DNA from: Nocardioidaceae bacterium
Lineage (GTDB): Bacteria > Actinomycetota > Actinomycetes > Propionibacteriales > Nocardioidaceae
DNA: 64,000 nt
NCBI GenBank assembly: GCA_030447865.1
Contig: JAUJOD010000001.1
Coordinates: 978,909-1,042,908, forward strand
Reading direction: 5' to 3'
Both the position numbers and the translations under genes were made by a program. This document shows positions 1 to 64,000 of the stretch, in pieces (the first letter of the stretch is position 1; each line of letters opens with the position of its first letter). The notes below the pieces were generated by a model. That model ran no database searches. It was not told where the DNA came from and saw nothing but the letters and a program-made list of their open reading frames with translations.

Positions 1-1
1 G

Positions 2-304
2 GGTCAGGAGACCGTCGCGCGCATCCACAACCTCGGTCGTCCGCCGCGGCGGCTGGTGCTGCTGCATCTCGACGGGTCGGTCGACACGCTGCCGGACTCA
101 GGTGCGGCTGTGGAGCTCGACGGCCGCTCGGTGGGGTTCGTCGGCTCGGCTGCCCGCCACTTCGAGCTCGGACCGGTCGCGCTGGCGCTGGTCAAGCGCA
201 ATGTCGACACCGACACCACCCTGCTGGCCGGGGGCGTAGCCGCCACCCAAGAGGTCCTCGTCGACCCCAATGTCGGACTCCACGTCCGCGCCCGGCTGGG
301 CTAG
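2..304 (+). CDS. ygfZ: YgfZ/GcvT-like folate-binding protein, C-terminal part
   Basis: The gene runs in from the left edge and ends at TAG 302-304, so only the last 100 residues are seen. The first residues read GQETVARI, which fits the conserved K-G-C-Y-x-G-Q-E signature of the YgfZ family after the KGC part. The rest is the beta-rich C-terminal barrel, with a short LVDPNVGLHVRARLG end. YgfZ proteins bind tetrahydrofolate and help maintain certain iron-sulfur enzymes. The call rests on one partial motif plus the expected position of that motif relative to the C-terminus. A glycine-cleavage T-protein paralogue is the alternative. It converges on cysN, with 9 bases between the two stops. Confidence 0.7.
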   Translation, partial: GQETVARIHNLGRPPRRLVLLHLDGSVDTLPDSGAAVELDGRSVGFVGSAARHFELGPVALALVKRNVDTDTTLLAGGVAATQEVLVDPNVGLHVRARLG

Positions 305-313
305 GCAGGCTCG

Positions 314-1594
314 TCAGTTGATCATGCCCGCGCCGACGGTGACGCCGGTGGCTTCGTCGATCAGGACGAACGATCCCGTCGTGCGGTTCTTCTCGTAGGG
401 GTCGCAGAGCAATGGCACGGTGGTGCGCAATTGCACCCTGCCGATCTCGTTGAGACCGAGCTCCTTGGTGTCGAGGTCTCGATGCAGGGAGTTCACGTCG
501 AGCCGGTACTGCACGTCCTTGATCAACGCCCGTGCGCTGCGGGTGGTGTGCTTGATCGCGAGCTTCTGCCGGGGCCGCAACGGTGCGGTTGCCATCCAGC
601 ACACCATCGCGTCGATGTCTTGGCTGGGCTGCGGCGCGTTCTGCGGGCGGCAGATCATGTCTCCGCGCGAGACGTCGACGTCGTCGTCGAGCCGCACTGT
701 CACCGACATCGGCGGGAACGCCTCGGTGAGCTCGGTCTGGAACATGTCGATGCCCGAGATCGTCGAGGTCATGCCCGACGGCAGCACGAGCACCTCGTCA
801 CCCGGCTTCAGTACGCCGCCAGCGACCCGGCCGGCGTACCCGCGGTAGTCGTGGAACTCGTCAGACTTCGGCCGTACGACGTACTGCACCGGGAACCGGG
901 TGTCGACGAGGTCACGGTCGGACGCCACGTGCACGTGCTCGAGGTGGTGCAGCAGCGATGGGCCCTCGTACCACGGTGTGTTGTCGGAGCGGGTCACGAC
1001 GTTGTCACCGTTCAGCGCCGAGATCGGGATGATCGTCAGGTCGGGAATCGTCAGCTTGGTGGCGAACGAAGTGAACTCTTCGTAGATCTGGTTGTACTTG
1101 TCGACGGAGTAGTCGACGAGATCCATCTTGTTGATACAGAGCACCAGGTGGGGGACCCGCAGCAGCGACAAGATCACCGCATGCCGCCGGGACTGCTCGG
1201 TGAGACCTTGCCGGGCGTCGACCAGCACCAGACCGAGGTCGGCGGTCGATGCGCCGGTGACCATGTTGCGGGTGTACTGCACATGGCCGGGCGTGTCGGC
1301 GATGATGAACTTGCGGGACGGCGTGGCGAAGTACCGGTAGGCGACGTCGATCGTGATGCCCTGCTCCCGCTCCGAACGCAGCCCGTCGGTGAGCAGCGCC
1401 AGGTCGGTGTAGTCGTAGCCGCGGGCGTTGGAGGTGGCCTCGACCGCCTCGAGCTGGTCCTCGAAGATCGCCTTGGAGTCGAGCAGCAGCCGCCCGATCA
1501 GTGTCGACTTGCCGTCGTCGACCGAACCGGCAGTGGCGAACCGGAGGAGATCCATCTGCGGCCGGCCGGGCGTGGACTCAGCGGACACCGTCAT
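314..1594 (-). CDS. cysN: Sulfate adenylyltransferase subunit 1 (GTPase)
   Basis: This 426-residue elongation-factor-like GTPase drives ATP sulfurylase, which makes adenosine 5'-phosphosulfate from sulfate with CysD. The G1 loop GSVDDGKST is at about residues 23-31, followed by DTPGHVQYTRN (G3) and NKMD (G4), then the two beta-barrel domains. The ATG at 1594 overlaps the cysD stop by one base (TGATG), which fixes the start and implies translational coupling. The open frame extends further upstream but only antisense to cysD. There is no C-terminal APS kinase fusion; that activity is on the separate cysC upstream in the same operon. Assignment is firm. Confidence 0.95.
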   Translation of the reverse strand: MTVSAESTPGRPQMDLLRFATAGSVDDGKSTLIGRLLLDSKAIFEDQLEAVEATSNARGYDYTDLALLTDGLRSEREQGITIDVAYRYFATPSRKFIIADTPGHVQYTRNMVTGASTADLGLVLVDARQGLTEQSRRHAVILSLLRVPHLVLCINKMDLVDYSVDKYNQIYEEFTSFATKLTIPDLTIIPISALNGDNVVTRSDNTPWYEGPSLLHHLEHVHVASDRDLVDTRFPVQYVVRPKSDEFHDYRGYAGRVAGGVLKPGDEVLVLPSGMTSTISGIDMFQTELTEAFPPMSVTVRLDDDVDVSRGDMICRPQNAPQPSQDIDAMVCWMATAPLRPRQKLAIKHTTRSARALIKDVQYRLDVNSLHRDLDTKELGLNEIGRVQLRTTVPLLCDPYEKNRTTGSFVLIDEATGVTVGAGMIN

Positions 1595-2505
1595 CAGAAG
1601 TAGCCCTCTCGCTTGCGGTCTTCCATGGCCGCCTCGCTGAAGCGGTCGTCGCCCCGGGTCGCCCCGCGCTCGGTCACGCGGGCAACGGCGATCTCGTCGA
1701 TGATGTCGGGGATGGTCGCGGCGTCGGACTCCACGCAACCGGTCAGGGTCAGGTCGCCGACGGTGCGGAACCGCACGGTGCGCTCCTGCACAGTCTCGCC
1801 GAGGCGCAGCGGGTTGAAGTCGCTCTCGGTGAGCAGCATGCCGTCACGCTCAAAGACCCTGCGCCGGTGCGCGAAGTAGATCTCCGGAAGCTCGATCCGC
1901 TCCTGGCCGAGGTAGTGCCAGATGTCGAGCTCGGTCCAGTTCGAGAGCGGGAAGATGCGCATGTGCTCACCGGCGTGGATGCGCCCGTTGTACAGCGACC
2001 ACAGCTCTGGTCGCTGGTTCTTCGGGTCCCACTGGCCGAACTCGTCTCGGTGGGAGTAGACGCGCTCCTTCGCCCGCGCCTTCTCCTCGTCACGGCGTCC
2101 GCCGCCGAAAAGGGCGGTGAACCCTTCCTCCTCGATCGCATTGAGCAAGGTGCCGGTCTGGAGCCGGTTGCGGCTGGTCTTCCCGTCATCGACCACGACG
2201 CCGTTGGCCATGGCTTCCTCGACCGAGGCGACGACGAGCCGGACGCCAAGCCTGTTCACCCAGCGGTCACGGCACGCGAGCACCTCGGGGAAGTCGTAGC
2301 CCGTGTCGATCTGCAGCACAGGAAAGGGGATCTTCGCCGGGAAGAACGCCTTCTCCGCAAGCCGAAGCATCACGATCGAGTCCTTGCCGCCGGAGAACAT
2401 CAGCGCCGGTTTCTCGAACTCCGCTGCCACCTCACGGAAGACGTGGATCGACTCCGCTTCCAGCTCATCGAGCTGGCTGAGGCGGTAGTCGGCGTGGACT
2501 GTCAT
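1594..2505 (-). CDS. cysD: Sulfate adenylyltransferase subunit 2
   Basis: This is the 303-residue catalytic subunit of bacterial ATP sulfurylase. The PP-loop SGGKDS is at about residues 39-44 and is followed by QIDTGYDFPEV, typical of the adenylyltransferase PAPS-reductase-like fold. The middle shows the conserved run around NGRIHAGEHMRIFPLSNW and the end has the family KREGYF tail. It works in the cytoplasm with CysN. It lies 40 bases downstream of the TauE/SafE gene and one base overlapped with cysN, so the three are probably one transcript. Confidence 0.96.
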   Translation of the reverse strand: MTVHADYRLSQLDELEAESIHVFREVAAEFEKPALMFSGGKDSIVMLRLAEKAFFPAKIPFPVLQIDTGYDFPEVLACRDRWVNRLGVRLVVASVEEAMANGVVVDDGKTSRNRLQTGTLLNAIEEEGFTALFGGGRRDEEKARAKERVYSHRDEFGQWDPKNQRPELWSLYNGRIHAGEHMRIFPLSNWTELDIWHYLGQERIELPEIYFAHRRRVFERDGMLLTESDFNPLRLGETVQERTVRFRTVGDLTLTGCVESDAATIPDIIDEIAVARVTERGATRGDDRFSEAAMEDRKREGYF

Positions 2506-2545
2506 GGATCAAGAACTCCCTCGGGCGGCAACTGTCGCGCTCATC

Positions 2546-3577
2546 CTAATGGTCGGCCGGCCGCCGGCCAGCCGCCACGGGCTCCTCGATCTGGGAAACG
2601 GTGGGCGTTCCGAACATCGGTAGGCCGCGTGTTCGGCGCACGATCCCCCACAACACCGGCACCAGCACGAGCAACGCGAGGCCGATAAAGCCAATCAGCA
2701 CCGGGTGGGTGTCGTCTTCCCCAGCGCCGAGTGGCGCCCACCCCGCCTTGTCGAGCAGTGCGATTCCCGACACGATCAGCACGATGACGATGCCGCGCCG
2801 GATCACCGAGGCCGGCACCCGGGGGGCGATCTTCGCACCGAGGATCGTGCCAGGGACCGAGCCGATGACGAGCGGGATGAGGATCCCCCAATCGAGCCCG
2901 TGGGCGATGATGTTGGAGATAGCGGCCGCCAGCACGAGCGGCACTGCCTGCACCAGGTCGGTCCCGACAAGCTTCACCGCCGACAGCGTCGGATAAAGCA
3001 TCAGCAAGGCGATCATGATCACCGAGCCCGACCCCACCGACGTAATGCCGACCAGCAGACCGCCGAGCGCGCCAACCAACACCGTCGGCACCGGCCGGAT
3101 GACCGGATCGCTCTCACCCGGGTTGCGGCCGGAGGTGACTCTGCGCAGCTGGATGTACAAGCGCAAGGCGTACGTCGCCGCGGCGAACAGCAGCGCGAAA
3201 CCGATACAGAGCTTGAGGAACGCATCAAGGTCGGCGCCCGGCGCCAGCCACGTCGCCAGGTGGGGGCCGAGGAATGCCATCGGCACCGACCCCACCATCA
3301 GCCAGCCCGCCAACCGCAAGTTCGGCGAACCTTCACGCCAGTGCACCGCGGCGCCGCCGGTCTTGTAGACAGCGGCGGCGGTGAGGTCGGCTGTCACGAC
3401 GGTCGGGGCGTCACCGACGCCGAGGAAGATCAGAGCCGGCGTCATCAATGCGCCGCCGCCCATGCCGGTGATCCCCACCACGATGCCGACGAGGAACCCT
3501 GCGATCGCTGTCTTGACCCCAAGCCCGGTGATCTCGAATCCGCCGGCTGCCAGCAGCAGCTGCGCAGTGTCAAGCAT
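2546..3577 (-). CDS. TauE/SafE-family anion exporter/permease
   Basis: This is a 343-residue polytopic membrane protein of the sulfite exporter TauE/SafE family. It shows the paired glycine-rich repeats (GFLVGIVVGITGMGGGAL near the N-terminus and GGLLVGITSVGSGSVI in the second half) that mark the two inverted halves, with about eight to nine hydrophobic segments. The ATG at 3577 has GGAGGA five or so bases upstream; an ATG 21 bases earlier lacks this. It sits between cysC and cysD, so it probably moves sulfate, sulfite or a related sulfur anion for the assimilation pathway. The substrate is an inference from context. The C-terminus has a hydrophobic helix and a basic tail. Confidence 0.85.
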   Translation of the reverse strand: MLDTAQLLLAAGGFEITGLGVKTAIAGFLVGIVVGITGMGGGALMTPALIFLGVGDAPTVVTADLTAAAVYKTGGAAVHWREGSPNLRLAGWLMVGSVPMAFLGPHLATWLAPGADLDAFLKLCIGFALLFAAATYALRLYIQLRRVTSGRNPGESDPVIRPVPTVLVGALGGLLVGITSVGSGSVIMIALLMLYPTLSAVKLVGTDLVQAVPLVLAAAISNIIAHGLDWGILIPLVIGSVPGTILGAKIAPRVPASVIRRGIVIVLIVSGIALLDKAGWAPLGAGEDDTHPVLIGFIGLALLVLVPVLWGIVRRTRGLPMFGTPTVSQIEEPVAAGRRPADH

Positions 3578-3609
3578 GGGTCCTCCGCACGTCGTCAAGT
3601 GATGCAGCG

Positions 3610-4914
3610 TCAGGAGTGCAGCCAGCCCTCTGCGGCCAGTGCGTCGAGCAACTCAGCCAGGCATTCTGCTATATCTCTATCGGTTGTGTCGACTTTCACC
3701 GCATCAGTCGGCGGTTCGTACGGCGACGAGATGCCGGTGAAGTCCACGATCTCCCCGGCCCGCGCCCGGGCATAAAGACCCTTGCGGTCGCGCCGCTCAC
3801 ACTCCTCCAGCGGTGTGGCGACGTGGACAAGCACGAACCCACCACCGGCTCGCTCGACCATGCGGCGTACCTGTTGCCGGGTGGAGTCGAACGGCGCGAT
3901 AGGTGAGCAGATCGCGACACCGCCGTGGCGGGCGATCTCTGCTGCAACGAAGCCGATGCGGAGGATGTTGGTCTCGCGGTCCTCCCGGCTGAAGCCGAGC
4001 CCCTTCGAGAGGTGGTGCCGGACGACATCGCCGTCCAGCGAGGTGACCGTGCGCTCGCCGTGCTCGAGGATGGTGTCGATGAGCGCGCGGGCAAGGGTGG
4101 ACTTGCCTGAGCCCGACAGTCCGGTGAAGAAGATCACCACGCCCTGCTCGCTGCGTGGCGGTCGGTCGCGGGCGACGATGGCGTCGATCGCCGCGGGAAG
4201 CGGCCCGGACAGGTCGCCCGCCTCGAGGTGGAGCGTGGTGTCGGCGTAGGCGCGTGCGACGGAATCCAGCAGCCACTGGTTGGGCGACGGGCCACCATCG
4301 ACGCCCACATCCCCGTGGTCAGCGACCGAGACGGCGACAACCTGCGCCCCTGGCTCGATGAGTGCGGCCGCCGCCAGAGCGGTCCGGACCAGCGCTGGAC
4401 CCGACACACCCCTCGGCATGCCGTCCCCGACGCAGACCAGCAGCACCGGGGTCAGCGCCCGAGCCTCGGCTTCGGTGGCGACTGCCTCGACGGCGCGTGA
4501 ACTGAGCGGCGCGGTGACGGGTACGGCGAGCAGCGTGTGTGGCGGATGAACCTGGTGTACGTCGGCCGGCGAGCGATGCAGACGGCGGAACGGCCCGAAC
4601 TCGTTGTGCGCAAGCCGCTCAACGGGCCCCACCAGCCCAGTCCGGCCGCTGCCGGCGTCCCACCTGCCGGTGACTGCCAGGCGCGCTAGCGGCGCGCCCT
4701 CGGGATCGACGAGGTCGAGCCGGCCGACCGCCGTGGCCACCTCGGCGGTCTCCTCGGTGACCACCAGCGTGATGGGTGCGCCATCCGGAGCGGACGCGGG
4801 GTCGACGAACCCGTCGAGGGGCGGTGCGAAGCAGCCCTTGAGGAGCAGGTCGAGGTCGTCGAACTCGCGGGCGGTCGGGGTCCACTGGGGCACCGGGACC
4901 TGGCCGTCAGACAC
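3610..4914 (-). CDS. cysC: Adenylyl-sulfate kinase with degenerate ATP-sulfurylase-like N-terminal domain
   Basis: The last 190 residues or so are APS kinase, which phosphorylates APS to PAPS. They contain the P-loop GLSGSGKS, LDGDVVRHHLSKGLGFSREDRETN, the CSPIAPFDSTR segment and DFTGISSPYEPP. The first 230 residues resemble the N-terminal part of ATP sulfurylase (LLLKGCFAPPLDGF near residue 24) but I see no HxxH-type nucleotide motif, so this part looks catalytically inactive and perhaps regulatory. At 434 residues it is twice the length of a stand-alone kinase. The start is GTG with a weak ribosome site. It is the first gene of the leftward operon cysC-tauE-cysD-cysN, with a 32-base gap to the next gene. 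Confidence 0.9.
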   Translation of the reverse strand: MSDGQVPVPQWTPTAREFDDLDLLLKGCFAPPLDGFVDPASAPDGAPITLVVTEETAEVATAVGRLDLVDPEGAPLARLAVTGRWDAGSGRTGLVGPVERLAHNEFGPFRRLHRSPADVHQVHPPHTLLAVPVTAPLSSRAVEAVATEAEARALTPVLLVCVGDGMPRGVSGPALVRTALAAAALIEPGAQVVAVSVADHGDVGVDGGPSPNQWLLDSVARAYADTTLHLEAGDLSGPLPAAIDAIVARDRPPRSEQGVVIFFTGLSGSGKSTLARALIDTILEHGERTVTSLDGDVVRHHLSKGLGFSREDRETNILRIGFVAAEIARHGGVAICSPIAPFDSTRQQVRRMVERAGGGFVLVHVATPLEECERRDRKGLYARARAGEIVDFTGISSPYEPPTDAVKVDTTDRDIAECLAELLDALAAEGWLHS

Positions 4915-5023
4915 GAGGCGATTGTGCCACCCCCGCGTTCGCGCAGCCGCTTACAACCGGGTCGAGCCGCCATATTCTCACGGGCAGCCGCCGCGTCATT
5001 CCCGCTGAAGTACGCTCCGAGTC

Positions 5024-5986
5024 GTGGACGGTGCCGAGATCCTTGTCGACATCGTCCGCTCGCGATTCGTCGAGGGCCGTCACCGCGGGTCGGTAGTCGC
5101 GCTCGCTGCGGACGGATCCGTCGACTGGGCGCTGGGCGATGTGGACTCCCAGATCTACCCGCGGTCGTGCAACAAGCCGATGCAGGCCGTCGGGATGCTG
5201 CGGCTCGGTCTGTCGCTCGACGGTGAGTTGCTCGCGCTGGCCGCGGCCAGCCATTCAGGTGAGCCGTTCCACATTGCGGGGGTACGCCGCATCCTCGCCG
5301 AGGTCGGTCTCGATGAGACGGCCCTGCAGACACCGCCTGACTTCCCCCTGGACGAGGGGGCCAAGGCGGCATTTCTGCGAGCCGGGGCTGAAAAGTCGCG
5401 CATCGCGATGAACTGCTCAGGTAAGCACGCAGCCATGCTGGCGACCGCCGCCGTCAACGGTTGGCCGATCGAGACCTATCCCGATGCCGACCACCCACTG
5501 CAGCGGGTTATCACGACGACGTTCGCCGAGCTCACCGGAGAGGTCGTCAACTCCGTCGGGGTGGACGGCTGTGGAGCACCGCTGCTCTCCACCTCGCTCA
5601 CCGGCTTGGCACGGGCGTTCCGCAACCTCGTGACCGGGGGCGCCGGTAGCCCGGAGCGACGAGTCACCGACGCATTCGTCGGCTACCCCGAGTACGCATC
5701 GGGCACCAACCGAGACGAGGCTGCGCTGCTGCGGGCCATCCCCGGCGCGATCGCCAAGGGCGGCGCCGAGGCGTCGTACGCCCTGGCCTTGCCCGACGGG
5801 CGAGCGGTTGCGCTGAAGATCGACGACGGGCATTCCCGGGCGCGGCCTGTCGTGATGGCGGCGGCGCTACGCCGGATGGGCGTCGACCGCGAGCCTGGTG
5901 TGGACGCCGACGCGCTGAACGCCACCGGGATCGTGCCCGTGTACGGCGGCGGGGAGCCCGTCGGGGAACTGCGCCCAACCTTCTGA
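5024..5986 (+). CDS. Asparaginase (Asparaginase_II family)
   Basis: This 320-residue protein matches the bacterial/plant-type family also called thermolabile L-asparaginase, not the E. coli AnsA/B fold. Visible family features are the SxNKPMQAV segment (PRSCNKPMQAVGML, residues 47-60), ASHSGEPFH, MNCSGKHAAML, and VDGCGAPLLSTSL. It hydrolyses asparagine to aspartate and ammonia in the cytoplasm, as there is no signal peptide. Start GTG 5024 was chosen because the homologous N-terminus begins just upstream of VRSRFVEGRHRGSV. It diverges from cysC across 109 bases that must hold both promoters. Confidence 0.9.
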   Translation: MDGAEILVDIVRSRFVEGRHRGSVVALAADGSVDWALGDVDSQIYPRSCNKPMQAVGMLRLGLSLDGELLALAAASHSGEPFHIAGVRRILAEVGLDETALQTPPDFPLDEGAKAAFLRAGAEKSRIAMNCSGKHAAMLATAAVNGWPIETYPDADHPLQRVITTTFAELTGEVVNSVGVDGCGAPLLSTSLTGLARAFRNLVTGGAGSPERRVTDAFVGYPEYASGTNRDEAALLRAIPGAIAKGGAEASYALALPDGRAVALKIDDGHSRARPVVMAAALRRMGVDREPGVDADALNATGIVPVYGGGEPVGELRPTF

Positions 5987-6046
5987 GCTTGCCACGCTTC
6001 TGCGCTGTCGGGCCGAACCCCTGCTGGAGCCGGTTACCCTTGCCGG

Positions 6047-6355
6047 GTGACCACTGCAGCCATCAACCCAGTGGTGGCGCTGACGATCGAGAGCTGGGTG
6101 GCGCTCGGGATCTGGCTGCTGCTGCTTGCCGTGAAGGTGTTCGCCACCTTTGACGCGCTGATTCGCAAGGACGCGTTGTTCGTCGCTGCCGACAAGCAGA
6201 ACAAGGCGTTCTGGCTGCTGCTGCTTGTGGTGTTCCTGGCTCTGCACTATTTTCTCCACGACCCGCGACACATCCTGAACCTGATCGGGACCGTCGCTGC
6301 GTTCGTCTACCTCGCCGACGTCCGCCCGTTGCTGCGCTCCATGCACTCCCGCTGA
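6047..6355 (+). CDS. DUF2516 family membrane protein
   Basis: This is a 102-residue protein with three hydrophobic segments (about residues 13-35, 50-64 and 70-90), matching the actinobacterial DUF2516 family. The central KADALFVAADKQNK-like loop and the closing YLADVRPLLR are typical. The function is unknown; it is an inner membrane protein. It starts with GTG at 6047. The next gene starts 8 bases after its stop, so the two are likely cotranscribed. Confidence 0.8.
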   Translation: MTTAAINPVVALTIESWVALGIWLLLLAVKVFATFDALIRKDALFVAADKQNKAFWLLLLVVFLALHYFLHDPRHILNLIGTVAAFVYLADVRPLLRSMHSR

Positions 6356-6363
6356 CCAGTTCG

Positions 6364-6894
6364 GTGGTCGAGCCAGTCGAAACCCCGCCGAAGATCACCG
6401 TCGTCCGGGGTGACATCACCACGCAGGAGGTCGACGCCATCGTCAACGCCGCCAACTCCCGGATGCGCGGGGGCGGAGGCGTCGACGGGGCGATCCACCG
6501 CGCGGGTGGTCCGGAGGTGTTGGCCGACTGCGTGCAGAGGTTCCCGTCCGGGCTCCCAACCGGCCAGGCCGGCTGGACGACCGCCGGCCGGTTGCCCGCC
6601 CGCTGGGTGATCCATGTCGTCGGCCCGGTCTTCACTGGTGACACCGACGCGAGACGGCCGCTGCTGACCGCCTGCTACACCAACGCTCTCCGTGTCGCCG
6701 ACGAGCTCGGCGCGCGCTCCGTGGCGTTCCCGCTGGTCTCGGCGGGTGTCTACGGCTGGCCCATCGACGACGCCGCCCGCGCCGCGATCGAAGCACTTCG
6801 GTCCACCCCGACCAGCGTCCGCGAGGCGCGGATGGTGGCGTTCAATACCGCGGCGTACGCCGCGCTCGAGCACGCAGCGACGGTGCGCGGCTGA
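6364..6894 (+). CDS. Macro-domain ADP-ribose/O-acetyl-ADP-ribose hydrolase
   Basis: This is a single macro domain of 176 residues. It has the ADP-ribose binding pattern VNAANSRMRGGGGVDGAIHRAGG near residues 27-50 and the second loop PLVSAGVYGWP near residue 122. MacroD-type enzymes remove ADP-ribose from acidic residues or hydrolyse O-acetyl-ADP-ribose. The Asn, the glycine run and the Asp of VDGAIH are all present, so activity is expected. It starts with GTG 8 bases after the DUF2516 gene. No ADP-ribosyltransferase is visible nearby. Confidence 0.9.
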   Translation: MVEPVETPPKITVVRGDITTQEVDAIVNAANSRMRGGGGVDGAIHRAGGPEVLADCVQRFPSGLPTGQAGWTTAGRLPARWVIHVVGPVFTGDTDARRPLLTACYTNALRVADELGARSVAFPLVSAGVYGWPIDDAARAAIEALRSTPTSVREARMVAFNTAAYAALEHAATVRG

Positions 6895-6930
6895 GAGCGG
6901 GCTACCGCCGTTCCTGGTGGCTGAGGACGG

Positions 6931-8829
6931 TTAACGCCGACGGGCGCGAGCAGTGGCCCGAGCGCGTTCGTTCTGGTCGAGGGTCACCTTGCGCAGCCGG
7001 ATGGCGTCGGGAGTCACCTCGACACACTCGTCCTCGCGGCAGAACTCCAGCGACTGCTCCAGTGACAGCCGGCGCGGCGGCACCAGCCGCTCAAGCTCCT
7101 CGGCCGTCGACGCACGCACGTTGGTCAGCTTCTTCTCCTTGGTGATGTTGACGTCCATGTCGTCGGCGCGGCTGTTCTCACCGACCAGCATCCCCTCGTA
7201 CACCTCCGTGCCGGGCTCGACGAAGAGGCTGCCGCGCTCCTGCAGGTTGAACATGGCGTACGACGTGGCGACGCCACTGCGGTCGGCCACCAAGGAACCA
7301 GAGGGACGAGTGCGCAGCTCGCCGAACCACGGCTCGTACCCCTCGAAGACGTGATGGGCGATGCCGGTGCCCCGGGTGTCGGTCATGAACTCCGTACGGA
7401 AGCCGATCAGACCACGCGCGGGCACCAAGAACTCCATCCGGACCCAGCCGGTGCCGTGGTTGACCATCTGCTCCATGCGGCCCTTGCGAACCGCCAGCAG
7501 CTGCGTCACCGTGCCGAGGTAGTCCTCCGGGCAGTCGATGGTCAGCCGCTCGACCGGCTCATGGAGCCGGCCGTCGATGTGCCTGGTGACGACCTGCGGC
7601 TTGCCGACTGTCAGCTCGTAGCCCTCCCGGCGCATCTGTTCGACCAGGATCGCCAACGCCAGCTCACCGCGACCCTGTACCTCCCACGCGTCTGGACGCT
7701 CCGTCGACAGCACCCGGATCGAGACGTTGCCCACCAGCTCGCGGTCGAGCCGGTCCTTCACGAGCCGAGCAGTGACCTTGGTGGCCTTCGCCCGGCCGGC
7801 GAGCGGCGACGTGTTGGTGCCGACCGTCATCGAGATCGCCGGCTCGTCGACAGTGATCAGCGGTAAGGCAACCGGATTCTCCGGGTCCGCCAGGGTCTCG
7901 CCGATGGTGATGTCGGGGATCCCGGCGACGGCGATGATGTCGCCCGGCCCGGCCGAGTCACCGGACACCCGCTCCAGCGCCTCGGTGACCAGCAGCTCGG
8001 TGACCTTGACGTTCTTGCGTGAGCCGTCCCGCTTCAACCAGGCGACGTTCTGCCCCTTGCGCAAGGTGCCTTCCCGCACCCGGCAGAGGGCGAGGCGGCC
8101 AAGGAACGGCGACGCGTCGAGGTTCGTGACGTGCGCCTGCAGTGGGGCGCCTTCGGTGTACGTCGGTGGGGGGACCGTCTCGATGATGATGCGGAAGAGC
8201 GCCTCCAGGTCATCCCCGTCGGGCATCTCCCCGTCTTTCGGCTGCTCAAGCGAGGCGCGCCCGGCCTTGGCGCAGGCGTAGACGACGGGGAAGTCCAACG
8301 CGTCCTGGGCAGCGTCGGAGTCAATGAGGTCGAGGAACAGCTCGTACGTCTCGTCGACCACCTCGGCGATGCGGGCGTCGGGCCGGTCGACCTTGTTGAC
8401 GACCAGGACGACAGGCAGCCGCTTCGCCAGCGCCTTGCGCAGCACGAACCGGGTCTGCGGCAGGGGTCCCTCTGAGGCGTCGACGAGGAGCACCACCGCG
8501 TCGACCATGGACAAGCCGCGTTCGACCTCGCCGCCGAAGTCGGCGTGGCCGGGCGTGTCGATGATGTTGATCGTGACCGGACCATCGGTGGCTGCCGGAC
8601 CGGCGTACCTCACCGCGGTGTTCTTGGCGAGGATCGTGATGCCCTTCTCGCGCTCCAGGTCACCGGAGTCCATCGCCCGCTCGTCGACGTGCTGGTGCGC
8701 ACCGAAGGCTCCGGACTGCCACAGCATCGCGTCGACAAGCGTGGTCTTGCCATGATCAACGTGCGCGACGATCGCGACATTGCGCAGGTCAGTCCGCGCG
8801 ACGGCGGTGGCGCGTGGTCGAGCGGGCAT
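6931..8829 (-). CDS. typA: Ribosome-associated GTPase TypA/BipA
   Basis: This is a 632-residue translational GTPase. The G1 motif [10 protein letters not shown] is near residue 21, then EREKGITI (switch I), [15 protein letters not shown] (G3) and [10 protein letters not shown] (G4). The elongation-factor-G-like domains II, III and V follow, ending in the TypA-specific C-terminal region ([18 protein letters not shown]). TypA acts in ribosome assembly and stress growth. The final residues form a basic tail ([11 protein letters not shown]). The start ATG at 8829 sits just upstream of the conserved [14 protein letters not shown] run. It diverges from the YCII gene. Confidence 0.96.
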
Positions 8830-8983
8830 GAGTAAGCGGCGTCCTGGTAGGGGAGAACAGAGGTCCAGCGGCGCCCGCAGAGGGCGCGCGAACAGTTCTC
8901 AGTCTATCCGTTCCGCGAGAATGTCGATTTCCGCCAGCGCCGTTCGTCAAGAGGGCAAGGCAACCACAACACAAGGAGGCACG

Positions 8984-9355
8984 ATGGCGCAGTACATGTT
9001 CCTGCTCTACGACGACGAGAGCTGGTACGACAACCTCACTCCGGAAAGCTGGGAGTTCGCGATGAAGCTCCACGGTGCGTTCACGGAGGCGGTCGAGGCC
9101 GCCGGGGCGCGCATCGTCGACGGCGCGGCGCTGCAGCGGTCATCAACAGCGACGACCGTGCGCCGGGACTGGAACGACATGAGCGCTGACCCAGTGATCA
9201 GCGACGGGCCGTTCGTCGAGACCAAGGAGGCGCTCGGCGGTTACTACGTGATAGAGGCACGCGACCTCGACCAGGCGATGGAGCTCGCCGCGCAGTGTCC
9301 CTCTGGCGTGACCGAGGTGCGCCCGGTACTCGACACCAGCCAGCCGCCGGTCTGA
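8984..9355 (+). CDS. YCII/DGPF-domain protein
   Basis: This is a 123-residue YCII-related (DGPF) protein; the motif SDGPFVETKEALGGYYVIEA near residues 73-92 is diagnostic. ATG 8984 is preceded by AAGGAGG with correct spacing, so the much longer open frame upstream is not used. The next gene, ten bases on, is an ECF42-like sigma factor. YCII proteins are the known genomic partners of that sigma group, so a shared operon and a regulatory or enzymatic link are likely. The biochemical role of the family is poorly defined. Confidence 0.88.
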   Translation: MAQYMFLLYDDESWYDNLTPESWEFAMKLHGAFTEAVEAAGARIVDGAALQRSSTATTVRRDWNDMSADPVISDGPFVETKEALGGYYVIEARDLDQAMELAAQCPSGVTEVRPVLDTSQPPV

Positions 9356-9365
9356 GGTCCTCCGC

Positions 9366-10640
9366 GTGCCGGATGCCCGGACCGTTGCGCGGCAGGTCGA
9401 CGATGCGCACCGCCGGCACTGGTCGACAGTCCTGGCGGCGGCGGTGCGCGTCACCCGCGACCTCGACCTGGCCGAGGACTGTGCGCAGGACGCGTACCTT
9501 CGGGCGCTGAGCAGCTGGCCCGATGGCGTTCCCGAAAACGCTGCGGGCTGGCTCACCACGGTGGCACGCCGCATCGCTCTTGACCGGCTCCGTCGCGACA
9601 CGGCGCTGCGGCGCAAGCTGCCTCTGCTGCTCATCGAGTCCGAGGGGTCGCGCGACGACACGGTGGCGACCGATCCGCTGCGGCTCGTCTTCACCTGCTG
9701 TCACCCGGCGCTGTCGCGGGACGCGCAGCTTCCCCTCACGTTGCGGCTGATGTGTGGCCTCACGACAACCGAGATCGCCCGCGTCCTGCTCGCCAAGGAG
9801 TCAGCTATCGCTGCTCGGATCACTCGGGCGAAGCAGAAGATCGCCGTCGCCGGCGTACCGTTTCGGCTCCCGAAGGATGCAGAGCTGCCGGACCGACTCG
9901 ACACCGTTCTGACCGTCGTCCACCTCGCCTACACCGCGGGCCACACCGCGGTAGGTGGCCGTCTCACTCGCACGGACCTCACGGGACGAGCGGTCGAGCT
10001 CGCCCGGATGCTGGTAGCGCAGGTGCCCGCCGAGCCCGAGGCGCAGGGCCTGCTGGCACTACTTCTGCTGTCGGAAGCGCGCGCGCCGGCCCGTGTCGGA
10101 CCGAAGGATGAGCTGGTGCTGCTCGCCGACCAGGACCGAACCAGGTGGGACCACGAGCTCATTGCGGAGGGCCTGGCGCTGGCCACCACGGCACTACGTC
10201 GAGGCGACGGCCGATTCGTGATCCAGGCCGCCATCGCTGGCCTGCACACATCGGCACCGTCGTGGGAGGCGACGGACTGGCGGCAGGTAGTGCGGATGTA
10301 CGACGCCCTGTTGCTGAACTGGCCTAACCCGGTCGTGGCGCTCAACCGTACGGCGGCCACGAGCCTGCTGCCTGGGGCTGACCTGGATCAGGTGCTGGCG
10401 CAGCTCGACCAGCTCGCCGACGAGCCCGCCCTGGCACGCTACGCCTATCTTCCGGCGACTCGGGCCGACGTGCTGGCGCGGGTCGGCCGCATCGACGACG
10501 CACGGGCGGCGTACGACGCTGCCATCGCGCTCACCGATAACGAGATCGAACGCCGCTTCCTGCTCCGCCGCCGCACCGCGTTAGGGCGGCAACCGCAGTC
10601 AGGTGTTGGTCGCCCGGAAGAGCAGGTAACTGAGGACTAG
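9366..10640 (+). CDS. ECF42-type RNA polymerase sigma factor with C-terminal extension
   Basis: This is a 424-residue sigma factor. Region 2 is seen around DLAEDCAQDAYLRALSSWPDGVP and region 4 around LTLRLMCGLTTTEIARVLLAKESAIAARITRAKQKI. The C-terminal 230 residues correspond to the DUF6596/TPR-like extension of the ECF42 group (AEGLALATTALRRGDGRFVIQAAIAGLH and LNRTAATS). Such factors lack a classical anti-sigma gene and may be controlled by the C-terminal domain. GTG 9366 is the start. Its 3' end overlaps the convergent DUF4190-like gene by 42 bases. Confidence 0.92.
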   Translation: MPDARTVARQVDDAHRRHWSTVLAAAVRVTRDLDLAEDCAQDAYLRALSSWPDGVPENAAGWLTTVARRIALDRLRRDTALRRKLPLLLIESEGSRDDTVATDPLRLVFTCCHPALSRDAQLPLTLRLMCGLTTTEIARVLLAKESAIAARITRAKQKIAVAGVPFRLPKDAELPDRLDTVLTVVHLAYTAGHTAVGGRLTRTDLTGRAVELARMLVAQVPAEPEAQGLLALLLLSEARAPARVGPKDELVLLADQDRTRWDHELIAEGLALATTALRRGDGRFVIQAAIAGLHTSAPSWEATDWRQVVRMYDALLLNWPNPVVALNRTAATSLLPGADLDQVLAQLDQLADEPALARYAYLPATRADVLARVGRIDDARAAYDAAIALTDNEIERRFLLRRRTALGRQPQSGVGRPEEQVTED

Positions 10641-10886
10641 TCCCACGATCGTGCCGACAATGGCGACAACCAGCGCGATTGTTGACAGCCGCTCGCCCTT
10701 CGTGCGGCCGATGATCGCCAACACGATGGCCGCCGGACCCAAAGCTATGGGCAGGAAGATCACCGCAAGGCCGCCGAGCACAATGGCCAGGATCGAGAAC
10801 AGGTTGCTCGCATTCTGCTGTGGCTGGCCACCGTCGCCATCTGGGTAGTTAGGGGGTGGCGGCGGGTAGTTGGGGTTGGCGGGCAT
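10599..10886 (-). CDS. DUF4190-like small membrane protein
   Basis: This is a 95-residue protein with a proline/tyrosine/asparagine-rich cytoplasmic head (about residues 1-26) and two hydrophobic segments (about 30-58 and 68-90) joined by the loop IGRTKGERLST. This is the usual layout of small DUF4190-type actinobacterial membrane proteins. ATG 10886 has AGGAGAGGGAG just upstream; the much longer frame upstream is antisense to mshA and unused. The 3' end lies inside the end of the sigma factor gene on the other strand. Function unknown. Confidence 0.8.
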   Translation of the reverse strand: MPANPNYPPPPPNYPDGDGGQPQQNASNLFSILAIVLGGLAVIFLPIALGPAAIVLAIIGRTKGERLSTIALVVAIVGTIVGLVLSYLLFRATNT

Positions 10887-11096
10887 GGAGTTCTCCCTCT
10901 CCTGAGGTGACGTTGGCGGACATACTCTCGGCCCACGACGGCGGATTTCGCCGATTGTTGCAGCAGCGCGAAGACAGTCGCAACCACCCCAAAAGCCCGT
11001 GTCCACACCGTGCGCAAAGCGCGACGCGCCCCCACATCCGCCGAAGAGACCGGAATGCAGCAGACTTGCGGGCGGTTGAGCTCCTCGGAGGTGACG

Positions 11097-12416
11097 GTGA
11101 AGACTCGGTCGGATGGCGACGCCATGGGGCGCGTTCTCCGGCGTCCGCCTCGACCTTCCCGCGTTGCCATGCTGAGCGTGCACACCTCGCCGCTCGACCA
11201 GCCTGGCAGCGGTGACGCGGGCGGCATGAACGTCTACATCGTCGAGCTGGCGAGACAGTTGGCCGACCGGGGGGTGGAGGTCGACATCTTCACCCGAGCC
11301 ACGTCGGGACTGCTGCCGTCCGTGGTCGAGATGGCCCCGGGGATTGTCGTGAGGCACGTCTTCGCCGGCCCGCTCGAAGGCCTGACAAAGGCCGAGTTGC
11401 CGGCCCAGCTGTGCACCTTCGCCCGTGGTGTGTTGCGCGCCGAAGCGGCGTACGAGCCTGGCTACTACGACCTGATCCACTCCCACTACTGGCTGTCCGG
11501 GCAAGTTGGGGCGTTGGCGCGGGACCGCTGGGGAGTGCCGCTGGTGCACACGATGCACACGATGGCGAAGGTCAAGAACGCCGCGTTGGCCGCTGGTGAC
11601 CAGCCCGAGCCGCTGACCCGGGTGATCGGTGAGGAGCAGGTCGTAGAGGCCGCCGACCTGATGATTGCCAGCACCGGCGCAGAGGGGCGACAGCTTGTCG
11701 AGCTGTACGGCGCCGACCCCGAGCGGGTCCAGGTCATCACTCCGGGTGTCGATCTCGCGGTCTTTCGGCCGGGTGACGCCGCCGCGGCTCGGGTGCGCCT
11801 CGGGATGCGGCCGGACGCGCTGGTGGTGATGTTCGTCGGTCGGATCCAGCCGCTGAAGGCCCCTGACGTCGTGATCAAGGCGGCGGCTCACCTGGTACAA
11901 CGCCGGCCAGATCTTCGCGAGCGGCTCGTCGTACCCGTGATCGGGGGAGCGTCGGGAACCGGCCTGGAGACGCCGCTCGAGCTGGTCCGACTCGCTGCGG
12001 CCTGCGATGTCGCAGACGTGGTGCGATTCGTGCCGCCGGTGTCGCAGGCCCGCCTGGTCGACTACTACCAGGCTGCCACCGTCGTGTGCGTCCCGTCGTA
12101 CAACGAGTCCTTCGGGCTGGTCGCGATCGAGGCGCAGGCCTGCGCGCGGCCGGTGGTGGCAGCTCGGGTCGGCGGCCTCGCGACCGCCGTCGTCGACGGA
12201 ACCACTGGTGTGCTCATCGACGGGCACGATGAGGTCGACTACGCCCGCGTATTGGAGCGGCTGTTGCTGGACCCGGTTGAGGCGGCCCGGTTGGGCGCTG
12301 CCGCCGCCACTCACGCCCAGACCTTCGGCTGGGACCGGACCGCGGACCAGACCCTGCACGCCTACGCGTCAGCAGCCGCACTGCTGCGGGCTGACGCGAT
12401 GGCCATCGCCACATGA
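11097..12416 (+). CDS. mshA: D-inositol-3-phosphate N-acetylglucosaminyltransferase MshA
   Basis: This 439-residue GT-B (GT4) glycosyltransferase makes the first intermediate of mycothiol from UDP-GlcNAc and inositol 3-phosphate. Evidence: MLSVHTSPLDQPGSGDAGGMNVYIVELAR near the N-terminus (acceptor phosphate loop), HTMHTMAKVKN, FVGRIQPLKAPDV, and the donor-site run PSYNESFGLVAIEAQACARPVVA. The GTG at 11097 has GGAGG five bases upstream; ATG 11124 is an alternative. The next gene overlaps by four bases. The order mshA, YbjN-like gene, gpmA, senX3, regX3 matches the mycobacterial locus, which supports the call. Confidence 0.95.
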   Translation: MKTRSDGDAMGRVLRRPPRPSRVAMLSVHTSPLDQPGSGDAGGMNVYIVELARQLADRGVEVDIFTRATSGLLPSVVEMAPGIVVRHVFAGPLEGLTKAELPAQLCTFARGVLRAEAAYEPGYYDLIHSHYWLSGQVGALARDRWGVPLVHTMHTMAKVKNAALAAGDQPEPLTRVIGEEQVVEAADLMIASTGAEGRQLVELYGADPERVQVITPGVDLAVFRPGDAAAARVRLGMRPDALVVMFVGRIQPLKAPDVVIKAAAHLVQRRPDLRERLVVPVIGGASGTGLETPLELVRLAAACDVADVVRFVPPVSQARLVDYYQAATVVCVPSYNESFGLVAIEAQACARPVVAARVGGLATAVVDGTTGVLIDGHDEVDYARVLERLLLDPVEAARLGAAAATHAQTFGWDRTADQTLHAYASAAALLRADAMAIAT

Positions 12417-12898
12417 GCGAAGCCGCGATCGCGGTGGTGCGTCAGGCGTTGCAGTCCGCTGAGCTGCCCGCACAAGAGCCGGCGCCAGGCACCTTCCTCT
12501 TCGACCTTCCAGGCGAGCACAAGCTCGCCACGCCCTGCCGGCTCGTGGTCGGCGACCACAGCCTCGCCGTGCACGCCTTCGTCTGCCGCAACCCCGACGA
12601 GAATCACGAGGCCGTCTACCGGTGGCTGCTCAGCCGGAACCTGCGCTTGTACGGCGTCGCGTTCGGCATTGACCACACCGGCGACATCTACCTCGACGGG
12701 CGGCTGTCGCTGTCAGCAGTGACAGCTGAGGAGATCGACCGGTTGCTGGGCGCCGTCTTGACGTACGCCGACGAGTCGTTCAATACGATCTTGGAGCTGG
12801 GGTTCGCTACCTCGATCCGCCGCGAGTGGGAGTGGCGGATCAGTCGGGGGGAGTCGACCCGCAACCTGGATGCGTTCCGTGGGTGGCTGGAGCAGTGA
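12413..12898 (+). CDS. YbjN-domain protein
   Basis: This is a 161-residue alpha/beta protein of the YbjN type, the family found directly after mshA in mycobacteria. The fold signature is seen in the strand-rich middle (FVCRNPDENHEAVYRWLLSRNLRLYGVAF) and the aromatic helix at the end (EWEWRISRGESTRNLDAFRGWLEQ). It has no signal peptide and no catalytic motif; YbjN-like folds resemble type III secretion chaperones. The ATG overlaps the mshA stop (ATGA), so translation is coupled. Its role, perhaps as a chaperone-like partner, is inferred. Confidence 0.85.
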   Translation: MSEAAIAVVRQALQSAELPAQEPAPGTFLFDLPGEHKLATPCRLVVGDHSLAVHAFVCRNPDENHEAVYRWLLSRNLRLYGVAFGIDHTGDIYLDGRLSLSAVTAEEIDRLLGAVLTYADESFNTILELGFATSIRREWEWRISRGESTRNLDAFRGWLEQ

Positions 12899-13069
12899 TG
12901 GTGTCGACGATCACCCCGGCCCAGCTTGGGTAGGCGCCCGCCATGATCTACGATGTAAGAAGTAAAGGGCAGACTTTCCATTACACACGATAGCGGTCAC
13001 CCGCCCCCGTCGGGCGGTCAAATCTGACCAGTTCCCCAGCGCCGTGGCGCTAGAAAGCAGAGGCACAAC

Positions 13070-13237
13070 ATGTTCACCGCACCGGACGTCGCCCGCGAAA
13101 TCAGCGTGGCAAGGCGAGCCGAGGCACGGGAGTCAGTTCTGCTGGCAGCAGCCCGCCTAGCGAGGCGCGAGCGCCGGTTGCACCGGCGGATGCAGCGAGT
13201 GGACGAGCAGATCGCCGGGCAGCCGTTCACTGGCTGA
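13070..13237 (+). CDS. Small basic helical protein (55 residues)
   Basis: ATG 13070 opens a 55-codon frame ending TGA 13235-13237, with AGAGG about seven bases upstream. The product is one long amphipathic helix rich in Arg and Ala (segments such as REISVARRAEARES and LARRERRLHRRMQR), with no membrane segment. Third codon positions are rich in G/C as in neighbours. I do not recognise a named family. It could be a small nucleic-acid-binding or coiled-coil protein. It stands between the YbjN-like gene and convergent gpmA. A short spurious frame remains possible. Confidence 0.6.
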   Translation: MFTAPDVAREISVARRAEARESVLLAAARLARRERRLHRRMQRVDEQIAGQPFTG

Positions 13238-13287
13238 GCCGGTCGCCGCTGCACTGTACGCAGCCTCGCCGGGCCTGATCTGACCCG

Positions 13288-14040
13288 TCAGCGGCCTTGG
13301 TTGGCGACCGCCGCGATGGCGGCGGCTGCTGCCGCCGGGTCGAGGTACTCCCCGCCCGGTCGGGTTGGCCGCAGATCAGCGTCGAGCTCGTACAGCAGCG
13401 GAATCCCGGTGGGGATGTTCAACCGGACGACGTCGTCGCCCGACATGTCATCTAAGTGCTTCACCAGGGCGCGCAGCGAGTTTCCATGCGCCGCTACCAG
13501 CACCGTGGCGCCGGTGCGCAGGTCCGGGACTATCGCGTCGTACCAGTATGGAAGCAGCCGGTCGACGACATCGGCCAGGCACTCCGTGCGCGGAACGATC
13601 TCGTCCGGCAGGCCGGCGTAGCGGGGGTCTGCCCGCTGGCTGAACTCGTCGTTGTCATCGATGGGTGGGGGCGGAGTGTCGTAGGACCGGCGCCAGCGCA
13701 TGAACTGCGCCTCGCCGTACTGCTCCAGCGTTGCCTTCTTGTCCTTGCCCTGCAGTGCCCCATAGTGCCGTTCGTTCAGTCGCCATGACCGGCGTACCGG
13801 TGCCCATGACCGCTCGGCAACGTCAAGGCACAGTTCGGCCGTCTGGATGGCCCGCCGCAGCACTGAGGTGTGGAGTACGTCGGGCAGCAACCCGCGCTGC
13901 GCCAACAACTCACCGCCCTGCGCGGCCTCCCGCCGACCCTTCTCGGTGAGACCGACGTCGACCCAGCCGGTGAACAGGTTCTTGGCGTTCCACTCACTTT
14001 CACCATGCCGCAGCAACACGAGTCGATGGGAGTGGGTCAT
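13288..14040 (-). CDS. gpmA: 2,3-bisphosphoglycerate-dependent phosphoglycerate mutase
   Basis: This 250-residue glycolytic enzyme interconverts 3- and 2-phosphoglycerate. The phosphohistidine motif is [10 protein letters not shown] (His near residue 11), followed by [13 protein letters not shown], the [14 protein letters not shown] substrate loop and the second catalytic histidine in [15 protein letters not shown]. Length is normal for the family. ATG 14040 is the start. The position between mshA and senX3/regX3 is as in mycobacteria. The last residues ([16 protein letters not shown]) are a variable tail. Confidence 0.96.
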
Positions 14041-14180
14041 AGCCCCGCACTGTAACGGTCACCCCTGTCTACGGAGGCAGGGGACAGAACGACGAGGACT
14101 CGAAGCGCCGTCAAGAGCGCAGCGAAGGCGCGAGAGCCCGGCGGGCTGGACCTGATCGGCCGATCAAAGGCCGCGGTCTT

Positions 14181-14834
14181 TCAGACAGTAACCGGATGCT
14201 GACCGGTCACGAGGAAGATGATGCGGCGTCCCATCGATACCGCGTGGTCGCCGATCCGCTCGTAGTAACGACCCAGCAGCGCGACGTCGACGGCGGGCTC
14301 GACACCCCACCCCCACTCGTCGCTGAGCAGGATGCGGAACATTGACCGGCGCAAATCGTCCATGGCGTCGTCGGCCTCCTCGAGCAGCGCTGCCGCCCTG
14401 ATGTCTTGGGTGGCGAGGATCTCAGCGGCTGAGGCGATCATCTCGTCGGCGGTCTCTGCCATCGACTTCACCGTGGGGACCATCACCTCGGGCACGGCGC
14501 GGATGGGGTAGCGCAGCCGCGCCACCTTCGCGATGTGCACCGACAGGTCGCCCATGCGCTCGAGGTCGGCGACCATGCGCAACGACGCCAGCAACGTCCT
14601 GAGGTCACCGGCCACCGGCGCTTGGCGGGCCAGTATCTCGTAGCTCTCCTCCTCGATACGGGTGCGGGCGTCGTCGATCGAGAGGTCGCCACTGATCACC
14701 AGCTCGGCGGCCGACGCGTCGGCCTCGAGCAGGGCTCGGGTGGCGTGGTTGAGCGCCTCGCGCACGCATCCCGTCATGTCGACGAGCTCGCTGAGGACGC
14801 GGTGAAGCTGTTGCTCGTATTGGTTGCGCATCAC
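14181..14834 (-). CDS. phoU: Phosphate signalling protein PhoU
   Basis: This 217-residue all-helical protein has two PhoU repeats (about residues 8-100 and 110-205); each shows the acidic metal-binding pattern, for example LRMVADLERMGDLSVHIAK and LLGRYYERIGDHAVSMGRRI. PhoU represses the phosphate sensor kinase when phosphate is plentiful. It is divergent from senX3, with a three-unit GTTCAC-type repeat in the 131-base gap, so both promoters may be controlled by RegX3. Start ATG 14834. Confidence 0.95.
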   Translation of the reverse strand: MMRNQYEQQLHRVLSELVDMTGCVREALNHATRALLEADASAAELVISGDLSIDDARTRIEEESYEILARQAPVAGDLRTLLASLRMVADLERMGDLSVHIAKVARLRYPIRAVPEVMVPTVKSMAETADEMIASAAEILATQDIRAAALLEEADDAMDDLRRSMFRILLSDEWGWGVEPAVDVALLGRYYERIGDHAVSMGRRIIFLVTGQHPVTV

Positions 14835-14870
14835 TCGAAGCCTACGACCGTCGAGTTACGACCGAAGCTC

Positions 14871-14903
14871 GTCGGGTGAACGACAAGTGAACTCTGGCCG
14901 AAC
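14871..14903 (-). promoter_or_regulatory. PHO-box-like triple 11-bp direct repeat
   Basis: Read on the minus strand, three adjacent 11-base units begin GTTCGGC, GTTCACT and GTTCACC (plus-strand units 14871-14881, 14882-14892 and 14893-14903, each ending GAAC). This is the arrangement known for Streptomyces PhoP boxes and close to mycobacterial RegX3 sites. It lies 37 bases upstream of the phoU start and 62 bases upstream of senX3. It probably binds the RegX3 encoded next door. The repeat is read directly; binding is inferred. Confidence 0.65.
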
Positions 14904-14965
14904 CTGCATGCCGGGCCTCAGGTGACGGGCCGGTCAGTTCCGCGTGCGCGCGTACGATTTGGCAT

Positions 14966-16189
14966 ATGGATGCGTCGGCTGCCGCCGTGCTGGGAGGCGC
15001 AGTGGGTACGGCGCTCGGTGCAGTCACCGTGTTGGCCTGGCGGGTCAGTGAGCGCGACCAGACCCGGCTGCCGGCGGTGCCGGAGCCCGTGGTCCCCGCC
15101 GGAGTGGCCGCTGTCTTGTCAGTGCTGCGGTCCTCTGCGCTGGTGGTGGGGTTTGCAGACGAGGTCCTCAAAGCCAGTGCGCCGGCGTACGCCATGGGAC
15201 TGGTGCGGCACTCCAGGGTCGGCGTTGACGAACTGCTCCAACTGGTCCGGCAGGTGCGTCGGGACGGGCAGATCCGGGAGGCCGAGCTGGTGCTCCGCCA
15301 GTCGCGCGGTGGCCCGCGACATGTCGTCGCCCGGGTTGCCCCGTTGGGCAGCCGCCTGGTCCTGGTCTTGGTCGACGACCGCACTCGGGAGCGGCGGGTC
15401 GAGACGATCCGCCAGGACTTCGTCGCCAACGTCAGCCACGAGCTGAAGACGCCGGTGGGAGCGCTACAGCTCCTGGCGGAGGCGGTTGCCGAGGCAGCGG
15501 ACGACCCGGAAGCCGTGCAACGTTTCTCCGCCCGCATGCGCACCGAGAGCGAGCGGCTGTCTCGGCTGGTGCAGCAGATCATCGAGCTGTCGCGGCTGCA
15601 GGGCGACGACCCGCTGGAGGCGGTGAACTCCGTTCCCATCGACACGGTCATCGAACGTGCCATCGACAGGGTGCGCGTTGACGCCGCCGACAAGGGCGTG
15701 AAGCTGATCTCCAGTGGCGCCCGCGGCTACTCGGTCCTCGGCGACGGGGACCAGCTCGTCGTGGCGTTGGGGAACTTGGTCGAGAACGCCGTCGTCTACA
15801 GCGCCGCCGGGACGACGGTGACGGTCGTGGCCAAGGCGACCGGCGGCAGCGTCGACATCAGCGTCACCGACCAAGGCGTGGGAATACCCGCTTCTGAGCT
15901 TGATCGCATCTTCGAACGGTTCTATCGGGTCGACCCCGCCCGGGCTCGCACCACCGGAGGCACCGGACTGGGGCTGTCGATCGTCAAACATGTCGCGGCA
16001 ACCCATGGGGGTGAGGTGCGGGTGTGGAGTGTCGAAGGAGCGGGGTCGACGTTCACCCTTTCGCTGCCGACCCTTACTGACCCGGAAGCCCCGCCGGTCG
16101 GGGTTGAGGCAACGGCCGCCTCGGCGCATCCCAACGGTACGGCGCCACCCGGGTCGCCGTACCCCAATGCCCACCAGGAGGCCTTGTGA
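14966..16189 (+). CDS. senX3: Sensor histidine kinase SenX3 (PhoR type)
   Basis: This 407-residue kinase has an N-terminal membrane segment (about residues 3-22), a PAS-like linker region, then HisKA with the phospho-acceptor in NVSHELKTPVGALQLL and the HATPase domain (N box GNLVENAVVYS; DQGVGIP; FERFYRVD; GGTGLGLSIVKHV). It phosphorylates RegX3 when phosphate is scarce and is restrained by PhoU. ATG 14966 is the start. The short membrane segment and PAS-type sensing fit SenX3 rather than a classical two-TM sensor. The stop overlaps regX3 by four bases (GTGA). Confidence 0.95.
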   Translation: MDASAAAVLGGAVGTALGAVTVLAWRVSERDQTRLPAVPEPVVPAGVAAVLSVLRSSALVVGFADEVLKASAPAYAMGLVRHSRVGVDELLQLVRQVRRDGQIREAELVLRQSRGGPRHVVARVAPLGSRLVLVLVDDRTRERRVETIRQDFVANVSHELKTPVGALQLLAEAVAEAADDPEAVQRFSARMRTESERLSRLVQQIIELSRLQGDDPLEAVNSVPIDTVIERAIDRVRVDAADKGVKLISSGARGYSVLGDGDQLVVALGNLVENAVVYSAAGTTVTVVAKATGGSVDISVTDQGVGIPASELDRIFERFYRVDPARARTTGGTGLGLSIVKHVAATHGGEVRVWSVEGAGSTFTLSLPTLTDPEAPPVGVEATAASAHPNGTAPPGSPYPNAHQEAL

Positions 16190-16881
16190 CGCTGGTGCTC
16201 GTGGTCGAAGACGAGGAGAGCTACCGAGACGCGCTGGCTTACGTGCTGCGCAAAGAGGGGTTCGACGTGGCGCTTGCTGCTACCGGCCCCGAGGCTCTCG
16301 AGGAGTTCGAACGGACGGGCGCCGACATCGTGCTGCTCGACCTGATGCTCCCCGGCCTGCCGGGCACCGAGGTGTGCCGTCGGCTGCGGCAGGTCTCGTC
16401 GGTGCCGGTGATCATGGTGAGCGCGAAGGACGCCGAAGTTGACAAGGTCGTCGGGCTCGAGCTTGGCGCTGATGACTACGTCACCAAGCCCTACAGCCCT
16501 CGCGAGCTCGTCGCCCGGATCCGCGCGGTGCTGCGCCGTGGTGTCGAGCCGGAGCTGGCGCCGCCGACCCTGGAGGTGGGTGGCGTCCGAATGGACACCG
16601 AGCGACACGTCGTCACCATCAACGGTGAAGAAGTACGGCTGCCGCTGCGGGAGTTCGAGCTGCTGGAGATGTTCTTGCGCAACGCAGGTCGGGTGCTGAC
16701 GCGGGGCCAGCTGATCGACCGGGTGTGGGGCGCCGACTACGTCGGAGACACCAAGACCCTCGACGTACACGTCAAGCGGCTACGGATGAAGATCGAACCT
16801 GACCCCGCCCATCCCCGTCATCTGGTGACGATCCGGGGGCTCGGCTACAAGTTCGAGGCGCTGGGCGCAGCACGGGCCTAG
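16186..16881 (+). CDS. regX3: Response regulator RegX3 (OmpR/PhoB type)
   Basis: This is a 231-residue two-domain regulator. The receiver has VVEDEE, the phospho-acceptor Asp in IVLLDLMLPGLPGTE (near residue 51), and the Lys of KPYSPREL. The winged-helix DNA-binding domain has LPLREFELLEMFLRNAGRVLTR and VHVKRLRMKIE, ending in TIRGLGYKFE. It starts with GTG overlapping senX3, with AGGAGG at correct distance. It activates phosphate-starvation genes and may bind the repeat between phoU and senX3. The stop overlaps the convergent lipoprotein gene by four bases. Confidence 0.96.
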   Translation: MTLVLVVEDEESYRDALAYVLRKEGFDVALAATGPEALEEFERTGADIVLLDLMLPGLPGTEVCRRLRQVSSVPVIMVSAKDAEVDKVVGLELGADDYVTKPYSPRELVARIRAVLRRGVEPELAPPTLEVGGVRMDTERHVVTINGEEVRLPLREFELLEMFLRNAGRVLTRGQLIDRVWGADYVGDTKTLDVHVKRLRMKIEPDPAHPRHLVTIRGLGYKFEALGAARA

Positions 16882-17408
16882 GGTCCGACGGGCACGTCGG
16901 CGTACGGCGAGTCCGCACCGACGACGTCAACCACCGGCACGTCGAGTTCCACTGGCGCCGCGTTGGCGAACGTGAACGCCAGCGTCACGAAGTACCCGGC
17001 CCGCAGACTGTCGCTGCGGATGCGCACGGCGCCGGTGGTTTCCAACTGGACAAGTCGGCTCGGCGGCAACGCGATTCCGCCCTCGGGTAGCGGCAACACT
17101 CGCAGTGGGGCGGCTCCGTCAGTTGCGGTGACCGACAGCAGCCTGTCCTCGGTGGCTGCCTGGTTGATCAGCGCCGACACCACGGTGCCGTTGCCCTCGC
17201 CGTCGGTCACCACCAAGGTGTTGAGCGCGTAGACGGTGCCCTCGCGGTTGTTGATGCCGACGGCTGGCTGGTACGGCTGCTGGGTCTGGGCCTCGAAGTT
17301 CGACCCGCACCCAACGACACCCATCACTGCTGCCGCGGCGTACACCAGAGCCAGCCAACGTCGGGGTCGCCAACGCCGCATGCATGCAGTGGGTGAGGGT
17401 GTCGCCAC
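16878..17408 (-). CDS. Putative lipoprotein of unknown function
   Basis: This 176-residue protein has an N-terminal basic stretch and hydrophobic segment ending in a lipobox-like VVGCG (cysteine near residue 34), so it is probably lipid-anchored outside the membrane. The rest is beta-rich, with an alternating pattern resembling small copper-binding or immunoglobulin-like lipoproteins, but I see no Met/His metal motif. GTG 17408 (with GGAGG ten bases upstream) or the ATG nine codons later could be the start. It converges with regX3, overlapping by four bases. Function unknown. Confidence 0.7.
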   Translation of the reverse strand: MATPSPTACMRRWRPRRWLALVYAAAAVMGVVGCGSNFEAQTQQPYQPAVGINNREGTVYALNTLVVTDGEGNGTVVSALINQAATEDRLLSVTATDGAAPLRVLPLPEGGIALPPSRLVQLETTGAVRIRSDSLRAGYFVTLAFTFANAAPVELDVPVVDVVGADSPYADVPVGP

Positions 17409-17593
17409 CGTGTGTCATCCTCCTGCTGGGTGGGTGCTGATTAACGGGCGGAGCGCCTAAGCGGCATCAGCGTAGCGAAGCCGCAGCTTCAGCGACGAGC
17501 GCACCGAGGACAGGCACGTCTCGGCCCGTTTGTCAAGCCCCGATTAGTGCTCTGACCTGCGCAAATGTGACATCGAGCCGAATCCGACCGTGG

Positions 17594-17599
17594 TATCCT
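17594..17599 (+). promoter_or_regulatory. Candidate -10 element of the carD promoter
   Basis: TATCCT lies 28 bases upstream of the carD start and fits the actinobacterial TAnnnT -10 pattern. No convincing -35 hexamer is seen at 16-18 bases. The ribosome site GGAAAGGGG follows before the ATG. Only the -10 is proposed. Confidence 0.35.
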
Positions 17600-17626
17600 G
17601 GACACCTGGAAAGGGGTAGTTGACAT

Positions 17627-18112
17627 ATGACTTTCACGGTCGGCGAGACGGTGGTGTATCCCAACCATGGTGCCGCGGTTATCGAAGATATTGAGACCCG
17701 CCAAATCAAGGGTGAAGACAGGCTCTATCTAGTGCTGCGCATTGTGGCCCAAAGCGACCTCGTCGTCCGGGTGCCGGCGTGCAACCTCGACCTGGTCGGG
17801 GTGCGCGACGTTGTTGACGCGGCCGGGCTTGAGCGGGTGTTCGATGTGCTGCGTGCTGAGCACACTGAAGAGCCGACCAACTGGTCGCGTCGCTACAAGG
17901 CGAACCTCGAGAAGCTGCACTCCGGCGACGTGATGAAGGTCGCCGAGGTGGTCCGCGACCTGTGGCGGCGCGAGCGTGAGCGCGGACTCTCGGCCGGTGA
18001 GAAGCGGATGCTCGCCAAGGCCCGACAGATCCTCGTCTCCGAACTCGCGCTTGCCGAGCGCACCAACGAAGACAAGGCCGAGACCATCCTTGACGAGGTC
18101 TTGGCCTCCTAA
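17627..18112 (+). CDS. carD: RNA polymerase-binding transcription factor CarD
   Basis: This 161-residue protein has the N-terminal RNAP beta-subunit interaction domain ([21 protein letters not shown]) and a helical C-terminal DNA-binding domain with the [26 protein letters not shown] run. CarD stabilises the open complex at housekeeping and rRNA promoters in actinobacteria. ATG 17627 follows GGAAAGGGG. It begins the conserved block with ispD and ispF. Length and motifs match mycobacterial CarD. Confidence 0.96.
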
Positions 18113-18128
18113 CCCGCCTCCGGCGGTC

Positions 18129-18821
18129 GTGACATCCGGGGTTGCTGCCGTCATCCCAGCAGCGGGCCTAGGTCGTCGGCTGGGAGACCAGAGCGGTACA
18201 CCGATCCCCAAGGCGCTACGCCAACTCGGCGGGCGGTCACTGTTGGTTCGCTCGGTGGACGCGCTGTCCGGTGCCGTCGACCAGGTCGTGGTCGCCGCCG
18301 CGCCCGACCAGCTCGACCTCGTTCGCGAAGAACTGGCCGACTGCGCCATGCCCGTTCGGGTGGTGACAGGCGGCGACACCCGCCAGAGTTCGGTTCGGCA
18401 CGCTCTTGCGGCAGTGGCTCGCCCTATCCAGTTCGTCGTGGTACACGACGCGGCCCGCCCGCTGGTGCCACCCGAGGTGGTGGCGCGAGTCATCGACGCC
18501 TTGCGCGGCGGTGCGGCGGTCGTCGTACCAGCGATCCCGGTGGTTGACTCGCTGCGGCAGCTCGCTGCCGACGGACGCAGCACACCGGTCGACCGGTCCA
18601 CGCTGCGAGCCGTGCAGACGCCGCAGGGGTTCCGCAAAGATGTCCTTGTCGAGGCGCACCGGCGCGCACCGGACGGTGCCGCGACCGATGACGCCAGCCT
18701 GGTCGAACGCGCCGGCATTCCTGTCACCCTCGTTGAGGGTGCTCACCTAGCGTTCAAGATCACCACGCCGGTCGACCTGTTGGTGGCGGAGTTGCTACTT
18801 CGGGGCGAGTCCCGGCATTAG
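18129..18821 (+). CDS. ispD: 2-C-methyl-D-erythritol 4-phosphate cytidylyltransferase
   Basis: This is a 230-residue enzyme of the non-mevalonate isoprenoid pathway that joins MEP to CTP. The nucleotide loop reads IPAAGLGRRLGDQSGTPIPKAL near the N-terminus, with VVTGGDTRQSSVRHAL, VHDAARPLVPP, and KITTPVDLLVAELLL later. GTG 18129, 17 bases after the carD stop, was chosen because the conserved region begins a few residues on; the longer frame overlaps carD. The stop lies in the first unit of a 14-bp tandem repeat shared with the end of ispF. Confidence 0.95.
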   Translation: MTSGVAAVIPAAGLGRRLGDQSGTPIPKALRQLGGRSLLVRSVDALSGAVDQVVVAAAPDQLDLVREELADCAMPVRVVTGGDTRQSSVRHALAAVARPIQFVVVHDAARPLVPPEVVARVIDALRGGAAVVVPAIPVVDSLRQLAADGRSTPVDRSTLRAVQTPQGFRKDVLVEAHRRAPDGAATDDASLVERAGIPVTLVEGAHLAFKITTPVDLLVAELLLRGESRH

Positions 18822-18871
18822 CGGTACAGCCTCAGCGGTAAAGCCTCAGCGGAAAAGCCTCAGCGGTAGAC
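18816..18871. repeat. Four-unit 14-bp tandem repeat between ispD and ispF
   Basis: Units start at 18816, 18830, 18844 and 18858. The core CCTCAGCGG recurs exactly in the last three and the first is diverged. The first unit contains the ispD stop and the last contains the reverse-strand ispF stop, so a duplicated gene end has filled the convergent gap. Likely origin is replication slippage. Confidence 0.85.
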
Positions 18872-19342
18872 CAGCGCCGTCGCGACGGCGGCCAGGCCTT
18901 CACCTCGGCCGGTCAGTCCGAGCCCGTCGGTGGTCGTCGCCGACAGGCTCACCTCCGCGCCACACGCCTCGGCCATTACCAGCGTCGCCTCATCCCGCCG
19001 CGCGCCGAGGCGGGGAGTCGCGCCGATCAGCTGCACCGCGACGTTGCCGATCACCACCCCTGCGGCTCCCAGGCGGCGAGCTGTCTCGCCGAGGAGGGTC
19101 ATGCCGCTCGCCCCAGCCCACCGCGGGTCCGACGTGCCGAACTGGCTGCCCAAGTCGCCAAGGCCGCCCGCCGACAGCAGCGCGTCGCACGCCGCGTGCG
19201 CGACAACATCACCGTCCGAGTGGCCAGCCAGGCCGCAGGGCTCGTCGGGCCAGCAGATGCCGGCAACCCACAGCGGCCGCCCCGGAACCAGCGGGTGTAC
19301 GTCGACCCCGATGCCGACGCGGGCAGAGCTGGGACCAGTCAC
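18860..19342 (-). CDS. ispF: 2-C-methyl-D-erythritol 2,4-cyclodiphosphate synthase
   Basis: This 160-residue enzyme follows IspD and IspE in the MEP pathway. Family signatures: [14 protein letters not shown], the metal site [18 protein letters not shown], and the C-terminal [17 protein letters not shown] (family consensus T-T-x-E-x-L-G). The DGLG replaces the usual E-x-x-x-F spelling but length and fold signs are normal. GTG 19342 lies one base past the stop of the metallopeptidase gene on the same strand, so they are probably cotranscribed. It converges with ispD, which is unusual because the pair are normally codirectional. Confidence 0.93.
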
Positions 19343-19343
19343 C

Positions 19344-20549
19344 TCAGTCGACGTCGTCCGTCGGGACGGCGAAGGTGTTGCAGGTTGCTATGTCGTTGTT
19401 GTTGAAGCCCTGCAGGATCCAGGCCCGGTTGGACCCGCCCGAGCCGTGGTCGCGTTCGTCCTCGTCGGCGTTGGGTTCGTCACCGAAGGCGCCAGCCACC
19501 TGCTGTAGCTGGGTATAGCGGGTCTCGTCGACCGGGAACGTGTCGGCGACGGCTCCGAGGAACAGCCCGCCCATGCAGCTGGCCTGCAGCTCGAGGCGAC
19601 GGCTGAGTTCGGCACGGTTAGCGAAGCTGTTGTAGACGACGTCGTCGAACGCCCTGAGCAGGCCGGTCTCGGACTGCACGTGGTGGCCGAACTCGTGTCC
19701 GATCACGACCGCGTAGGCCACATCGATGTCACTGAAGAAACGGCGCATCTGGGGCACGTCGGCGTACATCACCTCATCGCTTGGACAGTAGAACGCCAAC
19801 GTCCGCCCGGACTCCGGCGATGCACTGCCGCAGGGCGTCGACACCGGCGAGTCGAAGACCACCAGCCCGGGCTCGGTGTAGGAGTACCCGGCTCTCTCGA
19901 CCGGTCCCCGCCACTCCTCGTTGAGGCAGCCCATCAGCGACTGGTAGAACCGCGTCTGCTCAGCCGTTGACGCGGCTCCCAGATCCTGAGCGGGGCAGCT
20001 CCCGTTGGGCAAGCCGCCCTGGTCGTACAACGTATTGCGGTCCAGCACCGCTGCGGCGTCCTGGGGGCTCACCGGTTCGGCGTTGGGGTCCGACGCGGGC
20101 GCGGGGGCCCGTGAGGCGATGTCACCGCTCGCCGGGGCGGACGGCGCCACCAGCGCGCCCAGCACGATCAGCGCGAAGAACATGGCGGCCCCAGTGCCGA
20201 CCAGCCCGAGCAGCAGCCGGGCGAGGGTGCTGGTGCGGCGCGGTGGCGGCGTGGGATCCCAGCCGCCGTACGACCACTGCGCCGGGGGTGGCCAACCCAG
20301 TGGGCTGTACTGCGCGTTGCTGCCCGGGGGATACCACTGGTCGGAGGTGCTGCCCTGACGCTGGTACTGCGGGTAGCGCTGGTAGGCGCGCGGCGGGTAG
20401 GTCGGCGCTAGCGAGGGACGGTACGCCGTGTCCGGCGACTGCGGCGGCGGCAGCACCGGCGCAGCGCCCAGCGGTCGGCGTGCGGACTCGGGCAAGTGGG
20501 TTCCCTTCGCGGCATTGCAGGCCGATCGCGAGCGCCCGCAGGAGCGCAC
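19344..20549 (-). CDS. Putative neutral zinc metallopeptidase (YpfJ/PF04228 type)
   Basis: The 401-residue frame has a proline/tyrosine/glutamine-rich cytoplasmic head, one membrane segment (about residues 108-133) and an extracytoplasmic zincin-like domain. The zinc motif HEFGHH is at about residues 285-290, with the downstream conserved [13 protein letters not shown] helix. This is the layout of the putative zinc peptidase family that includes YpfJ. Start is uncertain: GTG 20549 has GAAAGGG nearby, and TTG 20495 has GAAGGGA nearby. The substrate is unknown. It is followed by ispF after one base. Confidence 0.85.
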
Positions 20550-20563
20550 ATTACCCTTTCGGA

Positions 20564-22324
20564 ATGTCTAGCAGCGGGGACGGCAGCGCTGGCCGCCGCC
20601 GGTGGCCGCGACTGGGCACCTCCGTTCGCATGGCAGCCACCCCAGCCCTGCTGACTGCCACGGCGCTGCTCCTCACGGCACCTCCTGCCGGCGCCGAAGG
20701 CCACGGCACCGAGATTTCGCAGTACTCGGCCACAGTGCAGGTCAACGCCGATGGAAGCCTCCACGTTGCTGAGGCGGTCACCTACGAGTACGACGGTCTC
20801 GTCGGCGCCGGCCTCGAGGAAGTGCAGCGGACCATCACTACCCGGGAGCACTACGACGCGGAGAACGACCGGATCTACGAGCTGAGCAACGTGGTGGTCG
20901 ACGCCGTACAGACTGACACGACCGCCAGCGTCACCTCCGACGGCGGGACCGACACGATCACGGTGCAGTTCGCCCAGCCACAGCGAGAGCAGGTCACTCT
21001 CACGTTCGACTACGACGTGCAAGGAGCTGTCCGGCAGACCGTCGACGGGCTGGAGGTGCGGTGGCCGGTCGTCCAAGGCTTCGCCGTCCCGATCGCTGAA
21101 GCCACCATCGAGTGGAACGCCCCTGACGTGATCTGGCTGTCGTGCCTCGCCGGGGCGGCCGGTTCGAGCAAGCCGTGCACGACTGCGCAGCTGATGGAGG
21201 TCCCCAGTCCTACGATGACCGAGCTCGACCTTGGGGCCGGCGAGCAGATGGTCGGCATCTTGGGACTGCGCGCGGACTCCGGCATCGCGCCGAACGCTGA
21301 CCTGCAGCCGCGGTGGAGCTTGGCTCGCGGCTTCACCGCCACGGGCACACCGCTGTGGGTGGCGTTGGCGGTGTTGCTGCTGGGGCTCCTCGCGGCGCTG
21401 GGGTTGTGGTGGACCCGCGGCCGCGACAGCCGCTCCGACCGGCCAGAAACCGGGCGACCACTGGTTGAGGCGGCAGACGGCGGTGTGGCGTTCGCCCCGC
21501 CTAGCGGGATCCGGCCGGGGCAGATGGGCACGCTGGCGGATGAGCGAGCCGACATCGTCGACGTGACGGCCACGATCATCGACCTGGCGGCGCGCAACTA
21601 TCTGTTCATCGAGGAGCTGCCACGCGGTGGCTACGGGCACAGCGACTGGCTGCTGCGCCGCCGCAACGGTCCAGGCGACGAGCTGCTGGCCTACGAGCGG
21701 GAGGTGTTCGACGCGCTCTTCTCGGCCGCAGACGAGGTGACCGTGAGCGAGCTCGGCGACGCGCTGCGGGACCGGCTCCCCGGCATCCAGGCGCTGATGT
21801 ATGACGACATGGTCGACCAGGGCTGGTTCGGCGAGCGCCCGGACTCGGTGCGGGGTCGATGGACGACTGCCGGGTGGGTGCTCCTCGCCGCGGGCGCAGT
21901 GCTGACGGTGGTGCTGGCGTTGGTCAGCACGTTCGGGCTCGTCGGGGTTGCACTGCTGCTGGCGGGTGTGGCGCTGGCAGCGTCCGGTCAGCTGGCCCCG
22001 GCACGCACGTCGCGTGGCGGCCGTGTGCTGAGCGAGCTGCGCGGCTTTCGTGCCTACTTGGAGTCGGCGGGGGTCGACGACATCCCGGTTGCTCAGCGCG
22101 AGGAGCTGATCTCGCGGTTCTACCCGTATGCGCTGGTGTTCGGGCTGGGTGAGCGGTGGGCCGCCGCGTTGGCCGCCACCGACACCGACGTCGAGCCCGA
22201 CGACCCGATCTACTGGTACGGCGCCCCATCGGACTGGCACCTGGCTGACATTGCGCCGTCCCTGCTCCGCCTTTCGACGGCGCTCAGCGCGGCGCTGGCT
22301 AGCCGGCGACTGCTCGGCGTCTGA
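20564..22324 (+). CDS. DUF2207-domain membrane protein
   Basis: This 586-residue protein has an N-terminal signal-type segment (about residues 20-44), an extracytoplasmic beta-rich DUF2207 domain (SQYSATVQVNADGSLHVAEAVTYEY and HYDAENDRIYELSNV), a membrane helix near residue 267, a cytoplasmic segment (ATIIDLAARNYLFIEELPRGGYG), then two more membrane helices and a cytoplasmic tail with FRAYLESAGVDDIP. The function is unknown; the family sits on the cell surface of many Gram-positives. ATG 20564 starts only 15 bases from the divergent metallopeptidase start, so their promoters must overlap. Confidence 0.85.
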   Translation: MSSSGDGSAGRRRWPRLGTSVRMAATPALLTATALLLTAPPAGAEGHGTEISQYSATVQVNADGSLHVAEAVTYEYDGLVGAGLEEVQRTITTREHYDAENDRIYELSNVVVDAVQTDTTASVTSDGGTDTITVQFAQPQREQVTLTFDYDVQGAVRQTVDGLEVRWPVVQGFAVPIAEATIEWNAPDVIWLSCLAGAAGSSKPCTTAQLMEVPSPTMTELDLGAGEQMVGILGLRADSGIAPNADLQPRWSLARGFTATGTPLWVALAVLLLGLLAALGLWWTRGRDSRSDRPETGRPLVEAADGGVAFAPPSGIRPGQMGTLADERADIVDVTATIIDLAARNYLFIEELPRGGYGHSDWLLRRRNGPGDELLAYEREVFDALFSAADEVTVSELGDALRDRLPGIQALMYDDMVDQGWFGERPDSVRGRWTTAGWVLLAAGAVLTVVLALVSTFGLVGVALLLAGVALAASGQLAPARTSRGGRVLSELRGFRAYLESAGVDDIPVAQREELISRFYPYALVFGLGERWAAALAATDTDVEPDDPIYWYGAPSDWHLADIAPSLLRLSTALSAALASRRLLGV

Positions 22325-22402
22325 CCCCCCTAACCCAGACTTGTCAGAACACAGTCGACCTATGGACCGAGTGAATTCTGACAACTCTGAGAAAGGGCGT
22401 GG

Positions 22403-23725
22403 TTACCAGTTGCGTTCGGCGGGCGTCAGCGAGGCCGGCAACGGGTGGCTCGCCGGGTGGATCACGTAGACGATGCCGCCCGAGTGCGGCACCCACACAC
22501 TCTCGAACTCGGCGCGGTCGTAGACGACTCTGACCTCGTCGTTGCTTTGGATCAGGTGCGACGCCGGGTCGTTGACGACGACGTCACCGTCGGGGGTGAA
22601 GCCAACGATGACCAGCAGGTGCCCGTTCGTGCCGTAGCCAGCACCGGTGAGCTCGCCCTTCTTGAACGACACCGACGCGACAAGCGGGATGCCGGCCTTG
22701 ATGAACTGCTCCGCCTCGGTCAGGGACCGCAGCCGGGTGACGAAGCTCTCCAGGCCGTAGCTGCCGGAGTACGCCGTGTTGAACGGCCAGTTGCCGGTGC
22801 CGTCGTAGTTCCAGTCGTACGTTTGCGCCGCCGCGTAGTCGACCTGCGCGTCGGGGTGACCGGCAGGCTCGATCGTGGCCAGCTCCGCCGCGGACGGCCC
22901 ATAGGAGGCGTTTCCGGTCTTCTGCTGCCAGTACGCCATCACCATCGCGGTAGAGGTCGGGCTGCACCAGGCTTCGCCGCCGCCGTTGTACTGCGGGTAG
23001 TCGCCGATGTGGGTCTCTTGCGAGTACGTCGGTACGTCGAGCGTGATGCCTTGCGCGCCCCCGAGCGGGCTGGCCGTCCACTTCGAGGAGGACTCAGGAA
23101 GCCGCGACGCCATCGCGCCGACCAGGCTCACCGACGGGGTGGCGGCGCTGCCAGTCTCGCGGTACAGCGACACCGTGAGCTGCCACGTCTTGAGGGAGCG
23201 GTCGGTGCGGGCCACGAGCGTGTCGATCGCCACGTACGCCAGTTCGTCGCCTTGCGCCGGAACCGACGTGCGGTGGATCGTGTCGGTGCCCTCGGCCCAG
23301 CGGCCGAGGACGTACTCCTTCGACCGGACTCCGTCGTCACCGACGCCTGAGACGCTCACCTGCACCCAGGTGCCGGCGGGGGTGTTGGCGTTCCACGAGG
23401 CGACCAGCTCGGTGTAGTTGAAGCCGGGGGTCACCTCCGGGGAGCGCCAGGTCGCGACGTCGTACGTCGTCGTCGAACCATCGCCGAACGGGTCGGTGTA
23501 GGCGAAGCTGCCGGTCGGGGTGGCGATGATCAGCGCGCCGTCGGTCAACGCGGTACCGGAGAAACTGCCCGCAGCGAAGTCGGAGGCGTCCCACTGCTGG
23601 TACGTGATGTGTCGCCCTACCGGAGCGGTTGGCTTCTTGGTGCCGGCGTCAGCGGGCACGCTGGTTACCGCGGTCGAGGTGGCACATGCCAGCAAGATAG
23701 TGAGTGCAGCGCGGACGGTGAGCAT
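22403..23725 (-). CDS. Secreted C39-like cysteine peptidase (copy 1)
   Basis: This is a 440-residue exported protein with a signal peptide (about residues 1-24), a beta-rich N-terminal half, and a papain-like C39-type domain. The catalytic Cys is in [14 protein letters not shown] (near residue 254), the His in GTNGHLLVIVGF (near 369) and the Asp/Asn in VVNDPAS (near 386). The family (Peptidase_C39_2-like) is secreted by actinobacteria; its substrate is unknown. It is followed in tandem by a paralogue and lacks the ABC transporter of bacteriocin-type C39 peptidases. Confidence 0.88.
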   Translation of the reverse strand: MLTVRAALTILLACATSTAVTSVPADAGTKKPTAPVGRHITYQQWDASDFAAGSFSGTALTDGALIIATPTGSFAYTDPFGDGSTTTYDVATWRSPEVTPGFNYTELVASWNANTPAGTWVQVSVSGVGDDGVRSKEYVLGRWAEGTDTIHRTSVPAQGDELAYVAIDTLVARTDRSLKTWQLTVSLYRETGSAATPSVSLVGAMASRLPESSSKWTASPLGGAQGITLDVPTYSQETHIGDYPQYNGGGEAWCSPTSTAMVMAYWQQKTGNASYGPSAAELATIEPAGHPDAQVDYAAAQTYDWNYDGTGNWPFNTAYSGSYGLESFVTRLRSLTEAEQFIKAGIPLVASVSFKKGELTGAGYGTNGHLLVIVGFTPDGDVVVNDPASHLIQSNDEVRVVYDRAEFESVWVPHSGGIVYVIHPASHPLPASLTPAERNW

Positions 23726-23788
23726 GGCGACCCCTCAATCGACCCGGTGGAGCAACGGACTGAGAGTAGCGCCCTCGGAGTCGATCCG

Positions 23789-25135
23789 TCACCAGTTGCT
23801 GTGCGAGTCGGGGTCGGGGAGCCGTTTGCTCGGCGGGTGGATGACGTAGACGACGCCACCTGCGGCGTCGACCCAGGCGTTCTCGAACTGCCAGCGCTGG
23901 TAAACGCGGCGCACCGTCTTGGCGGTGTCAGCGGCGGGGTCGTTGACGATGACGTCGCCGCCCGGGGTGAACCCGCGGATCACCAGCACATGACCGCTGG
24001 TCGAGCTGATCGGTGCGCCGTCGAGCTCTCCCGGACCGAACGACACGGTGGCGATCAGCGGGACGCCGGCGGCGATGAACTGCTCGGCTTCGCGCAGCGA
24101 CCGCAGGCGGGTGACGAAGGCGTCGAGCCCGAACCGAGCGGCGTACGCCGTGTTGAACGGCCAGTCGCCGGTGCCGTCATAGCCCCAGGCGAAGGTGTAG
24201 CGGGCGGCGTAGTCCACCCAGGGCTGGCGGTAAGAGTCGTTGACCCAGGCGTACTGCTGCGGCGTCGGCAGCCGATCCCAGTAGCCCAGCACCATCGACG
24301 TCGAGGTGGGGCTGCACCACGCCTCACCGCCGCCGTCCCATTGCGGGTACTCCCCGAGATGGATCATCTGGGAGTACTTCGGTACGGCGAGGGACTGCCC
24401 GACAGCCGGACCTGAGGGGCTGGTGGAGGAAGTCTCCGGTAGCAGCGACGCGACCCCGGCGACTCTGGTCACCGTCGGCGTTGTGGTTGTGCCTGTTCGC
24501 CGGAACAGGCTGATCCGCAGCTGCCAGGACCCGTACGCGACGCCGGAGTTGGTGATCAGCGTGTCGACAGCGACCCGGCTCAGGTCGTCGGTCTGCGCGC
24601 CGAGCGACATCCGGTGGAACTTGACGTCGTGGCTCGCCCAGCGGCCGAGGCTGTCCCAGCTCGACGTCCTTCCAGCGCTCGTGCGGCCGCGGGCCGAGAT
24701 CTCGATGAAGGTCCCGGCCGGCGTCGTAGCGTTGTACGAGGCGATGAGCTCGGTGAGCCCGAAACCCGGCTTGACCCACGGCGAGAACCAGCGACCACGG
24801 GCATAGTCGAGCCGTCCCGACGGTCCGTAGGGGTCGTCGTAGGACACCTTGACCGGTCGTGGGCCGATCTGGATGCCGCCGTCGAAGGAGGTGCGGGAGA
24901 AGGTGCCGTTGCGCAACGCTCGGGTGCCCCAACGGGTGGTGGCTATGTGCTTGCTGACTGCGCCGGTCGTCGTGCTTGCCTGCGGCTGCGGTGGTGCGGA
25001 TCCGGTGCCTCCGGACGCCGCTTGGGCGGGCGCTGCCAAGACCCCTGCTGCCATGCCAGCCGCCAGCGCGAGGGTGAACGCCCTACCGGTCCGAGGTGTG
25101 GACAGATCATCCGCAGACTCACAGTAGTGACGCAT
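23789..25135 (-). CDS. Secreted C39-like cysteine peptidase (copy 2)
   Basis: This is a 448-residue paralogue of the neighbouring peptidase with the same architecture: signal peptide (about residues 16-40), beta-rich half, then Cys in [14 protein letters not shown] (near 274), His in [12 protein letters not shown] (near 382) and Asp in VIVNDPAAD (near 399). The [19 protein letters not shown] run is almost the same in both. ATG 25135 was chosen because the signal peptide begins there; the longer frame upstream is antisense to cysS. A 63-base gap separates it from copy 1, so they are probably one transcript. Confidence 0.87.
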
Positions 25136-25258
25136 GCACCCACTGTGACTGAAGGGAAAAGCGAACGCAAACCGGTCATCAACCGGCCGGCGGACGGAAC
25201 ACCGGAGACCGTTGTTGCTACGGGCGGCTCGAGCAGCGGAGGCCGATACCCTGACCCG

Positions 25259-26674
25259 GTGACGCTGCGCCTGTACGACACCGCGACTCGCGAGGTCCGT
25301 GACTTCGTGCCGCTGGTGCCTGGCCGCGTCGGCATCTACCACTGCGGGCTCACCGTGCAGGGCCCGCCGCACGTCGGACACATCCGCAAGGAGGTCGTCT
25401 TCGACGTGCTGCGTCGCTGGTTCGAGCGCAGCGGGTACGACGTGACGCTCGTCGCCAACCTCACCGACATCGACGACAAGATGCTGGCCAAGGAAGCTGA
25501 GCAGGGCCGACCCTGGTGGGCGATCGCCTACGCCAACGAGCGCGCCCTGCACGAGGCCTACCACGCCCTCGGCTGCGTGCCGCCGACGTACGAGCCGCGG
25601 GCAACCGGGCATATCCCCGAGATGGTGGAGCTGACCAGTGAGCTGATCGTGAAAGGGCACGCGTACGCCGCGCCCGACGGCTCCGGCGACGTCTACTTCG
25701 ACGTCCGGTCCTGGCCGTCGTACGGCGAGCTGTCCAACCAGCGCATCGACGACATGGAGCCAGCCGCCGACGCCGACCCGCGAGGCAAGCGCGACCCGCG
25801 CGACTTCGCGCTGTGGAAGGGCTTCAAGAAGGAGGAGGAGCCGGCGACCGCGGCCTGGCCCGCGCCGTGGGGGCTGGGCCGGCCGGGCTGGCACCTGGAG
25901 TGCTCGGCCATGGCGGGCAAGTACCTCGGCGAGGAGTTCGACATCCACGGCGGCGGCCTCGACCTGCGGTTCCCCCACCACGAGAACGAGTTGGCCCAGT
26001 CCAGGGCAGCGGGACGCGGTTTTGCCCGCATCTGGATGCACAACGCGATGGTCAACCTGGCCGGCGAGAAGATGAGCAAGTCCATCGGCGACCCGATGCT
26101 GGTCAGCGAGGTGGTCAAGCGGGTGCGCCCGATCGAGCTTCGCTACTACCTGGTGGCGGCGCACTACCGCTCGGTCATCGAGTTCGGCTTCGAGTCGCTC
26201 GTGGAGGCCGGGGCGGGGTTTCGCCGGATCGAGGGTTTCGTCGATCGGGCCGTCGAGCTGGTCGGGGCGCGCGAGCCCGCCGAGGAGCTTCCGGCCGACT
26301 TCGCCGCCGCAATGAACGACGACCTTTCCGTGCCGGCTGCGCTCGCCGTCGTCCACGAGACCGTACGCCGGGGCAACGTGGCGCTGTCCGCAGCCGACCG
26401 GGACGCCGCAGCGGCTGAGCTGCGAGCGGTGCGCGGAATGCTCGGCGTGCTCGGACTCGACCCGTACGCCGAGCCGTGGTCGTCGCGTCGCACGGCGAGC
26501 TCGGCGGGGGCCGAGGTCATCGACACGCTCGTCGCCGCCTTGCTCCAGCAGCGGGAGCAGGCCCGAGCTCGCAGAGACTTCGCCGCCGCGGACGCCGTAC
26601 GCGAGCAGCTCAGAGTGGCCGGGGTCGACGTCGAGGACACTCCGACCGGGCCGCGCTGGACGGTCCGATCCTGA
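25259..26674 (+). CDS. cysS: Cysteinyl-tRNA synthetase
   Basis: This is a 471-residue class I synthetase that charges tRNA-Cys. It has the HIGH-type motif in [10 protein letters not shown], zinc ligands in [19 protein letters not shown] and HHENE, and KMSKS in [11 protein letters not shown]. The DALR-like anticodon region follows. GTG 25259 is the start because the conserved [14 protein letters not shown] begins there. The stop overlaps rlmB by one base (TGATG). MshC, a paralogue of mycothiol synthesis, is shorter and lacks this C-terminal part, so cysS is favoured. Confidence 0.95.
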
Positions 26675-27630
26675 TGGCGGGCAACAGCAAGCGGCCGGGC
26701 GCCGTCCGCAAGCGGCAGGGCGGCAACCCCACCGCCGGCTCGGGTGGCCGGCGGCGCAAGGCGTTGGAGGGCAAGGGGCCGACCCCGAAAGCCACCGAGC
26801 GCGAGGGCCACAAGGCGCATCGGGTGGCACGGTCGGGAGCCAACCGCACGCCGGGCAGGCGCCCGGAGCGGGCTCGGGGGTCGGGCGCTGACTGGGTCGC
26901 GGGGCGCAACGCCGTACTCGAAACACTGCAGGCGAACGTGCCGGCGACGGCGGTCTACGTCGCCGAGCGGGTCGAGCGCGACGACCGGCTCCGCGAGACC
27001 CTGGCGCTGGCGGTGGCCCGGCACCTCCCGGTGCTGGAGGTGACCCGCCCGGAGCTTGACCGGCTGACCGATCGGGCGGTGCACCAAGGGGTGGCGCTGA
27101 AGGTGCCGCCGTACGAGTACGCCCACCCCACCGACCTCCTCGACGCGGCGAGGGCGGCGGGCGCGGTGCCGCTGGTCGTCGCGTTGGACTCGGTGACCGA
27201 CCCGCGCAACCTCGGCGCGGTGGTGCGCTCGGCTGGGGCGTTCGGCGCCCACGGGGTGGTGGTGCCCGAGCGCAGAGCGGCCGGGATGACCGCGAGTGCC
27301 TGGAAGACCTCAGCCGGTGCCGCCGCGCGAGTGCCGGTCGCTCGCGCTACGAACCTCACCCGGCAGCTGCGCGACTACCGGGACGAGGGCCTGCTGGTGG
27401 TGGGTCTTGACGCCGGAGCCGCTGTAGACCTTCCTGCTCTTGACCTCGCCGATCAGCCGCTTGTGCTGGTGGTCGGAAGCGAGGGTAAGGGACTGTCTCG
27501 CCTGGTCGCTGATACCTGCGACGCGCTGGTGCGGATTCCGATGGCCGCGTCGGCGGAATCCCTCAATGCCGCCGTGGCAGCCGGCATCGCGTTGTACGAG
27601 ATCGACCGGCGCCGGTCCGGTCGTCGATGA
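26674..27630 (+). CDS. rlmB: 23S rRNA 2'-O-ribose methyltransferase RlmB (SpoU family)
   Basis: This is a 318-residue SPOUT methyltransferase with a long basic N-terminal tail (about residues 1-70, rich in Arg, Lys and Gly), a substrate-binding domain, then the trefoil-knot core. Motifs are VTDPRNLGAVVRSAGAFGAHGVVVP, VVGSEGKGLSRL and ASAESLNAAVAAGIALYE. It methylates G2251 (E. coli numbering) in the peptidyl loop. The start ATG overlaps the cysS stop. The pairing with cysS is conserved across Actinobacteria. Confidence 0.94.
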   Translation: MAGNSKRPGAVRKRQGGNPTAGSGGRRRKALEGKGPTPKATEREGHKAHRVARSGANRTPGRRPERARGSGADWVAGRNAVLETLQANVPATAVYVAERVERDDRLRETLALAVARHLPVLEVTRPELDRLTDRAVHQGVALKVPPYEYAHPTDLLDAARAAGAVPLVVALDSVTDPRNLGAVVRSAGAFGAHGVVVPERRAAGMTASAWKTSAGAAARVPVARATNLTRQLRDYRDEGLLVVGLDAGAAVDLPALDLADQPLVLVVGSEGKGLSRLVADTCDALVRIPMAASAESLNAAVAAGIALYEIDRRRSGRR

Positions 27631-27643
27631 AAGCGGGGTCGGA

Positions 27644-28795
27644 GTGCCTGTCGAGCGACTGATGCCTACCGACGAGGCCGCCGAGCTCGTCAAGCTGGTG
27701 CGCGAGATAGCGACGGAGCAGCTGGCTCCTCGGGCCAGCGAAGCGGAGGCGGCTGCGCAGTTCCCCCGGGATGTGTTCCACCTGCTGGGGCAGACCGGGC
27801 TCATGTCGCTGCCGTTCGACGAGGCCGACGGTGGTGGCGGCCAGCCGTACGAGGTCTACCTGCAGGTGCTGGAGGAGATCGCCACGGCCTGGGTGAGCGT
27901 GGCCGTCGACATGTCGGTGCATACGTTGTCGTCCTCGGCCATGGCGCGCTTCGGCACGCCTGACCAGCGCGAAACCTGGCTGCCCGGCATGCTGGGCGGC
28001 AGCCAACTGGGCGCCTACGCCCTCTCAGAGCCGCAAGCCGGTTCCGATGTGTCGGCGATCGCCACCCGAGCGGTGCGTGACGCAGACGGCTACGTCGTCA
28101 ACGGCACCAAGGCCTGGATCAGTCACGGACCGCACGCCGACTTCTTCCTGCTCTTCGCCCGTACGTCGGATGACGCCAAGCGGGGGCTATCCGCCTTCCA
28201 CGTGATCGCCGGCACCCCCGGAGTGAGCTTCGGGGCGCCCGAGAAGAAGATGGGCATGACCGCGTCGACGACTACGCAGGTCATCTTCGAGGACGTCCGA
28301 CTGCCGGTTGAGCTGCGCCTGGGAGACGAGGGCCAGGGCATGGCAATCGCTTTGTCGGCGCTGGACTCCGGCCGGCTGGGCATCGCTGCGTGCGCGACGG
28401 GGCTGGGTCAGGCGGCGCTCGATCTCGCGGCCGCGTACGCCACCCAGCGCAGACAGTTCGGGCGGCCAATCGCCGACTTCCAGGGGCTGCAGTTCGTGCT
28501 GGCCGACATGGCGGCCGCAGTGGAGTCGGCCCGAGCGACGTACCTCTCTGCAGCGAGGTTGCGAGACGCTGGTCGGCCGTTCAGCCGGCAGGCATCGATC
28601 GCGAAGCTGGTCGCCACCGATGCGGCGATGAAGGTGACGACCGACGCCGTGCAGGTGCTCGGTGGCTACGGCTACACCCGCGACTTCCCGGCCGAGCGTT
28701 ACATGCGGGAGGCAAAGGTCATGCAGATCTTCGAGGGGACCAACCAGATCCAGCGCATGGTCATCGCGCGAAGCCTGCTTCGGGAGGCTCAATAG
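27644..28795 (+). CDS. Acyl-CoA dehydrogenase
   Basis: This is a 383-residue FAD enzyme. The N-terminal helical domain is followed by the beta domain with YALSEPQAGSDVSAI and GTKAWISHGPHADFFLLFART. The C-terminal helices include the flavin-site RRQFGRPIADFQGLQF and VQVLGGYGYTRDFPAERYMREAKVMQIFEGTNQI, which carries the catalytic-base glutamate (in IFEGT). It introduces an alpha,beta double bond in acyl-CoAs. Start GTG 27644, or ATG 27662. It lies 13 bases after rlmB and may be read through from it. Chain-length specificity cannot be told. Confidence 0.94.
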   Translation: MPVERLMPTDEAAELVKLVREIATEQLAPRASEAEAAAQFPRDVFHLLGQTGLMSLPFDEADGGGGQPYEVYLQVLEEIATAWVSVAVDMSVHTLSSSAMARFGTPDQRETWLPGMLGGSQLGAYALSEPQAGSDVSAIATRAVRDADGYVVNGTKAWISHGPHADFFLLFARTSDDAKRGLSAFHVIAGTPGVSFGAPEKKMGMTASTTTQVIFEDVRLPVELRLGDEGQGMAIALSALDSGRLGIAACATGLGQAALDLAAAYATQRRQFGRPIADFQGLQFVLADMAAAVESARATYLSAARLRDAGRPFSRQASIAKLVATDAAMKVTTDAVQVLGGYGYTRDFPAERYMREAKVMQIFEGTNQIQRMVIARSLLREAQ

Positions 28796-28807
28796 TTGCT
28801 GGCTGCA

Positions 28808-28924
28808 AAAGTTGAGCTCGAACGCTCGTCGCCCGGTCAGCGCCTTGACCTCACGAGCGAGATCGGCCGCCAACTGGGGGTCCTTGCTCTCCACCTGCTT
28901 GAGCAGGCTGCTCAGTGCTGACAC
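28808..28924 (-). pseudogene. 5' stub of a DNA modification methylase gene
   Basis: From GTG 28924 on the minus strand the first 39 codons read a helical start that ends RRAFELNF, and include DPQLAADLAREV. This resembles the N-terminus of adenine-specific DNA methyltransferases of site-specific/type III-like systems. After that the frame runs into the antisense of the acyl-CoA dehydrogenase and no longer resembles the family. GGAGGA is present about twelve bases upstream, so the 5' control region survives. It is a truncated gene; the family call is from a short match. Confidence 0.5.
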
Positions 28925-29134
28925 GTTGCGCTATCTTCCTCCGTGCGCACAAGTCTTTCGGCGGTCTCCGCCCTGTTCTGTGAGGCTATAGCCAACGTCC
29001 GACTACTACCGCGACGTGGCGCTCATCAAACGGTTCTCTGGGCCGGTTGTTCACAGGCGAATGCGCCAAGAATACTTGTCCACAAGGGCCGGCGAGGGCG
29101 TAGTTCTGTCGGAGCACCCGTCTAGTGTTAGAGC

Positions 29135-30492
29135 ATGATCGAACAAGAGTTCGAGGCGGCGAGCCAGCCAATGGCGTCCCGCGAGGTTACGGAGATCGCT
29201 GCCGCGATCCGTTCGTTGGGCTGTGCCGACGCTGACGCGACGGAGCTGATCGAGCAGATCGCCCGGTTGGAGGAGCTGAAGGGCACGGTCGCGGCGGCCC
29301 AGGCGAGGGCGGCGGTTGCGTTCGCGGCTAAGCAGCGGGCTGAGCAGCGAGCTGCCGGCCTGCCGGCTGCCCAGCTGGGCAAGGGGATCGCCGCGCAGGT
29401 CGCGTTGGCGCGGCAGGAGTCTCCGCATCAGGGGAGCCGCCACCTGGGGCCGAGGCGCTGGTGCATGAGTTGCCGCACACGATGGCGGCACTCGACGCTG
29501 GGCAGATCAGCGAGTGGCGGGCCACCCTGATCGCCCGAGAGACCGCGTGCCTGTCCACCGAACACCGCGGGCTGGTCGACGCCGAGCTCGCCGCCCACCC
29601 CGGCGGGCTCGGCACCCTCGGCGACCGTGCCATCGCTGCCGAAGCCAGAAGGATCGGCTACCGGCTCGACCCGCACGCCGTCACCCGCCGAGTCAGCAAA
29701 GCCGCAGCCGACCGCCGGGTCAGCCTGCGCCCGGCACCGGATGCGATGACCTGGCTTGGTGCGCTGCTGCCCACCCGGGAAGGCGTCGCCGCCTACACCG
29801 CGCTGACCCGTGCGGCCGACACCGCCCGCGCCGGTGGTGACGAGCGGGGACGCGGCCAGGTGATGGCCGACACCCTCGTCGAACGTCTCACCGGCCAAGC
29901 CACCGCCGACGCGGTACCAGTGGAGATCCAGCTGGTAATGACCGACCAGACCCTCATCAACGGCGACAACGAACCCGCCCAACTTGACGGGGTCGGCCCG
30001 ATCCCGGCGCCGCTAGTACGCCGCTGGCTCCGCGACGACGGCACAGGACGCGCCGACGGCACAGGGCAGGGCGGTCAAGCAACGGCGTGGATCCGCCGGC
30101 TCTACGCCAGCCCCACCACCGGGCAGCTGGTCGCGATGGACTCCCGCCGCCGCTGCTTCGACGGCCAACTACGCCGATTCGTCATCGCTGCTGACCAGAC
30201 CTGCCGCACCCCCTGGTGCGACGCCCCGATCCGCCACATCGACCATCCCGTCCGGGCCGCGGACGGCGGGCAAACCAGCGCCGACAACAGCGCCGGACTC
30301 TGCGAAGCCTGCAACTACACCAAAGAAGCCCCCGGCTGGACCACCACCCGACTGCCCAACCGCGTCCTTGAGATCAGCACGCCAACCGGGCACCGCTTCC
30401 CCAGCAGACCACCCCCGCCAGTCGGCCACACCGCTGAACGCGCGTCACCGTCAGCTCCTGACCAGGCCCCACGAGACCTGCTCGCCTCCTGA
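29135..30492 (+). pseudogene. Frameshifted DUF222/HNH endonuclease (13E12 type)
   Basis: The N-terminal part (29135 to about 29450, helical DUF222 start) and the remainder (about 29440-30492) are in different frames. Around 29436-29450 the sequence changes frame from CACCTGGGG into CCGAGGCGCTGGTGCAT; a small deletion (1 mod 3; four bases would restore an HLGLAEALVHELPHT-type join) explains it. The second part carries the DUF222 body and the C-terminal HNH nuclease: CRTPWCDAPIRHIDHPVRAADGG and NSAGLCEACNYTKE. Intact copies are common in mycolic-acid actinobacteria and are mobile-repeat-like. A TAGTGT -10 at 29123-29128 lies six bases before ATG 29135, so a leaderless message is likely. Confidence 0.8.
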
Positions 30493-30591
30493 CCTGAACG
30501 CGGCAGATAGCGCCCCGCACCTGCTGTGGATGACGCCGGACGGCGGGGCCGAATGCGGCCATGCTGGTCACTGTGACGTTTGGAGGGCACC

Positions 30592-31144
30592 ATGAGAACC
30601 GTGACGGTCCTGCCGCGCAGCCGGCCGCTGCGCCGATCCGATCTCGAGGCGATGCCGGATGACGGCCACCGGTACGAGCTCATCGATGGCGCGCTTGTCG
30701 TGACCCCCGCGCCGTCCTATCGGCACCAGCGCGCGATAGGCAAACTGTTCGTGCTCTTGGAGCGGCACTGTCCGGCCGAGATGGTGGTGCTCTTCGCGCC
30801 TTCCGACGTTGCGCTGGGTGACGACACAGTGATGCAGCCCGACCTTCTGGTCGCCCGGCGAAGCGACCTGACCCAATGCGACCTACCGACCGCTCCGGCC
30901 CTTCGCCGTGGAGGTGCTGTCGCCGAGCACGAAGCGAATCGATCTGACCTTGAAACGGTCACGCTTTGAGGCCGCTGGTTGCGCGTCGTACTGGGTGGTC
31001 GACCCCGATGAGCCAGCGATGACCGGGTGGGATCTGGTCAGCGGCACGTATGCCGAAGTCGGCCACGTCACGGGAATGCAGACCTGTCGGGCTAACCTGC
31101 CGTTCGCCGTCGACATACAACCCGCCAGCCTCATCGCGGACTGA
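30592..31144 (+). pseudogene. Frameshifted Uma2-family endonuclease
   Basis: ATG 30592, after GGAGGG, opens a Uma2-type protein (HRYELIDGALVVTPAP near residue 24, PDLLVARRSDLT near residue 83). At about 30902 the frame changes and the C-terminal half resumes in another frame with EVLSPSTKRIDLTLKRSRFEAAGCASYWVVDPDEP. In intact relatives these halves are continuous. A one-base insertion or two-base deletion near CCCTTCGCC fits. Uma2 proteins have a PD-(D/E)xK nuclease fold. The real stop is TGA at the end of the second frame (31142-31144). Confidence 0.8.
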
Positions 31145-31214
31145 CAAGGGCGCAGCCGCCTACCCGACGTGCGACCAGGTACCCGTCGTCAACCCGACGG
31201 GGTAGTTTGCTGTG

Positions 31215-32819
31215 ATGCTTGAGCGCCCTGGAACCGGCCTCATCATGGCCATCGTGAACGCTATGGGCGCGGATGAGTCGGTCCTGGCCGATCCCGAGGA
31301 GCTCGAACGGCTGGTTGCCGCCTACAACGCTCTGCCATGGGAGCAGCGTCGGGCGATCAGCGACCCGGTGATACTGGGTCGGTCGGCCGCGGCCGACCAC
31401 GATCCCGACGACGGGCTCGGCCTCGCTGATCCAGACCTGGCAGTGGCCCCATCGATTGGTCCGGTCGTCATGCCAGCCGAACATGAGATCGTCGAGTCGG
31501 CGGCCGCCGCGCCTGTGGTCCAAGGCTTCTGGCGCCTCGCGGAGTACTTCGCCGCCCCCGGCCGGACGCTGACCGCGAAAGGCAACCTCAAGATTGCTGA
31601 CGCTCAGAGGTTGGTCGACCTGCTGGGCACCGGGGACGTCTACGAAGATCAGGTGGGCGACCGCGTGTATCGCAAGCGCTCCTCCACCGAGTTCCGGGGT
31701 GTCGACCACTGGGTGTGGTGGGCGCGCCAGGCCGGGGCCGTCCGACGCCAAGGCAGCCGGCTCGTTGGCGTCAAGGCGTGGCAGCGTCGCGTCGACGCCG
31801 ATCCGGTCGAAGTCGTACGAGGGGCATTTACCATCCTCCGCGAGCACGGCGTCGTGGTGTCGTACACCACGATGGGCTGGCCACTGGATCGCACTCTGGA
31901 CGCTGCTGTAGGCCCGCTCCTGGGCAGACTGTTGGTCAACGCTGGCCCCGAGGCGTACGACGACCTGCTCGACGACTGGGGTGAGCTGATGCACCAGGTC
32001 GGCGCCTATGAGAAGTTCCCCGGGCATCTCGCGAGTGCGTTGGACGACCAGCTCATGGTCCTCGAACGAGCGGGCATCGTGGCCCAAGCGGGCGCCGTCC
32101 ATACATCCGATCGCTATGGGATTCGCCAGAACCGCGCCGGTGGAACTGTCCGGCTGACCCCGGTTGGCGTGCTGCTCGCCGTCGAGGTGCTGCAGCAGCA
32201 AGGTGTCGACGTCGACGTCGTACCACCGCCTGATCAGTTGACGCTGGGCGAGCTCGTCGACCTGGCGACCGATGAGTCGACCGGACCTTCCGTCTGGTGG
32301 GAGTTGGCGCGCTCCTGGCTGGCTGCCCGTCCGGGCGGCGAAGCTGACCTCGACCGGCTGGTTCAAGCGCTCGGTGAGGCCTCACCGATGCACCTGCTCA
32401 TCCTCGTCAACGTGGCCCCCGAGCCGCAGAAGCCACAGCTGGCGCCCTCGCTCCGGGCGCTTGCCTTCGATCCGCGCACGCCCCGTAGTGGAGCGGCATC
32501 GGTCGCTCTCGGTTGGCTGATGGAGCACGGCCAGGTCGGTCCTCACGACTTCGAGCCCGAATGGGGTGAGAGCGCCATGGTCGACACGATGGCGATGCTC
32601 TCTCAGGACGACCCCGACCTGAGTGTGGAGCTGATCCAGCGGCTGGGCGCAGCCGAGGAACAACTGGGATTCATCGACGTCGTCCTGCGGGTGGCTCGAC
32701 CGCGAAGCGCCGAGCTCCTCGATCTCGTCGGTGCCCACCACCCCGACAAGACCGTGGCCAAGGCAGCACGAAAGGCGTTGTTCCGGCTGCGGAGCCGTCG
32801 CGCGACCCCACCGGTATGA
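31215..32819 (+). CDS. Unrecognised 534-residue protein
   Basis: The frame starts at ATG 31215 (a GTG lies one codon before) and has clean G/C-rich third positions throughout, so it is a real gene. The N-terminal part is helical (residues 1-60), the middle is rich in Trp/Arg segments (RGVDHWVWWARQAGAVRRQG and GWPLDRTLDAAVGPLLG), and the C-terminus reads like HEAT-type helical repeats (SAELLDLVGAHHPDKTVAKAARKALFRLRS). No signal peptide or membrane helix is seen. I do not recognise a family or activity. It lies between the decayed Uma2 gene and the convergent DUF4032 gene. Confidence 0.85.
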   Translation: MLERPGTGLIMAIVNAMGADESVLADPEELERLVAAYNALPWEQRRAISDPVILGRSAAADHDPDDGLGLADPDLAVAPSIGPVVMPAEHEIVESAAAAPVVQGFWRLAEYFAAPGRTLTAKGNLKIADAQRLVDLLGTGDVYEDQVGDRVYRKRSSTEFRGVDHWVWWARQAGAVRRQGSRLVGVKAWQRRVDADPVEVVRGAFTILREHGVVVSYTTMGWPLDRTLDAAVGPLLGRLLVNAGPEAYDDLLDDWGELMHQVGAYEKFPGHLASALDDQLMVLERAGIVAQAGAVHTSDRYGIRQNRAGGTVRLTPVGVLLAVEVLQQQGVDVDVVPPPDQLTLGELVDLATDESTGPSVWWELARSWLAARPGGEADLDRLVQALGEASPMHLLILVNVAPEPQKPQLAPSLRALAFDPRTPRSGAASVALGWLMEHGQVGPHDFEPEWGESAMVDTMAMLSQDDPDLSVELIQRLGAAEEQLGFIDVVLRVARPRSAELLDLVGAHHPDKTVAKAARKALFRLRSRRATPPV

Positions 32820-32871
32820 CACGCAGGGGCGGCACACCGACGGTGGCATCGCGGGTCATGCCCGGAGACCA

Positions 32872-34077
32872 TCATCGCGCGAGACTTGTTTCGAGGGGCT
32901 CAGTCCTGAGCTGGCGCCGGACGTAGTCGCGCGCGGTGTCGAAGATCTCGACCTCCCGACCGGCGCGTTCGGACAGGTACCACCGGTGCTCCAGGATCTC
33001 GTGGAAAGCCTCGGCGGCCTCGAGCGGCGACTTACGGGGCGGTGGGACCATCGCGACGATCGGCTCGAAGATCTGCGTGAGCCAGCGGTGCGCCACCAAG
33101 GCACGGTCTTCGCCCTGCAGGTCGTTTGCGGCCATGTAGGCGTTGAGGTCGTTGAGCAGGCGGCGGGCCTGGTTCTCTTCGACGTCGAGCCCGGTGAGCC
33201 CCTGCAGCCGGCGCGAGTGATGGCCGGCGTCGACGACCTTGGGCTGGATGCGCACGGTCGAGCCGTCCCAGTCGGTCACGATGTCAAGTTCATCAACGTC
33301 GAAGCCGAGGTCGTTGAGGCGTTCGATGCGCTGCTCGATCCGCCACATCTCGTCGGTGGTGAAGTCCTCCTCGGCAGTGAGCTCGGTCCACAGCGCCGTA
33401 TAGCGGTCACCGACACCTTCGGCGATGGGTAGGGCGTCAAGGTCCTCGTCCATGAACCCGCCGGCCTGCAGGTCGAGCATCTCCGCGAACAGGTTGCCGG
33501 TGGCGATCTCGAGGTCGTAGGACCGCTGCCCGTCGCTGAGCTGGTGGTGGAGATCGCCGGTCTCGGCGTCGACGAGGTAGGCGGCGAAGTCGCCGGCCGA
33601 GCGTCGGAACAACGTGTTCGACAACGAGCAGTCACCCCAGAAGAACCCGGCGAGGTGCAGCTTTGTCAACAGGACGACCAGCGCGTCGACGAGGCGCGGC
33701 ATCGTGTCGGCGCGAACGCCGCGAGAAAACATCTCGCGGTACGGCATCGAGTAGTCGAGGTGCCGCGTGACGAGAATTGGCTCGATGTCTTGACCGTCGG
33801 GTGATTGGCGGCCAGTGACAACACCCACCGGCTCGACGGCCGGTGCCTTTATGCGGCGCAAGTCGCGCAGCAGCCGGTACTCACCGAGAGCTATCGGTTC
33901 GCGGGTCTCCTTGACGGCGTAGATGTGGTCTTCCAGGCGGACAAACCGCACGATGTGGCGGGACAGGCCACGGGGGAGCGGCACGAGGAAGTCGCCGTCC
34001 CACTCCTCGAGCGGCAGATGCCATGGCAACGTGACAAGGGCCGGGTCTGGCGTCGTAGCCACGATGCGCAGCGCCAT
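32872..34077 (-). CDS. DUF4032 protein with lipopolysaccharide-kinase-like core
   Basis: This is a 401-residue cytoplasmic protein. The first half resembles the WaaP/Kdo-kinase type of atypical protein kinase: YAVKETREP (Lys of the ATP site), HLAGFFWGDCSLSNTLFRRSAGDFAAYLVDAETG (catalytic loop with Asp and Asn, then the metal Asp). The second half is the DUF4032 region with IQPKVVDAGHHSRRL. ATG 34077 is the start; the extension upstream to 34173 overlaps no feature but has a different composition. Function unknown; a kinase role is inferred from the loop motifs only. Confidence 0.8.
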   Translation of the reverse strand: MALRIVATTPDPALVTLPWHLPLEEWDGDFLVPLPRGLSRHIVRFVRLEDHIYAVKETREPIALGEYRLLRDLRRIKAPAVEPVGVVTGRQSPDGQDIEPILVTRHLDYSMPYREMFSRGVRADTMPRLVDALVVLLTKLHLAGFFWGDCSLSNTLFRRSAGDFAAYLVDAETGDLHHQLSDGQRSYDLEIATGNLFAEMLDLQAGGFMDEDLDALPIAEGVGDRYTALWTELTAEEDFTTDEMWRIEQRIERLNDLGFDVDELDIVTDWDGSTVRIQPKVVDAGHHSRRLQGLTGLDVEENQARRLLNDLNAYMAANDLQGEDRALVAHRWLTQIFEPIVAMVPPPRKSPLEAAEAFHEILEHRWYLSERAGREVEIFDTARDYVRRQLRTEPLETSLAR

Positions 34078-34111
34078 GAGACCGATCCTGCCAGACCGGT
34101 ACGGCCGCCGG

Positions 34112-34582
34112 TCAGTCGCTGCTGGAACCGGGGTTCTCGCTTGTGGAGAGCCAGGCTGGCCCGGGCGCGACACCTGCCTGCTCGTCGTCGGGATTGCTCA
34201 ATGCGCACGAACGCAGGCTCAAGCAGCCGCAGCCGATGCAACCGGTCAACTTGGACTTGAGCAACTCCAGGTCCGCGATCTGCCGGTCGATTCGGCCGGT
34301 CCACGAGCGCGAGACCCGTTCCCAGTCGGCCTTTGTGGGGGTACGTCGGTCGGGCAGGACGGCTAGCGCGGCGGCGACCTCGTCGAGGCTGAGCCCGACG
34401 CGTTGAGCAGCCCGGATGAAGGCCACCCGGCGCAGCGCCTGGCGCGGATAGCGGCGCTGATTGCCCGCCGTACGGTCGGCCCGGATGAGCCCGACCCGCT
34501 CGTAGAAGCGCAGCGCGGAAGCGGCGACACCGGTTCGGGCTGAGAGCTCGCCGATCGTGAGGTGGGTGGGCATCCGGGCCAT
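34112..34582 (-). CDS. soxR: Redox-sensitive transcriptional activator SoxR
   Basis: This is a 156-residue MerR-family regulator. The winged helix at the N-terminus (LTIGELSARTGVAASALRFYERVGLI) is followed by a dimer helix and the [2Fe-2S] site at Cys115, Cys118, Cys120 and Cys126 (CIGCGC...C), which is the SoxR spacing. Oxidation of the cluster by superoxide or redox dyes turns on target promoters. It is divergent from a transketolase gene, with a MerR-type palindromic promoter between them. The C-terminus (residues 127-156) is a variable tail. Confidence 0.93.
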   Translation of the reverse strand: MARMPTHLTIGELSARTGVAASALRFYERVGLIRADRTAGNQRRYPRQALRRVAFIRAAQRVGLSLDEVAAALAVLPDRRTPTKADWERVSRSWTGRIDRQIADLELLKSKLTGCIGCGCLSLRSCALSNPDDEQAGVAPGPAWLSTSENPGSSSD

Positions 34583-34619
34583 GACTGCCTAGCCTCCTGA
34601 CGGCGCTCCGACGACCGAC

Positions 34620-34650
34620 TTGACTTAAAGGTAAGTTTAAGTTGCAGAGT
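34620..34650 (+). promoter_or_regulatory. SoxR-type palindromic promoter of the transketolase gene
   Basis: TTGACT at 34620-34625 and CAGAGT at 34645-34650 are 19 bases apart, the spacing MerR regulators need. Between them lies a perfect inverted repeat ACTTAAA (34623-34629) and TTTAAGT (34636-34642), with a six-base centre. If the -10 is correct, transcription begins at the ATG (34657), so the message is leaderless. Binding by the adjacent SoxR is inferred from position. Confidence 0.6.
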
Positions 34651-34656
34651 CCTGGC

Positions 34657-36261
34657 ATGACGATGACGACTTCCACGACGGCACGACGGCCATACGGCTA
34701 CGGCCATCTCAGCGACCTGATGTCCCTGCAGACCGGCGACGAAAAGCATGACTCGGCCGCCACCTCCACCCTCGATGTCTTGTGGGTGCTGTACGACCGG
34801 GTGCTCGAGGTGTCACCAGAAACCATCGACCACCCGGGTCGCGATCGCTTCTACCTGAGCAAGGGCCACGGCCCGATGGCTTACTACGCCGTGCTGGCCG
34901 CGAAGGGGTTCTTCCCCGTCGAGTGGCTGACGGGTTTCGGCAGCTTCGAGTCGCCGCTGGGTCATCACCCCGACCGCAACCTCGTGCCTGGTGTCGAAAT
35001 CTCTTCGGGCTCCTTGGGGCATGGGCTGCCGCTGGCCGTCGGAACCGCGTTGGGCTTGCGCGCCCAAGGCTTGCCATCACGGGTCGTGGCTCTTGTCGGC
35101 GACGCCGAGCTCGACGAAGGCACGAACGCTGCGGCCATCGCCTTCGCTGGGGCCACTGGCCTTGACCGGTTGACCGTCGTCGTGGTCGACAACTCCTCCG
35201 CCTCGCTCGGCTGGGCCGGTGGGCTCGAGTCGAGGTTTGAGGTCGAGGGTTGGGAGGCGACCCGCGTCTCGGGTCGCGACCATGCGGCGTTAGAGAGCGT
35301 GTTGCGTCGTACCGCATCGGCTGCTCCCACCGTCGTGGTGGCAGAGATCGGGCGAACTTTCGTGACGGCGCCGGGGAGCGGACCGATGCGAGCGGCGTTC
35401 GCCGCGACGGCCATCGACCTGGTCGAGTCCGACCCGTCGGTGGCCGTGGTGCTGGCCGACATCTCGACGCAGTACTTCGGCGAAGCGGCACTGACTCACC
35501 CTGACCGGGTGATCAACGTTGGGATCCGTGAGCCGCTTGCCGTGAATGTCGGCGCCGGTCTCGCGCTGTCGGGCATGCGGCCAATCGTGCACACGATCGC
35601 ATCGTTCCTCGTCGAACGCAGCTTCGAGCAGATCAAGTTGGGCTTCAGCCACCAAGACGTCGGCGGCGTTCTGGTGAGCGTCGGCGCGTCGTACGACATC
35701 TCCGCCGGCGGGCGAACCCACCACGCGCCGGGCGACGTCGCGTTGCTCGACACGTTGCCCGACTGGGACATCCATGTGCCGGGGCACCCCGACGAGTTGA
35801 CCGAGCTCCTGCGCCGCGCCGTAGCCGGTGACGGTCGGGTCTATGTCCGCGCGAGCACCGACAGCAACGCTGAGGCTATGCCAGTAGGACGAACGCACGT
35901 CGTACGTCGCGGCGCTAACGGAACCGTCGTTGCTGTTGGACCCATGCTCGACAAGGTGATGAGCGGCCTGGGAGACCTAGACGTGACCGTGCTGTACACC
36001 TCGACCGTGCGGCCGCTGGACACGCGACCGCTGGTGTCCACACTTGGGGTTGCGGACGTCGTACTTGTGGAGCCGTACGCCGCCGGGACGTCGGCATGGC
36101 CGGTGTCAGACGCGCTGTCGCACATCCCGCACCGGCTGCATTGCATCGGTGTGCCCCGGCAGGAACTGCGGCGCTACGGCACGCCAGCAGAGCACGAGGG
36201 GGCGATGGGCCTCGACCCGGCGGGACTGCGCCGAGCGGTCACCGACTTCCTGAGGGAGTAA
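34657..36261 (+). CDS. Transketolase (compact single-chain form)
   Basis: This 534-residue thiamine-diphosphate enzyme transfers two-carbon units in the pentose-phosphate pathway. The N-terminal domain has the pyrophosphate/metal site (GSLGHGLPLAVGTALGLR and GDAELDEGTNAAAIAFAG); the C-terminal pyrimidine domain has NVGIREPLAVNVGAGLALSGMRPI, with the conserved Glu. It is shorter than the usual 650-700 residues because the linker is reduced. Start ATG 34657 was chosen because an ATG lies at the predicted transcription start. It is divergent from soxR, which suggests redox control of NADPH supply. Confidence 0.85.
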   Translation: MTMTTSTTARRPYGYGHLSDLMSLQTGDEKHDSAATSTLDVLWVLYDRVLEVSPETIDHPGRDRFYLSKGHGPMAYYAVLAAKGFFPVEWLTGFGSFESPLGHHPDRNLVPGVEISSGSLGHGLPLAVGTALGLRAQGLPSRVVALVGDAELDEGTNAAAIAFAGATGLDRLTVVVVDNSSASLGWAGGLESRFEVEGWEATRVSGRDHAALESVLRRTASAAPTVVVAEIGRTFVTAPGSGPMRAAFAATAIDLVESDPSVAVVLADISTQYFGEAALTHPDRVINVGIREPLAVNVGAGLALSGMRPIVHTIASFLVERSFEQIKLGFSHQDVGGVLVSVGASYDISAGGRTHHAPGDVALLDTLPDWDIHVPGHPDELTELLRRAVAGDGRVYVRASTDSNAEAMPVGRTHVVRRGANGTVVAVGPMLDKVMSGLGDLDVTVLYTSTVRPLDTRPLVSTLGVADVVLVEPYAAGTSAWPVSDALSHIPHRLHCIGVPRQELRRYGTPAEHEGAMGLDPAGLRRAVTDFLRE

Positions 36262-36316
36262 CGGGAGCGACTGCGTTTCCCGGCGCCCGTCGTTCGATTC
36301 GGTGACGCTGGCCGGG

Positions 36317-36490
36317 CTACTTCTTGAAGGCGTCCTTGACCTTCTCGCCAGCCTGCTTGAGGTCAGCCTTGCTCTGGTCGGACTTGCCTTCGGCCTGCAT
36401 GTCCTTGTCGTCGGTGGCGTCTCCGACCTTCTCCTTGCCCTGACCTTGGAGTCCTTCGGCCTTGTTCTTCAGCTTGTCTTCGAGACCCAT
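36317..36490 (-). CDS. CsbD-family small stress protein
   Basis: ATG 36490 to TAG 36317-36319 encodes 57 residues, starting MGLEDKLKNKAEGLQGQGKE and ending VKDAFKK. The Lys/Asp/Gly-rich repeating helix is the CsbD pattern, known from general-stress regulons of Gram-positives. GGAGGT lies eight bases upstream. The reverse-strand frame over the same bases is longer but hydrophobic and repetitive, so it is a shadow. The protein is predicted to be unstructured or helical and very hydrophilic. Confidence 0.85.
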   Translation of the reverse strand: MGLEDKLKNKAEGLQGQGKEKVGDATDDKDMQAEGKSDQSKADLKQAGEKVKDAFKK

Positions 36491-36578
36491 GGCGCTTACC
36501 TCCGTGATGACTAGCGGTACGTGCTGACGGTTGCAACGGTACCCCGCTGCGCCTCTGCCGACTGCAAGCAGACGTCTG

Positions 36579-37235
36579 TCAGCCGGTGTAGCGCACCTCG
36601 GTCTGCCAGTCGTCGTCCGGTGCCAGCGCAGCGGCTAAGAAGGCCGCCGCAATGCGCGCGGGGGCGAACGGCGTGCCTTCCTCGACCGTGCCGGCGACGG
36701 TCAGCGACATCGCCCGGATGCCGTCCGGTTTGAGTTGGTTGTCGACGGCCGTCACCAGGTTGCGCAGCGCAGCTTTCTGGGCGCCGAGCGATGCCGCCTC
36801 TGTCCACGGCCTATCCGCGGTTGCGCCACCGGTCGCGGTGATCCGGCTGCCCCGCGGGATGAAGGACCGCGCCGCTTGTACGGCGGTCAGCAGGCTCGCT
36901 GCCCCGAGCCGGAGGTCGGCGAGCAGTTCGTCTGCCGACAACTCCAGCGGCTTCTTGGCGGTGAAGGCGCTGGGGTTGAAGTGCAGGTGGTTGATCGCGC
37001 CGGAGTGTCTACCGAAACGCTCGATCGCCTCGGTGAGAGCCGCTGCGTCGGTGGCGTCAACAGCGGTCCACCCGGCGGTGATGCTCTCTCGTTGCAGGTC
37101 CTCCCCCAGCTCCTCCAACGTCTGCATTGAGCGGGCGATCAGCGCGACGTCGTACCCCGCCTGGCCGAACCGGTGCGCCACCGCCGCTCCGATGCCGCGC
37201 CCCGCCCCAACAACGACGATGACCGGATTGCTCAC
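36579..37235 (-). CDS. Short-chain dehydrogenase/reductase
   Basis: This 218-residue protein has the Rossmann cofactor motif VVVGAGRGIGAAVAHRFG at residues 7-24 (GxxxGIG), and a late helix with AALRNLVTAVDNQLKPDGIR. The usual Tyr-x-x-x-Lys catalytic pair is not obvious in the expected place (the region reads GATADRPWTEAASLGAQKAALRN), so it may be an atypical or inactive member. GTG 37235 is the start. It precedes tRNA-Thr by 70 bases on the opposite strand. Substrate unknown. Confidence 0.8.
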   Translation of the reverse strand: MSNPVIVVVGAGRGIGAAVAHRFGQAGYDVALIARSMQTLEELGEDLQRESITAGWTAVDATDAAALTEAIERFGRHSGAINHLHFNPSAFTAKKPLELSADELLADLRLGAASLLTAVQAARSFIPRGSRITATGGATADRPWTEAASLGAQKAALRNLVTAVDNQLKPDGIRAMSLTVAGTVEEGTPFAPARIAAAFLAAALAPDDDWQTEVRYTG

Positions 37236-37305
37236 CTGGCAGAGGGTAGTGGGCGGCTACGACGGCCCAGTCCGACGCTGCCGACTACGATGAGCCAGCG
37301 CGCCA

Positions 37306-37378
37306 GCCGGCGTGGCGCAATTGGCAGCGCATCCGACTTGTAATCGGAAGGTTGCGGGTTCGAGTCCCGCCGCCGGCT
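37306..37378 (+). tRNA. tRNA-Thr (anticodon TGT)
   Basis: A full cloverleaf folds: acceptor stem GCCGGCG/CGCCGGC, D-arm GCGC/GCGC, anticodon stem TCCGA/TCGGA around CTTGTAA (anticodon TGT, reads ACA), and T-arm with TTCGAGT. The discriminator is T and no CCA is encoded. The genes after it are a patchwork of broken mobile sequence, so the 3' end may be an integration site. Confidence 0.95.
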
Positions 37379-37433
37379 CACCGCAGGCTGTGCGATCTCG
37401 GCTGATGCTGGACACTTCCTGATCGGCTGATGC

Positions 37434-37751
37434 ATGACACCGTCTCCGGTGATGGTTTACACCGTCTCGGTTGGGCAGCGTTACCAGGCGGTCCTGGCTG
37501 TGCTTGAGGACGGCCTGATGGTGACCGAGGTGGCCGGAAAGATCGGAGTGAGCAGGCAGACCCGGCACGCCTGGCTGCGCCGGTATGCCCAGGGCGGCTT
37601 GGACGCTCTGGCGGATCGATCGCATCGACCGCGGTCGTGCCCGCACCAAATGGACCCCCAGGTCCAAGTGCGGCTTGTCGAGCTGCGCCAAGCCCACCCG
37701 ACCTGGGGCCCGGACCGGTTGCTGTACCGGCTGGAACGCGAGAACGTCGAC
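37434..37751 (+). pseudogene. Truncated IS481-type transposase, N-terminal part
   Basis: The frame has a helix-turn-helix start (QRYQAVLAVLEDGLMVTEVAGKIGVSRQTRHAWLRRYAQGGLDALADRSHRPRSCP, split here for reading) followed by the linker GPDRLLYRLERENVD. This is the usual N-terminus of IS481-family transposases (HTH plus start of the DDE domain). The DDE triad is missing; the frame degenerates after about 37751. It lies 55 bases after tRNA-Thr and marks the left side of the accessory island. Confidence 0.75.
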
Positions 37752-37767
37752 CGACGAGCTGCTAATA

Positions 37768-38418
37768 GACCTGCACTTGACCGAACGGCAGCAGCACTAC
37801 AGCGTTCAGTTGGTGGTGCAGCGTAGTGAGGTAGCTGCTGATGGAGACGCGCGCGTGCACCTACTGGTAGAGGAGCACGAGGAGGACGTTCACGAGTCCA
37901 GGGTGGCAAGGAGCTCGCCAGCATCAACTTTGCTGAGCTTGATGCGGGCGAGCCGGAGGAGCGGCACTCGATGTTGGAGTGGGTGCTTCGTGAATCGAAT
38001 TACCGAGAGTCAGTGATGATACCGGCTAAGTTCGTGGAGGGGCCTCCGGATCACTACACGATGATCGAGGTTAGAGGACCTAGAGACGGCGTCGCGATGA
38101 CATCGAGCATGGCTCGGGTGAGAAGGCACGCCGCTAAGCTGCGGGGGGCGGAGGAGAACGGCCACGACATCTTGGGAGAATCTCACTCGCTGGCTCCGGA
38201 AGGCGACGGTGGCTGCCCTGGAGTTGGCCTTCCCCATTTATGAGGACGACACTGACCCTCACGAGCTGTTTGGCGAACTGCTTGACGAAGTGGCTCGCCT
38301 TCTGGCTCGGGGGGATACCCCCATGGAATGGGTACATCCCTGGATCGAGACGCGCTCCCCAGACATCAAGATCGGGGAGCGCGATTGGCTCGATTGGTTT
38401 GAATGGGACTGGTTCTAA
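37768..38418 (+). pseudogene. Degenerate gene read in alternating frames
   Basis: Protein-like text is seen in three consecutive pieces. Frame 1 from about 37768 reads LHLTERQQHYSVQLVVQRSE and then a very acidic EEHEEDVHESRV. From about 37905 the next frame reads KELASINFAELDAGEPEER, MLEWVLRESNYRESVMIPAK and HHAAKLRGAEENGHD-like helices. From about 38165 frame 1 returns, WENLTRWLRKATVAALELA and the acidic/tryptophan-rich end DWLDWFEWDWF (stop 38416-38418). The pieces have no start codons where each begins, which argues for one gene with two compensating indels. The last piece could be made separately from GTG 38209 (69 residues). I do not recognise the family. Confidence 0.45.
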
Positions 38419-38438
38419 CCAACATCCTGCACCGGGTC

Positions 38439-38675
38439 TTAGCAGTCGTTCGGAAACTCGCCTCGACCGGCGTGGATGAGAGCGGTCCTCGTCACCCACA
38501 CGGTGGTGGCTAACGAGTACCTGACGTGCATGGCGGTGTGGTACCGGTACAGGTGCTTGGTCGAGTCGTCTACCAGGGGGTTGAACCTCGCCTTCTCCTC
38601 GACGTTCTCCGTCTCGATGCCGTACCTCTCGATGGTCTCGGCGATCTCTCTACTGATCGTTACGGATAGGTGATC
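38439..38675 (-). pseudogene. Startless 78-codon open frame, probably a transferred gene remnant
   Basis: On the minus strand an open frame runs from after TAG (38678-38676) to TAA (38441-38439). It has almost all G/C third positions and a protein-like sequence: SREIAETIERYGIETENVEE, FNPLVDDSTKHLYRYHTAMH and GRGEFPNDC at the end. No ATG, GTG or TTG lies before the conserved-looking part, so it is 5'-truncated, frameshifted, or uses an unusual start. Four AGG and one AGA arginine codons are unlike neighbouring genes and suggest a phage or foreign source. The plus-strand frame over it is the shadow. Function unknown. Confidence 0.5.
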
Positions 38676-38773
38676 CTATAGAGTAGCCGCACCCTCACAA
38701 TGAACGAGCATCGGAGCGCGACGAGTCATCCAGGCTCTCGCCCGCTGGTTGACCCCACGGAGGGAGCTGCCTT

Positions 38774-39562
38774 ATGCGTCCGGATCTTGAAGTTGCATCT
38801 CGTCGTAGACCATTGCGGAGCGCGGTCTTCCGGCACTTGCGCCCCAACTGGCAGCACTTCACCCTGGGCGTCGCGACAAGCGCCGTGACCCTCTGGTTTG
38901 CCATGCCGGCATGGGCGGACGGGTCGTCACCTCCGGCCTCGTGCCAGAACGGTCAGGACTGGCACGTCGTCGGACATGACGAGGACAAGTATAAAAACAC
39001 AATGAGTGGTGTTAAGGGCAATGTGTGGTTTGATGATGGTCATCACTGTAACCGGGTTTCCGCCATCATCGTAGTTGGCCCAGACCACACGAAGAGCGAC
39101 TTTCAGTTTTATGAGTTCGGATGGATCACTGGGAACACGTTTGCTTATTGTGGCGGACAGTACTACCACAAGCCGACCCTCTTCATATCCTACAGCCGCA
39201 AGGGTGAAAAAACGCAGTGCGACGTGTACCCCAATAAGCAACCCGACTCCGGGTCTTACCATGTGATGCGTGCCTCCGATGAGAACGAGAACACCTGGTG
39301 GGGTGCGTACATCGGCGGCAACGAGATAGTAGCTAGCGTTACAAATATGGACTTCCATCAGGGCCTAGGGATTGCCAGCTCCGAGCGAGGAAACGCCAAC
39401 GATTCCGCCTTCGCCGCGTTCGCGGACCTGCGTGAGCACCACACAAGCAACGGTTGGACCCCGTGGGAAAATGTCCGCCTCCTCCCCGACGGCGGCGACA
39501 CCGATCCGGACTACCACTTTGAACGCTTGGGCAACGACTTCTTTTGGGTGGTGCATGACTGA
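38774..39562 (+). CDS. Secreted/anchored protein of unknown function
   Basis: This 262-residue protein has an N-terminal basic stretch and a hydrophobic segment ending near AWADGSSPP (about residues 30-50), so it is exported. The mature part is rich in Trp, Tyr, His, Asp and Gly (DEDKYKNTMSG, GWITGNTFAYCGGQYYHKP, WWGAYIGGNEIV), with about four to five cysteines, typical of a disulfide-bonded extracellular beta protein. It has an A/T-richer middle than the neighbours (38980-39330). GGAGGG lies upstream of ATG. The next gene overlaps by one base. I do not recognise the family. Confidence 0.75.
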   Translation: MRPDLEVASRRRPLRSAVFRHLRPNWQHFTLGVATSAVTLWFAMPAWADGSSPPASCQNGQDWHVVGHDEDKYKNTMSGVKGNVWFDDGHHCNRVSAIIVVGPDHTKSDFQFYEFGWITGNTFAYCGGQYYHKPTLFISYSRKGEKTQCDVYPNKQPDSGSYHVMRASDENENTWWGAYIGGNEIVASVTNMDFHQGLGIASSERGNANDSAFAAFADLREHHTSNGWTPWENVRLLPDGGDTDPDYHFERLGNDFFWVVHD

Positions 39563-40179
39563 TGCGCATACAACGTAAATCGAATCAGCGGTGGATTGCC
39601 TTTGGGCTTGGTATTGCTCTTCCCCTAGTTCTTCTTGCCGCGTGGGCCATGATTGGTGGCGACAGAGGCGCGACGAGTGGAGAGGCTGCTGGAGTTCACG
39701 ATGCCGTGAAAGGGGTGGAAGAAGGAGTCCAAAACTTCCCTAATATAGGCACCGGCGGCGAAGGTGGGCCCTGTATGTTCTCCCACCGCCTCAACAAGGC
39801 TGATCCCTTCGACGGAATAACTTCAGTCCCGCACTGGTATCCGCACACGGATGTCGCATCCCGCGCGCTGCTGAAGGCTGCATGGTCCTGCGCCGCTGAC
39901 GTCGTAGTCCTCGAGTTCCGATCAGGCGTTGACGTCTATCTTGAACCTGGCTGGGGTACCGTCCCGAATCCAGGTGAGAAGTGGACAGACATGGCGGCGG
40001 AGCCAGACGGTGGTGATGTTCTTGAGGTCCGCGGCGCTCCGGCGCTTGTCACTGAGCCGGGGGCTAGTCACCCCCGCGGGGGTGTTCTCGTCATTGACGG
40101 CGGGACTCTGGTCCGAGTGCTAGGCAACGGAAACATTCCAGCCGCGGGACTAGTCCGTGTAGCCAACTCCATGAGCTAG
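39562..40179 (+). CDS. Single-pass membrane protein of unknown function
   Basis: This 205-residue protein has one membrane segment near the N-terminus (about residues 12-31) and a large external domain. The external part has CMFSHRLNKADPFDG, PHWYPHTDVASRALLKAAWSCAADVVVLEFRSGVDVYL and a compact C-terminal beta part (PGWGTVPNPGEKWTDMAAEPDGG). The ATG overlaps the stop of the previous gene (TGATG), so the two are a coupled pair. Two cysteines are visible in the mature part. Function unknown; a partner of the secreted protein upstream is inferred. Confidence 0.75.
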   Translation: MRIQRKSNQRWIAFGLGIALPLVLLAAWAMIGGDRGATSGEAAGVHDAVKGVEEGVQNFPNIGTGGEGGPCMFSHRLNKADPFDGITSVPHWYPHTDVASRALLKAAWSCAADVVVLEFRSGVDVYLEPGWGTVPNPGEKWTDMAAEPDGGDVLEVRGAPALVTEPGASHPRGGVLVIDGGTLVRVLGNGNIPAAGLVRVANSMS

Positions 40180-40227
40180 CCGTTCCGCTGACCGGACGCG
40201 GACGCACCTATCTCGGGCGACGTACAG

Positions 40228-40702
40228 CTTGGGCGCCGGCAGAGACCGCTGCTTGGCCTTGGCGTGGATGGCTGGGTGTATAGGGTGCCGGGACACATGC
40301 CCATCGGCGCGGGAAACCTTTTATGGACCTGCGCCTATGTCGACGACATCGCAACCGGCGTGCTCACGGCTCTCTCAACTAGCTAGGGCGGCTGACGGGC
40401 TGGCCATCAACCTGGGTGAGCCCCGGACCGTGCCGATCACAGAGTGGCTTGAACAGATCGTGCATGCTGCCGACTCGCGGCTAGAACTCGTACGTCCCCG
40501 ACGAGGCGCTGCCGCCAGATTTCGCCCTGGCCGGCGCCCCGGCGCAGCATGTAACACGTCGGTGCATCGGGCGGAACACCTCTTGGATTGGGCGCCGGCT
40601 GATCCCGCCCGCCGGGTAGCAGAGTCTGTGCGGTGGCACTTGGCCAATCCGCCCGACACTCGATGGACGGAGGAAGACACTCGCGCCGCTGACGGCGCTA
40701 TC
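40228..40702 (+). pseudogene. NAD-dependent epimerase/dehydratase, frameshifted remnant
   Basis: Pieces of an extended short-chain epimerase appear in order but in different frames: first GHMPIGAGNLLWTCAYVDDIATGVLTAL with a stop at 40384-40386, then GLAINLGEPRTVPITEWLEQIVHAADSRLELVR, then VPDEALPPDFALAGAPAQHV, and then HLLDWAPADPARRVAESVRWHLANPP. The order and motifs (YVDD, NLGE, W-x-P) match the C-terminal half of UDP-sugar/NAD epimerases. At least three frameshifts make it a clear pseudogene. The N-terminal Rossmann half is absent. Confidence 0.75.
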
Positions 40703-40954
40703 AGTGCCACCCGCAGCGAACCGCTAGGGAGTCGTAGCCAGATCGCTACCCGACTCCTTCAGGCCGCGGTGCCAAGGCCGCCGTGGCTCAATCTCGCGCT
40801 GTCGTACAAGTCTTGCTCGTCAGTGGCGCGTAACCGCTGCCCAGCTACCTGACAGCGAACGGCTGCACTGGACGGCCAGCGCTGTGCAAGGGGCACAGCG
40901 TCCACGGGTCAAACCAGGTGCGGGTCACTCGTAGCCCGTGGTAGATAGTCCGGC

Positions 40955-41230
40955 ATGGCGAGCAGGGATCGCGCCTTGTGTCGAAGGCGGTTGGTCGAGG
41001 CGGCGGAGAAGGACCTCAGTGTCGCGGGTCAGTTGTTCGAGAAGGTCGATGCCCATAGCGCGCTGGCGTCGGAGCTGGACGCGCTCCTCGCGCATCCTGC
41101 TACCCCGCTGCTTGCGGTACTGCCATCGCTGTCCCGACCACCACCTGCGGTCAGAGCGTTGATCGAGGTGTCGGAGTCGAACCTCGCCCTGTGGAAAGCC
41201 AGGTCCACATCTTCGGGTGGCCCACCGTGA
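40955..41230 (+). CDS. Small hypothetical protein, possible N-terminal part of a split DUF6624-like gene
   Basis: This is a 91-residue frame (RRLVEAAEKDLSVAGQLFEKVDAHSALASELDALL at the start; RALIEVSESNLALWK at the end) with helical character. Its last residues run out of frame exactly where the next frame begins with ESQVHIFGWPTVS. In DUF6624 proteins a helical N-terminal region is followed by HGWP, so these two frames may be one gene with a frameshift near TGGAAAGCC (41194). Alternatively it is a short independent protein. No function known. Confidence 0.5.
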   Translation: MASRDRALCRRRLVEAAEKDLSVAGQLFEKVDAHSALASELDALLAHPATPLLAVLPSLSRPPPAVRALIEVSESNLALWKARSTSSGGPP

Positions 41231-41580
41231 GTGTCGACGGGGTGGACGCGGTGGATGCCGCCTGGTTGATTGCCCAGCACGCTGACCTGCACAACGAGCG
41301 ACGAGCAGCGTTCCTCCCCCTCATGGAGGAACTTGTGCAAGCGGGTGAAGTGGACCCGCGGCAGGTCGCATGCTTGTCCGACCGAATCGCTATCGGCGCT
41401 GAGCGCGCGCAGAAGTACGGCACCTCTGTGACCGTGGAGATAGGGCCCAGTAGTTCCGCCGCGCTTCGGGTGACACCGGCCTGGCCCGTCGATGACATAC
41501 AGGCGATGGAGAGTCGGCGTGCGGCGCTGGGTTTGCCGTCATGGGAAGAGGAAGCCCCTGGCTGCGCACTGGCGACTTGA
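41191..41580 (+). CDS. DUF6624-like protein (C-terminal part)
   Basis: The 129-residue frame resembles the DUF6624 core: FGWPTVSVDGVDAVDAAWLIAQHADLHNERRAAFLPLMEELVQAGEVDPRQVACLSDRIAIGAERAQKYGTS (shown in parts here). The GWP, AAWLIAQHAD and QKYGT elements match the family, which often occurs in accessory islands and has no known function. It probably needs the preceding 91-residue frame as its N-terminus, which is 40 bases overlapped in another frame. It may therefore be a pseudogene. Confidence 0.6.
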   Translation: MESQVHIFGWPTVSVDGVDAVDAAWLIAQHADLHNERRAAFLPLMEELVQAGEVDPRQVACLSDRIAIGAERAQKYGTSVTVEIGPSSSAALRVTPAWPVDDIQAMESRRAALGLPSWEEEAPGCALAT

Positions 41581-41829
41581 TCCCCTATCGGCGGTTCCGC
41601 AACCACTGCCTGCTGCTTTCCTGGCCGCACCCTGTCGCGGGTCGCTAGGCCGCCTCGACCTGGCGACGATCGGCTCTCTGTGGTGGCCACTTCCTTTCAC
41701 TCGAAGAGCCGGACCTGCTGACCACCGATTTCTCGGGACATCTTCCGGCCGCTCCGTGGCATTCCCTAGGGCTGTTTGAACTCCTTCGTCGCCGGGCACA
41801 TCAGGCGATCGCTGGGCAATACTGTGGGC

Positions 41830-42117
41830 ATGCGCTACAAGCCAAGCAAGCCGGCTGCGATCGTCAGCTGTGTGGTCGGCGCCGGCATGTTGGTCTTCGG
41901 AATCGTCCAGCTGATCGATGCTGACGACGCGAAGGTGCGTGCCTTCGTCGGCTTCTGGTGCATCTCCCTGGTCGCGATTCTGGGGCTCAACGTGTGGGCC
42001 GCCTTCTCTGAGCGAGGGTCTCTAGGGACCTTCGTGGGAGGTGGGCCGTCTGCCGGCAATCCCGGAGCGGGCGCTGACACCAACGGTGGCGGAAGTGGGG
42101 ACGGCGGTCAGCCGTGA
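41830..42117 (+). CDS. Small two-pass membrane protein
   Basis: This is a 95-residue protein with two hydrophobic segments (about residues 10-27 and 38-58) and a Gly/Asp/Asn-rich tail (GGGPSAGNPGAGADTNGGGSGDGG). ATG 41830 was taken because the hydrophobic segment begins six residues on; a weak ribosome site precedes it. I do not recognise a family. It ends 65 bases before the convergent glucose dehydrogenase gene. Confidence 0.6.
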   Translation: MRYKPSKPAAIVSCVVGAGMLVFGIVQLIDADDAKVRAFVGFWCISLVAILGLNVWAAFSERGSLGTFVGGGPSAGNPGAGADTNGGGSGDGGQP

Positions 42118-42182
42118 ACCGCACCGGCGGGGAATGCAGCCGACACGGGCGCCGGCTCACCGCATAACGCAGGTACCCGCCA

Positions 42183-43241
42183 TCACTCGACGCCGCCGAG
42201 CGTGATCACGACCTTGACGTCGTCGGGCTGAGACGCGAAGGCCTCGGCGAATCGCGCTAGCGGCACCCGCCGGCTGATCAGCCGCTTCAGCCACTCCACA
42301 TCTGCACCGGCAAGCGCATCGGCTGCCGACTGGTAGTGGCCGAGGTTGGCGTTGACCGACCCGACCACCGCGTCGTTCTCCAAGACGATGTCGCGGTTGA
42401 GGGTGCCAGCATCCACCTCGAGAGTGCGCCCGGCGGGAGAAACACCGGTCAAACAGACGATGCCGTACGGCGATGTGCCGGCCATGGCGGCGAACACCAG
42501 CTCCCCGACGCCGGTGGCTTCGATGACGATGTCAGGCTTGACCCGCGCGGTCACCGCGTCGACCGAATCGGCGTGGTAGGTGGCCCCGAGGTCCTGAATG
42601 AGCTGCGGCTTGGGTCCCTGCGTGACGCGGTCGAGGACGTGCGTTTCGAGTCCCCGTTGTACGGCGAGGAGCGCTGTGAGCAGCCCGATCGGCCCGGCTC
42701 CAGTGACCAGCGCGGTGCGCGGCTCGAACCAGGCCCGCTGGCCCACCTTCTCTACCTGCTCCCACGCCTTGGCGACCACCGAGGTGGGCTCCAGCAGCAT
42801 GCCGACGTCGGCAAGCCGCGGGTCAAGCTTGACCGCGAAGTCCTGCTCAACGCACCAGGCGTCGCTGGCGTAGCCGGCCAGCTCCTTGATCCCGCGTTCG
42901 GTGTAGCGACCGTTGCGACACATGTCGAACTGCCCGTGCGCGCATGCTCCGCACGGCACCGGGTCAGGTCGGCGTACCACGCCCACAACGAGATCTCCGG
43001 GCGCGAAATCACTGCCGTCGGGTGCCGCTCTGACCCGCCCGAGGGACTCATGGCCGATCACCAACCTGTCTGCCCCCGGAGGCTTCCAGCCGTAGTCGCC
43101 CGCGGCGATCTCCTTGTCGGTGCCGCAGACGCCGATCGCTACCCCGTCGACCAGTAGGTCGCCGTCGCCCGGCTGCGGGTCCGGGACGTCAGTGACGGCG
43201 AGCGAGCCCTGCTCGTGCGGGATGACCGTCAACGCTCGCAT
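42183..43241 (-). CDS. Glucose 1-dehydrogenase-type zinc alcohol dehydrogenase
   Basis: This is a 352-residue medium-chain dehydrogenase. It has the zinc ligands in GVCGTDKEI and GHES, the structural-zinc-like region CGACAHGQFDMCRNGRYTERGIKELAGYASDAWC, and the Rossmann loop ALVTGAGPIGLLTALLAV. The PDPVPCGACAHG region is typical of archaeal/actinobacterial glucose dehydrogenases (Glu_dehyd_C type). It would oxidise glucose to gluconolactone with NAD(P). ATG 43241 has AAGGAG close by. It is divergent from DUF1622, with a palindrome 35 bases upstream of its start. Confidence 0.88.
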   Translation of the reverse strand: MRALTVIPHEQGSLAVTDVPDPQPGDGDLLVDGVAIGVCGTDKEIAAGDYGWKPPGADRLVIGHESLGRVRAAPDGSDFAPGDLVVGVVRRPDPVPCGACAHGQFDMCRNGRYTERGIKELAGYASDAWCVEQDFAVKLDPRLADVGMLLEPTSVVAKAWEQVEKVGQRAWFEPRTALVTGAGPIGLLTALLAVQRGLETHVLDRVTQGPKPQLIQDLGATYHADSVDAVTARVKPDIVIEATGVGELVFAAMAGTSPYGIVCLTGVSPAGRTLEVDAGTLNRDIVLENDAVVGSVNANLGHYQSAADALAGADVEWLKRLISRRVPLARFAEAFASQPDDVKVVITLGGVE

Positions 43242-43275
43242 ACTGGCTCCTTGCCGCCGTACTTGTGATGTGCCG

Positions 43276-43294
43276 GCACGTGTGCTGCACGTGC
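43276..43294. promoter_or_regulatory. Perfect 7-bp palindrome upstream of the glucose dehydrogenase gene
   Basis: GCACGTG (43276-43282) and CACGTGC (43288-43294) are perfect inverted repeats with a five-base centre, 35 bases upstream of the start codon. This is an operator-like element in the 180-base gap with DUF1622. The binding protein is unknown; none is adjacent. Confidence 0.45.
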
Positions 43295-43421
43295 GAGGAC
43301 GTGATCCCGCCGTGTTCGTCGCCGTGTCACTCGTCGCCGTGACAGGGTACGTGGCGACGTTGCTAAGCCGTACCCAGAACCCGAGCCGGCTGCGAGCGAG
43401 AACGGCACAGAAAGAAGGCGG

Positions 43422-43787
43422 ATGGCCATGGATTTCGAACACGTGGTGGAGCTCGTGGGCAAGTCCGTCGACGCGGTCGGTGTTGGGGTGATCGTGATAG
43501 GCGCGCTCGTAGCGACGGGGTTCGCCGCAGTCCGGCTGACTCGCCGGAACGACCGGGTCTACCGGCCCTACCGCCAGCAGCTCGGCCGGTCGATCTTGTT
43601 GGGGCTGGAGTTCTTGGTGGCCGCCGACATCATCCGCACGGTGGCCGTCGCGCCGACGTTCACCAGCGTTGGAGTACTAGCCGTCATCGTGCTCATCCGG
43701 ACGTTCCTCAGCTTCTCGCTCGAGTTGGAGATCACCGGCCGGTGGCCGTGGCAGAAGGAGGAAGGCGACGACAACGCCAAGGAGTGA
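43422..43787 (+). CDS. DUF1622 family membrane protein
   Basis: This 121-residue protein has about three hydrophobic segments (VGVGVIVIGALVATGFAAV, LLGLEFLVAADIIRTV and VGVLAVIVLIRTFLSFSLELEI) and the DUF1622 pattern RRQQLGRSILLGLEFLVAADII (reads RQQLGRSILLGL here). Function unknown; integral membrane. It starts ATG 43422 after AGAAGG. Its tail WPWQKEEGDD is charged. Confidence 0.85.
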   Translation: MAMDFEHVVELVGKSVDAVGVGVIVIGALVATGFAAVRLTRRNDRVYRPYRQQLGRSILLGLEFLVAADIIRTVAVAPTFTSVGVLAVIVLIRTFLSFSLELEITGRWPWQKEEGDDNAKE

Positions 43788-43883
43788 TGACCATTCCGGC
43801 GAGCACCGAGCCAAGGTTCGTCCTGGTCGTCACCACGGACGGGGATCGCTCTTGAGGTGGCGTGCGAGAGTAACTTGGGCGCT

Positions 43884-44234
43884 GTGATCGCCTACCGAGT
43901 CAACAAGGCCGCAGTAGCCAAAGCGCGCAAGCTGATCGACGCCGGCGAATACGACGACAGCACGGAGTGGTCCGACGCCGCGCCGTCCACGAAGCAAGAG
44001 AATGACGAAGTCGAGCAGCACGGGTACGACGGATTCGGGGAGTGGCACCTCGGGCTCCAGGAGGACGCCTCAAAGGAGACCAAGGGCCGTTACGGGTTTC
44101 CTTACGGCGACTTCTCCAAGGTCAATCGGGCGGCGCTCATCCACGCCAAGCAACGCGCGACTCAGAACAACCACCAAGAGATCGCCGACGCCGCCGACGA
44201 TCTGCTCCAGCGCCTCGACGACAAGCGGTCATAG
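43884..44234 (+). CDS. Hypothetical soluble protein with RYGFPYGDF motif
   Basis: This 116-residue protein (start GTG 43884, YRVNKAAVAKARKLIDAG) has a helical start, an acidic middle (DSTEWSDAAPSTKQENDEVEQHG), then GEWHLGLQEDASKETKGRYGFPYGDFSKVNRAALIHAKQRA and a helical end ADDLLQRLDDKR. It has no cysteine-based or catalytic motif that I recognise. It resembles small actinobacterial proteins found near osmotic and stress genes but I cannot name the family. A GTG nine codons upstream (43857) is the alternative start. Confidence 0.7.
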   Translation: MIAYRVNKAAVAKARKLIDAGEYDDSTEWSDAAPSTKQENDEVEQHGYDGFGEWHLGLQEDASKETKGRYGFPYGDFSKVNRAALIHAKQRATQNNHQEIADAADDLLQRLDDKRS

Positions 44235-44420
44235 CGGAGTCGGCGCTCGGCAGTGGTAGGCAGGTGGTGCGCCTAGGATCGTCGGAGGTCGCGCCGATCG
44301 AACGGGTCCGCGCAGAGGGGCGCACCATGCCGCAGTCGACAACACCCGCCACGGCCGACGCGTCGGCGCGGGCAAGGGGGACATCACTGGCGAGGTCGCC
44401 GAGGTGCTGGCCGCAGCGCG

Positions 44421-44795
44421 ACGTTCGACTACCTGTGGGAGGAGCTCACGTTGCCGGTGCCCTACCGCGAGGACTGGAGGCTGGCTGAGAACATTCTGCG
44501 GGAGGAGGCAGAGCGTGCCTCTGCTTCGGCCGAGGCCCAGGAGGCGATCACGCAGATGCGAAGGCGATACCCCGTCGGAAGGGCCGATGTTGAGCCGCGG
44601 GTCTTCGTTCGAGCCACCGACAACTGGGTAGAGCTGTCCGCGCGGTTCGTGGTTCCGGTCCGAGACGCCAGACGGGTCAAGGATGGGATGACCCGCCGGG
44701 TGCTCCACCGGTTTGCCGAGGCTGGTCTCTCGGTGGCCTCCGCCACCCAGGACATCACGCTCCACCGGGCTGACGATGCAGGAGGTGGCACTTGA
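44421..44795 (+). pseudogene. C-terminal remnant of an MscS-type mechanosensitive channel
   Basis: Codons from TFDYLWEELTLPVPYREDWRLA to the end match the cytoplasmic beta and C-terminal domain of MscS-type channels, and the final part ELSARFVVPVRDARRVKDGM and ASATQDITLH fits. The membrane domain and pore helix are absent upstream, where 44235-44420 holds no matching frame. The real gene was probably lost to a deletion. A TTG at 44451 could still allow translation of about 114 residues, and the TGA overlaps the start of DUF2254. Confidence 0.65.
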
Positions 44796-46033
44796 ACGTT
44801 CCCATGGCCGGGATAAAAGAGCGGTTCTGGGCGCTGCCGATGTTGTGCGCCGTCGTGGCGGCAGCCTTGGGGCTGGGGTTGACCGCAATCGATGAGTCCC
44901 TCGACACATCCTCGACCTTGCCGTTCCTGTTCGCGGGTGGACCCGAAGGCGCTCGAGCGCTTCTCTCAGCAATCGTGACGTCGATGATCTCGTTCACCGG
45001 CCTGGTGTTCTCGATCACGATCGTGGTCCTCCAGCTGACCAGCAGCCAGTTCTCCCCCCGGGTGCTGCGCACCTTTCTTCACGACAGGTTCAACCAGCTC
45101 GCGCTGGGCGTCTTCGTCGCTACCTTTGTCTACGCGCTCGTCGTACTGCGAGCCGTGCGGGGAACCGCGCAGGTGAACCCGTTCGTCCCCCAGATCGCCA
45201 CGACGGTCGCGTTCGCATTCGTCCTCGGCAGCGTGGTGGTGTTCCTCGCCTACATCAACCACATCGGTCAGTCGATCCGGGTCGCGACGATCATCGACCG
45301 GATCGGGGCTGACACACGTGCGGCGCTGGGCCGTAGACACCCCGCCGACGCGGAATCACCCTCCCCGACGACTTCGCCTACCGGGCCAGTTCATCAGGTC
45401 GCCGCCGAAGCTGCTGGCGTCGTACAGCGCATCGACGACGATGCCCTGCAGCACCTCGCCCAGCAGCATCACGTCACCGTGTGCCTGCTGCGCGCTGTCG
45501 GCGAGTACGTCCCCACCGGGGCTCCGCTGCTCAAGGTGTACGGCGAGGACCCACCTCCCGACGATCATCTTCGCGCCGCTGTGCACAGCGGCCGGGAACG
45601 CAGCCTCGATGAGGACGTCGGTTTCGGTCTACGCCAACTGGTGGACGTCGCGGAGCGGGCGTTGTCTCCCGGCATCAACGACCCAACGACGGCGGTGCAG
45701 GTCATCGACCAGCTCCATGACCTCCTGCGATACCTCGCCACCCGTCCACTGCCACCACGTCAGCGCGTCACCGACGACGGCCGGCTCGCCGTCGACATTC
45801 CGCAGCCCGACTTCGCCGACTACCTCAGTCTCGCGGTCGATGAGATCGCCCACTGGGGAGCCGACTACGAACGGATCCAGCGCCGGCTGCGGGTGATGCT
45901 GCACGATCTGTACGCCGCCGCACTGCCCGAGCATCAACCAGCGGTAAGCCGAGTGCTTTCCCAGATCGATGCCGAGCCAGCATCCGGCGACACCCTGGGT
46001 ACGCCGGCGCCCTCCGACATTGGGCTACGTTGA
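44792..46033 (+). CDS. DUF2254 family membrane protein
   Basis: This 413-residue protein has four membrane segments in the first 190 residues (WALPMLCAVVAAALGLGLTAI, LLSAIVTSMISFTGLVFSITIVVL, ALGVFVATFVYALVVL and IATTVAFAFVLGSVVVFLAYI), then a soluble C-terminal domain with GFGLRQLVDVAERALSPGINDPTTAVQVID. This is the DUF2254 layout; function unknown. The start is TTG, after GGAGG, overlapping the MscS remnant stop (TTGA). It is followed at once by a cation/proton antiporter. Confidence 0.88.
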   Translation: MNVPMAGIKERFWALPMLCAVVAAALGLGLTAIDESLDTSSTLPFLFAGGPEGARALLSAIVTSMISFTGLVFSITIVVLQLTSSQFSPRVLRTFLHDRFNQLALGVFVATFVYALVVLRAVRGTAQVNPFVPQIATTVAFAFVLGSVVVFLAYINHIGQSIRVATIIDRIGADTRAALGRRHPADAESPSPTTSPTGPVHQVAAEAAGVVQRIDDDALQHLAQQHHVTVCLLRAVGEYVPTGAPLLKVYGEDPPPDDHLRAAVHSGRERSLDEDVGFGLRQLVDVAERALSPGINDPTTAVQVIDQLHDLLRYLATRPLPPRQRVTDDGRLAVDIPQPDFADYLSLAVDEIAHWGADYERIQRRLRVMLHDLYAAALPEHQPAVSRVLSQIDAEPASGDTLGTPAPSDIGLR

Positions 46034-46034
46034 G

Positions 46035-47300
46035 GTGACCCTGCTGCTGGCGTTCGCCGTGGTGCTACTGGCCGGAGTCTTGATCTCTGGCTTGGCGCAC
46101 CGCAGCGTGCTGTCCACGGCGGTGCTGTTCCTCGTCGCGGGGTTCTTGCTCGGCGACGGCATGCTCGGAGTCGTCCACTTACGCCCGCGGGATCAGCTGG
46201 TAAGCACGCTCGCGGAGCTAGCGCTGTTCTCCGTGCTCTTCACCGATGGTCAGCGCGTCGGTCTGAACGATCTACGGTCGGCCTGGCGACTCCCGGGGCG
46301 GGCGCTGGTGTTGGGGATGCCCCTGACCTTCCTCGTCACCGCGCTTCTCGCCGTCGGAGTCGCGGGCCTGCCGTGGCCGGAGGCGCTGCTCGTGGCCGCC
46401 GTACTAGCGCCCACCGACCCCGTCTTCGCCGCAGCGATCGTCGGCCGTGAGGAGGTGCCGGGGAGGCTGCGACACCTGCTCAACGTGGAGTCGGGGCTCA
46501 ACGACGGCTTGGCGTTGCCGGTCGTGCTGGTGCTACTGACCGTGGTCGGTGGCCCCGACGTCGAGTACGCCGCCCTCGCCGGTGAACTCGGGCTCGGGGT
46601 GGCAATTGGGGTGCTGGTTCCGCTGATCGCAACCGTGCTGCTGCGGAGCAGGTTCACCGCCACGACGTCGGTGTATGAGTCGCTGACCTCTGTCTCCGTC
46701 GGACTCATCGTGCTTTCGCTGGCCGAGCTGACGCACGCCAATCTCTTCCTCGCCGCGTTCGCCGCCGGAATCACGATCGCGACGGCGGCTCCGGAGCTTC
46801 GAGACTCCTTCCATGAGTTCGGGGAGCTGGCCACCGAGTTGCTCAAGTTGGTGGCGATCATGGTGTTCGGCGCGCTGATCTCGCCGCAGTTCTTAGGCGA
46901 GGTCCCCGCCTCGGGCTATCTGTTCGCGCTGCTCGCGCTCGTCGTGGCACGTCCGGTTGCGATCGCCCTGTCGTTCCTGGGTAGCCGGTTGCCATGGCCA
47001 GAGCAAGCGGCGGTGGCATGGTTTGGGCCGAAGGGCTTCGCCTCCGTCGTCTATGGGTTGATCGTGCTCGACTCCGACGCTTTGCGGGCTGACGAGATGT
47101 TTCACTTGGTGGCCATCGCCGTCGTGCTGTCGATCCTGGCCCACTCCTCCACCGATGTGCCGATCGCGCACTACTTCGCCCGAGCGCGGGAGCGACGTCG
47201 ACACCGAGGCGACGCCACGCTCGACGGCGAAGAACCGACCGCGCCGCCGTACACCGGTCTGCCCGCTGGGGAACACCGGCGCAAGAATCCGCCGCTGTGA
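46035..47300 (+). CDS. Cation:proton antiporter (CPA1/NhaP type)
   Basis: This 421-residue protein has about twelve hydrophobic segments. The ion-binding signature is in APTDPVFAAAIVG and SGLNDGLALPVVLVLL (the ND pair), with WFGPKGFASVVYGLIVL later, characteristic of CPA1 Na+/H+ or K+/H+ exchangers. GTG 46035 overlaps the DUF2254 stop region. The tail after residue 385 (RARERRRHRGD and more) is hydrophilic. The transported ion cannot be told. It converges with the MMPL gene. Confidence 0.9.
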   Translation: MTLLLAFAVVLLAGVLISGLAHRSVLSTAVLFLVAGFLLGDGMLGVVHLRPRDQLVSTLAELALFSVLFTDGQRVGLNDLRSAWRLPGRALVLGMPLTFLVTALLAVGVAGLPWPEALLVAAVLAPTDPVFAAAIVGREEVPGRLRHLLNVESGLNDGLALPVVLVLLTVVGGPDVEYAALAGELGLGVAIGVLVPLIATVLLRSRFTATTSVYESLTSVSVGLIVLSLAELTHANLFLAAFAAGITIATAAPELRDSFHEFGELATELLKLVAIMVFGALISPQFLGEVPASGYLFALLALVVARPVAIALSFLGSRLPWPEQAAVAWFGPKGFASVVYGLIVLDSDALRADEMFHLVAIAVVLSILAHSSTDVPIAHYFARARERRRHRGDATLDGEEPTAPPYTGLPAGEHRRKNPPL

Positions 47301-47336
47301 CCGGCATCTCGACCGGGCGCCTGTTACGCCGAGCAG

Positions 47337-49616
47337 TCACCCAGGCGCGGGCGCCGGAGACGTGGCTGCTGGCGTCTCGGGGGCCACCCTCAGCCGCTTG
47401 CTCGGCCACGCGCTGATCGGCCCGAGAACGGTGAGCAGAGCCGGCATGAGCAGCGACCGCACGATGAAGACGTCGATCAGGATTCCGACGCACATCGCGA
47501 ACGCCAGCTGCCGGAACGAGGCCAGCGGCACCATCGCGAGCAGGCCAAAACTGGTTGCCAAGGCCAGCCCCGCCACCATGATCGCTCGGGTTGTTTGCGG
47601 CACCGCGATGGCTATCGCGTCGGCCAGTGGTCGCCGCCGAGCCTCCTCCCACACGTGACCCACGCCGAAGATGTTGTAGTCCGAACCAAACGCCAGCAAC
47701 AGCACCGCGGCTGCGAACGGGACGTAGAAAGTCAGCCCCGCTCCCGGCTCCACCAGCTCGAACAGCCAGGTAGTGAGCCCCAGTGTCGCCGCGACCGACA
47801 AGACCGTGGCGGCCAGCAAGAACAGCGGTGCAACCAGCGCGCGTAGGAAAAGCACCAGCATCAGCAGGTTTGCCAGCACGGCGGCCACGGTGATCCGGAG
47901 GATGTCCTGTTCGGTCAGCTCAACGATGTAGGTGGCGGTTGCGGTGTCACCCGCCAAACCGGCACGCGCTTCGGAGAGTCCGCTAGTCCGCAGCAGCATC
48001 GGCAGCTGCTGCTTCAGCTGGTCGACGGTGTTGATGGCTGCGGCACCGAGTGGCTTGTCATCGAGGACGACAAGGTATCGGGCGGCGTCACCACTCTCAG
48101 CTAGCAGGATCCCCAGCTCAAGGCCGAGTGGCTGATCCCCCGGGCCTAGCACACCGGCGACCCCGTCGAGGGACTCCAACTCCCTGTTCAGTCGCGACAA
48201 CGCGCCGAGCTGCCGACCGAGGGCGTCACCCTCGACGAGCACCACCGTGGGGGACAAGATCCCTGGCGCGAATCCGGATTGCGCGGCAGCTGCCGATCGC
48301 GCGACGGAGGCATCACCGGGCAGTGAACCGACGAATGACACGCCGAGGTCCAGCCGCACCAGCGGCACGGCTGCTAGGGCGAGTATGGCCACGCAGGCGG
48401 CGACAACCAGGCTGGCGTTGCGTCGACTGCCCGCGACGCGGCTGACCGCTGATGTCCGGCCAGGCGAGCCCGACGGTTCGGGAGAAGCCGGCTGCGGCTC
48501 CGCAACGTGCCGCGGCGGCTGCGTCGGCCAGAACACCAGCCGCCCGAGCAGGGCCATCAGCGCAGGCACGAGGGTGATTGCCACCGCCAACGCGATCAGG
48601 ACCGTGAACATGAGTGCCGGCCCCAGGGCTTTGAAGAAGGTGGACTCCGCCACGAGCATTGCTCCGGTGCCCGCTGCGACGGCAAGCCCCGCGATACCGA
48701 TGATGGGAGCGAACTGTGCTGTCGCGTCACGGGCAGCGTCAAGCCGGTCCGCACCGAGCATGAGTTGCCGGCGCAGGGCAGCGCAGAAGAACACCACGTA
48801 GTCGGTGACGACACCAAGCAGCAGAGCAACGACGACTGGCTCCAGCTCGCTCGGGCTCGGGACGTTGAACAACGTCGACACGTAACCCGACAACCGCAAC
48901 GTCAGCACGTAGGCGATCGCGGTGGTGGCCACCGTAAGCACCGGCGCCACGATCGAGCGGAAGTTCACTCCGACGATGAGCACGATGGCCGTAAGCGTCG
49001 CTAACTCGACCAGCGGCAGCGCCGCTCCGATCAGCTTTCCTTGCTGCGCCCGGGCAGGGACCGGCCCGGTGACACCGACCACGTCGTCCCGCGCATCGAA
49101 GTACCTGTCGGCGTAGCGACGGGCAGCTTGTGCCTGCGTAGCGAAGCCGATACCGGGGCGGGCGAAGAAGTACGTCAAAGCCGTGGTGTCACGCTCGCTA
49201 GAGGCGGGGAACAACCCGCCGGTGTTGGTAATGGGGAGTGCACCAAGCAATGGCCCCATTTTCTGGTAGCGACCGGTGTTCACCCCGACGGCGTTCGCGA
49301 CCGTGCGCGCCTGGTCATAGACCGACAACCCGTCTGGGTCGCGCTGGACAAGCACCGTCCGGCCCAACAACGGAAAGCCGAAGGTCTGCACCGATCGGAT
49401 CTCGGTAGCCACTGCTGGAGCGTCCACGGGCAGCAAACCCCGCAGGTTGTCTCCTCTCTTGACCTCGGACAGCGCAGGCAGTACGAGCACCGACAGGGTG
49501 GTTGCCAACAACCAGAAGGCGACGACCCACCAACGCAACGCCACCACCGCGTTCGCAAAGCCGGACGCGAGCCGTCCCGGTGCCGGAGCCACCGGGCGAT
49601 CCCCGGCGGATGTCAT
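47337..49616 (-). CDS. MMPL-family transporter
   Basis: This 759-residue RND-type protein has the two-half MMPL layout, each half with a membrane helix, a periplasmic loop and five membrane helices. ALLLGVVTDYVVFFCAALRRQLMLGADRL in the first half and VLLLAFGSDYNIFGVGHVWEEARRRP in the second are the paired proton-relay helices (Asp at TDY and SDY). It probably exports lipids, siderophore-type compounds or drugs with the proton motive force; the substrate is unknown. The ATG overlaps the stop of the small membrane protein before it (ATGA). Confidence 0.92.
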   Translation of the reverse strand: MTSAGDRPVAPAPGRLASGFANAVVALRWWVVAFWLLATTLSVLVLPALSEVKRGDNLRGLLPVDAPAVATEIRSVQTFGFPLLGRTVLVQRDPDGLSVYDQARTVANAVGVNTGRYQKMGPLLGALPITNTGGLFPASSERDTTALTYFFARPGIGFATQAQAARRYADRYFDARDDVVGVTGPVPARAQQGKLIGAALPLVELATLTAIVLIVGVNFRSIVAPVLTVATTAIAYVLTLRLSGYVSTLFNVPSPSELEPVVVALLLGVVTDYVVFFCAALRRQLMLGADRLDAARDATAQFAPIIGIAGLAVAAGTGAMLVAESTFFKALGPALMFTVLIALAVAITLVPALMALLGRLVFWPTQPPRHVAEPQPASPEPSGSPGRTSAVSRVAGSRRNASLVVAACVAILALAAVPLVRLDLGVSFVGSLPGDASVARSAAAAQSGFAPGILSPTVVLVEGDALGRQLGALSRLNRELESLDGVAGVLGPGDQPLGLELGILLAESGDAARYLVVLDDKPLGAAAINTVDQLKQQLPMLLRTSGLSEARAGLAGDTATATYIVELTEQDILRITVAAVLANLLMLVLFLRALVAPLFLLAATVLSVAATLGLTTWLFELVEPGAGLTFYVPFAAAVLLLAFGSDYNIFGVGHVWEEARRRPLADAIAIAVPQTTRAIMVAGLALATSFGLLAMVPLASFRQLAFAMCVGILIDVFIVRSLLMPALLTVLGPISAWPSKRLRVAPETPAATSPAPAPG

Positions 49617-49996
49617 GAACCCGGCTTGATCTCGATCTCGGAGCAGGCTTGCGTCAGCTGCTCGAGTCGGGCCTGGGTGTCCTCCAGGGAGTTCAGCACA
49701 CGGACCAGCTCCTCCGGCTGAACATCGCGGACGGCGGAGGCTCCCTCTCGCATGAGCTCGACGGCCAGTTCCACTTCACGAACCGCCTCGGCACAGGCTC
49801 CGGGCACCGTGACCGTCGTATCGGAGGAGGGGGACCCAGTGGGAGAAGGCGCTTGCTCGACCGGTGCCGCGGCTGATCGGTCATCGTCGCGGGTCAACCC
49901 GATGAGCAGTCCGCCAAGCATCATGCCAACGACGAAGGTCGCCACCGGCAGAATCCGCAACCAGTTCACGCTCGACAGGCGCGGGGTGTCCGTCAT
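49613..49996 (-). CDS. Small membrane-anchored protein coupled to the MMPL transporter
   Basis: This 127-residue protein has one membrane helix (WLRILPVATFVVGMMLGGLLIGL, about residues 12-34) and a Ser/Thr/Pro-rich external segment followed by a helical C-terminus (CAEAVREVELAVELMREGASAVRDVQPEELVRVLNSLEDTQARLEQL, listed in parts). ATG 49996, after GAGGG, fits. It overlaps the MMPL gene by four bases, so the two are cotranslated. MMPL systems in mycobacteria often carry a small accessory protein (MmpS-type), but this has no clear MmpS signature. Partner role inferred. Confidence 0.7.
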   Translation of the reverse strand: MTDTPRLSSVNWLRILPVATFVVGMMLGGLLIGLTRDDDRSAAAPVEQAPSPTGSPSSDTTVTVPGACAEAVREVELAVELMREGASAVRDVQPEELVRVLNSLEDTQARLEQLTQACSEIEIKPGS

Positions 49997-50165
49997 CAGC
50001 CCCCGGCCCTCAGCCGGCACGCATCGATGGACGCGTTGGCATTCATGCTGAGTGGACCTCCGATCGTCCGTGCTCGCCTGAGTCCAAACCGTACATCCGG
50101 TTGGCAGGATAGGGCGGCCGAAAGGGTCCATCGACATCTCGGCGTCATGTTGCCCGCAGTCGATG

Positions 50166-50189
50166 TGACGAACGCATGACGTTCGGTCA
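50166..50189. promoter_or_regulatory. Operator-like inverted repeat upstream of the small membrane gene
   Basis: CGAACG (50169-50174), a five-base centre CATGA, and CGTTCG (50180-50185) form a palindrome, with flanking TGAC/GTCA extending it with one bulge. It lies about 170 bases upstream of ATG 49996 and 100 bases before the response-regulator remnant. A regulator site is possible; nothing else in the 49997-50285 interval could be assigned. Confidence 0.35.
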
Positions 50190-50285
50190 TCACGATGCCA
50201 ATCGAGATCGACTCCGAGGATCCGAGGTGCCGTCGCTGCCGGGCTTGGTGTGACAAAGTTCGGCGGCACCGAGACAATGGCGTGC

Positions 50286-50360
50286 GTGGCGCGTTCGGTG
50301 CTGGCGGTCGAGGATGATCCCCGCCTCCGTCGAGTAGTGAGCCCGACGCAGACGCCGTGA
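50286..50360 (+). pseudogene. N-terminal stub of a response regulator
   Basis: A 24-codon frame from GTG 50286 reads VARSVLAVEDDPRLRRVVS and then stops. The AVEDDPRLRR stretch is the start of a receiver domain (metal-binding Asp pair), but the rest is missing. It probably marks a deletion that removed a regulator gene next to cydA. Confidence 0.45.
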
Positions 50361-50400
50361 CGGCCGGGTTCAAGACATCAAGAACGAGGAGCGGTCGTAG

Positions 50401-50667
50401 GTGCTCGACGGTGTAACGATCGCCGCAGTTGCGGCCACCCCGGCTGACCTGGCCGCCGCGCGCATCCAGATGGCAGTGTCGCTGGGATGGCACATCATCG
50501 TCGCCTGCTTTGGCGTGGGGATGCCCGCCATCACAGTCTTCGCAGAGTGGCGTGGGTTGCGCACCGGGGACCGCACCTTGGGGGGAGTGCTCCGTGCGCC
50601 GTCGCTGCTCTGGTTGTTCTGGACGTTCCAGTCCGGGGTAGGCAGCGCGAGTCAGTCGTCGCGGTGA
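50401..50667 (+). pseudogene. Truncated cytochrome bd oxidase subunit I (cydA) remnant
   Basis: The 88-residue frame begins with ATPADLAAARIQMAVSLGWHII, then ACFGVGMPAITVFAEWRGLRTGD, which is the N-terminal part of CydA (first helix of cytochrome bd subunit I, including the haem-ligand region start). It then joins a short unrelated hydrophobic piece (APSLLWLFWTFQSGV) and ends. CydA is normally about 450-500 residues. No cydB or cydDC is present. The stop overlaps the AI-2E gene start by four bases. Confidence 0.7.
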
Positions 50668-51824
50668 AGCTTCCAATGGGGCCCCGCAAGCAGCCGGCGT
50701 CGGAACCCGCCCCCAAGCCGCATGTCAATCTGAGTCGGACACATGGGATCGCCGACGAGCACGGCCGGCCGCCTCAGCCCATGCCCATACCCAACTGGGT
50801 ACGCCACACCATTGCTTACTCCCTCGCTGCCCTGGCCGTCGCGGGGGTGTGCTGGCTGATCGGCGTGGTGCTCCTTCGACTGGGGTTTGTGTCCTTCACC
50901 CTCGCCGTCGCGGTGCTGATGACCGCGCTCTTGGCTCCGCTGGCGGGCCGTCTGCGCCGCGCCGGTACACCCGATGGCCTTGCCGCATCGTTGGCTGTGT
51001 TGTTGCTGATCGCCGTACCAGCCGGGATCGGCCTGCTGCTCTGGGTACGGGTTGGGAACCAGGTTCAAGACCTGCGGCCGGCGCTAGCCGCAGGGATCGA
51101 TGACATCCGCGCCTGGCTGACCACGGGACCGTTGTCCCTGGACCCCGCGCAGATCGACAACCTCCGCGACCAGGTTGTCAACGTCGTCGAAAGGGGTTTG
51201 CCGGCTCCCGCCGCCGGAGCCCGTACTGCCTTGCACGTCTTGGGGGGTCTCGCGCTGGCCGTGTTCACGGTCTTCTTCCTCCTCAAGGACGGAGACCGGA
51301 TGTGGCAATGGGTGCTGGAGCGCACGCCGCAGCAGCATCGGGACCGGGTCGACGGGGCGGGGAGGCGGACCTGGACCGTACTCACCGGCTATGTCGTCGG
51401 CGTAACCGTGATCGCCCTCGTCGATGCAGTGCTCATCGGTGCCGGACTGTTTTTCGTCGGTGTCCCGCTGTGGCTGTCCTTGGCTCTGCTGGTCTTCGTC
51501 GGCGCCTACGTGCCGATCCTCGGCGCCACCCTAAGCGGAGCGGTCGCCGTGCTGGTGACCATGGTGACCAACGGCCCTGGCGACGCAGTCATCATCGTGG
51601 TCGTGGTCCTGGTCGTGCAGCAGGTGGAGGGCAACCTCCTCCAGCCCCTGGTCATGGGCCGGGCCGTGCACCTCCACCCGGTCGTCACGCTTGTCGTCGT
51701 CACCGCCGGCACCGTGCTGTTCGGGATTGCCGGCGCCGTCTTAGCCGTCCCAGTGGTCGCCATCGCGTACGGCGTCGCGGAGTACCTGCGCAACAACCGG
51801 GGCGTCTCCGGCTCACCCTCTTAG
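50664..51824 (+). CDS. AI-2E family (PerM/YdiK type) membrane transporter
   Basis: This 386-residue protein has eight or so membrane segments in the AI-2E layout: a hydrophilic N-terminus, a first pair (AYSLAALAVAGVCWLIGVVLLRL...), a large hydrophilic loop with PRALAAGIDDIRAWL-like helix and a C-terminal set with FVGVPLWLSLALLVFVGAYVPILGATLSGAVAVLV. Members exchange Na+, H+, quorum signals or unknown solutes. The GTG start overlaps the cydA remnant stop. A hairpin lies after the stop (51886-51922). The transport substrate is unknown. Confidence 0.88.
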   Translation: MKLPMGPRKQPASEPAPKPHVNLSRTHGIADEHGRPPQPMPIPNWVRHTIAYSLAALAVAGVCWLIGVVLLRLGFVSFTLAVAVLMTALLAPLAGRLRRAGTPDGLAASLAVLLLIAVPAGIGLLLWVRVGNQVQDLRPALAAGIDDIRAWLTTGPLSLDPAQIDNLRDQVVNVVERGLPAPAAGARTALHVLGGLALAVFTVFFLLKDGDRMWQWVLERTPQQHRDRVDGAGRRTWTVLTGYVVGVTVIALVDAVLIGAGLFFVGVPLWLSLALLVFVGAYVPILGATLSGAVAVLVTMVTNGPGDAVIIVVVVLVVQQVEGNLLQPLVMGRAVHLHPVVTLVVVTAGTVLFGIAGAVLAVPVVAIAYGVAEYLRNNRGVSGSPS

Positions 51825-51885
51825 GCCGCCTGCTGGTGCGCAGAGGCGCGCACAGCAACGACCTCGAAAGGCGGTGTCGTTGAGA

Positions 51886-51922
51886 GTGGCCGCGGGGGAT
51901 TGGGAAGATCCCCCGCGACCAC
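51886..51922 (+). terminator. Hairpin terminator after the AI-2E gene
   Basis: A 15-base stem with one mismatch (51886-51900 with 51908-51922) and a 7-base loop TGGGAAG. The stem is very G/C-rich. There is no clear T-run after it, so termination would be imperfect. It lies 62 bases after the stop and is within a 364-base gap (51825-52188) that otherwise holds nothing I recognise. Confidence 0.55.
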
Positions 51923-52188
51923 GGCACCAGTGGAGCAGCAACCACTCCGGCCGTCAGTTGACGCGGGGCTGTCGGCCAACGTGAGTGCCCCTCTGGATGA
52001 CTCTCACATCTGCGCATTCGTCGCCGGGCGCCGAACGGATTGGACGGATCCAAAGTTTCTTGCGGCACAAAGTCGAATCGCTCTTGCGCGGCACTGGCGG
52101 CGGGTGTCGGGCGACCCTACGATGCACTAAGTCCAGCAGGAATTGCCGAGTGCGGCTCGGGCCCCGGTGCCGCAGGTAGGAGCCTTGC

Positions 52189-53688
52189 ATGAACCTGATG
52201 CGTACGAAGACGATTGAGCAGTCAATCCGTGACACGGAGGAGCCGGAGCACCAACTGCGCAAGCAGCTCGGTCCCGTGCAGCTCACGGTCTTCGGCATCG
52301 GGGTCATCATCGGCACCGGGATCTTCGTCCTCACCGGCGCAGCAGCGGGCGTGCGGGCCGGCCCGGCCGTCGCCCTCTCGTTCGTGTTCGCCGGCATCGT
52401 CTGCGCGCTGGCTGCCTTGTGCTACGCGGAGTTCGCCAGCACCGTGCCGGTCGCCGGTTCGGCGTACACCTTCTCCTACGCGAGTCTCGGTGAGCTGATC
52501 GCCTGGATCATCGGCTGGGACCTGATCTTGGAGCTGGCCCTCGGTGCCAGCACCGTGGCGGTCGGCTGGTCGACGTACTTCGCCGATGTGATGAACGAAT
52601 TCGGCATCACGATTCCCGGTTGGGCGTACGGCGAGGGGCACAACTTCCTGGCCGCCGGCATCGTGCTGATCTTGACAGCCGTCATCTGCCTCGGGATCAA
52701 GGTCTCTTCTCAGGTCAACTTCGTGATGGTCGTGATCAAGGTCGGCATCGTGCTGTTCGTCATCATCGCGGGCCTGTTCTACATCAAGACCGCCAACTAC
52801 ACCCCCTTCATCCCGCCCGCCGGGTCACCAGGAGCCCCCGGCGCTGAGCCAACGTCGTCGCTGCTGCAAGACCTCGGCTTCGCTCCTGGAGCGTTCGGTA
52901 TCAGCGGCATCTTCACCGGAGCGGCCCTGGTGTTCTTCGCCTACATCGGCTTCGACATTGTGGCGACCGCGGCTGAGGAGACGAAGAACCCACAACGCGA
53001 CATGCCGATCGGCATCCTCGGCTCCCTGGGCATTTGCACCGCGTTGTACGTCGCGGTGTCTCTGGTCGTGGTGGGCATGGTGAACTACACCGAGATTGCG
53101 ATCGACGCCCCGCTAGCGGCGGCGTTCCGCTCGGTGGGCCAGCCGACGTTCGCCACCATCATCTCAATCGGAGCAGTCGTCGGCTTGACGACGGTGATGA
53201 TGATCTTGCTGCTCGGACAGAGCCGAGTCTTCTTCGCGATGAGCCGTGACCGGCTGCTGCCGCCCGCCTTCTCCAAGGTGAGCGAGCGGTATGGCACGCC
53301 AATCCGTACGTCGATCTTCACCGGCCTCGTCGTCGCCGCGCTGTCGATGTTCGTCCCGCTCACCGAGCTGGCGGAGCTGGTCAACATCGGCACGCTCTTC
53401 GCCTTCATCTTGGTCGCTGTCGGGGTGATCGTCTTGCGGCGCACGCGCCCCGACCTCGAGCGCGCCTTCCGCACCCCCGGAGTGCCGGTCGTGCCGATCC
53501 TCGCGGTACTCGCCGCGTTCTACCTGATGCTGAACCTGCCCGCCTCGACGTGGGTCCGGTTCTTCATCTGGATGGCCATCGGGGTCGCCGTCTACTTCCT
53601 GTACGGCGCCCGTAACAGCCGGCTGGTCACCGACCCCAACTACTCCAGAGAGGCAGACGAGGCGGCGCGCTCCCGCCGGTCGGGTTGA
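52189..53688 (+). CDS. Amino acid permease (APC superfamily, CAT-like)
   Basis: This 499-residue protein has twelve hydrophobic segments. The substrate-binding first helix has GVIIGTGIFVLTGAAAGVRAGP, followed by SSGF-like YAEFASTVPVAGSAYTFSYASLGELIAWIIGWDLILE and later GFDIVATAAEETKNPQRDMPIG. This is the cationic amino acid/APA family pattern. It would import amino acids with ions. AGGAG precedes ATG 52189. The next gene begins three bases after its stop. Substrate uncertain. Confidence 0.92.
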   Translation: MNLMRTKTIEQSIRDTEEPEHQLRKQLGPVQLTVFGIGVIIGTGIFVLTGAAAGVRAGPAVALSFVFAGIVCALAALCYAEFASTVPVAGSAYTFSYASLGELIAWIIGWDLILELALGASTVAVGWSTYFADVMNEFGITIPGWAYGEGHNFLAAGIVLILTAVICLGIKVSSQVNFVMVVIKVGIVLFVIIAGLFYIKTANYTPFIPPAGSPGAPGAEPTSSLLQDLGFAPGAFGISGIFTGAALVFFAYIGFDIVATAAEETKNPQRDMPIGILGSLGICTALYVAVSLVVVGMVNYTEIAIDAPLAAAFRSVGQPTFATIISIGAVVGLTTVMMILLLGQSRVFFAMSRDRLLPPAFSKVSERYGTPIRTSIFTGLVVAALSMFVPLTELAELVNIGTLFAFILVAVGVIVLRRTRPDLERAFRTPGVPVVPILAVLAAFYLMLNLPASTWVRFFIWMAIGVAVYFLYGARNSRLVTDPNYSREADEAARSRRSG

Positions 53689-53691
53689 CCA

Positions 53692-56145
53692 GTGACCCGC
53701 CCCATGGCCATCTTCACCAAGAGCCCGCCGCGTGCGGACATCGACGAGTCCGAGCTCGACGTCGACAAGCCGAAGCGCTCCGCCGCCGGGTTGCCCGCAG
53801 TCGTCGTCACGATGAAGCGCGGCGTCGAGGCGATGGGTGTCGTCCGGGCTGCGCGTGCGCTGCGGCGGCTCAACCAGGTCGACGGCTTCGACTGCCAAAG
53901 CTGCGCCTGGCCCGACCCCGACCCGAGTCACCGGCATACCGCCGAGTTCTGCGAGAACGGCGCAAAGGCGGTCGCGGAGGAGGCGACCAGGCAGCGCGTT
54001 GGTCCGGAGTTCTTCGCTGAACACAGCCTCGCCGACCTCGAGCAGCGCACCGACTACTGGCTCGGCCAACAGGGCCGCATCACCACACCAGTCGTGCGTC
54101 GGCCGGGCGCATCTCACTACGAGCCGATCTCCTGGGACGACGCCTTCCGGGTGATGGCCGACACGCTCAAGGGGCTCGACAGTCCCGACCAGGCGATCTT
54201 CTACACCTCCGGCAAGACGTCGAACGAGGCGGCCTTCGTCTACCAGTTGTTCGTGCGCGCCTTCGGCACCAACAACCTCCCGGACTGCTCCAACATGTGC
54301 CACGAGTCCACCTCGGTGGCGCTGGCGGAGACGATCGGCGTCGGCAAGGGCACGGTCAGCCTGCAAGACGTGTACGACGCGCAGCTGATCGTGATCTGCG
54401 GCCAGAACCCCGGCACCAACCACCCCCGCATGCTCGGCGCGCTGGAGATCGCGAAGCAGAACGGCGCGAAGATCCTCGCCGTGAACCCGCTCGCGGAGGC
54501 CGGGCTGCTGCGCTTCAAGAATCCGCAGACGCCGCGCGGGCTGTCGGGCATGGGCACCGGGCTGGCCGACCTGCACCTGCCGATCAGGGTCAACGGCGAC
54601 TTCGCGCTGTTCCAGGCGATCGGGTCGCTGCTGTTGGCTGCCGAGGACGCCGCTGCGGCCGCTGGTCAGCCGGGCACGGTGCTCGACCTGGAGTTCATCG
54701 AGCGGCACACCACCGGTTTTGCCGACTGGGCCGCCCACCTACGCCAGCTCGACTGGGACGGTGTGCTGGCGGCGACGGGCCTAACCCGCGCCCAGATCGA
54801 GGCCGCCGCCGACATGTTCATCGCCTCGAAGGCGACGATCACCTGCTGGGCCATGGGCATCACCCAGCACCGCAACTCCGTCGCGATGATCAAGGAGATG
54901 GTCAACGTCGCCCTGGCCCAGGGCAACATCGGCAAGCCCGGGGCCGGCCTGTGCCCGGTGCGCGGGCACTCCAACGTGCAGGGCGACCGCACCATGGGCA
55001 TCTGGGAGCAAGCGCCCGAGCACTTCCTCAACTCGCTGCGAGACGAGTTCGGGTTCGACCCGCCGCGTGCGCACGGGCTCGACACCGTTGACTCGATCCG
55101 GGCACTGCGCGACGGCAAGGCGAAGTTCTTCATGGCGATGGGCGGCAACTTCGTCTCCGCGACGCCCGACACCGTGGTGACCGAGGAGGCGATGCGCAAC
55201 GCCGAGCTGACCGTGCACGTCTCCACCAAGCTCAACCGGTCGCACGTCGTCACCGGCCGTACCGCGCTCATCCTGCCGGTGCTGGGCCGCAGTGAACGCG
55301 ACCTCACCGGCGGGGTCCGCCAGCGGGTCACGGTCGAGGACTCGATGTCGGCGGTGCACTCCTCGCACGGCCCGCTGGAACCGGCGAGCCCCGATCTGCG
55401 CTCCGAGGTCGACATCGTCTGCTCGCTGGCTCCGGCGGTGCTCGGCGACCGGTACGCCATCCCATGGACGGACTACAAGGCCGACTACACCAACATCCGC
55501 CGAAGCATCGCGCGGGTGGTGCCGAACTGCGCGGCGTACGCCGAGAAGATCGACCGACCGGGCGGCTTCGTGCTGCCGCACGGACCGCGAGACTCCCGGA
55601 CGTTCCCAACTCCGGAGCAGGCGGCGGTCTTCTCGGTCAGCCCGCTCGACGTGCTGCACGTGCCCGATGGCCGGCTGCTGCTGCAGACGCTGCGCAGCCA
55701 CGACCAGTTCAACACCACCATCTACGGCCTGGACGACCGCTACCGCGGCATCTCCAACGGCCGCCGGGTGGTGTTCGTGCACGCGGACGACATCGCCGCA
55801 CTCGGCCTGTACGACGGTCAGCTGGTCGACCTGGTCAGCGAGTGGACCGACGGCGGCGAGCGGTGCGCGAAGGGTTTCCGCGTTGTGCGGTACGAGACCC
55901 CGCGTGGGTGCGCGGCGGCGTACTATCCCGAGACCAACCCGCTGGTGCCGCTGGACTCGACAGCGATCGGCAGCAACTGCCCGACGTCGAAGTCGATCAT
56001 CGTCCGGCTGGAGCCCGCCGGTCAGCACAGCTCCGAGGGCAGCCCCGGTGCCGGTGTCGATGCAGCCGCGTCAGACGGTGACCGCAAGCCGGCCGGCGCC
56101 GACCGAAGCCAGCAGTCACCCATCCAGCCTCCCGATCTCAGCTGA
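53692..56145 (+). CDS. Molybdopterin oxidoreductase of the FdhF/YdeP family
   Basis: This 817-residue protein is an alpha-type molybdopterin oxidoreductase. The N-terminal Cys pair in DGFDCQSCAWPDP and ENGAK is typical of the YdeP branch, which lacks the N-terminal [4Fe-4S] site of formate dehydrogenase. Domain landmarks: YTSGKTSNEAAFVYQLFVRAFGTNNLPDCSNMCHES, VICGQNPGTNHPRML, GHSNVQGDRTMGI, and the C-terminal molybdopterin-binding part around GSNCPTSKSIIVRLEP. Start GTG 53692 follows the permease stop by 3 bases, suggesting one operon. The substrate is unknown; E. coli YdeP is tied to acid resistance. Confidence 0.92.
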   Translation: MTRPMAIFTKSPPRADIDESELDVDKPKRSAAGLPAVVVTMKRGVEAMGVVRAARALRRLNQVDGFDCQSCAWPDPDPSHRHTAEFCENGAKAVAEEATRQRVGPEFFAEHSLADLEQRTDYWLGQQGRITTPVVRRPGASHYEPISWDDAFRVMADTLKGLDSPDQAIFYTSGKTSNEAAFVYQLFVRAFGTNNLPDCSNMCHESTSVALAETIGVGKGTVSLQDVYDAQLIVICGQNPGTNHPRMLGALEIAKQNGAKILAVNPLAEAGLLRFKNPQTPRGLSGMGTGLADLHLPIRVNGDFALFQAIGSLLLAAEDAAAAAGQPGTVLDLEFIERHTTGFADWAAHLRQLDWDGVLAATGLTRAQIEAAADMFIASKATITCWAMGITQHRNSVAMIKEMVNVALAQGNIGKPGAGLCPVRGHSNVQGDRTMGIWEQAPEHFLNSLRDEFGFDPPRAHGLDTVDSIRALRDGKAKFFMAMGGNFVSATPDTVVTEEAMRNAELTVHVSTKLNRSHVVTGRTALILPVLGRSERDLTGGVRQRVTVEDSMSAVHSSHGPLEPASPDLRSEVDIVCSLAPAVLGDRYAIPWTDYKADYTNIRRSIARVVPNCAAYAEKIDRPGGFVLPHGPRDSRTFPTPEQAAVFSVSPLDVLHVPDGRLLLQTLRSHDQFNTTIYGLDDRYRGISNGRRVVFVHADDIAALGLYDGQLVDLVSEWTDGGERCAKGFRVVRYETPRGCAAAYYPETNPLVPLDSTAIGSNCPTSKSIIVRLEPAGQHSSEGSPGAGVDAAASDGDRKPAGADRSQQSPIQPPDLS

Positions 56146-56154
56146 CGGGCGGCT

Positions 56155-56583
56155 TTACAGGTCGGCCTCGGACTCGTCGACGATGTGTACGGCGGCCTCC
56201 TCCGCACCGGCACCGGCGCCGTCGATGCCGACGTCGGAGCCGACGAGGTCGTCCTCGGTGTCCAGGCCAATGCGCGCGTCGGGGTCAACCAGCCGACCAG
56301 CCCGGCGGTCGCCGACCTCGCCGTCGTCAAGCAGGTCACCGTCGAGGTCGGGCTCGACGTCAGGCTCCTCTTGGGCCAACCGCAGGTCGAGCGTCTCGCC
56401 CTCGCGCATCTCCTCGGCGGTGTTGCCGAACTTCTGCGCAGGCGACCACTTCTCGGGCGGCGAGAACCCCTCGTCGAGAACGTCCGCCACCCCTCGGTCC
56501 TCGAGCGTGTCGTAAGGCTGGCCCTGGCTCAGCTGCTCAGACTGCTCCTGTACATCCACGTCATCGCTGGGAAGTTCTGTCAT
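56155..56583 (-). CDS. DUF5709 family acidic protein
   Basis: This is a 142-residue very acidic protein (Asp/Glu-rich) with no membrane or signal segment. YDTLEDRGVADVLDEGFSPPEKWSPAQKFGNTAEEMREGETLDLRLAQEEP (split here) is the actinobacterial DUF5709 pattern. It converges with the YdeP gene after nine bases. Function unknown. Start ATG 56583 is upstream of the conserved part. Confidence 0.85.
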   Translation of the reverse strand: MTELPSDDVDVQEQSEQLSQGQPYDTLEDRGVADVLDEGFSPPEKWSPAQKFGNTAEEMREGETLDLRLAQEEPDVEPDLDGDLLDDGEVGDRRAGRLVDPDARIGLDTEDDLVGSDVGIDGAGAGAEEAAVHIVDESEADL

Positions 56584-56664
56584 GGCCCCACCTTGCCACG
56601 CCTGCGACTCCCCGCGGTGTGCGGTCCTGACCGGTCGGCCCGAGGCTGGATCGATAATGCATGG

Positions 56665-57438
56665 ATGGCGGTGACGAAGCCTGTCGGCGGTGCGCCGCCG
56701 GTCACCTCGGTGGTCACCCGCGGCGGCCTGCGCTGGGTTGCACGGCTGCTAGTGCTCGCGGTCGTCGGAGGGTGTGACGGCGCGGCCACTGAACTCGCCA
56801 ACGCCCCGTCCCGGTCCGACACCGCCGGCACCACGTCCCCCGCGACGCCCGCAGCCACGGCTCGTTCTCCGGCCGAGACGCCCAGCCAGCTGGACAAGCC
56901 AGCGGATTACCGGGTCTCCGATCTCGAAGCGGCGCTGCGGTCAGTGGCGGCGGAACTTGCCGACGTACCGCTCACCCCACGTTTCGCCACAGGCAGCTTC
57001 GTGGCCTGTGAGGCGGACGAGTCGGACACGTTCCTTGACGCCACCCTTGGCTACACAGCGCAGGCGCGCCTGGACTACTTCGTCGGGCAGGCGGGCAGCG
57101 AAGCCGATGCGGAGGAGCTCGTCGCGAAGCTCGAGACAGCCGGCTGGCAGCCCCGCAACGACGACTGGGCAACCGGCGGGATCCACCGGGTCCCCGGCAA
57201 CGACCGATGGACGCTCTACCTCACTAGGGACGGCCTGTCGCTGCGGGTGGACATGCACGTTGACGTCCCCGTCGTCCTGGTGAGTCTCAGTGGCCCGTGC
57301 GCAGCGACCCCCGCCGAGGAAGCTCACCGGTTACGGCTGCGGTCGGCGCAGGAGCTGAAGCTCCCCGGCGCGGTACCACTGGAGGATGCGCCCGTGCGGA
57401 CCACGGACGGGCAGTTGCTTCCCCCTCGCCAACCCTGA
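56665..57438 (+). CDS. Putative lipoprotein of unknown function
   Basis: This 257-residue protein has an N-terminal basic/hydrophobic segment ending in VVGGC (lipobox, Cys near residue 37), then a Ser/Thr/Pro/Ala-rich linker and a folded domain with RVSDLEAALRSVAAELADVPLTPRF, ACEADESDTFLDATLGYTAQARLDYF and NDDWATGGIHRVPGNDRWTLYLTRDGLSLRVDMHVDVPV. I do not recognise the family; a lipid-anchored surface protein is likely. ATG 56665 was chosen so the hydrophobic segment lies near the N-terminus. It converges with ung, 40 bases on. Confidence 0.75.
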   Translation: MAVTKPVGGAPPVTSVVTRGGLRWVARLLVLAVVGGCDGAATELANAPSRSDTAGTTSPATPAATARSPAETPSQLDKPADYRVSDLEAALRSVAAELADVPLTPRFATGSFVACEADESDTFLDATLGYTAQARLDYFVGQAGSEADAEELVAKLETAGWQPRNDDWATGGIHRVPGNDRWTLYLTRDGLSLRVDMHVDVPVVLVSLSGPCAATPAEEAHRLRLRSAQELKLPGAVPLEDAPVRTTDGQLLPPRQP

Positions 57439-57478
57439 GCGCGAGTCGTCCCCCGAGTCGCTAGCGCACGGACGGAGG

Positions 57479-58162
57479 TCACTCGGGCGGGATCGACCAG
57501 TCGATCGGCTCTGCCCCCTGCTCAACCAGCAGGGCGTTGGCCCGACTGAACGGCCGTGACCCGAAGAACCCTCGGGCTGCCGACAGCGGCGACGGGTGCG
57601 GGCTGGCGATAACCGTTACGTCGCGCAGCGCGGGCCGCAACGACTGGGCGTCGCGCCCCCACAAGATCGCCACCAACGGTCCGCCGCGGTCAACCAAAGC
57701 CGCGATCGCGGAGTCGGTGAACTCCTCCCATCCCCGGCCGCGGTGGGAGCCCGGAAGTCCGGGCTGCACCGTCAGCGACCTGTTCAACAGGAGCACGCCG
57801 CGGTCGCTCCAGGCCGACAGGTCTCCGTGCGGCGGCGGCCGTACCCCCACGTCGTCCTCGAGCTCCCGGTAGATGTTCGCCAAGCTCCGCGGGAGCGGTC
57901 GCACCCGCCGGTCGACCGAGAACGCCAGGCCCACTGCATGACCGGGGGTCGGATACGGGTCCTGACCGACGATCAGCACCCGAACCGACTGCAACGGGGT
58001 GGTGAACGCCCGCAGGATGAGGTCGCCGCGCGGCAGGAAAGTCCGCCCGGCGGCGACCTCCGACCGCAGGAACTGGCCAAGCCCGCTGAGCGTCGACGCG
58101 ACGGGCAGCAGGGCGGTGGCCCAGTCCGGAGACACGATGTCAGCGAGCGGAGCGGGCGTCAT
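57479..58162 (-). CDS. ung: Uracil-DNA glycosylase (family 1)
   Basis: This 227-residue enzyme removes uracil from DNA. Motif A is [17 protein letters not shown] (catalytic Asp near residue 68), the Leu/Ser loop is [24 protein letters not shown], and [10 protein letters not shown] is the third signature. Length is normal. ATG 58162 is the start. It lies upstream of nothing else on its strand and beyond otsA by 510 bases. Confidence 0.96.
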
Positions 58163-58316
58163 GGGATCTCACTGTGCCGCAACGCGGTGGCCGTTTGCAG
58201 CCGCCCGTTGGCCTCTCCGGCGTGTCAGTGCGGACACGCCGAGGCCCTCAAAATCGAGGCATATTTCTGGTGACGAGGTCTTGCGCGTCGCGTTGACGGG
58301 AGGATAGAAATCTACC

Positions 58317-58527
58317 TACGGACTTCGGAAACGGAGTCCGGGGCGGATCGGAAGCTCTGGTCACGACCGGCGGGTTTAGGCCCGACGGCGCGGAGCCGGG
58401 AAACTGGCTTCGGTCCCGTCCGGTGACGGGCGGATGGACCAGGTGGGAAGATTCGTCGTCTCAGACGTCACCGCTGAGACAAAACGGAGGCTCCGCAAAC
58501 TCATACTTTGCGGAGCCTCCACCCTTT
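58317..58527 (+). ncRNA. Structured non-coding RNA candidate ending in a strong terminator
   Basis: Four local stems and a long-range helix fold on the plus strand. Hairpin 1 (58320-58339) has an 8-bp stem and a GAAA tetraloop. CTGGTC (58357-58362) pairs with GACCAG (58437-58442) to close a multibranch unit holding a CGGG/CCCG hairpin (58371-58384), a GGAGCC/GGCTTC hairpin (58392-58411) and CCCGTC-CGGT-GACGGG (58415-58430). GTCTCAG (58458-58464) pairs with CTGAGAC (58474-58480). A 14-bp perfect terminator hairpin follows. Two helices use G-U pairs that would be A-C mismatches if read on the other strand, which favours the plus strand. No coding frame is supported here. Candidate promoter: TTGCGC (58281-58286), 18 bases, TAGAAA (58305-58310). 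I do not recognise it as tmRNA, RNase P, 6S, SRP or 5S RNA. Confidence 0.6.
58486..58527. terminator. Perfect 14-bp hairpin with T-runs on both sides
   Basis: GGAGGCTCCGCAAA (58486-58499) pairs exactly with TTTGCGGAGCCTCC (58507-58520) around a seven-base loop. On the plus strand the hairpin is followed by CCCTTTT, and on the minus strand by GTTTTG. It should end both the plus-strand RNA and the leftward otsA transcript (58673). Confidence 0.8.
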
Positions 58528-58672
58528 TCAGGGGCTTGGAGCAGCTAGCAGCGGACTTCGAGTCGCGATCCTGTGGCCTCAGCCTACTCGTGACCTGCCA
58601 GGTTCGCCGGATGTGGCGCGACGTGTCGGCCGCTTTCCGCCGTGCACTGGCCGGGCGGGTGCGGACGAGCCC

Positions 58673-60091
58673 TTACGCCGAGCGGCGGAGCTCGTCGGTC
58701 GCGTCGAGGTCGGTGAGGAACCCTCTCGCCCAGGCGGAGATGTCGTGCTCGCGTACCTGTCGGCGCATCGTCCGCATCCGTCTGGACAGGTCGCGAGGCG
58801 CCGCACGCATCGCCGCCCATATCGAGTCCTTGAGACCATTGATGTCGTAGGGGTTGACGAGGAAGGCCTGCCTGAGCTGGTCCGCTGCCCCAGCGAACTC
58901 CGACAGCACCAGGGCGCCGGTGTCGTGGTAGCGGCACGTGACGTACTCCTTGGCCACCAGGTTCATCCCGTCGGCGAACGGGGTGACGACCATGATGTCG
59001 GCCGCCTGGTACAGCGCGGCCATCTCGTTGCGCGGGAACGAGTTGTGCAGGTAGTGGATCGGCTGATAGCCGATCCTGCCGAGGTCGCCGTTGATGCGGC
59101 CGACCCAGCGCTCGATGTCGGCACGGACCTCTTTGTACTGGTCAACGCGTTCGCGGCTCGGCGACGCCACCTGGACGAAGACGGCATCCTCCACCTTGAT
59201 CCGACCATCGGCGATGAGCTCACCGAAGGCCCGCAGCCGGGGCCGGATCCCCTTGGTGTAGTCGAGCCGGTCGACACCGAGCAGCACATGCGGCGGGTCG
59301 CCGAGCTCGTCGCGGATCTGAGCCGCACGTGCCATGACCGCGGAGGTCTTGGCTAGTGCTTCCAGCCCGTGGAAGTCGATCGAGATGGGGTAGGCGCGCG
59401 CCCCGACGGCCCGGCCGTCCGCCAGCACGATCTTGTCTCGGTGGGTCTTGTGGCCGAACCGCAACCGCACCAGCCGAACGAAGTTGGCGGCGCCACCCGG
59501 CCGTTGGAACCCCACCAGGTCGGCGCCGAGGAGGCCTTCCAGGATCCGGTCCCGCCATGGCATCTGCCGGAACAGCTCGGTGGGCGGGAACGGGATGTGG
59601 AGGAAGAAGCCGATCCGCAGGTCCGGGCGTCGCTCCCGCAGCATGGCCGGGACCAACTGCAGCTGATAGTCCTGGACCCACACCACAGCGCCCTGCGCCG
59701 CGGCATCGGCGGCAAGGTCAGCGAACCGCTGGTTCACCTCGACGTACGCCTCCCACCATTCCCGGTGGAACGCCGGCTTGGCGACGACGTCGTGATAGAG
59801 CGGCCACAGGGTGCCGTTCGACATGCCCTCGTAGTAGTGCTCGACCTCTTGGGACGAAAGCTCCACGGGCACAAGCGACAAACCGTCGGCCTTGAACGGT
59901 GAGTAGTCGTCGAGCTCGCCGCCCGGCCACCCGATCCACACGCCGTCGTGCTCGCGAAGGACGGGGTGGAGAGCCGTGACCAGCCCGCCGGGGGAGGCCC
60001 GCCAGCCCGGTTCGCCGTCGGCTCCGGTGACCCGGTCGACGGGCAGCCGGTTGGCGAGGACGACGAAGGAGCTGGTCGGCTGGTCGGCCAC
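58673..60091 (-). CDS. otsA: Trehalose-6-phosphate synthase (GT20)
   Basis: This 472-residue GT-B enzyme joins UDP-glucose (or GDP-glucose) to glucose 6-phosphate. GT20 signatures: VLANRLPVDRV at the N-terminus, HIPFPPTELFRQMPWRDRILEGLLGADLVGFQ, LGVDRLDYTKGIRPRLRAF, and DGMNLVAKEYV. GTG 60091 is the start. The pathway partner otsB is 3.4 kb away on the other strand, so the two are separately transcribed. Length and motifs are complete. Confidence 0.96.
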   Translation of the reverse strand: MADQPTSSFVVLANRLPVDRVTGADGEPGWRASPGGLVTALHPVLREHDGVWIGWPGGELDDYSPFKADGLSLVPVELSSQEVEHYYEGMSNGTLWPLYHDVVAKPAFHREWWEAYVEVNQRFADLAADAAAQGAVVWVQDYQLQLVPAMLRERRPDLRIGFFLHIPFPPTELFRQMPWRDRILEGLLGADLVGFQRPGGAANFVRLVRLRFGHKTHRDKIVLADGRAVGARAYPISIDFHGLEALAKTSAVMARAAQIRDELGDPPHVLLGVDRLDYTKGIRPRLRAFGELIADGRIKVEDAVFVQVASPSRERVDQYKEVRADIERWVGRINGDLGRIGYQPIHYLHNSFPRNEMAALYQAADIMVVTPFADGMNLVAKEYVTCRYHDTGALVLSEFAGAADQLRQAFLVNPYDINGLKDSIWAAMRAAPRDLSRRMRTMRRQVREHDISAWARGFLTDLDATDELRRSA

Positions 60092-60148
60092 CCGGTCAGC
60101 CTACGGCGTGCTCGGACCACGGCGACGCCGAGCCTGGGGGTGGCCGGC

Positions 60149-61129
60149 TTACGTCGGGTCGCCCGGCAGCGTGGAGCCGAGCTGGGCGCGCATCTGGTCG
60201 AGCACCGCCATAATGGCGACGGTGTCGTCGAGCGGCACCAGGTCGGATTCGGTAGCGCCTGCGCGCAGGCACCGGTGCACCTCTTCGATCTCGTGGACGT
60301 ACCCGCTCCCGGACACCGGGTAGGCGTGGGGCGTGGTCTCGCTGTCCACGGTGACGGTGAACTCGGTCGGGGCGTGGAACGGCGGCGAGACGTCGATGCG
60401 GCCGCGGCTGCCGGCGACGTACGCCCGGCCGGGTGTGAAGGCGGTCATCGTGCAGTGAACGGTGGCTGCACCCGCGTCGTACGTGAAGACGCTTGCGCAT
60501 GACACGTCGATGCCACGCTCCGACAGCGCGCCGGTCGAATGTACGGCGCGGGGCTGCCCCAGAAACAGCCAGACGAACGTCGTTGCGTAGACCCCGATGT
60601 CCAGTACGGCGCTGGCACCGAAGGCCGGGTCGAACAGCCGGTGCTCGGGCGGCTTGCCGGGTACGAAGCCGAAGTCGGCCCCGACAGCGGTGACGTCTCC
60701 GAGCGTCCCCGTGGCGGCGATGTCGCGCATGGCAACGATGTTGGGGTTGCACCGCATCCACATGGCTTCCATGAAGAACAGCCGTTTGCTTCGCGCGGTC
60801 GCAACGAGTTCGGCAGCGTCGGCCGCGTTGAGGGTCAGCGCCTTCTCGCAGAGCACGGGCTTGCCGGCGTCGAAGCACATCTGCACGTTGTCACGGTGCA
60901 TCGAGTGCGGCGTCGAGACGTAGACGACGTCGACGTCGGGGTCCGCAGCGAGCTCCTCGTAGCTGCCGTGCGCGCGGGCCACGCCGTGTTCGTGCGCGAA
61001 GCGCTGCGCGGACTCCAACTGCCGAGACCCGACCGCGGCGAGTTCAGCGCCCGGCGTACGGCGGAGATCGGTGGCGAAGGTCGCGGCGATGTCGCTGGTG
61101 GACAGCAAACCCCATCGGATCGATTTCAT
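60149..61129 (-). CDS. Gfo/Idh/MocA-family oxidoreductase
   Basis: This 326-residue NAD(P)-dependent dehydrogenase has a Rossmann start (IRWGLLSTSDIAATFA), VYVSTPHSMHRDNVQMCFDAGKPVLCEKALTLN (with the CEK lysine), then the C-terminal beta sheet domain with GVYATTFVWLFLGQPRAVHS. It probably oxidises a sugar or cyclitol; the substrate is unknown. ATG 61129 has AGAGGA upstream. The gene ends 58 bases from the otsA start on the same strand. Confidence 0.9.
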   Translation of the reverse strand: MKSIRWGLLSTSDIAATFATDLRRTPGAELAAVGSRQLESAQRFAHEHGVARAHGSYEELAADPDVDVVYVSTPHSMHRDNVQMCFDAGKPVLCEKALTLNAADAAELVATARSKRLFFMEAMWMRCNPNIVAMRDIAATGTLGDVTAVGADFGFVPGKPPEHRLFDPAFGASAVLDIGVYATTFVWLFLGQPRAVHSTGALSERGIDVSCASVFTYDAGAATVHCTMTAFTPGRAYVAGSRGRIDVSPPFHAPTEFTVTVDSETTPHAYPVSGSGYVHEIEEVHRCLRAGATESDLVPLDDTVAIMAVLDQMRAQLGSTLPGDPT

Positions 61130-61279
61130 GGTGGCGTCCTCTCGGTGGCCGGACGGCGGTCGCGGGTGGTGCGCGTCCCTGCCACGAAACACGCGCGCAG
61201 AGGTGGGTGGCAAATGACATCGATGTAGTTCGTCACCTACGATGCCTTAGGGCGGCTGTGGACGCCGCCCATCAGTCCA

Positions 61280-61600
61280 GTGCGCCACAGCCAGGAGTCG
61301 ACCGAAGTGGATGCTGCGAACGTCTCACGAACAGGTGAGGCCACCGATGCCGCCCTGTCGGAGCGCGACCAACAGATTCTTGCGTTCCAGCGGCTGTGGT
61401 GGAAGTACGCCGGCGCCAAGGAGCAGGCCATCCGCGAGCAGTTCGGCATGTCCGCAACCCGTTACTACCAGGTGCTCAACGCGTTGATCGACCGACCGGA
61501 GGCCCTGGCGTTCGACCCGCTGCTCGTCAAGCGGCTGCGCCGGCTGCGCTCGGCGCGGCAGCGGCTGCGGTCTGCTCGTCGTCTCGGCATAGAGATCTGA
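61280..61600 (+). CDS. DUF3263 protein (helix-turn-helix-like)
   Basis: This 106-residue protein has the DUF3263 pattern LSERDQQILAFQRLWWKYAGAKEQAIREQFGMSATRYYQVLNALIDRPEALAFDPLLVKRLRRLRSARQRLRS (listed in parts), an actinobacterial small HTH-like family. The EQFGMSATRYYQVLNALI segment reads as an HTH with recognition helix. GTG 61280 or 61307 could start. It precedes a LytR_C protein and is probably its regulator or partner, as this pair is common in Actinobacteria. Confidence 0.85.
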   Translation: MRHSQESTEVDAANVSRTGEATDAALSERDQQILAFQRLWWKYAGAKEQAIREQFGMSATRYYQVLNALIDRPEALAFDPLLVKRLRRLRSARQRLRSARRLGIEI

Positions 61601-61605
61601 TCGCG

Positions 61606-62220
61606 ATGGCATTGCCGTCGGCCGTCAGCGTCGGGAGCCTTGCCTTCGTCGTCGCGGCCGGTGTCGGCCTCGTGGCCGTCTCGGCGAGTGCCTTGAAGGA
61701 GGAGCCAGCCGCCAGCCCACCGGCGTCTGGGGTTTCCACCTCTTCGCCGGCCGCACCGGTTGCCTCTTCTCCTGCTTCCACCGCACCGTCGCAACGACCG
61801 ACGAGGCCCGTTGCGCCAGCGCAGACGCTCCACAAGCGCAAAGCCTCCCCACAGCAACGCAACGACGCGCCGCACCATCGCAAGGACGCACCCCAGCAAC
61901 GCAAGGACGCGCCGGACAAGCGCAAAGACCCGCCGCCGGCTCAGCCGGACGCCGTACCCAAGGTGCTTGTCGAGGTCTACAACAACTCAGGCATCTCGGG
62001 CCTGGCCGCGCAACAGGCGGCAGTTCTGCAGAGCGCGGGATGGAGCGTGGCGGCGACCGACAACTGGTATGGCAACATCCCGGCCAACACCGTCTACTAC
62101 CCGCCACAGCTGCAGGACGAGGCGGTGCAGCTCGCGAAGGTGCTCGGTGTGCAACGGTTGATGCCCGCGGTCGCGCCGATGCAGTTCGACCGGCTCACGG
62201 TCATCTTGACCACCGCCTGA
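61606..62220 (+). CDS. LytR C-terminal-domain protein with heptapeptide repeats
   Basis: This 204-residue protein has an N-terminal hydrophobic segment (about residues 4-30), an Ala/Ser/Pro/Thr-rich linker, five seven-residue Lys/Arg/Asp repeats (residues 76-110), and a LytR_C domain (VLVEVYNNSGISGLAAQQAAVL, WYGNIPANTVYYPPQLQDEA and a final RLTVILTTA). LytR_C proteins are envelope-associated. ATG 61606 starts the membrane segment. It lies six bases after the DUF3263 stop, in one operon with it. Confidence 0.85.
   Translation: MALPSAVSVGSLAFVVAAGVGLVAVSASALKEEPAASPPASGVSTSSPAAPVASSPASTAPSQRPTRPVAPAQTLHKRKASPQQRNDAPHHRKDAPQQRKDAPDKRKDPPPAQPDAVPKVLVEVYNNSGISGLAAQQAAVLQSAGWSVAATDNWYGNIPANTVYYPPQLQDEAVQLAKVLGVQRLMPAVAPMQFDRLTVILTTA
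61831..61935 (+). repeat. Five-unit 21-bp coding repeat in the LytR_C protein
   Basis: Units encode HKRKASP, QQRNDAP, HHRKDAP, QQRKDAP and DKRKDPP. The period is exactly 21 bases. The repeat forms a highly basic, probably disordered spacer between the membrane anchor and the LytR_C domain. Confidence 0.85.
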
Positions 62221-62320
62221 AGTGCTCGCCGGTTGTGCACGTCGATCTGAAGCGGCGCTGGCCGGTTGACGACGTACCGTGAGTTCCGACAGGTGCTTGC
62301 AGCGAACCTGAGAGGCGATG

Positions 62321-63496
62321 ATGGCCGACCCGGGCACGCCCGCTGACCGCTCGCCGAACGGCTCTCGCCCGGTCGGCCGCACCGTCGGCATTGTCGCCGC
62401 AGTCGTGCTGCTCGTGGCCGCCGTCATCACGGCGATGTGGGTGTTCACGGCTGATCCGCTTGCCGAGTCTTCCACCGCGCAGGAGGCGCTCGGCTATATC
62501 CCGAGCGACGCTACCCGGGTCGAGATACGAGCGCAGCAGGAGATAGAGCAACGGTTGGGGATCGACGACGTGGACACCGGCGCGGACGAGGCACAGATCG
62601 ACCGCTACCTGGAGAAAGCCGTGGACAACCCGTTCATCCAGAATCGCTTCACCGAGTACCTGCCGATCATGAACGAACAAGGCGCGGCATTCACGGCGTT
62701 GGACGTCAACTGGTCGGCGTCCGTGGCCTTCGGTTCGGTGACCCTGTCCCCGGGCATCGAGCTGTTCGGCATGGACGCCGCCATCGAGCTCGACCAGGTT
62801 GCCGACGACATGGTCGACGCGGGTTGGAGGGACTCCGAGATCGAAGGGGGACGACTACTCGAAGTCAACATCGCCGAGCTGGACCCCCTGACCCGGATGC
62901 GGGGTGCCTACCCCGCGACCTCAGTCGGGCTAACCGCCGAGGTGGTGGTCCTACCCAACGAACACCTGATGGTCACCGGCGACTACGAGCGGGTACTCGA
63001 CGTGGTCGCCGGAGACTCCGATTCCCTGCAGGCAGCGGATGACGTCAGTGAGCTCCTCGGCGCGGACGAGGACCCGGAGTACGTGCACCTAGCCAGAGGT
63101 GGCGAGCTCTGCGCAGACGTCGTCAGCCGACTGCTGGGCAGCAGGCCATCGCCCGAGCTCCTTGACAAGATTCGGCAGGAGGGCGCTGGATTGGCGACTC
63201 CGACGGCGACCGCCTCGCTCGTCCTGGCCGACGGTGACGGGGTGACCACGACCAGCCGCTTGCTCTTCGCCGACGCGGATGAGGCGGCCGATGACAAGGA
63301 GGCCCGCGAGAGATACCTGCGGGATGGCACCAGCTTCGTCACCAGGACGCCGATCGCGGACCGGCTCACTGTCGACTCGATCACCGTCGACGGGACCGTC
63401 GAGACCATCACCTACACCCTCAAAGCGGGGCTGCTGAGCATGAGCTCGGCCATTTACCATGAGGACTTCGCGCCGACGTTCTGTCTGGACCTGTGA
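62321..63496 (+). CDS. Membrane-anchored protein of unknown function
   Basis: This 391-residue protein has one membrane segment (about residues 22-45) and a large acidic external domain (Glu/Asp-rich) with helical and beta segments: EAQIDRYLEKAVDNPFIQNRFTEYLP, AFTALDVNWSASVAFGSVTLSPGIELFGMDAAIELDQVADDMVDAGW, and DADEAADDKEARERYLRDGTSFVTRTPIADRLTV. Two cysteines lie near the C-terminal half. I do not recognise a named family. An ATG lies one codon before (62318). Its stop overlaps otsB by four bases, suggesting one transcript. Confidence 0.75.
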   Translation: MADPGTPADRSPNGSRPVGRTVGIVAAVVLLVAAVITAMWVFTADPLAESSTAQEALGYIPSDATRVEIRAQQEIEQRLGIDDVDTGADEAQIDRYLEKAVDNPFIQNRFTEYLPIMNEQGAAFTALDVNWSASVAFGSVTLSPGIELFGMDAAIELDQVADDMVDAGWRDSEIEGGRLLEVNIAELDPLTRMRGAYPATSVGLTAEVVVLPNEHLMVTGDYERVLDVVAGDSDSLQAADDVSELLGADEDPEYVHLARGGELCADVVSRLLGSRPSPELLDKIRQEGAGLATPTATASLVLADGDGVTTTSRLLFADADEAADDKEARERYLRDGTSFVTRTPIADRLTVDSITVDGTVETITYTLKAGLLSMSSAIYHEDFAPTFCLDL

Positions 63497-64000
63497 CACT
63501 CGAACCGACCACTGCCGAGGGTCGCGCCGGCCTGGCGGCGATCCGCACCGAACCGGCGCAGGCGCTCCTCGCCTTCGACTACGACGGCACCCTGGCTCCG
63601 ATCGTGCCCGACCCCACGCAGGCGGTGCCACGTCCTGAGGCGATTGGTGCGCTGGCGGAGTTGGCGTCGTACGTCGGGTGGGTTGCCGTGGTCACCGGCC
63701 GGCCGGCGGCGGTGGCGGTCGAGCTCGCCGCACTCGACGGCGTGCGCGGGCTGGAGGGGCTCGTCGTGCTCGGCCACTACGGCCTGGAGCGGTGGGACGC
63801 CGCAACCGGCACGGTTGAAACGGCCGAGGCTCCGCCGGGGCTGGACAGGGCTCGGGCTGAGCTGCCCGGTTTGCTCGCCGGCTTGGACCTCGCAGACGCC
63901 GACATGGAAGACAAGGGTTTGTCGGTCGCCGTACACGTTCGCCGGCTGGGCGATGCAGATCGGGCGTTGGAGCGGCTCGCCGGCCCGCTTCGGGAGCTGG
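63493..64000 (+). CDS. otsB: Trehalose-6-phosphate phosphatase, N-terminal part
   Basis: The gene runs off the right edge. GTG 63493 overlaps the previous stop. The HAD motif I is LAFDYDGTLAPIVPDP (catalytic Asp pair in DYDGTLAP), followed by the VVTGRP motif II, GLEGLVVLGHYGLERW and the cap region with DMEDKGLSVAVHVRRL. OtsB dephosphorylates trehalose 6-phosphate made by OtsA. About 169 residues are seen of a normal 250-ish. The C-terminal HAD motifs are outside the window. Confidence 0.92.
   Translation, partial: MTLEPTTAEGRAGLAAIRTEPAQALLAFDYDGTLAPIVPDPTQAVPRPEAIGALAELASYVGWVAVVTGRPAAVAVELAALDGVRGLEGLVVLGHYGLERWDAATGTVETAEAPPGLDRARAELPGLLAGLDLADADMEDKGLSVAVHVRRLGDADRALERLAGPLREL

Follow-up and report, generated by a model that had tools for sequence, protein, structure and literature searches.

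A predicted free-standing small RNA of Nocardioidaceae and neighbouring actinobacteria carries a terminator hairpin with an invariant CUCAUAC loop

A predicted small-RNA gene lies between ung and otsA

The window, i.e. the whole 64,000-nucleotide stretch of DNA that was analysed, contains the genes ung (57479-58162) and otsA (58673-60091), both located on the minus strand and identified by NCBIfam and Pfam. Between them, on the opposite strand, lies a predicted structured small-RNA gene (58318-58527, plus strand) with a length of about 205-210 nt. A previous sequence-only reading had proposed an unnamed structured RNA between ung and otsA, a location that is borne out by the two gene identifications, and had suggested comparing it with Rfam and examining homologues for covariation. 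It had also stated that the 210 bases hold no supported gene. Correspondingly, a closed ORF is absent within 58318-58527, and the ORFs in homologous RNAs are shorter than those in shuffled copies, for which reason a coding gene was rejected.

A sigma70-like promoter, TTGCGC-N18-TAGAAAT, spans positions 58281-58311 on the plus strand. Its -35 element (TTGCGC, 58281-58286) and its -10 element (TAGAAAT, 58305-58311) are both conserved in homologues. From the spacing to this promoter, the RNA is predicted to start at A58318 within a conserved YYYACG context; the start thus shifts from 58317, the position given by the sequence-only reading, while the helices described there were retained. In class A, the class with a window-like body, 67 of 74 RNAs are preceded by a promoter that fits a strict regular expression (TTGYGN, spacer of 17-18, TAGAAMT). 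Among the remaining seven, two loci are clipped by the end of a contig or of the fetched stretch, and others show near variants by eye. A strict match also occurs within 520 nt upstream of 126 of 160 CTCATAC hairpins (some loci duplicated), compared to a background of 0.038 per 500 nt.

The plus-strand fold is supported by covariation

The fold energy of region 58300-58527 on the plus strand was -126.1 kcal/mol (z = -8.7 against dinucleotide shuffles), compared to z = -5.4 for the reverse strand, in agreement with the earlier proposal that a plus-strand fold is favoured. The GAAA-capped hairpin, the CTGGTC/GACCAG unit, the 7-bp stem and the 14-bp terminator of that proposal were all found where it had placed them. 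The 5' hairpin P1 (58319-58340; strands 58320-58327/58332-58339) bears the GAAA tetraloop and shows changes on both sides in seven of its eight pairs. P2 (58342-58349 with 58450-58457) is part of the minimum free energy fold, with covariation at 58347-58453 and 58349-58450. P3 (CTGGTC/GACCAG, 58357-58362/58437-58442) closes a multibranch unit and has both-side changes in five of six pairs. The P4 region (58364-58412) was taken from the window fold, and all five pairs counted there covary; it forms two hairpins in the window and, by reading, in the close relatives L003-L005, and one in most homologues. The P5 hairpin (58416-58433) covaries in seven of seven pairs, and P6 (GTCTCAG/CTGAGAC, 58458-58480; strands 58458-58464/58474-58480) has a stem of 7 bp. 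The terminator hairpin P7 (58486-58520; strands 58486-58499/58507-58520) consists of a perfect 14-bp stem, which covaries around a constant loop, and is followed by the U-containing tail ACCCTTTTCA (58521-58530). All of these elements lie on the plus strand.

RNAalifold returned 35 pairs, 27 of which carry compensatory changes. When a G-test was run over the alignment without any structure supplied, the strongest pairs included those of P1, P4, P5, P6 and P7 and also P2. In alignment A4, which includes the kissing pairs described below, both-side changes occurred in 44 of 61 pairs. Here, 78.3% of the cells were paired, compared to 65.9% after shuffling, and 290 double-change cells were counted against 121 ± 9.5 in the shuffles, a value that none of 500 shuffles reached; slid controls gave 52-111 such cells. 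Support was strong for P1, P4, P5, the kissing helix and P7, and moderate for P2, P3 and P6, where 46-56% of the cells were paired (P2 52%, P3 56%), partly because A4 is imperfect in those stretches. Covarying homologues, as suggested for examination by the sequence-only reading, were thus obtained, and the predicted product is a plus-strand structured RNA composed of P1, a multibranch unit (P2-P5), P6 and P7.

P5 and P6 are predicted to be locked by a kissing-loop contact

For the hairpin at 58416-58433, the preferred interpretation is a stem with a loop A (GGTGACG, 58422-58428) that kisses loop B (CGTCACC, 58466-58472) on the 7-bp stem of P6, both on the plus strand. In the alignment-wide G-test, the long-range pair 58427-58467 reached z = 10.8 and was canonical in 62 of 62 sequences. 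Of the 86 class A RNAs, 81 have a strict loop-loop complement of 6 bp; of the other five, judged by inspection, four can pair with a shift in register or with wobbles, and one is disrupted. The contact of the window, which is paired throughout in the alignment, occurs in several covarying versions (GTGACG/CGTCAC, GTGATG/CATCAC, GTGTTG/CAACAC, GTAACG/CGTTAC, GTGGTA/TGCCAC). RNAs of class B and of f36 use their own loop-loop pairs, such as AATGTTG/CAACATT (L035) and, by reading, GTTGACG/CGTCAAC (L219). Stems of at least 5 bp surround the kissing loop in 67% of cases for P5 and in 80% for P6, compared to 20% and 39%, respectively, with shuffled flanks. In the window, freeing both loops costs about 10 kcal/mol of nested structure, which would have to be repaid by a 7-bp kissing helix. 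Judged by these pairing patterns, the P5-P6 kissing-loop lock is part of the predicted RNA fold.

Homologues occur at different loci in Nocardioidaceae and neighbouring actinobacteria

More than 80 homologues of the same architecture were found in Nocardioidaceae and neighbouring actinobacteria. When 149 related genomes were searched at the DNA level, near full-length relatives at 70-74% identity were obtained, together with many further matches confined to the terminator, most of which turned out to be full homologues once aligned. A pattern scan of GTDB gave at least 118 loci. Among the matches listed, the taxa include Nocardioidaceae (Nocardioides, Marmoricola, Aeromicrobium), Phycicoccus, Knoellia, Janibacter, Intrasporangium, Flexivirga and Nanopelagicales, as well as others, and the bodies fall into class A (75 loci), the Nanopelagicales-rich class B (29 loci) and several smaller classes. 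A covariance model (R1) built from 34 class A RNAs matched in 59 of 396 good genomes of the class and in 27 of 123 genera, with up to four copies per genome, part of these matches being to the terminator only. The window copy, which belongs to the model seed, scored 113 bits (E = 2.1e-22 per genome). At some loci (L008/L028 (G022:C281), L033, L034 and L146), two complete class A genes are arranged in tandem or close to each other; the second copy in L008 has lost its kissing complement. A search of phages, plasmids and viral contigs returned no match, and an origin from phages or plasmids was rejected.

Among the loci examined, the placement between ung and otsA is restricted to L001, L003, L004 and L005 and to the broken copy L002. 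In other clades, the RNA adjoins different genes (DUF445-like, 5-oxoprolinase-like, thrS, adenosine deaminase and others, mostly assigned by reading), so that no linked neighbour gene is common to all. These different neighbours argue against a cis-acting leader or riboswitch, as does the opposite strand of the next gene in the window. Together with the conserved promoter, they support the earlier view of a free-standing plus-strand RNA. In twelve loci, a same-strand upstream gene read as DUF445-type precedes the RNA (L021, L024, L072, L074, L082, L121, L126, L132, L184, L186, L189 and L191).

The sister genome G001 (L002:1520-1640) carries a truncated copy at the ung/otsA locus. Its 5' half is kept, the -10 region is altered, and the part corresponding to about 58367 to 58675 of the window, from the multibranch interior through the terminator, is missing. 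The RNA gene therefore seems dispensable, unless the G001 assembly is wrong at this site; the patchy distribution and the decayed copy both suggest that it is not essential.

The terminator loop is invariant on a stem of free sequence

The loop of P7 consists of the seven nucleotides CUCAUAC (58500-58506, plus strand), and in many genomes the terminator loop reads AACTCATACTT. Within genus g7, the flanks of the loop vary (GA..TC, CG..CG, CA..TG) with CTCATAC unchanged. We searched 396 genomes with the stem-neutral pattern GGNNC-N6-CTCATAC-N6-GNNCC, in which the 12 loop-adjacent bases are free. This gave 105 matches, 81 of which pair at five or more of the six free positions (about 4% expected); as all seven loop letters were fixed, these numbers describe stem variation around a constant loop, miss members with a changed loop and give no frequency for other loops. 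The same pattern with five instead of six free bases served as a chance control and had 16 matches listed in the 396 genomes. Eighty hairpins represented 48 distinct sequences, with A-U, G-C, U-A and C-G as closing pairs. By hand count, the loop hairpins occur in about 53 genomes and 13 families (labels of the tool). At the level of sequence comparison, what is conserved is thus the 7-nt loop C-U-C-A-U-A-C, while the sequence of its stem is free to vary. CUCA fits the YUNR rule and is a potential U-turn, and the loop has the same size as an anticodon loop.

The same hairpin occurs on other RNA bodies and at mRNA ends

Class B RNAs share the promoter and the 5' hairpin with class A and mostly have their own loop-loop complement. 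Longer or different bodies with the CUCAUAC hairpin were found in L201, L218-L232, L260 and L261, and minimal RNAs that comprise a short hairpin and the CUCAUAC terminator in L066, L091 and L246/L256. In six g7 genomes (L249-L253, L255), the hairpin is located directly 3' of an adenosine deaminase gene; the six stems all differ, and the loop is the same in each. The adenosine deaminase was confirmed by Pfam in L249 and for the gene beside the L006 RNA; the other five were called by reading the same conserved C-terminus. Promoter and hairpin thus recur together on bodies that are unrelated or minimal, and the hairpin by itself at some mRNA 3' ends. This pattern argues for the hairpin rather than the body as the shared element.

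Several further arrangements were observed. In L006, a class A RNA is located just upstream of the adenosine deaminase gene, and in L019/L081 a DUF445-type gene ends directly in a CUCAUAC hairpin, with the RNA body being absent. The minimal RNA in L066, L091 and L246 contains a GGUGUCGGA...GACAU-type hairpin followed by the CUCAUAC terminator, the distance between the -10 element and the loop being about 48-50 nt. Tandem CUCAUAC hairpins spaced 60-70 nt apart occur in L246/L256 and L257, once downstream of a minimal promoter-driven RNA. In L113, upstream of 6607 (plus strand), a class C body contains near-identical tandem units (GACCCGCACCCGTGGGACGCACGACCGCTTCGGCGGCACGGC).

The RNA apparently represents a new family

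The Rfam comparison suggested by the sequence-only reading (release 15, gathering and permissive thresholds) gave no family at or above threshold for the RNA. The best matches below threshold were sodF_sRNA (20.9 bits, threshold 46) and microRNA models; the sole Rfam match across the window is a tRNA-Thr (TGT) at 37306-37378. A Ro60/Y RNA was rejected, as a TROVE-domain Ro protein is present in one of 38 genomes. Searches of the open-access literature gave no description of either the loop or the family. An own promoter, an intrinsic terminator, lack of coding capacity and a conserved structure, the hallmarks of free-standing bacterial sRNAs, are all present. The RNA apparently belongs to a new, widespread family of this known kind, the free-standing structured sRNA, and its novelty lies mainly in the shared invariant 3' loop. 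Features that come in addition to the sequence-only reading are the promoter, the contact between the P5 and P6 loops, the constant terminator loop of 7 nt and the occurrence of the hairpin on unrelated RNAs.

Discussion

We consider it probable that 58318-58527 (plus strand) is a free-standing gene whose small RNA product acts in trans, with its scaffold displaying a potential U-turn loop to a single partner. The RNA would be transcribed, its body would protect or position the 3' hairpin, and the CUCAUAC loop would be the surface by which this partner, shared by all hairpin-bearing RNAs, recognizes them. Candidates for the partner, which would dock onto the hairpin, are RNA chaperones, factors for stabilisation or processing, and binders of the anticodon-arm type.

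Parts of this arrangement are known from other systems. In sibling sRNA families such as the 6C RNA of actinobacteria, the cuckoo/CCUCCUCCC-loop RNAs of alphaproteobacteria and LhrC, each family has one conserved loop. Similarly, several RNAs per genome show the same loop here, with multiple copies and a patchy distribution; however, the loop is not a C-rich anti-Shine-Dalgarno sequence, and it sits on the terminator, with unrelated bodies and mRNA ends. Terminator modules at the 3' end that bind Hfq occur in sRNAs and in sRNAs derived from 3'-UTRs. They resemble the present case in that a common 3' terminator element marks different sRNAs and some mRNA ends for one protein, but a clear U-rich tail of the Hfq type is missing here and the mark would be the loop sequence.

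As the common partner, a protein is more probable than a fixed mRNA target, because the hairpin is grafted onto unrelated bodies and mRNA ends with all seven loop positions constant and the loop length fixed. Base pairing is nevertheless a possible alternative, in which CUCAUAC would be the antisense seed for GUAUGAG targets, with AUG at their center and start codons as potential sites. Related sRNAs that combine a single seed with differing bodies have precedents. Loops with a YUNR U-turn are established as a scaffold for rapid contacts between RNAs, as in the antisense loops of hok/Sok and pIP501 RNAII/RNAIII (PMC6562991). CUCA in its 7-nt hairpin loop fits this rule, but the cis-encoded sense partner of those systems is absent here, and the loop is invariant across many families. 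Outside the hairpins, GTATGAG occurred 26 times in 856 kb of carrier-genome sequence, compared to 18-33 times for four variants that keep GTATG, a test of low power. Generic targeting of start codons thus found no support, and rRNA as a pairing partner was rejected as GUAUGAG is absent from the 16S and 23S rRNA of two carrier genomes. The lack of a GUAUGAG excess and of an rRNA complement also favors a protein, but these negative tests are weak, and base pairing therefore remains a serious rival.

Actinobacteria are not generally known to possess the standard sRNA chaperones. With regard to how their sRNAs are recognized, a hairpin with a constant loop offers a concrete handle on the partner. 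Tentatively, the 3' CUCAUAC hairpin may be a transferable 'address label' for one RNA-binding protein of actinobacteria, which would be at the centre of an sRNA system in bacteria without Hfq and ProQ, with the window RNA as one of its clients. If true, many unrelated sRNAs and some mRNA 3' ends would share one label and one reader protein.

On its free stem, the loop has exactly seven nucleotides, with U33, CAU at positions 34-36 and A37. This could also suggest mimicry of the CAU anticodon arm of tRNA-Met or tRNA-Ile2, by which the hairpin would titrate a tRNA-modifying enzyme or an anticodon nuclease. Bacterial CAU-anticodon loops normally end in A38 (CUCAUAA). As a mimic would be expected to keep this A38 and the present loop always has C at position 38, we regard such a decoy as unlikely. 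Even less probable is a 6S- or Ms1-type RNA that binds RNA polymerase. Like these RNAs, which measure 200-300 nt, the window RNA is a free-standing structured sRNA of about 200 nt from an actinobacterium, with its own, housekeeping-like promoter, and Ms1 has been reported in Nocardioidaceae (PMC9130861). However, the 6S covariance model (RF00013) was not matched. Ms1 folds into one long hairpin that has a bubble at its centre and short hairpins at its ends (PMC4191392), whereas the window RNA has a covariation-supported multibranch fold with a kissing loop and the CUCAUAC hairpin, and Ms1 was rejected by this difference in fold. Ms1 is also syntenic with HAD hydrolase and oxidoreductase genes (PMC9130861); a HAD hydrolase was not noticed among the contexts read, whose neighbours were annotated in part and mostly by reading. 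It is equally improbable that the locus is merely an efficient bidirectional terminator with a favourable loop and incidental structure upstream. P7 does resemble an intrinsic terminator and lies between convergent transcription units, but an invariant loop on a varying stem is not expected of terminators, and a conserved promoter, the kissing loop and covariation in the body also argue against this reading.
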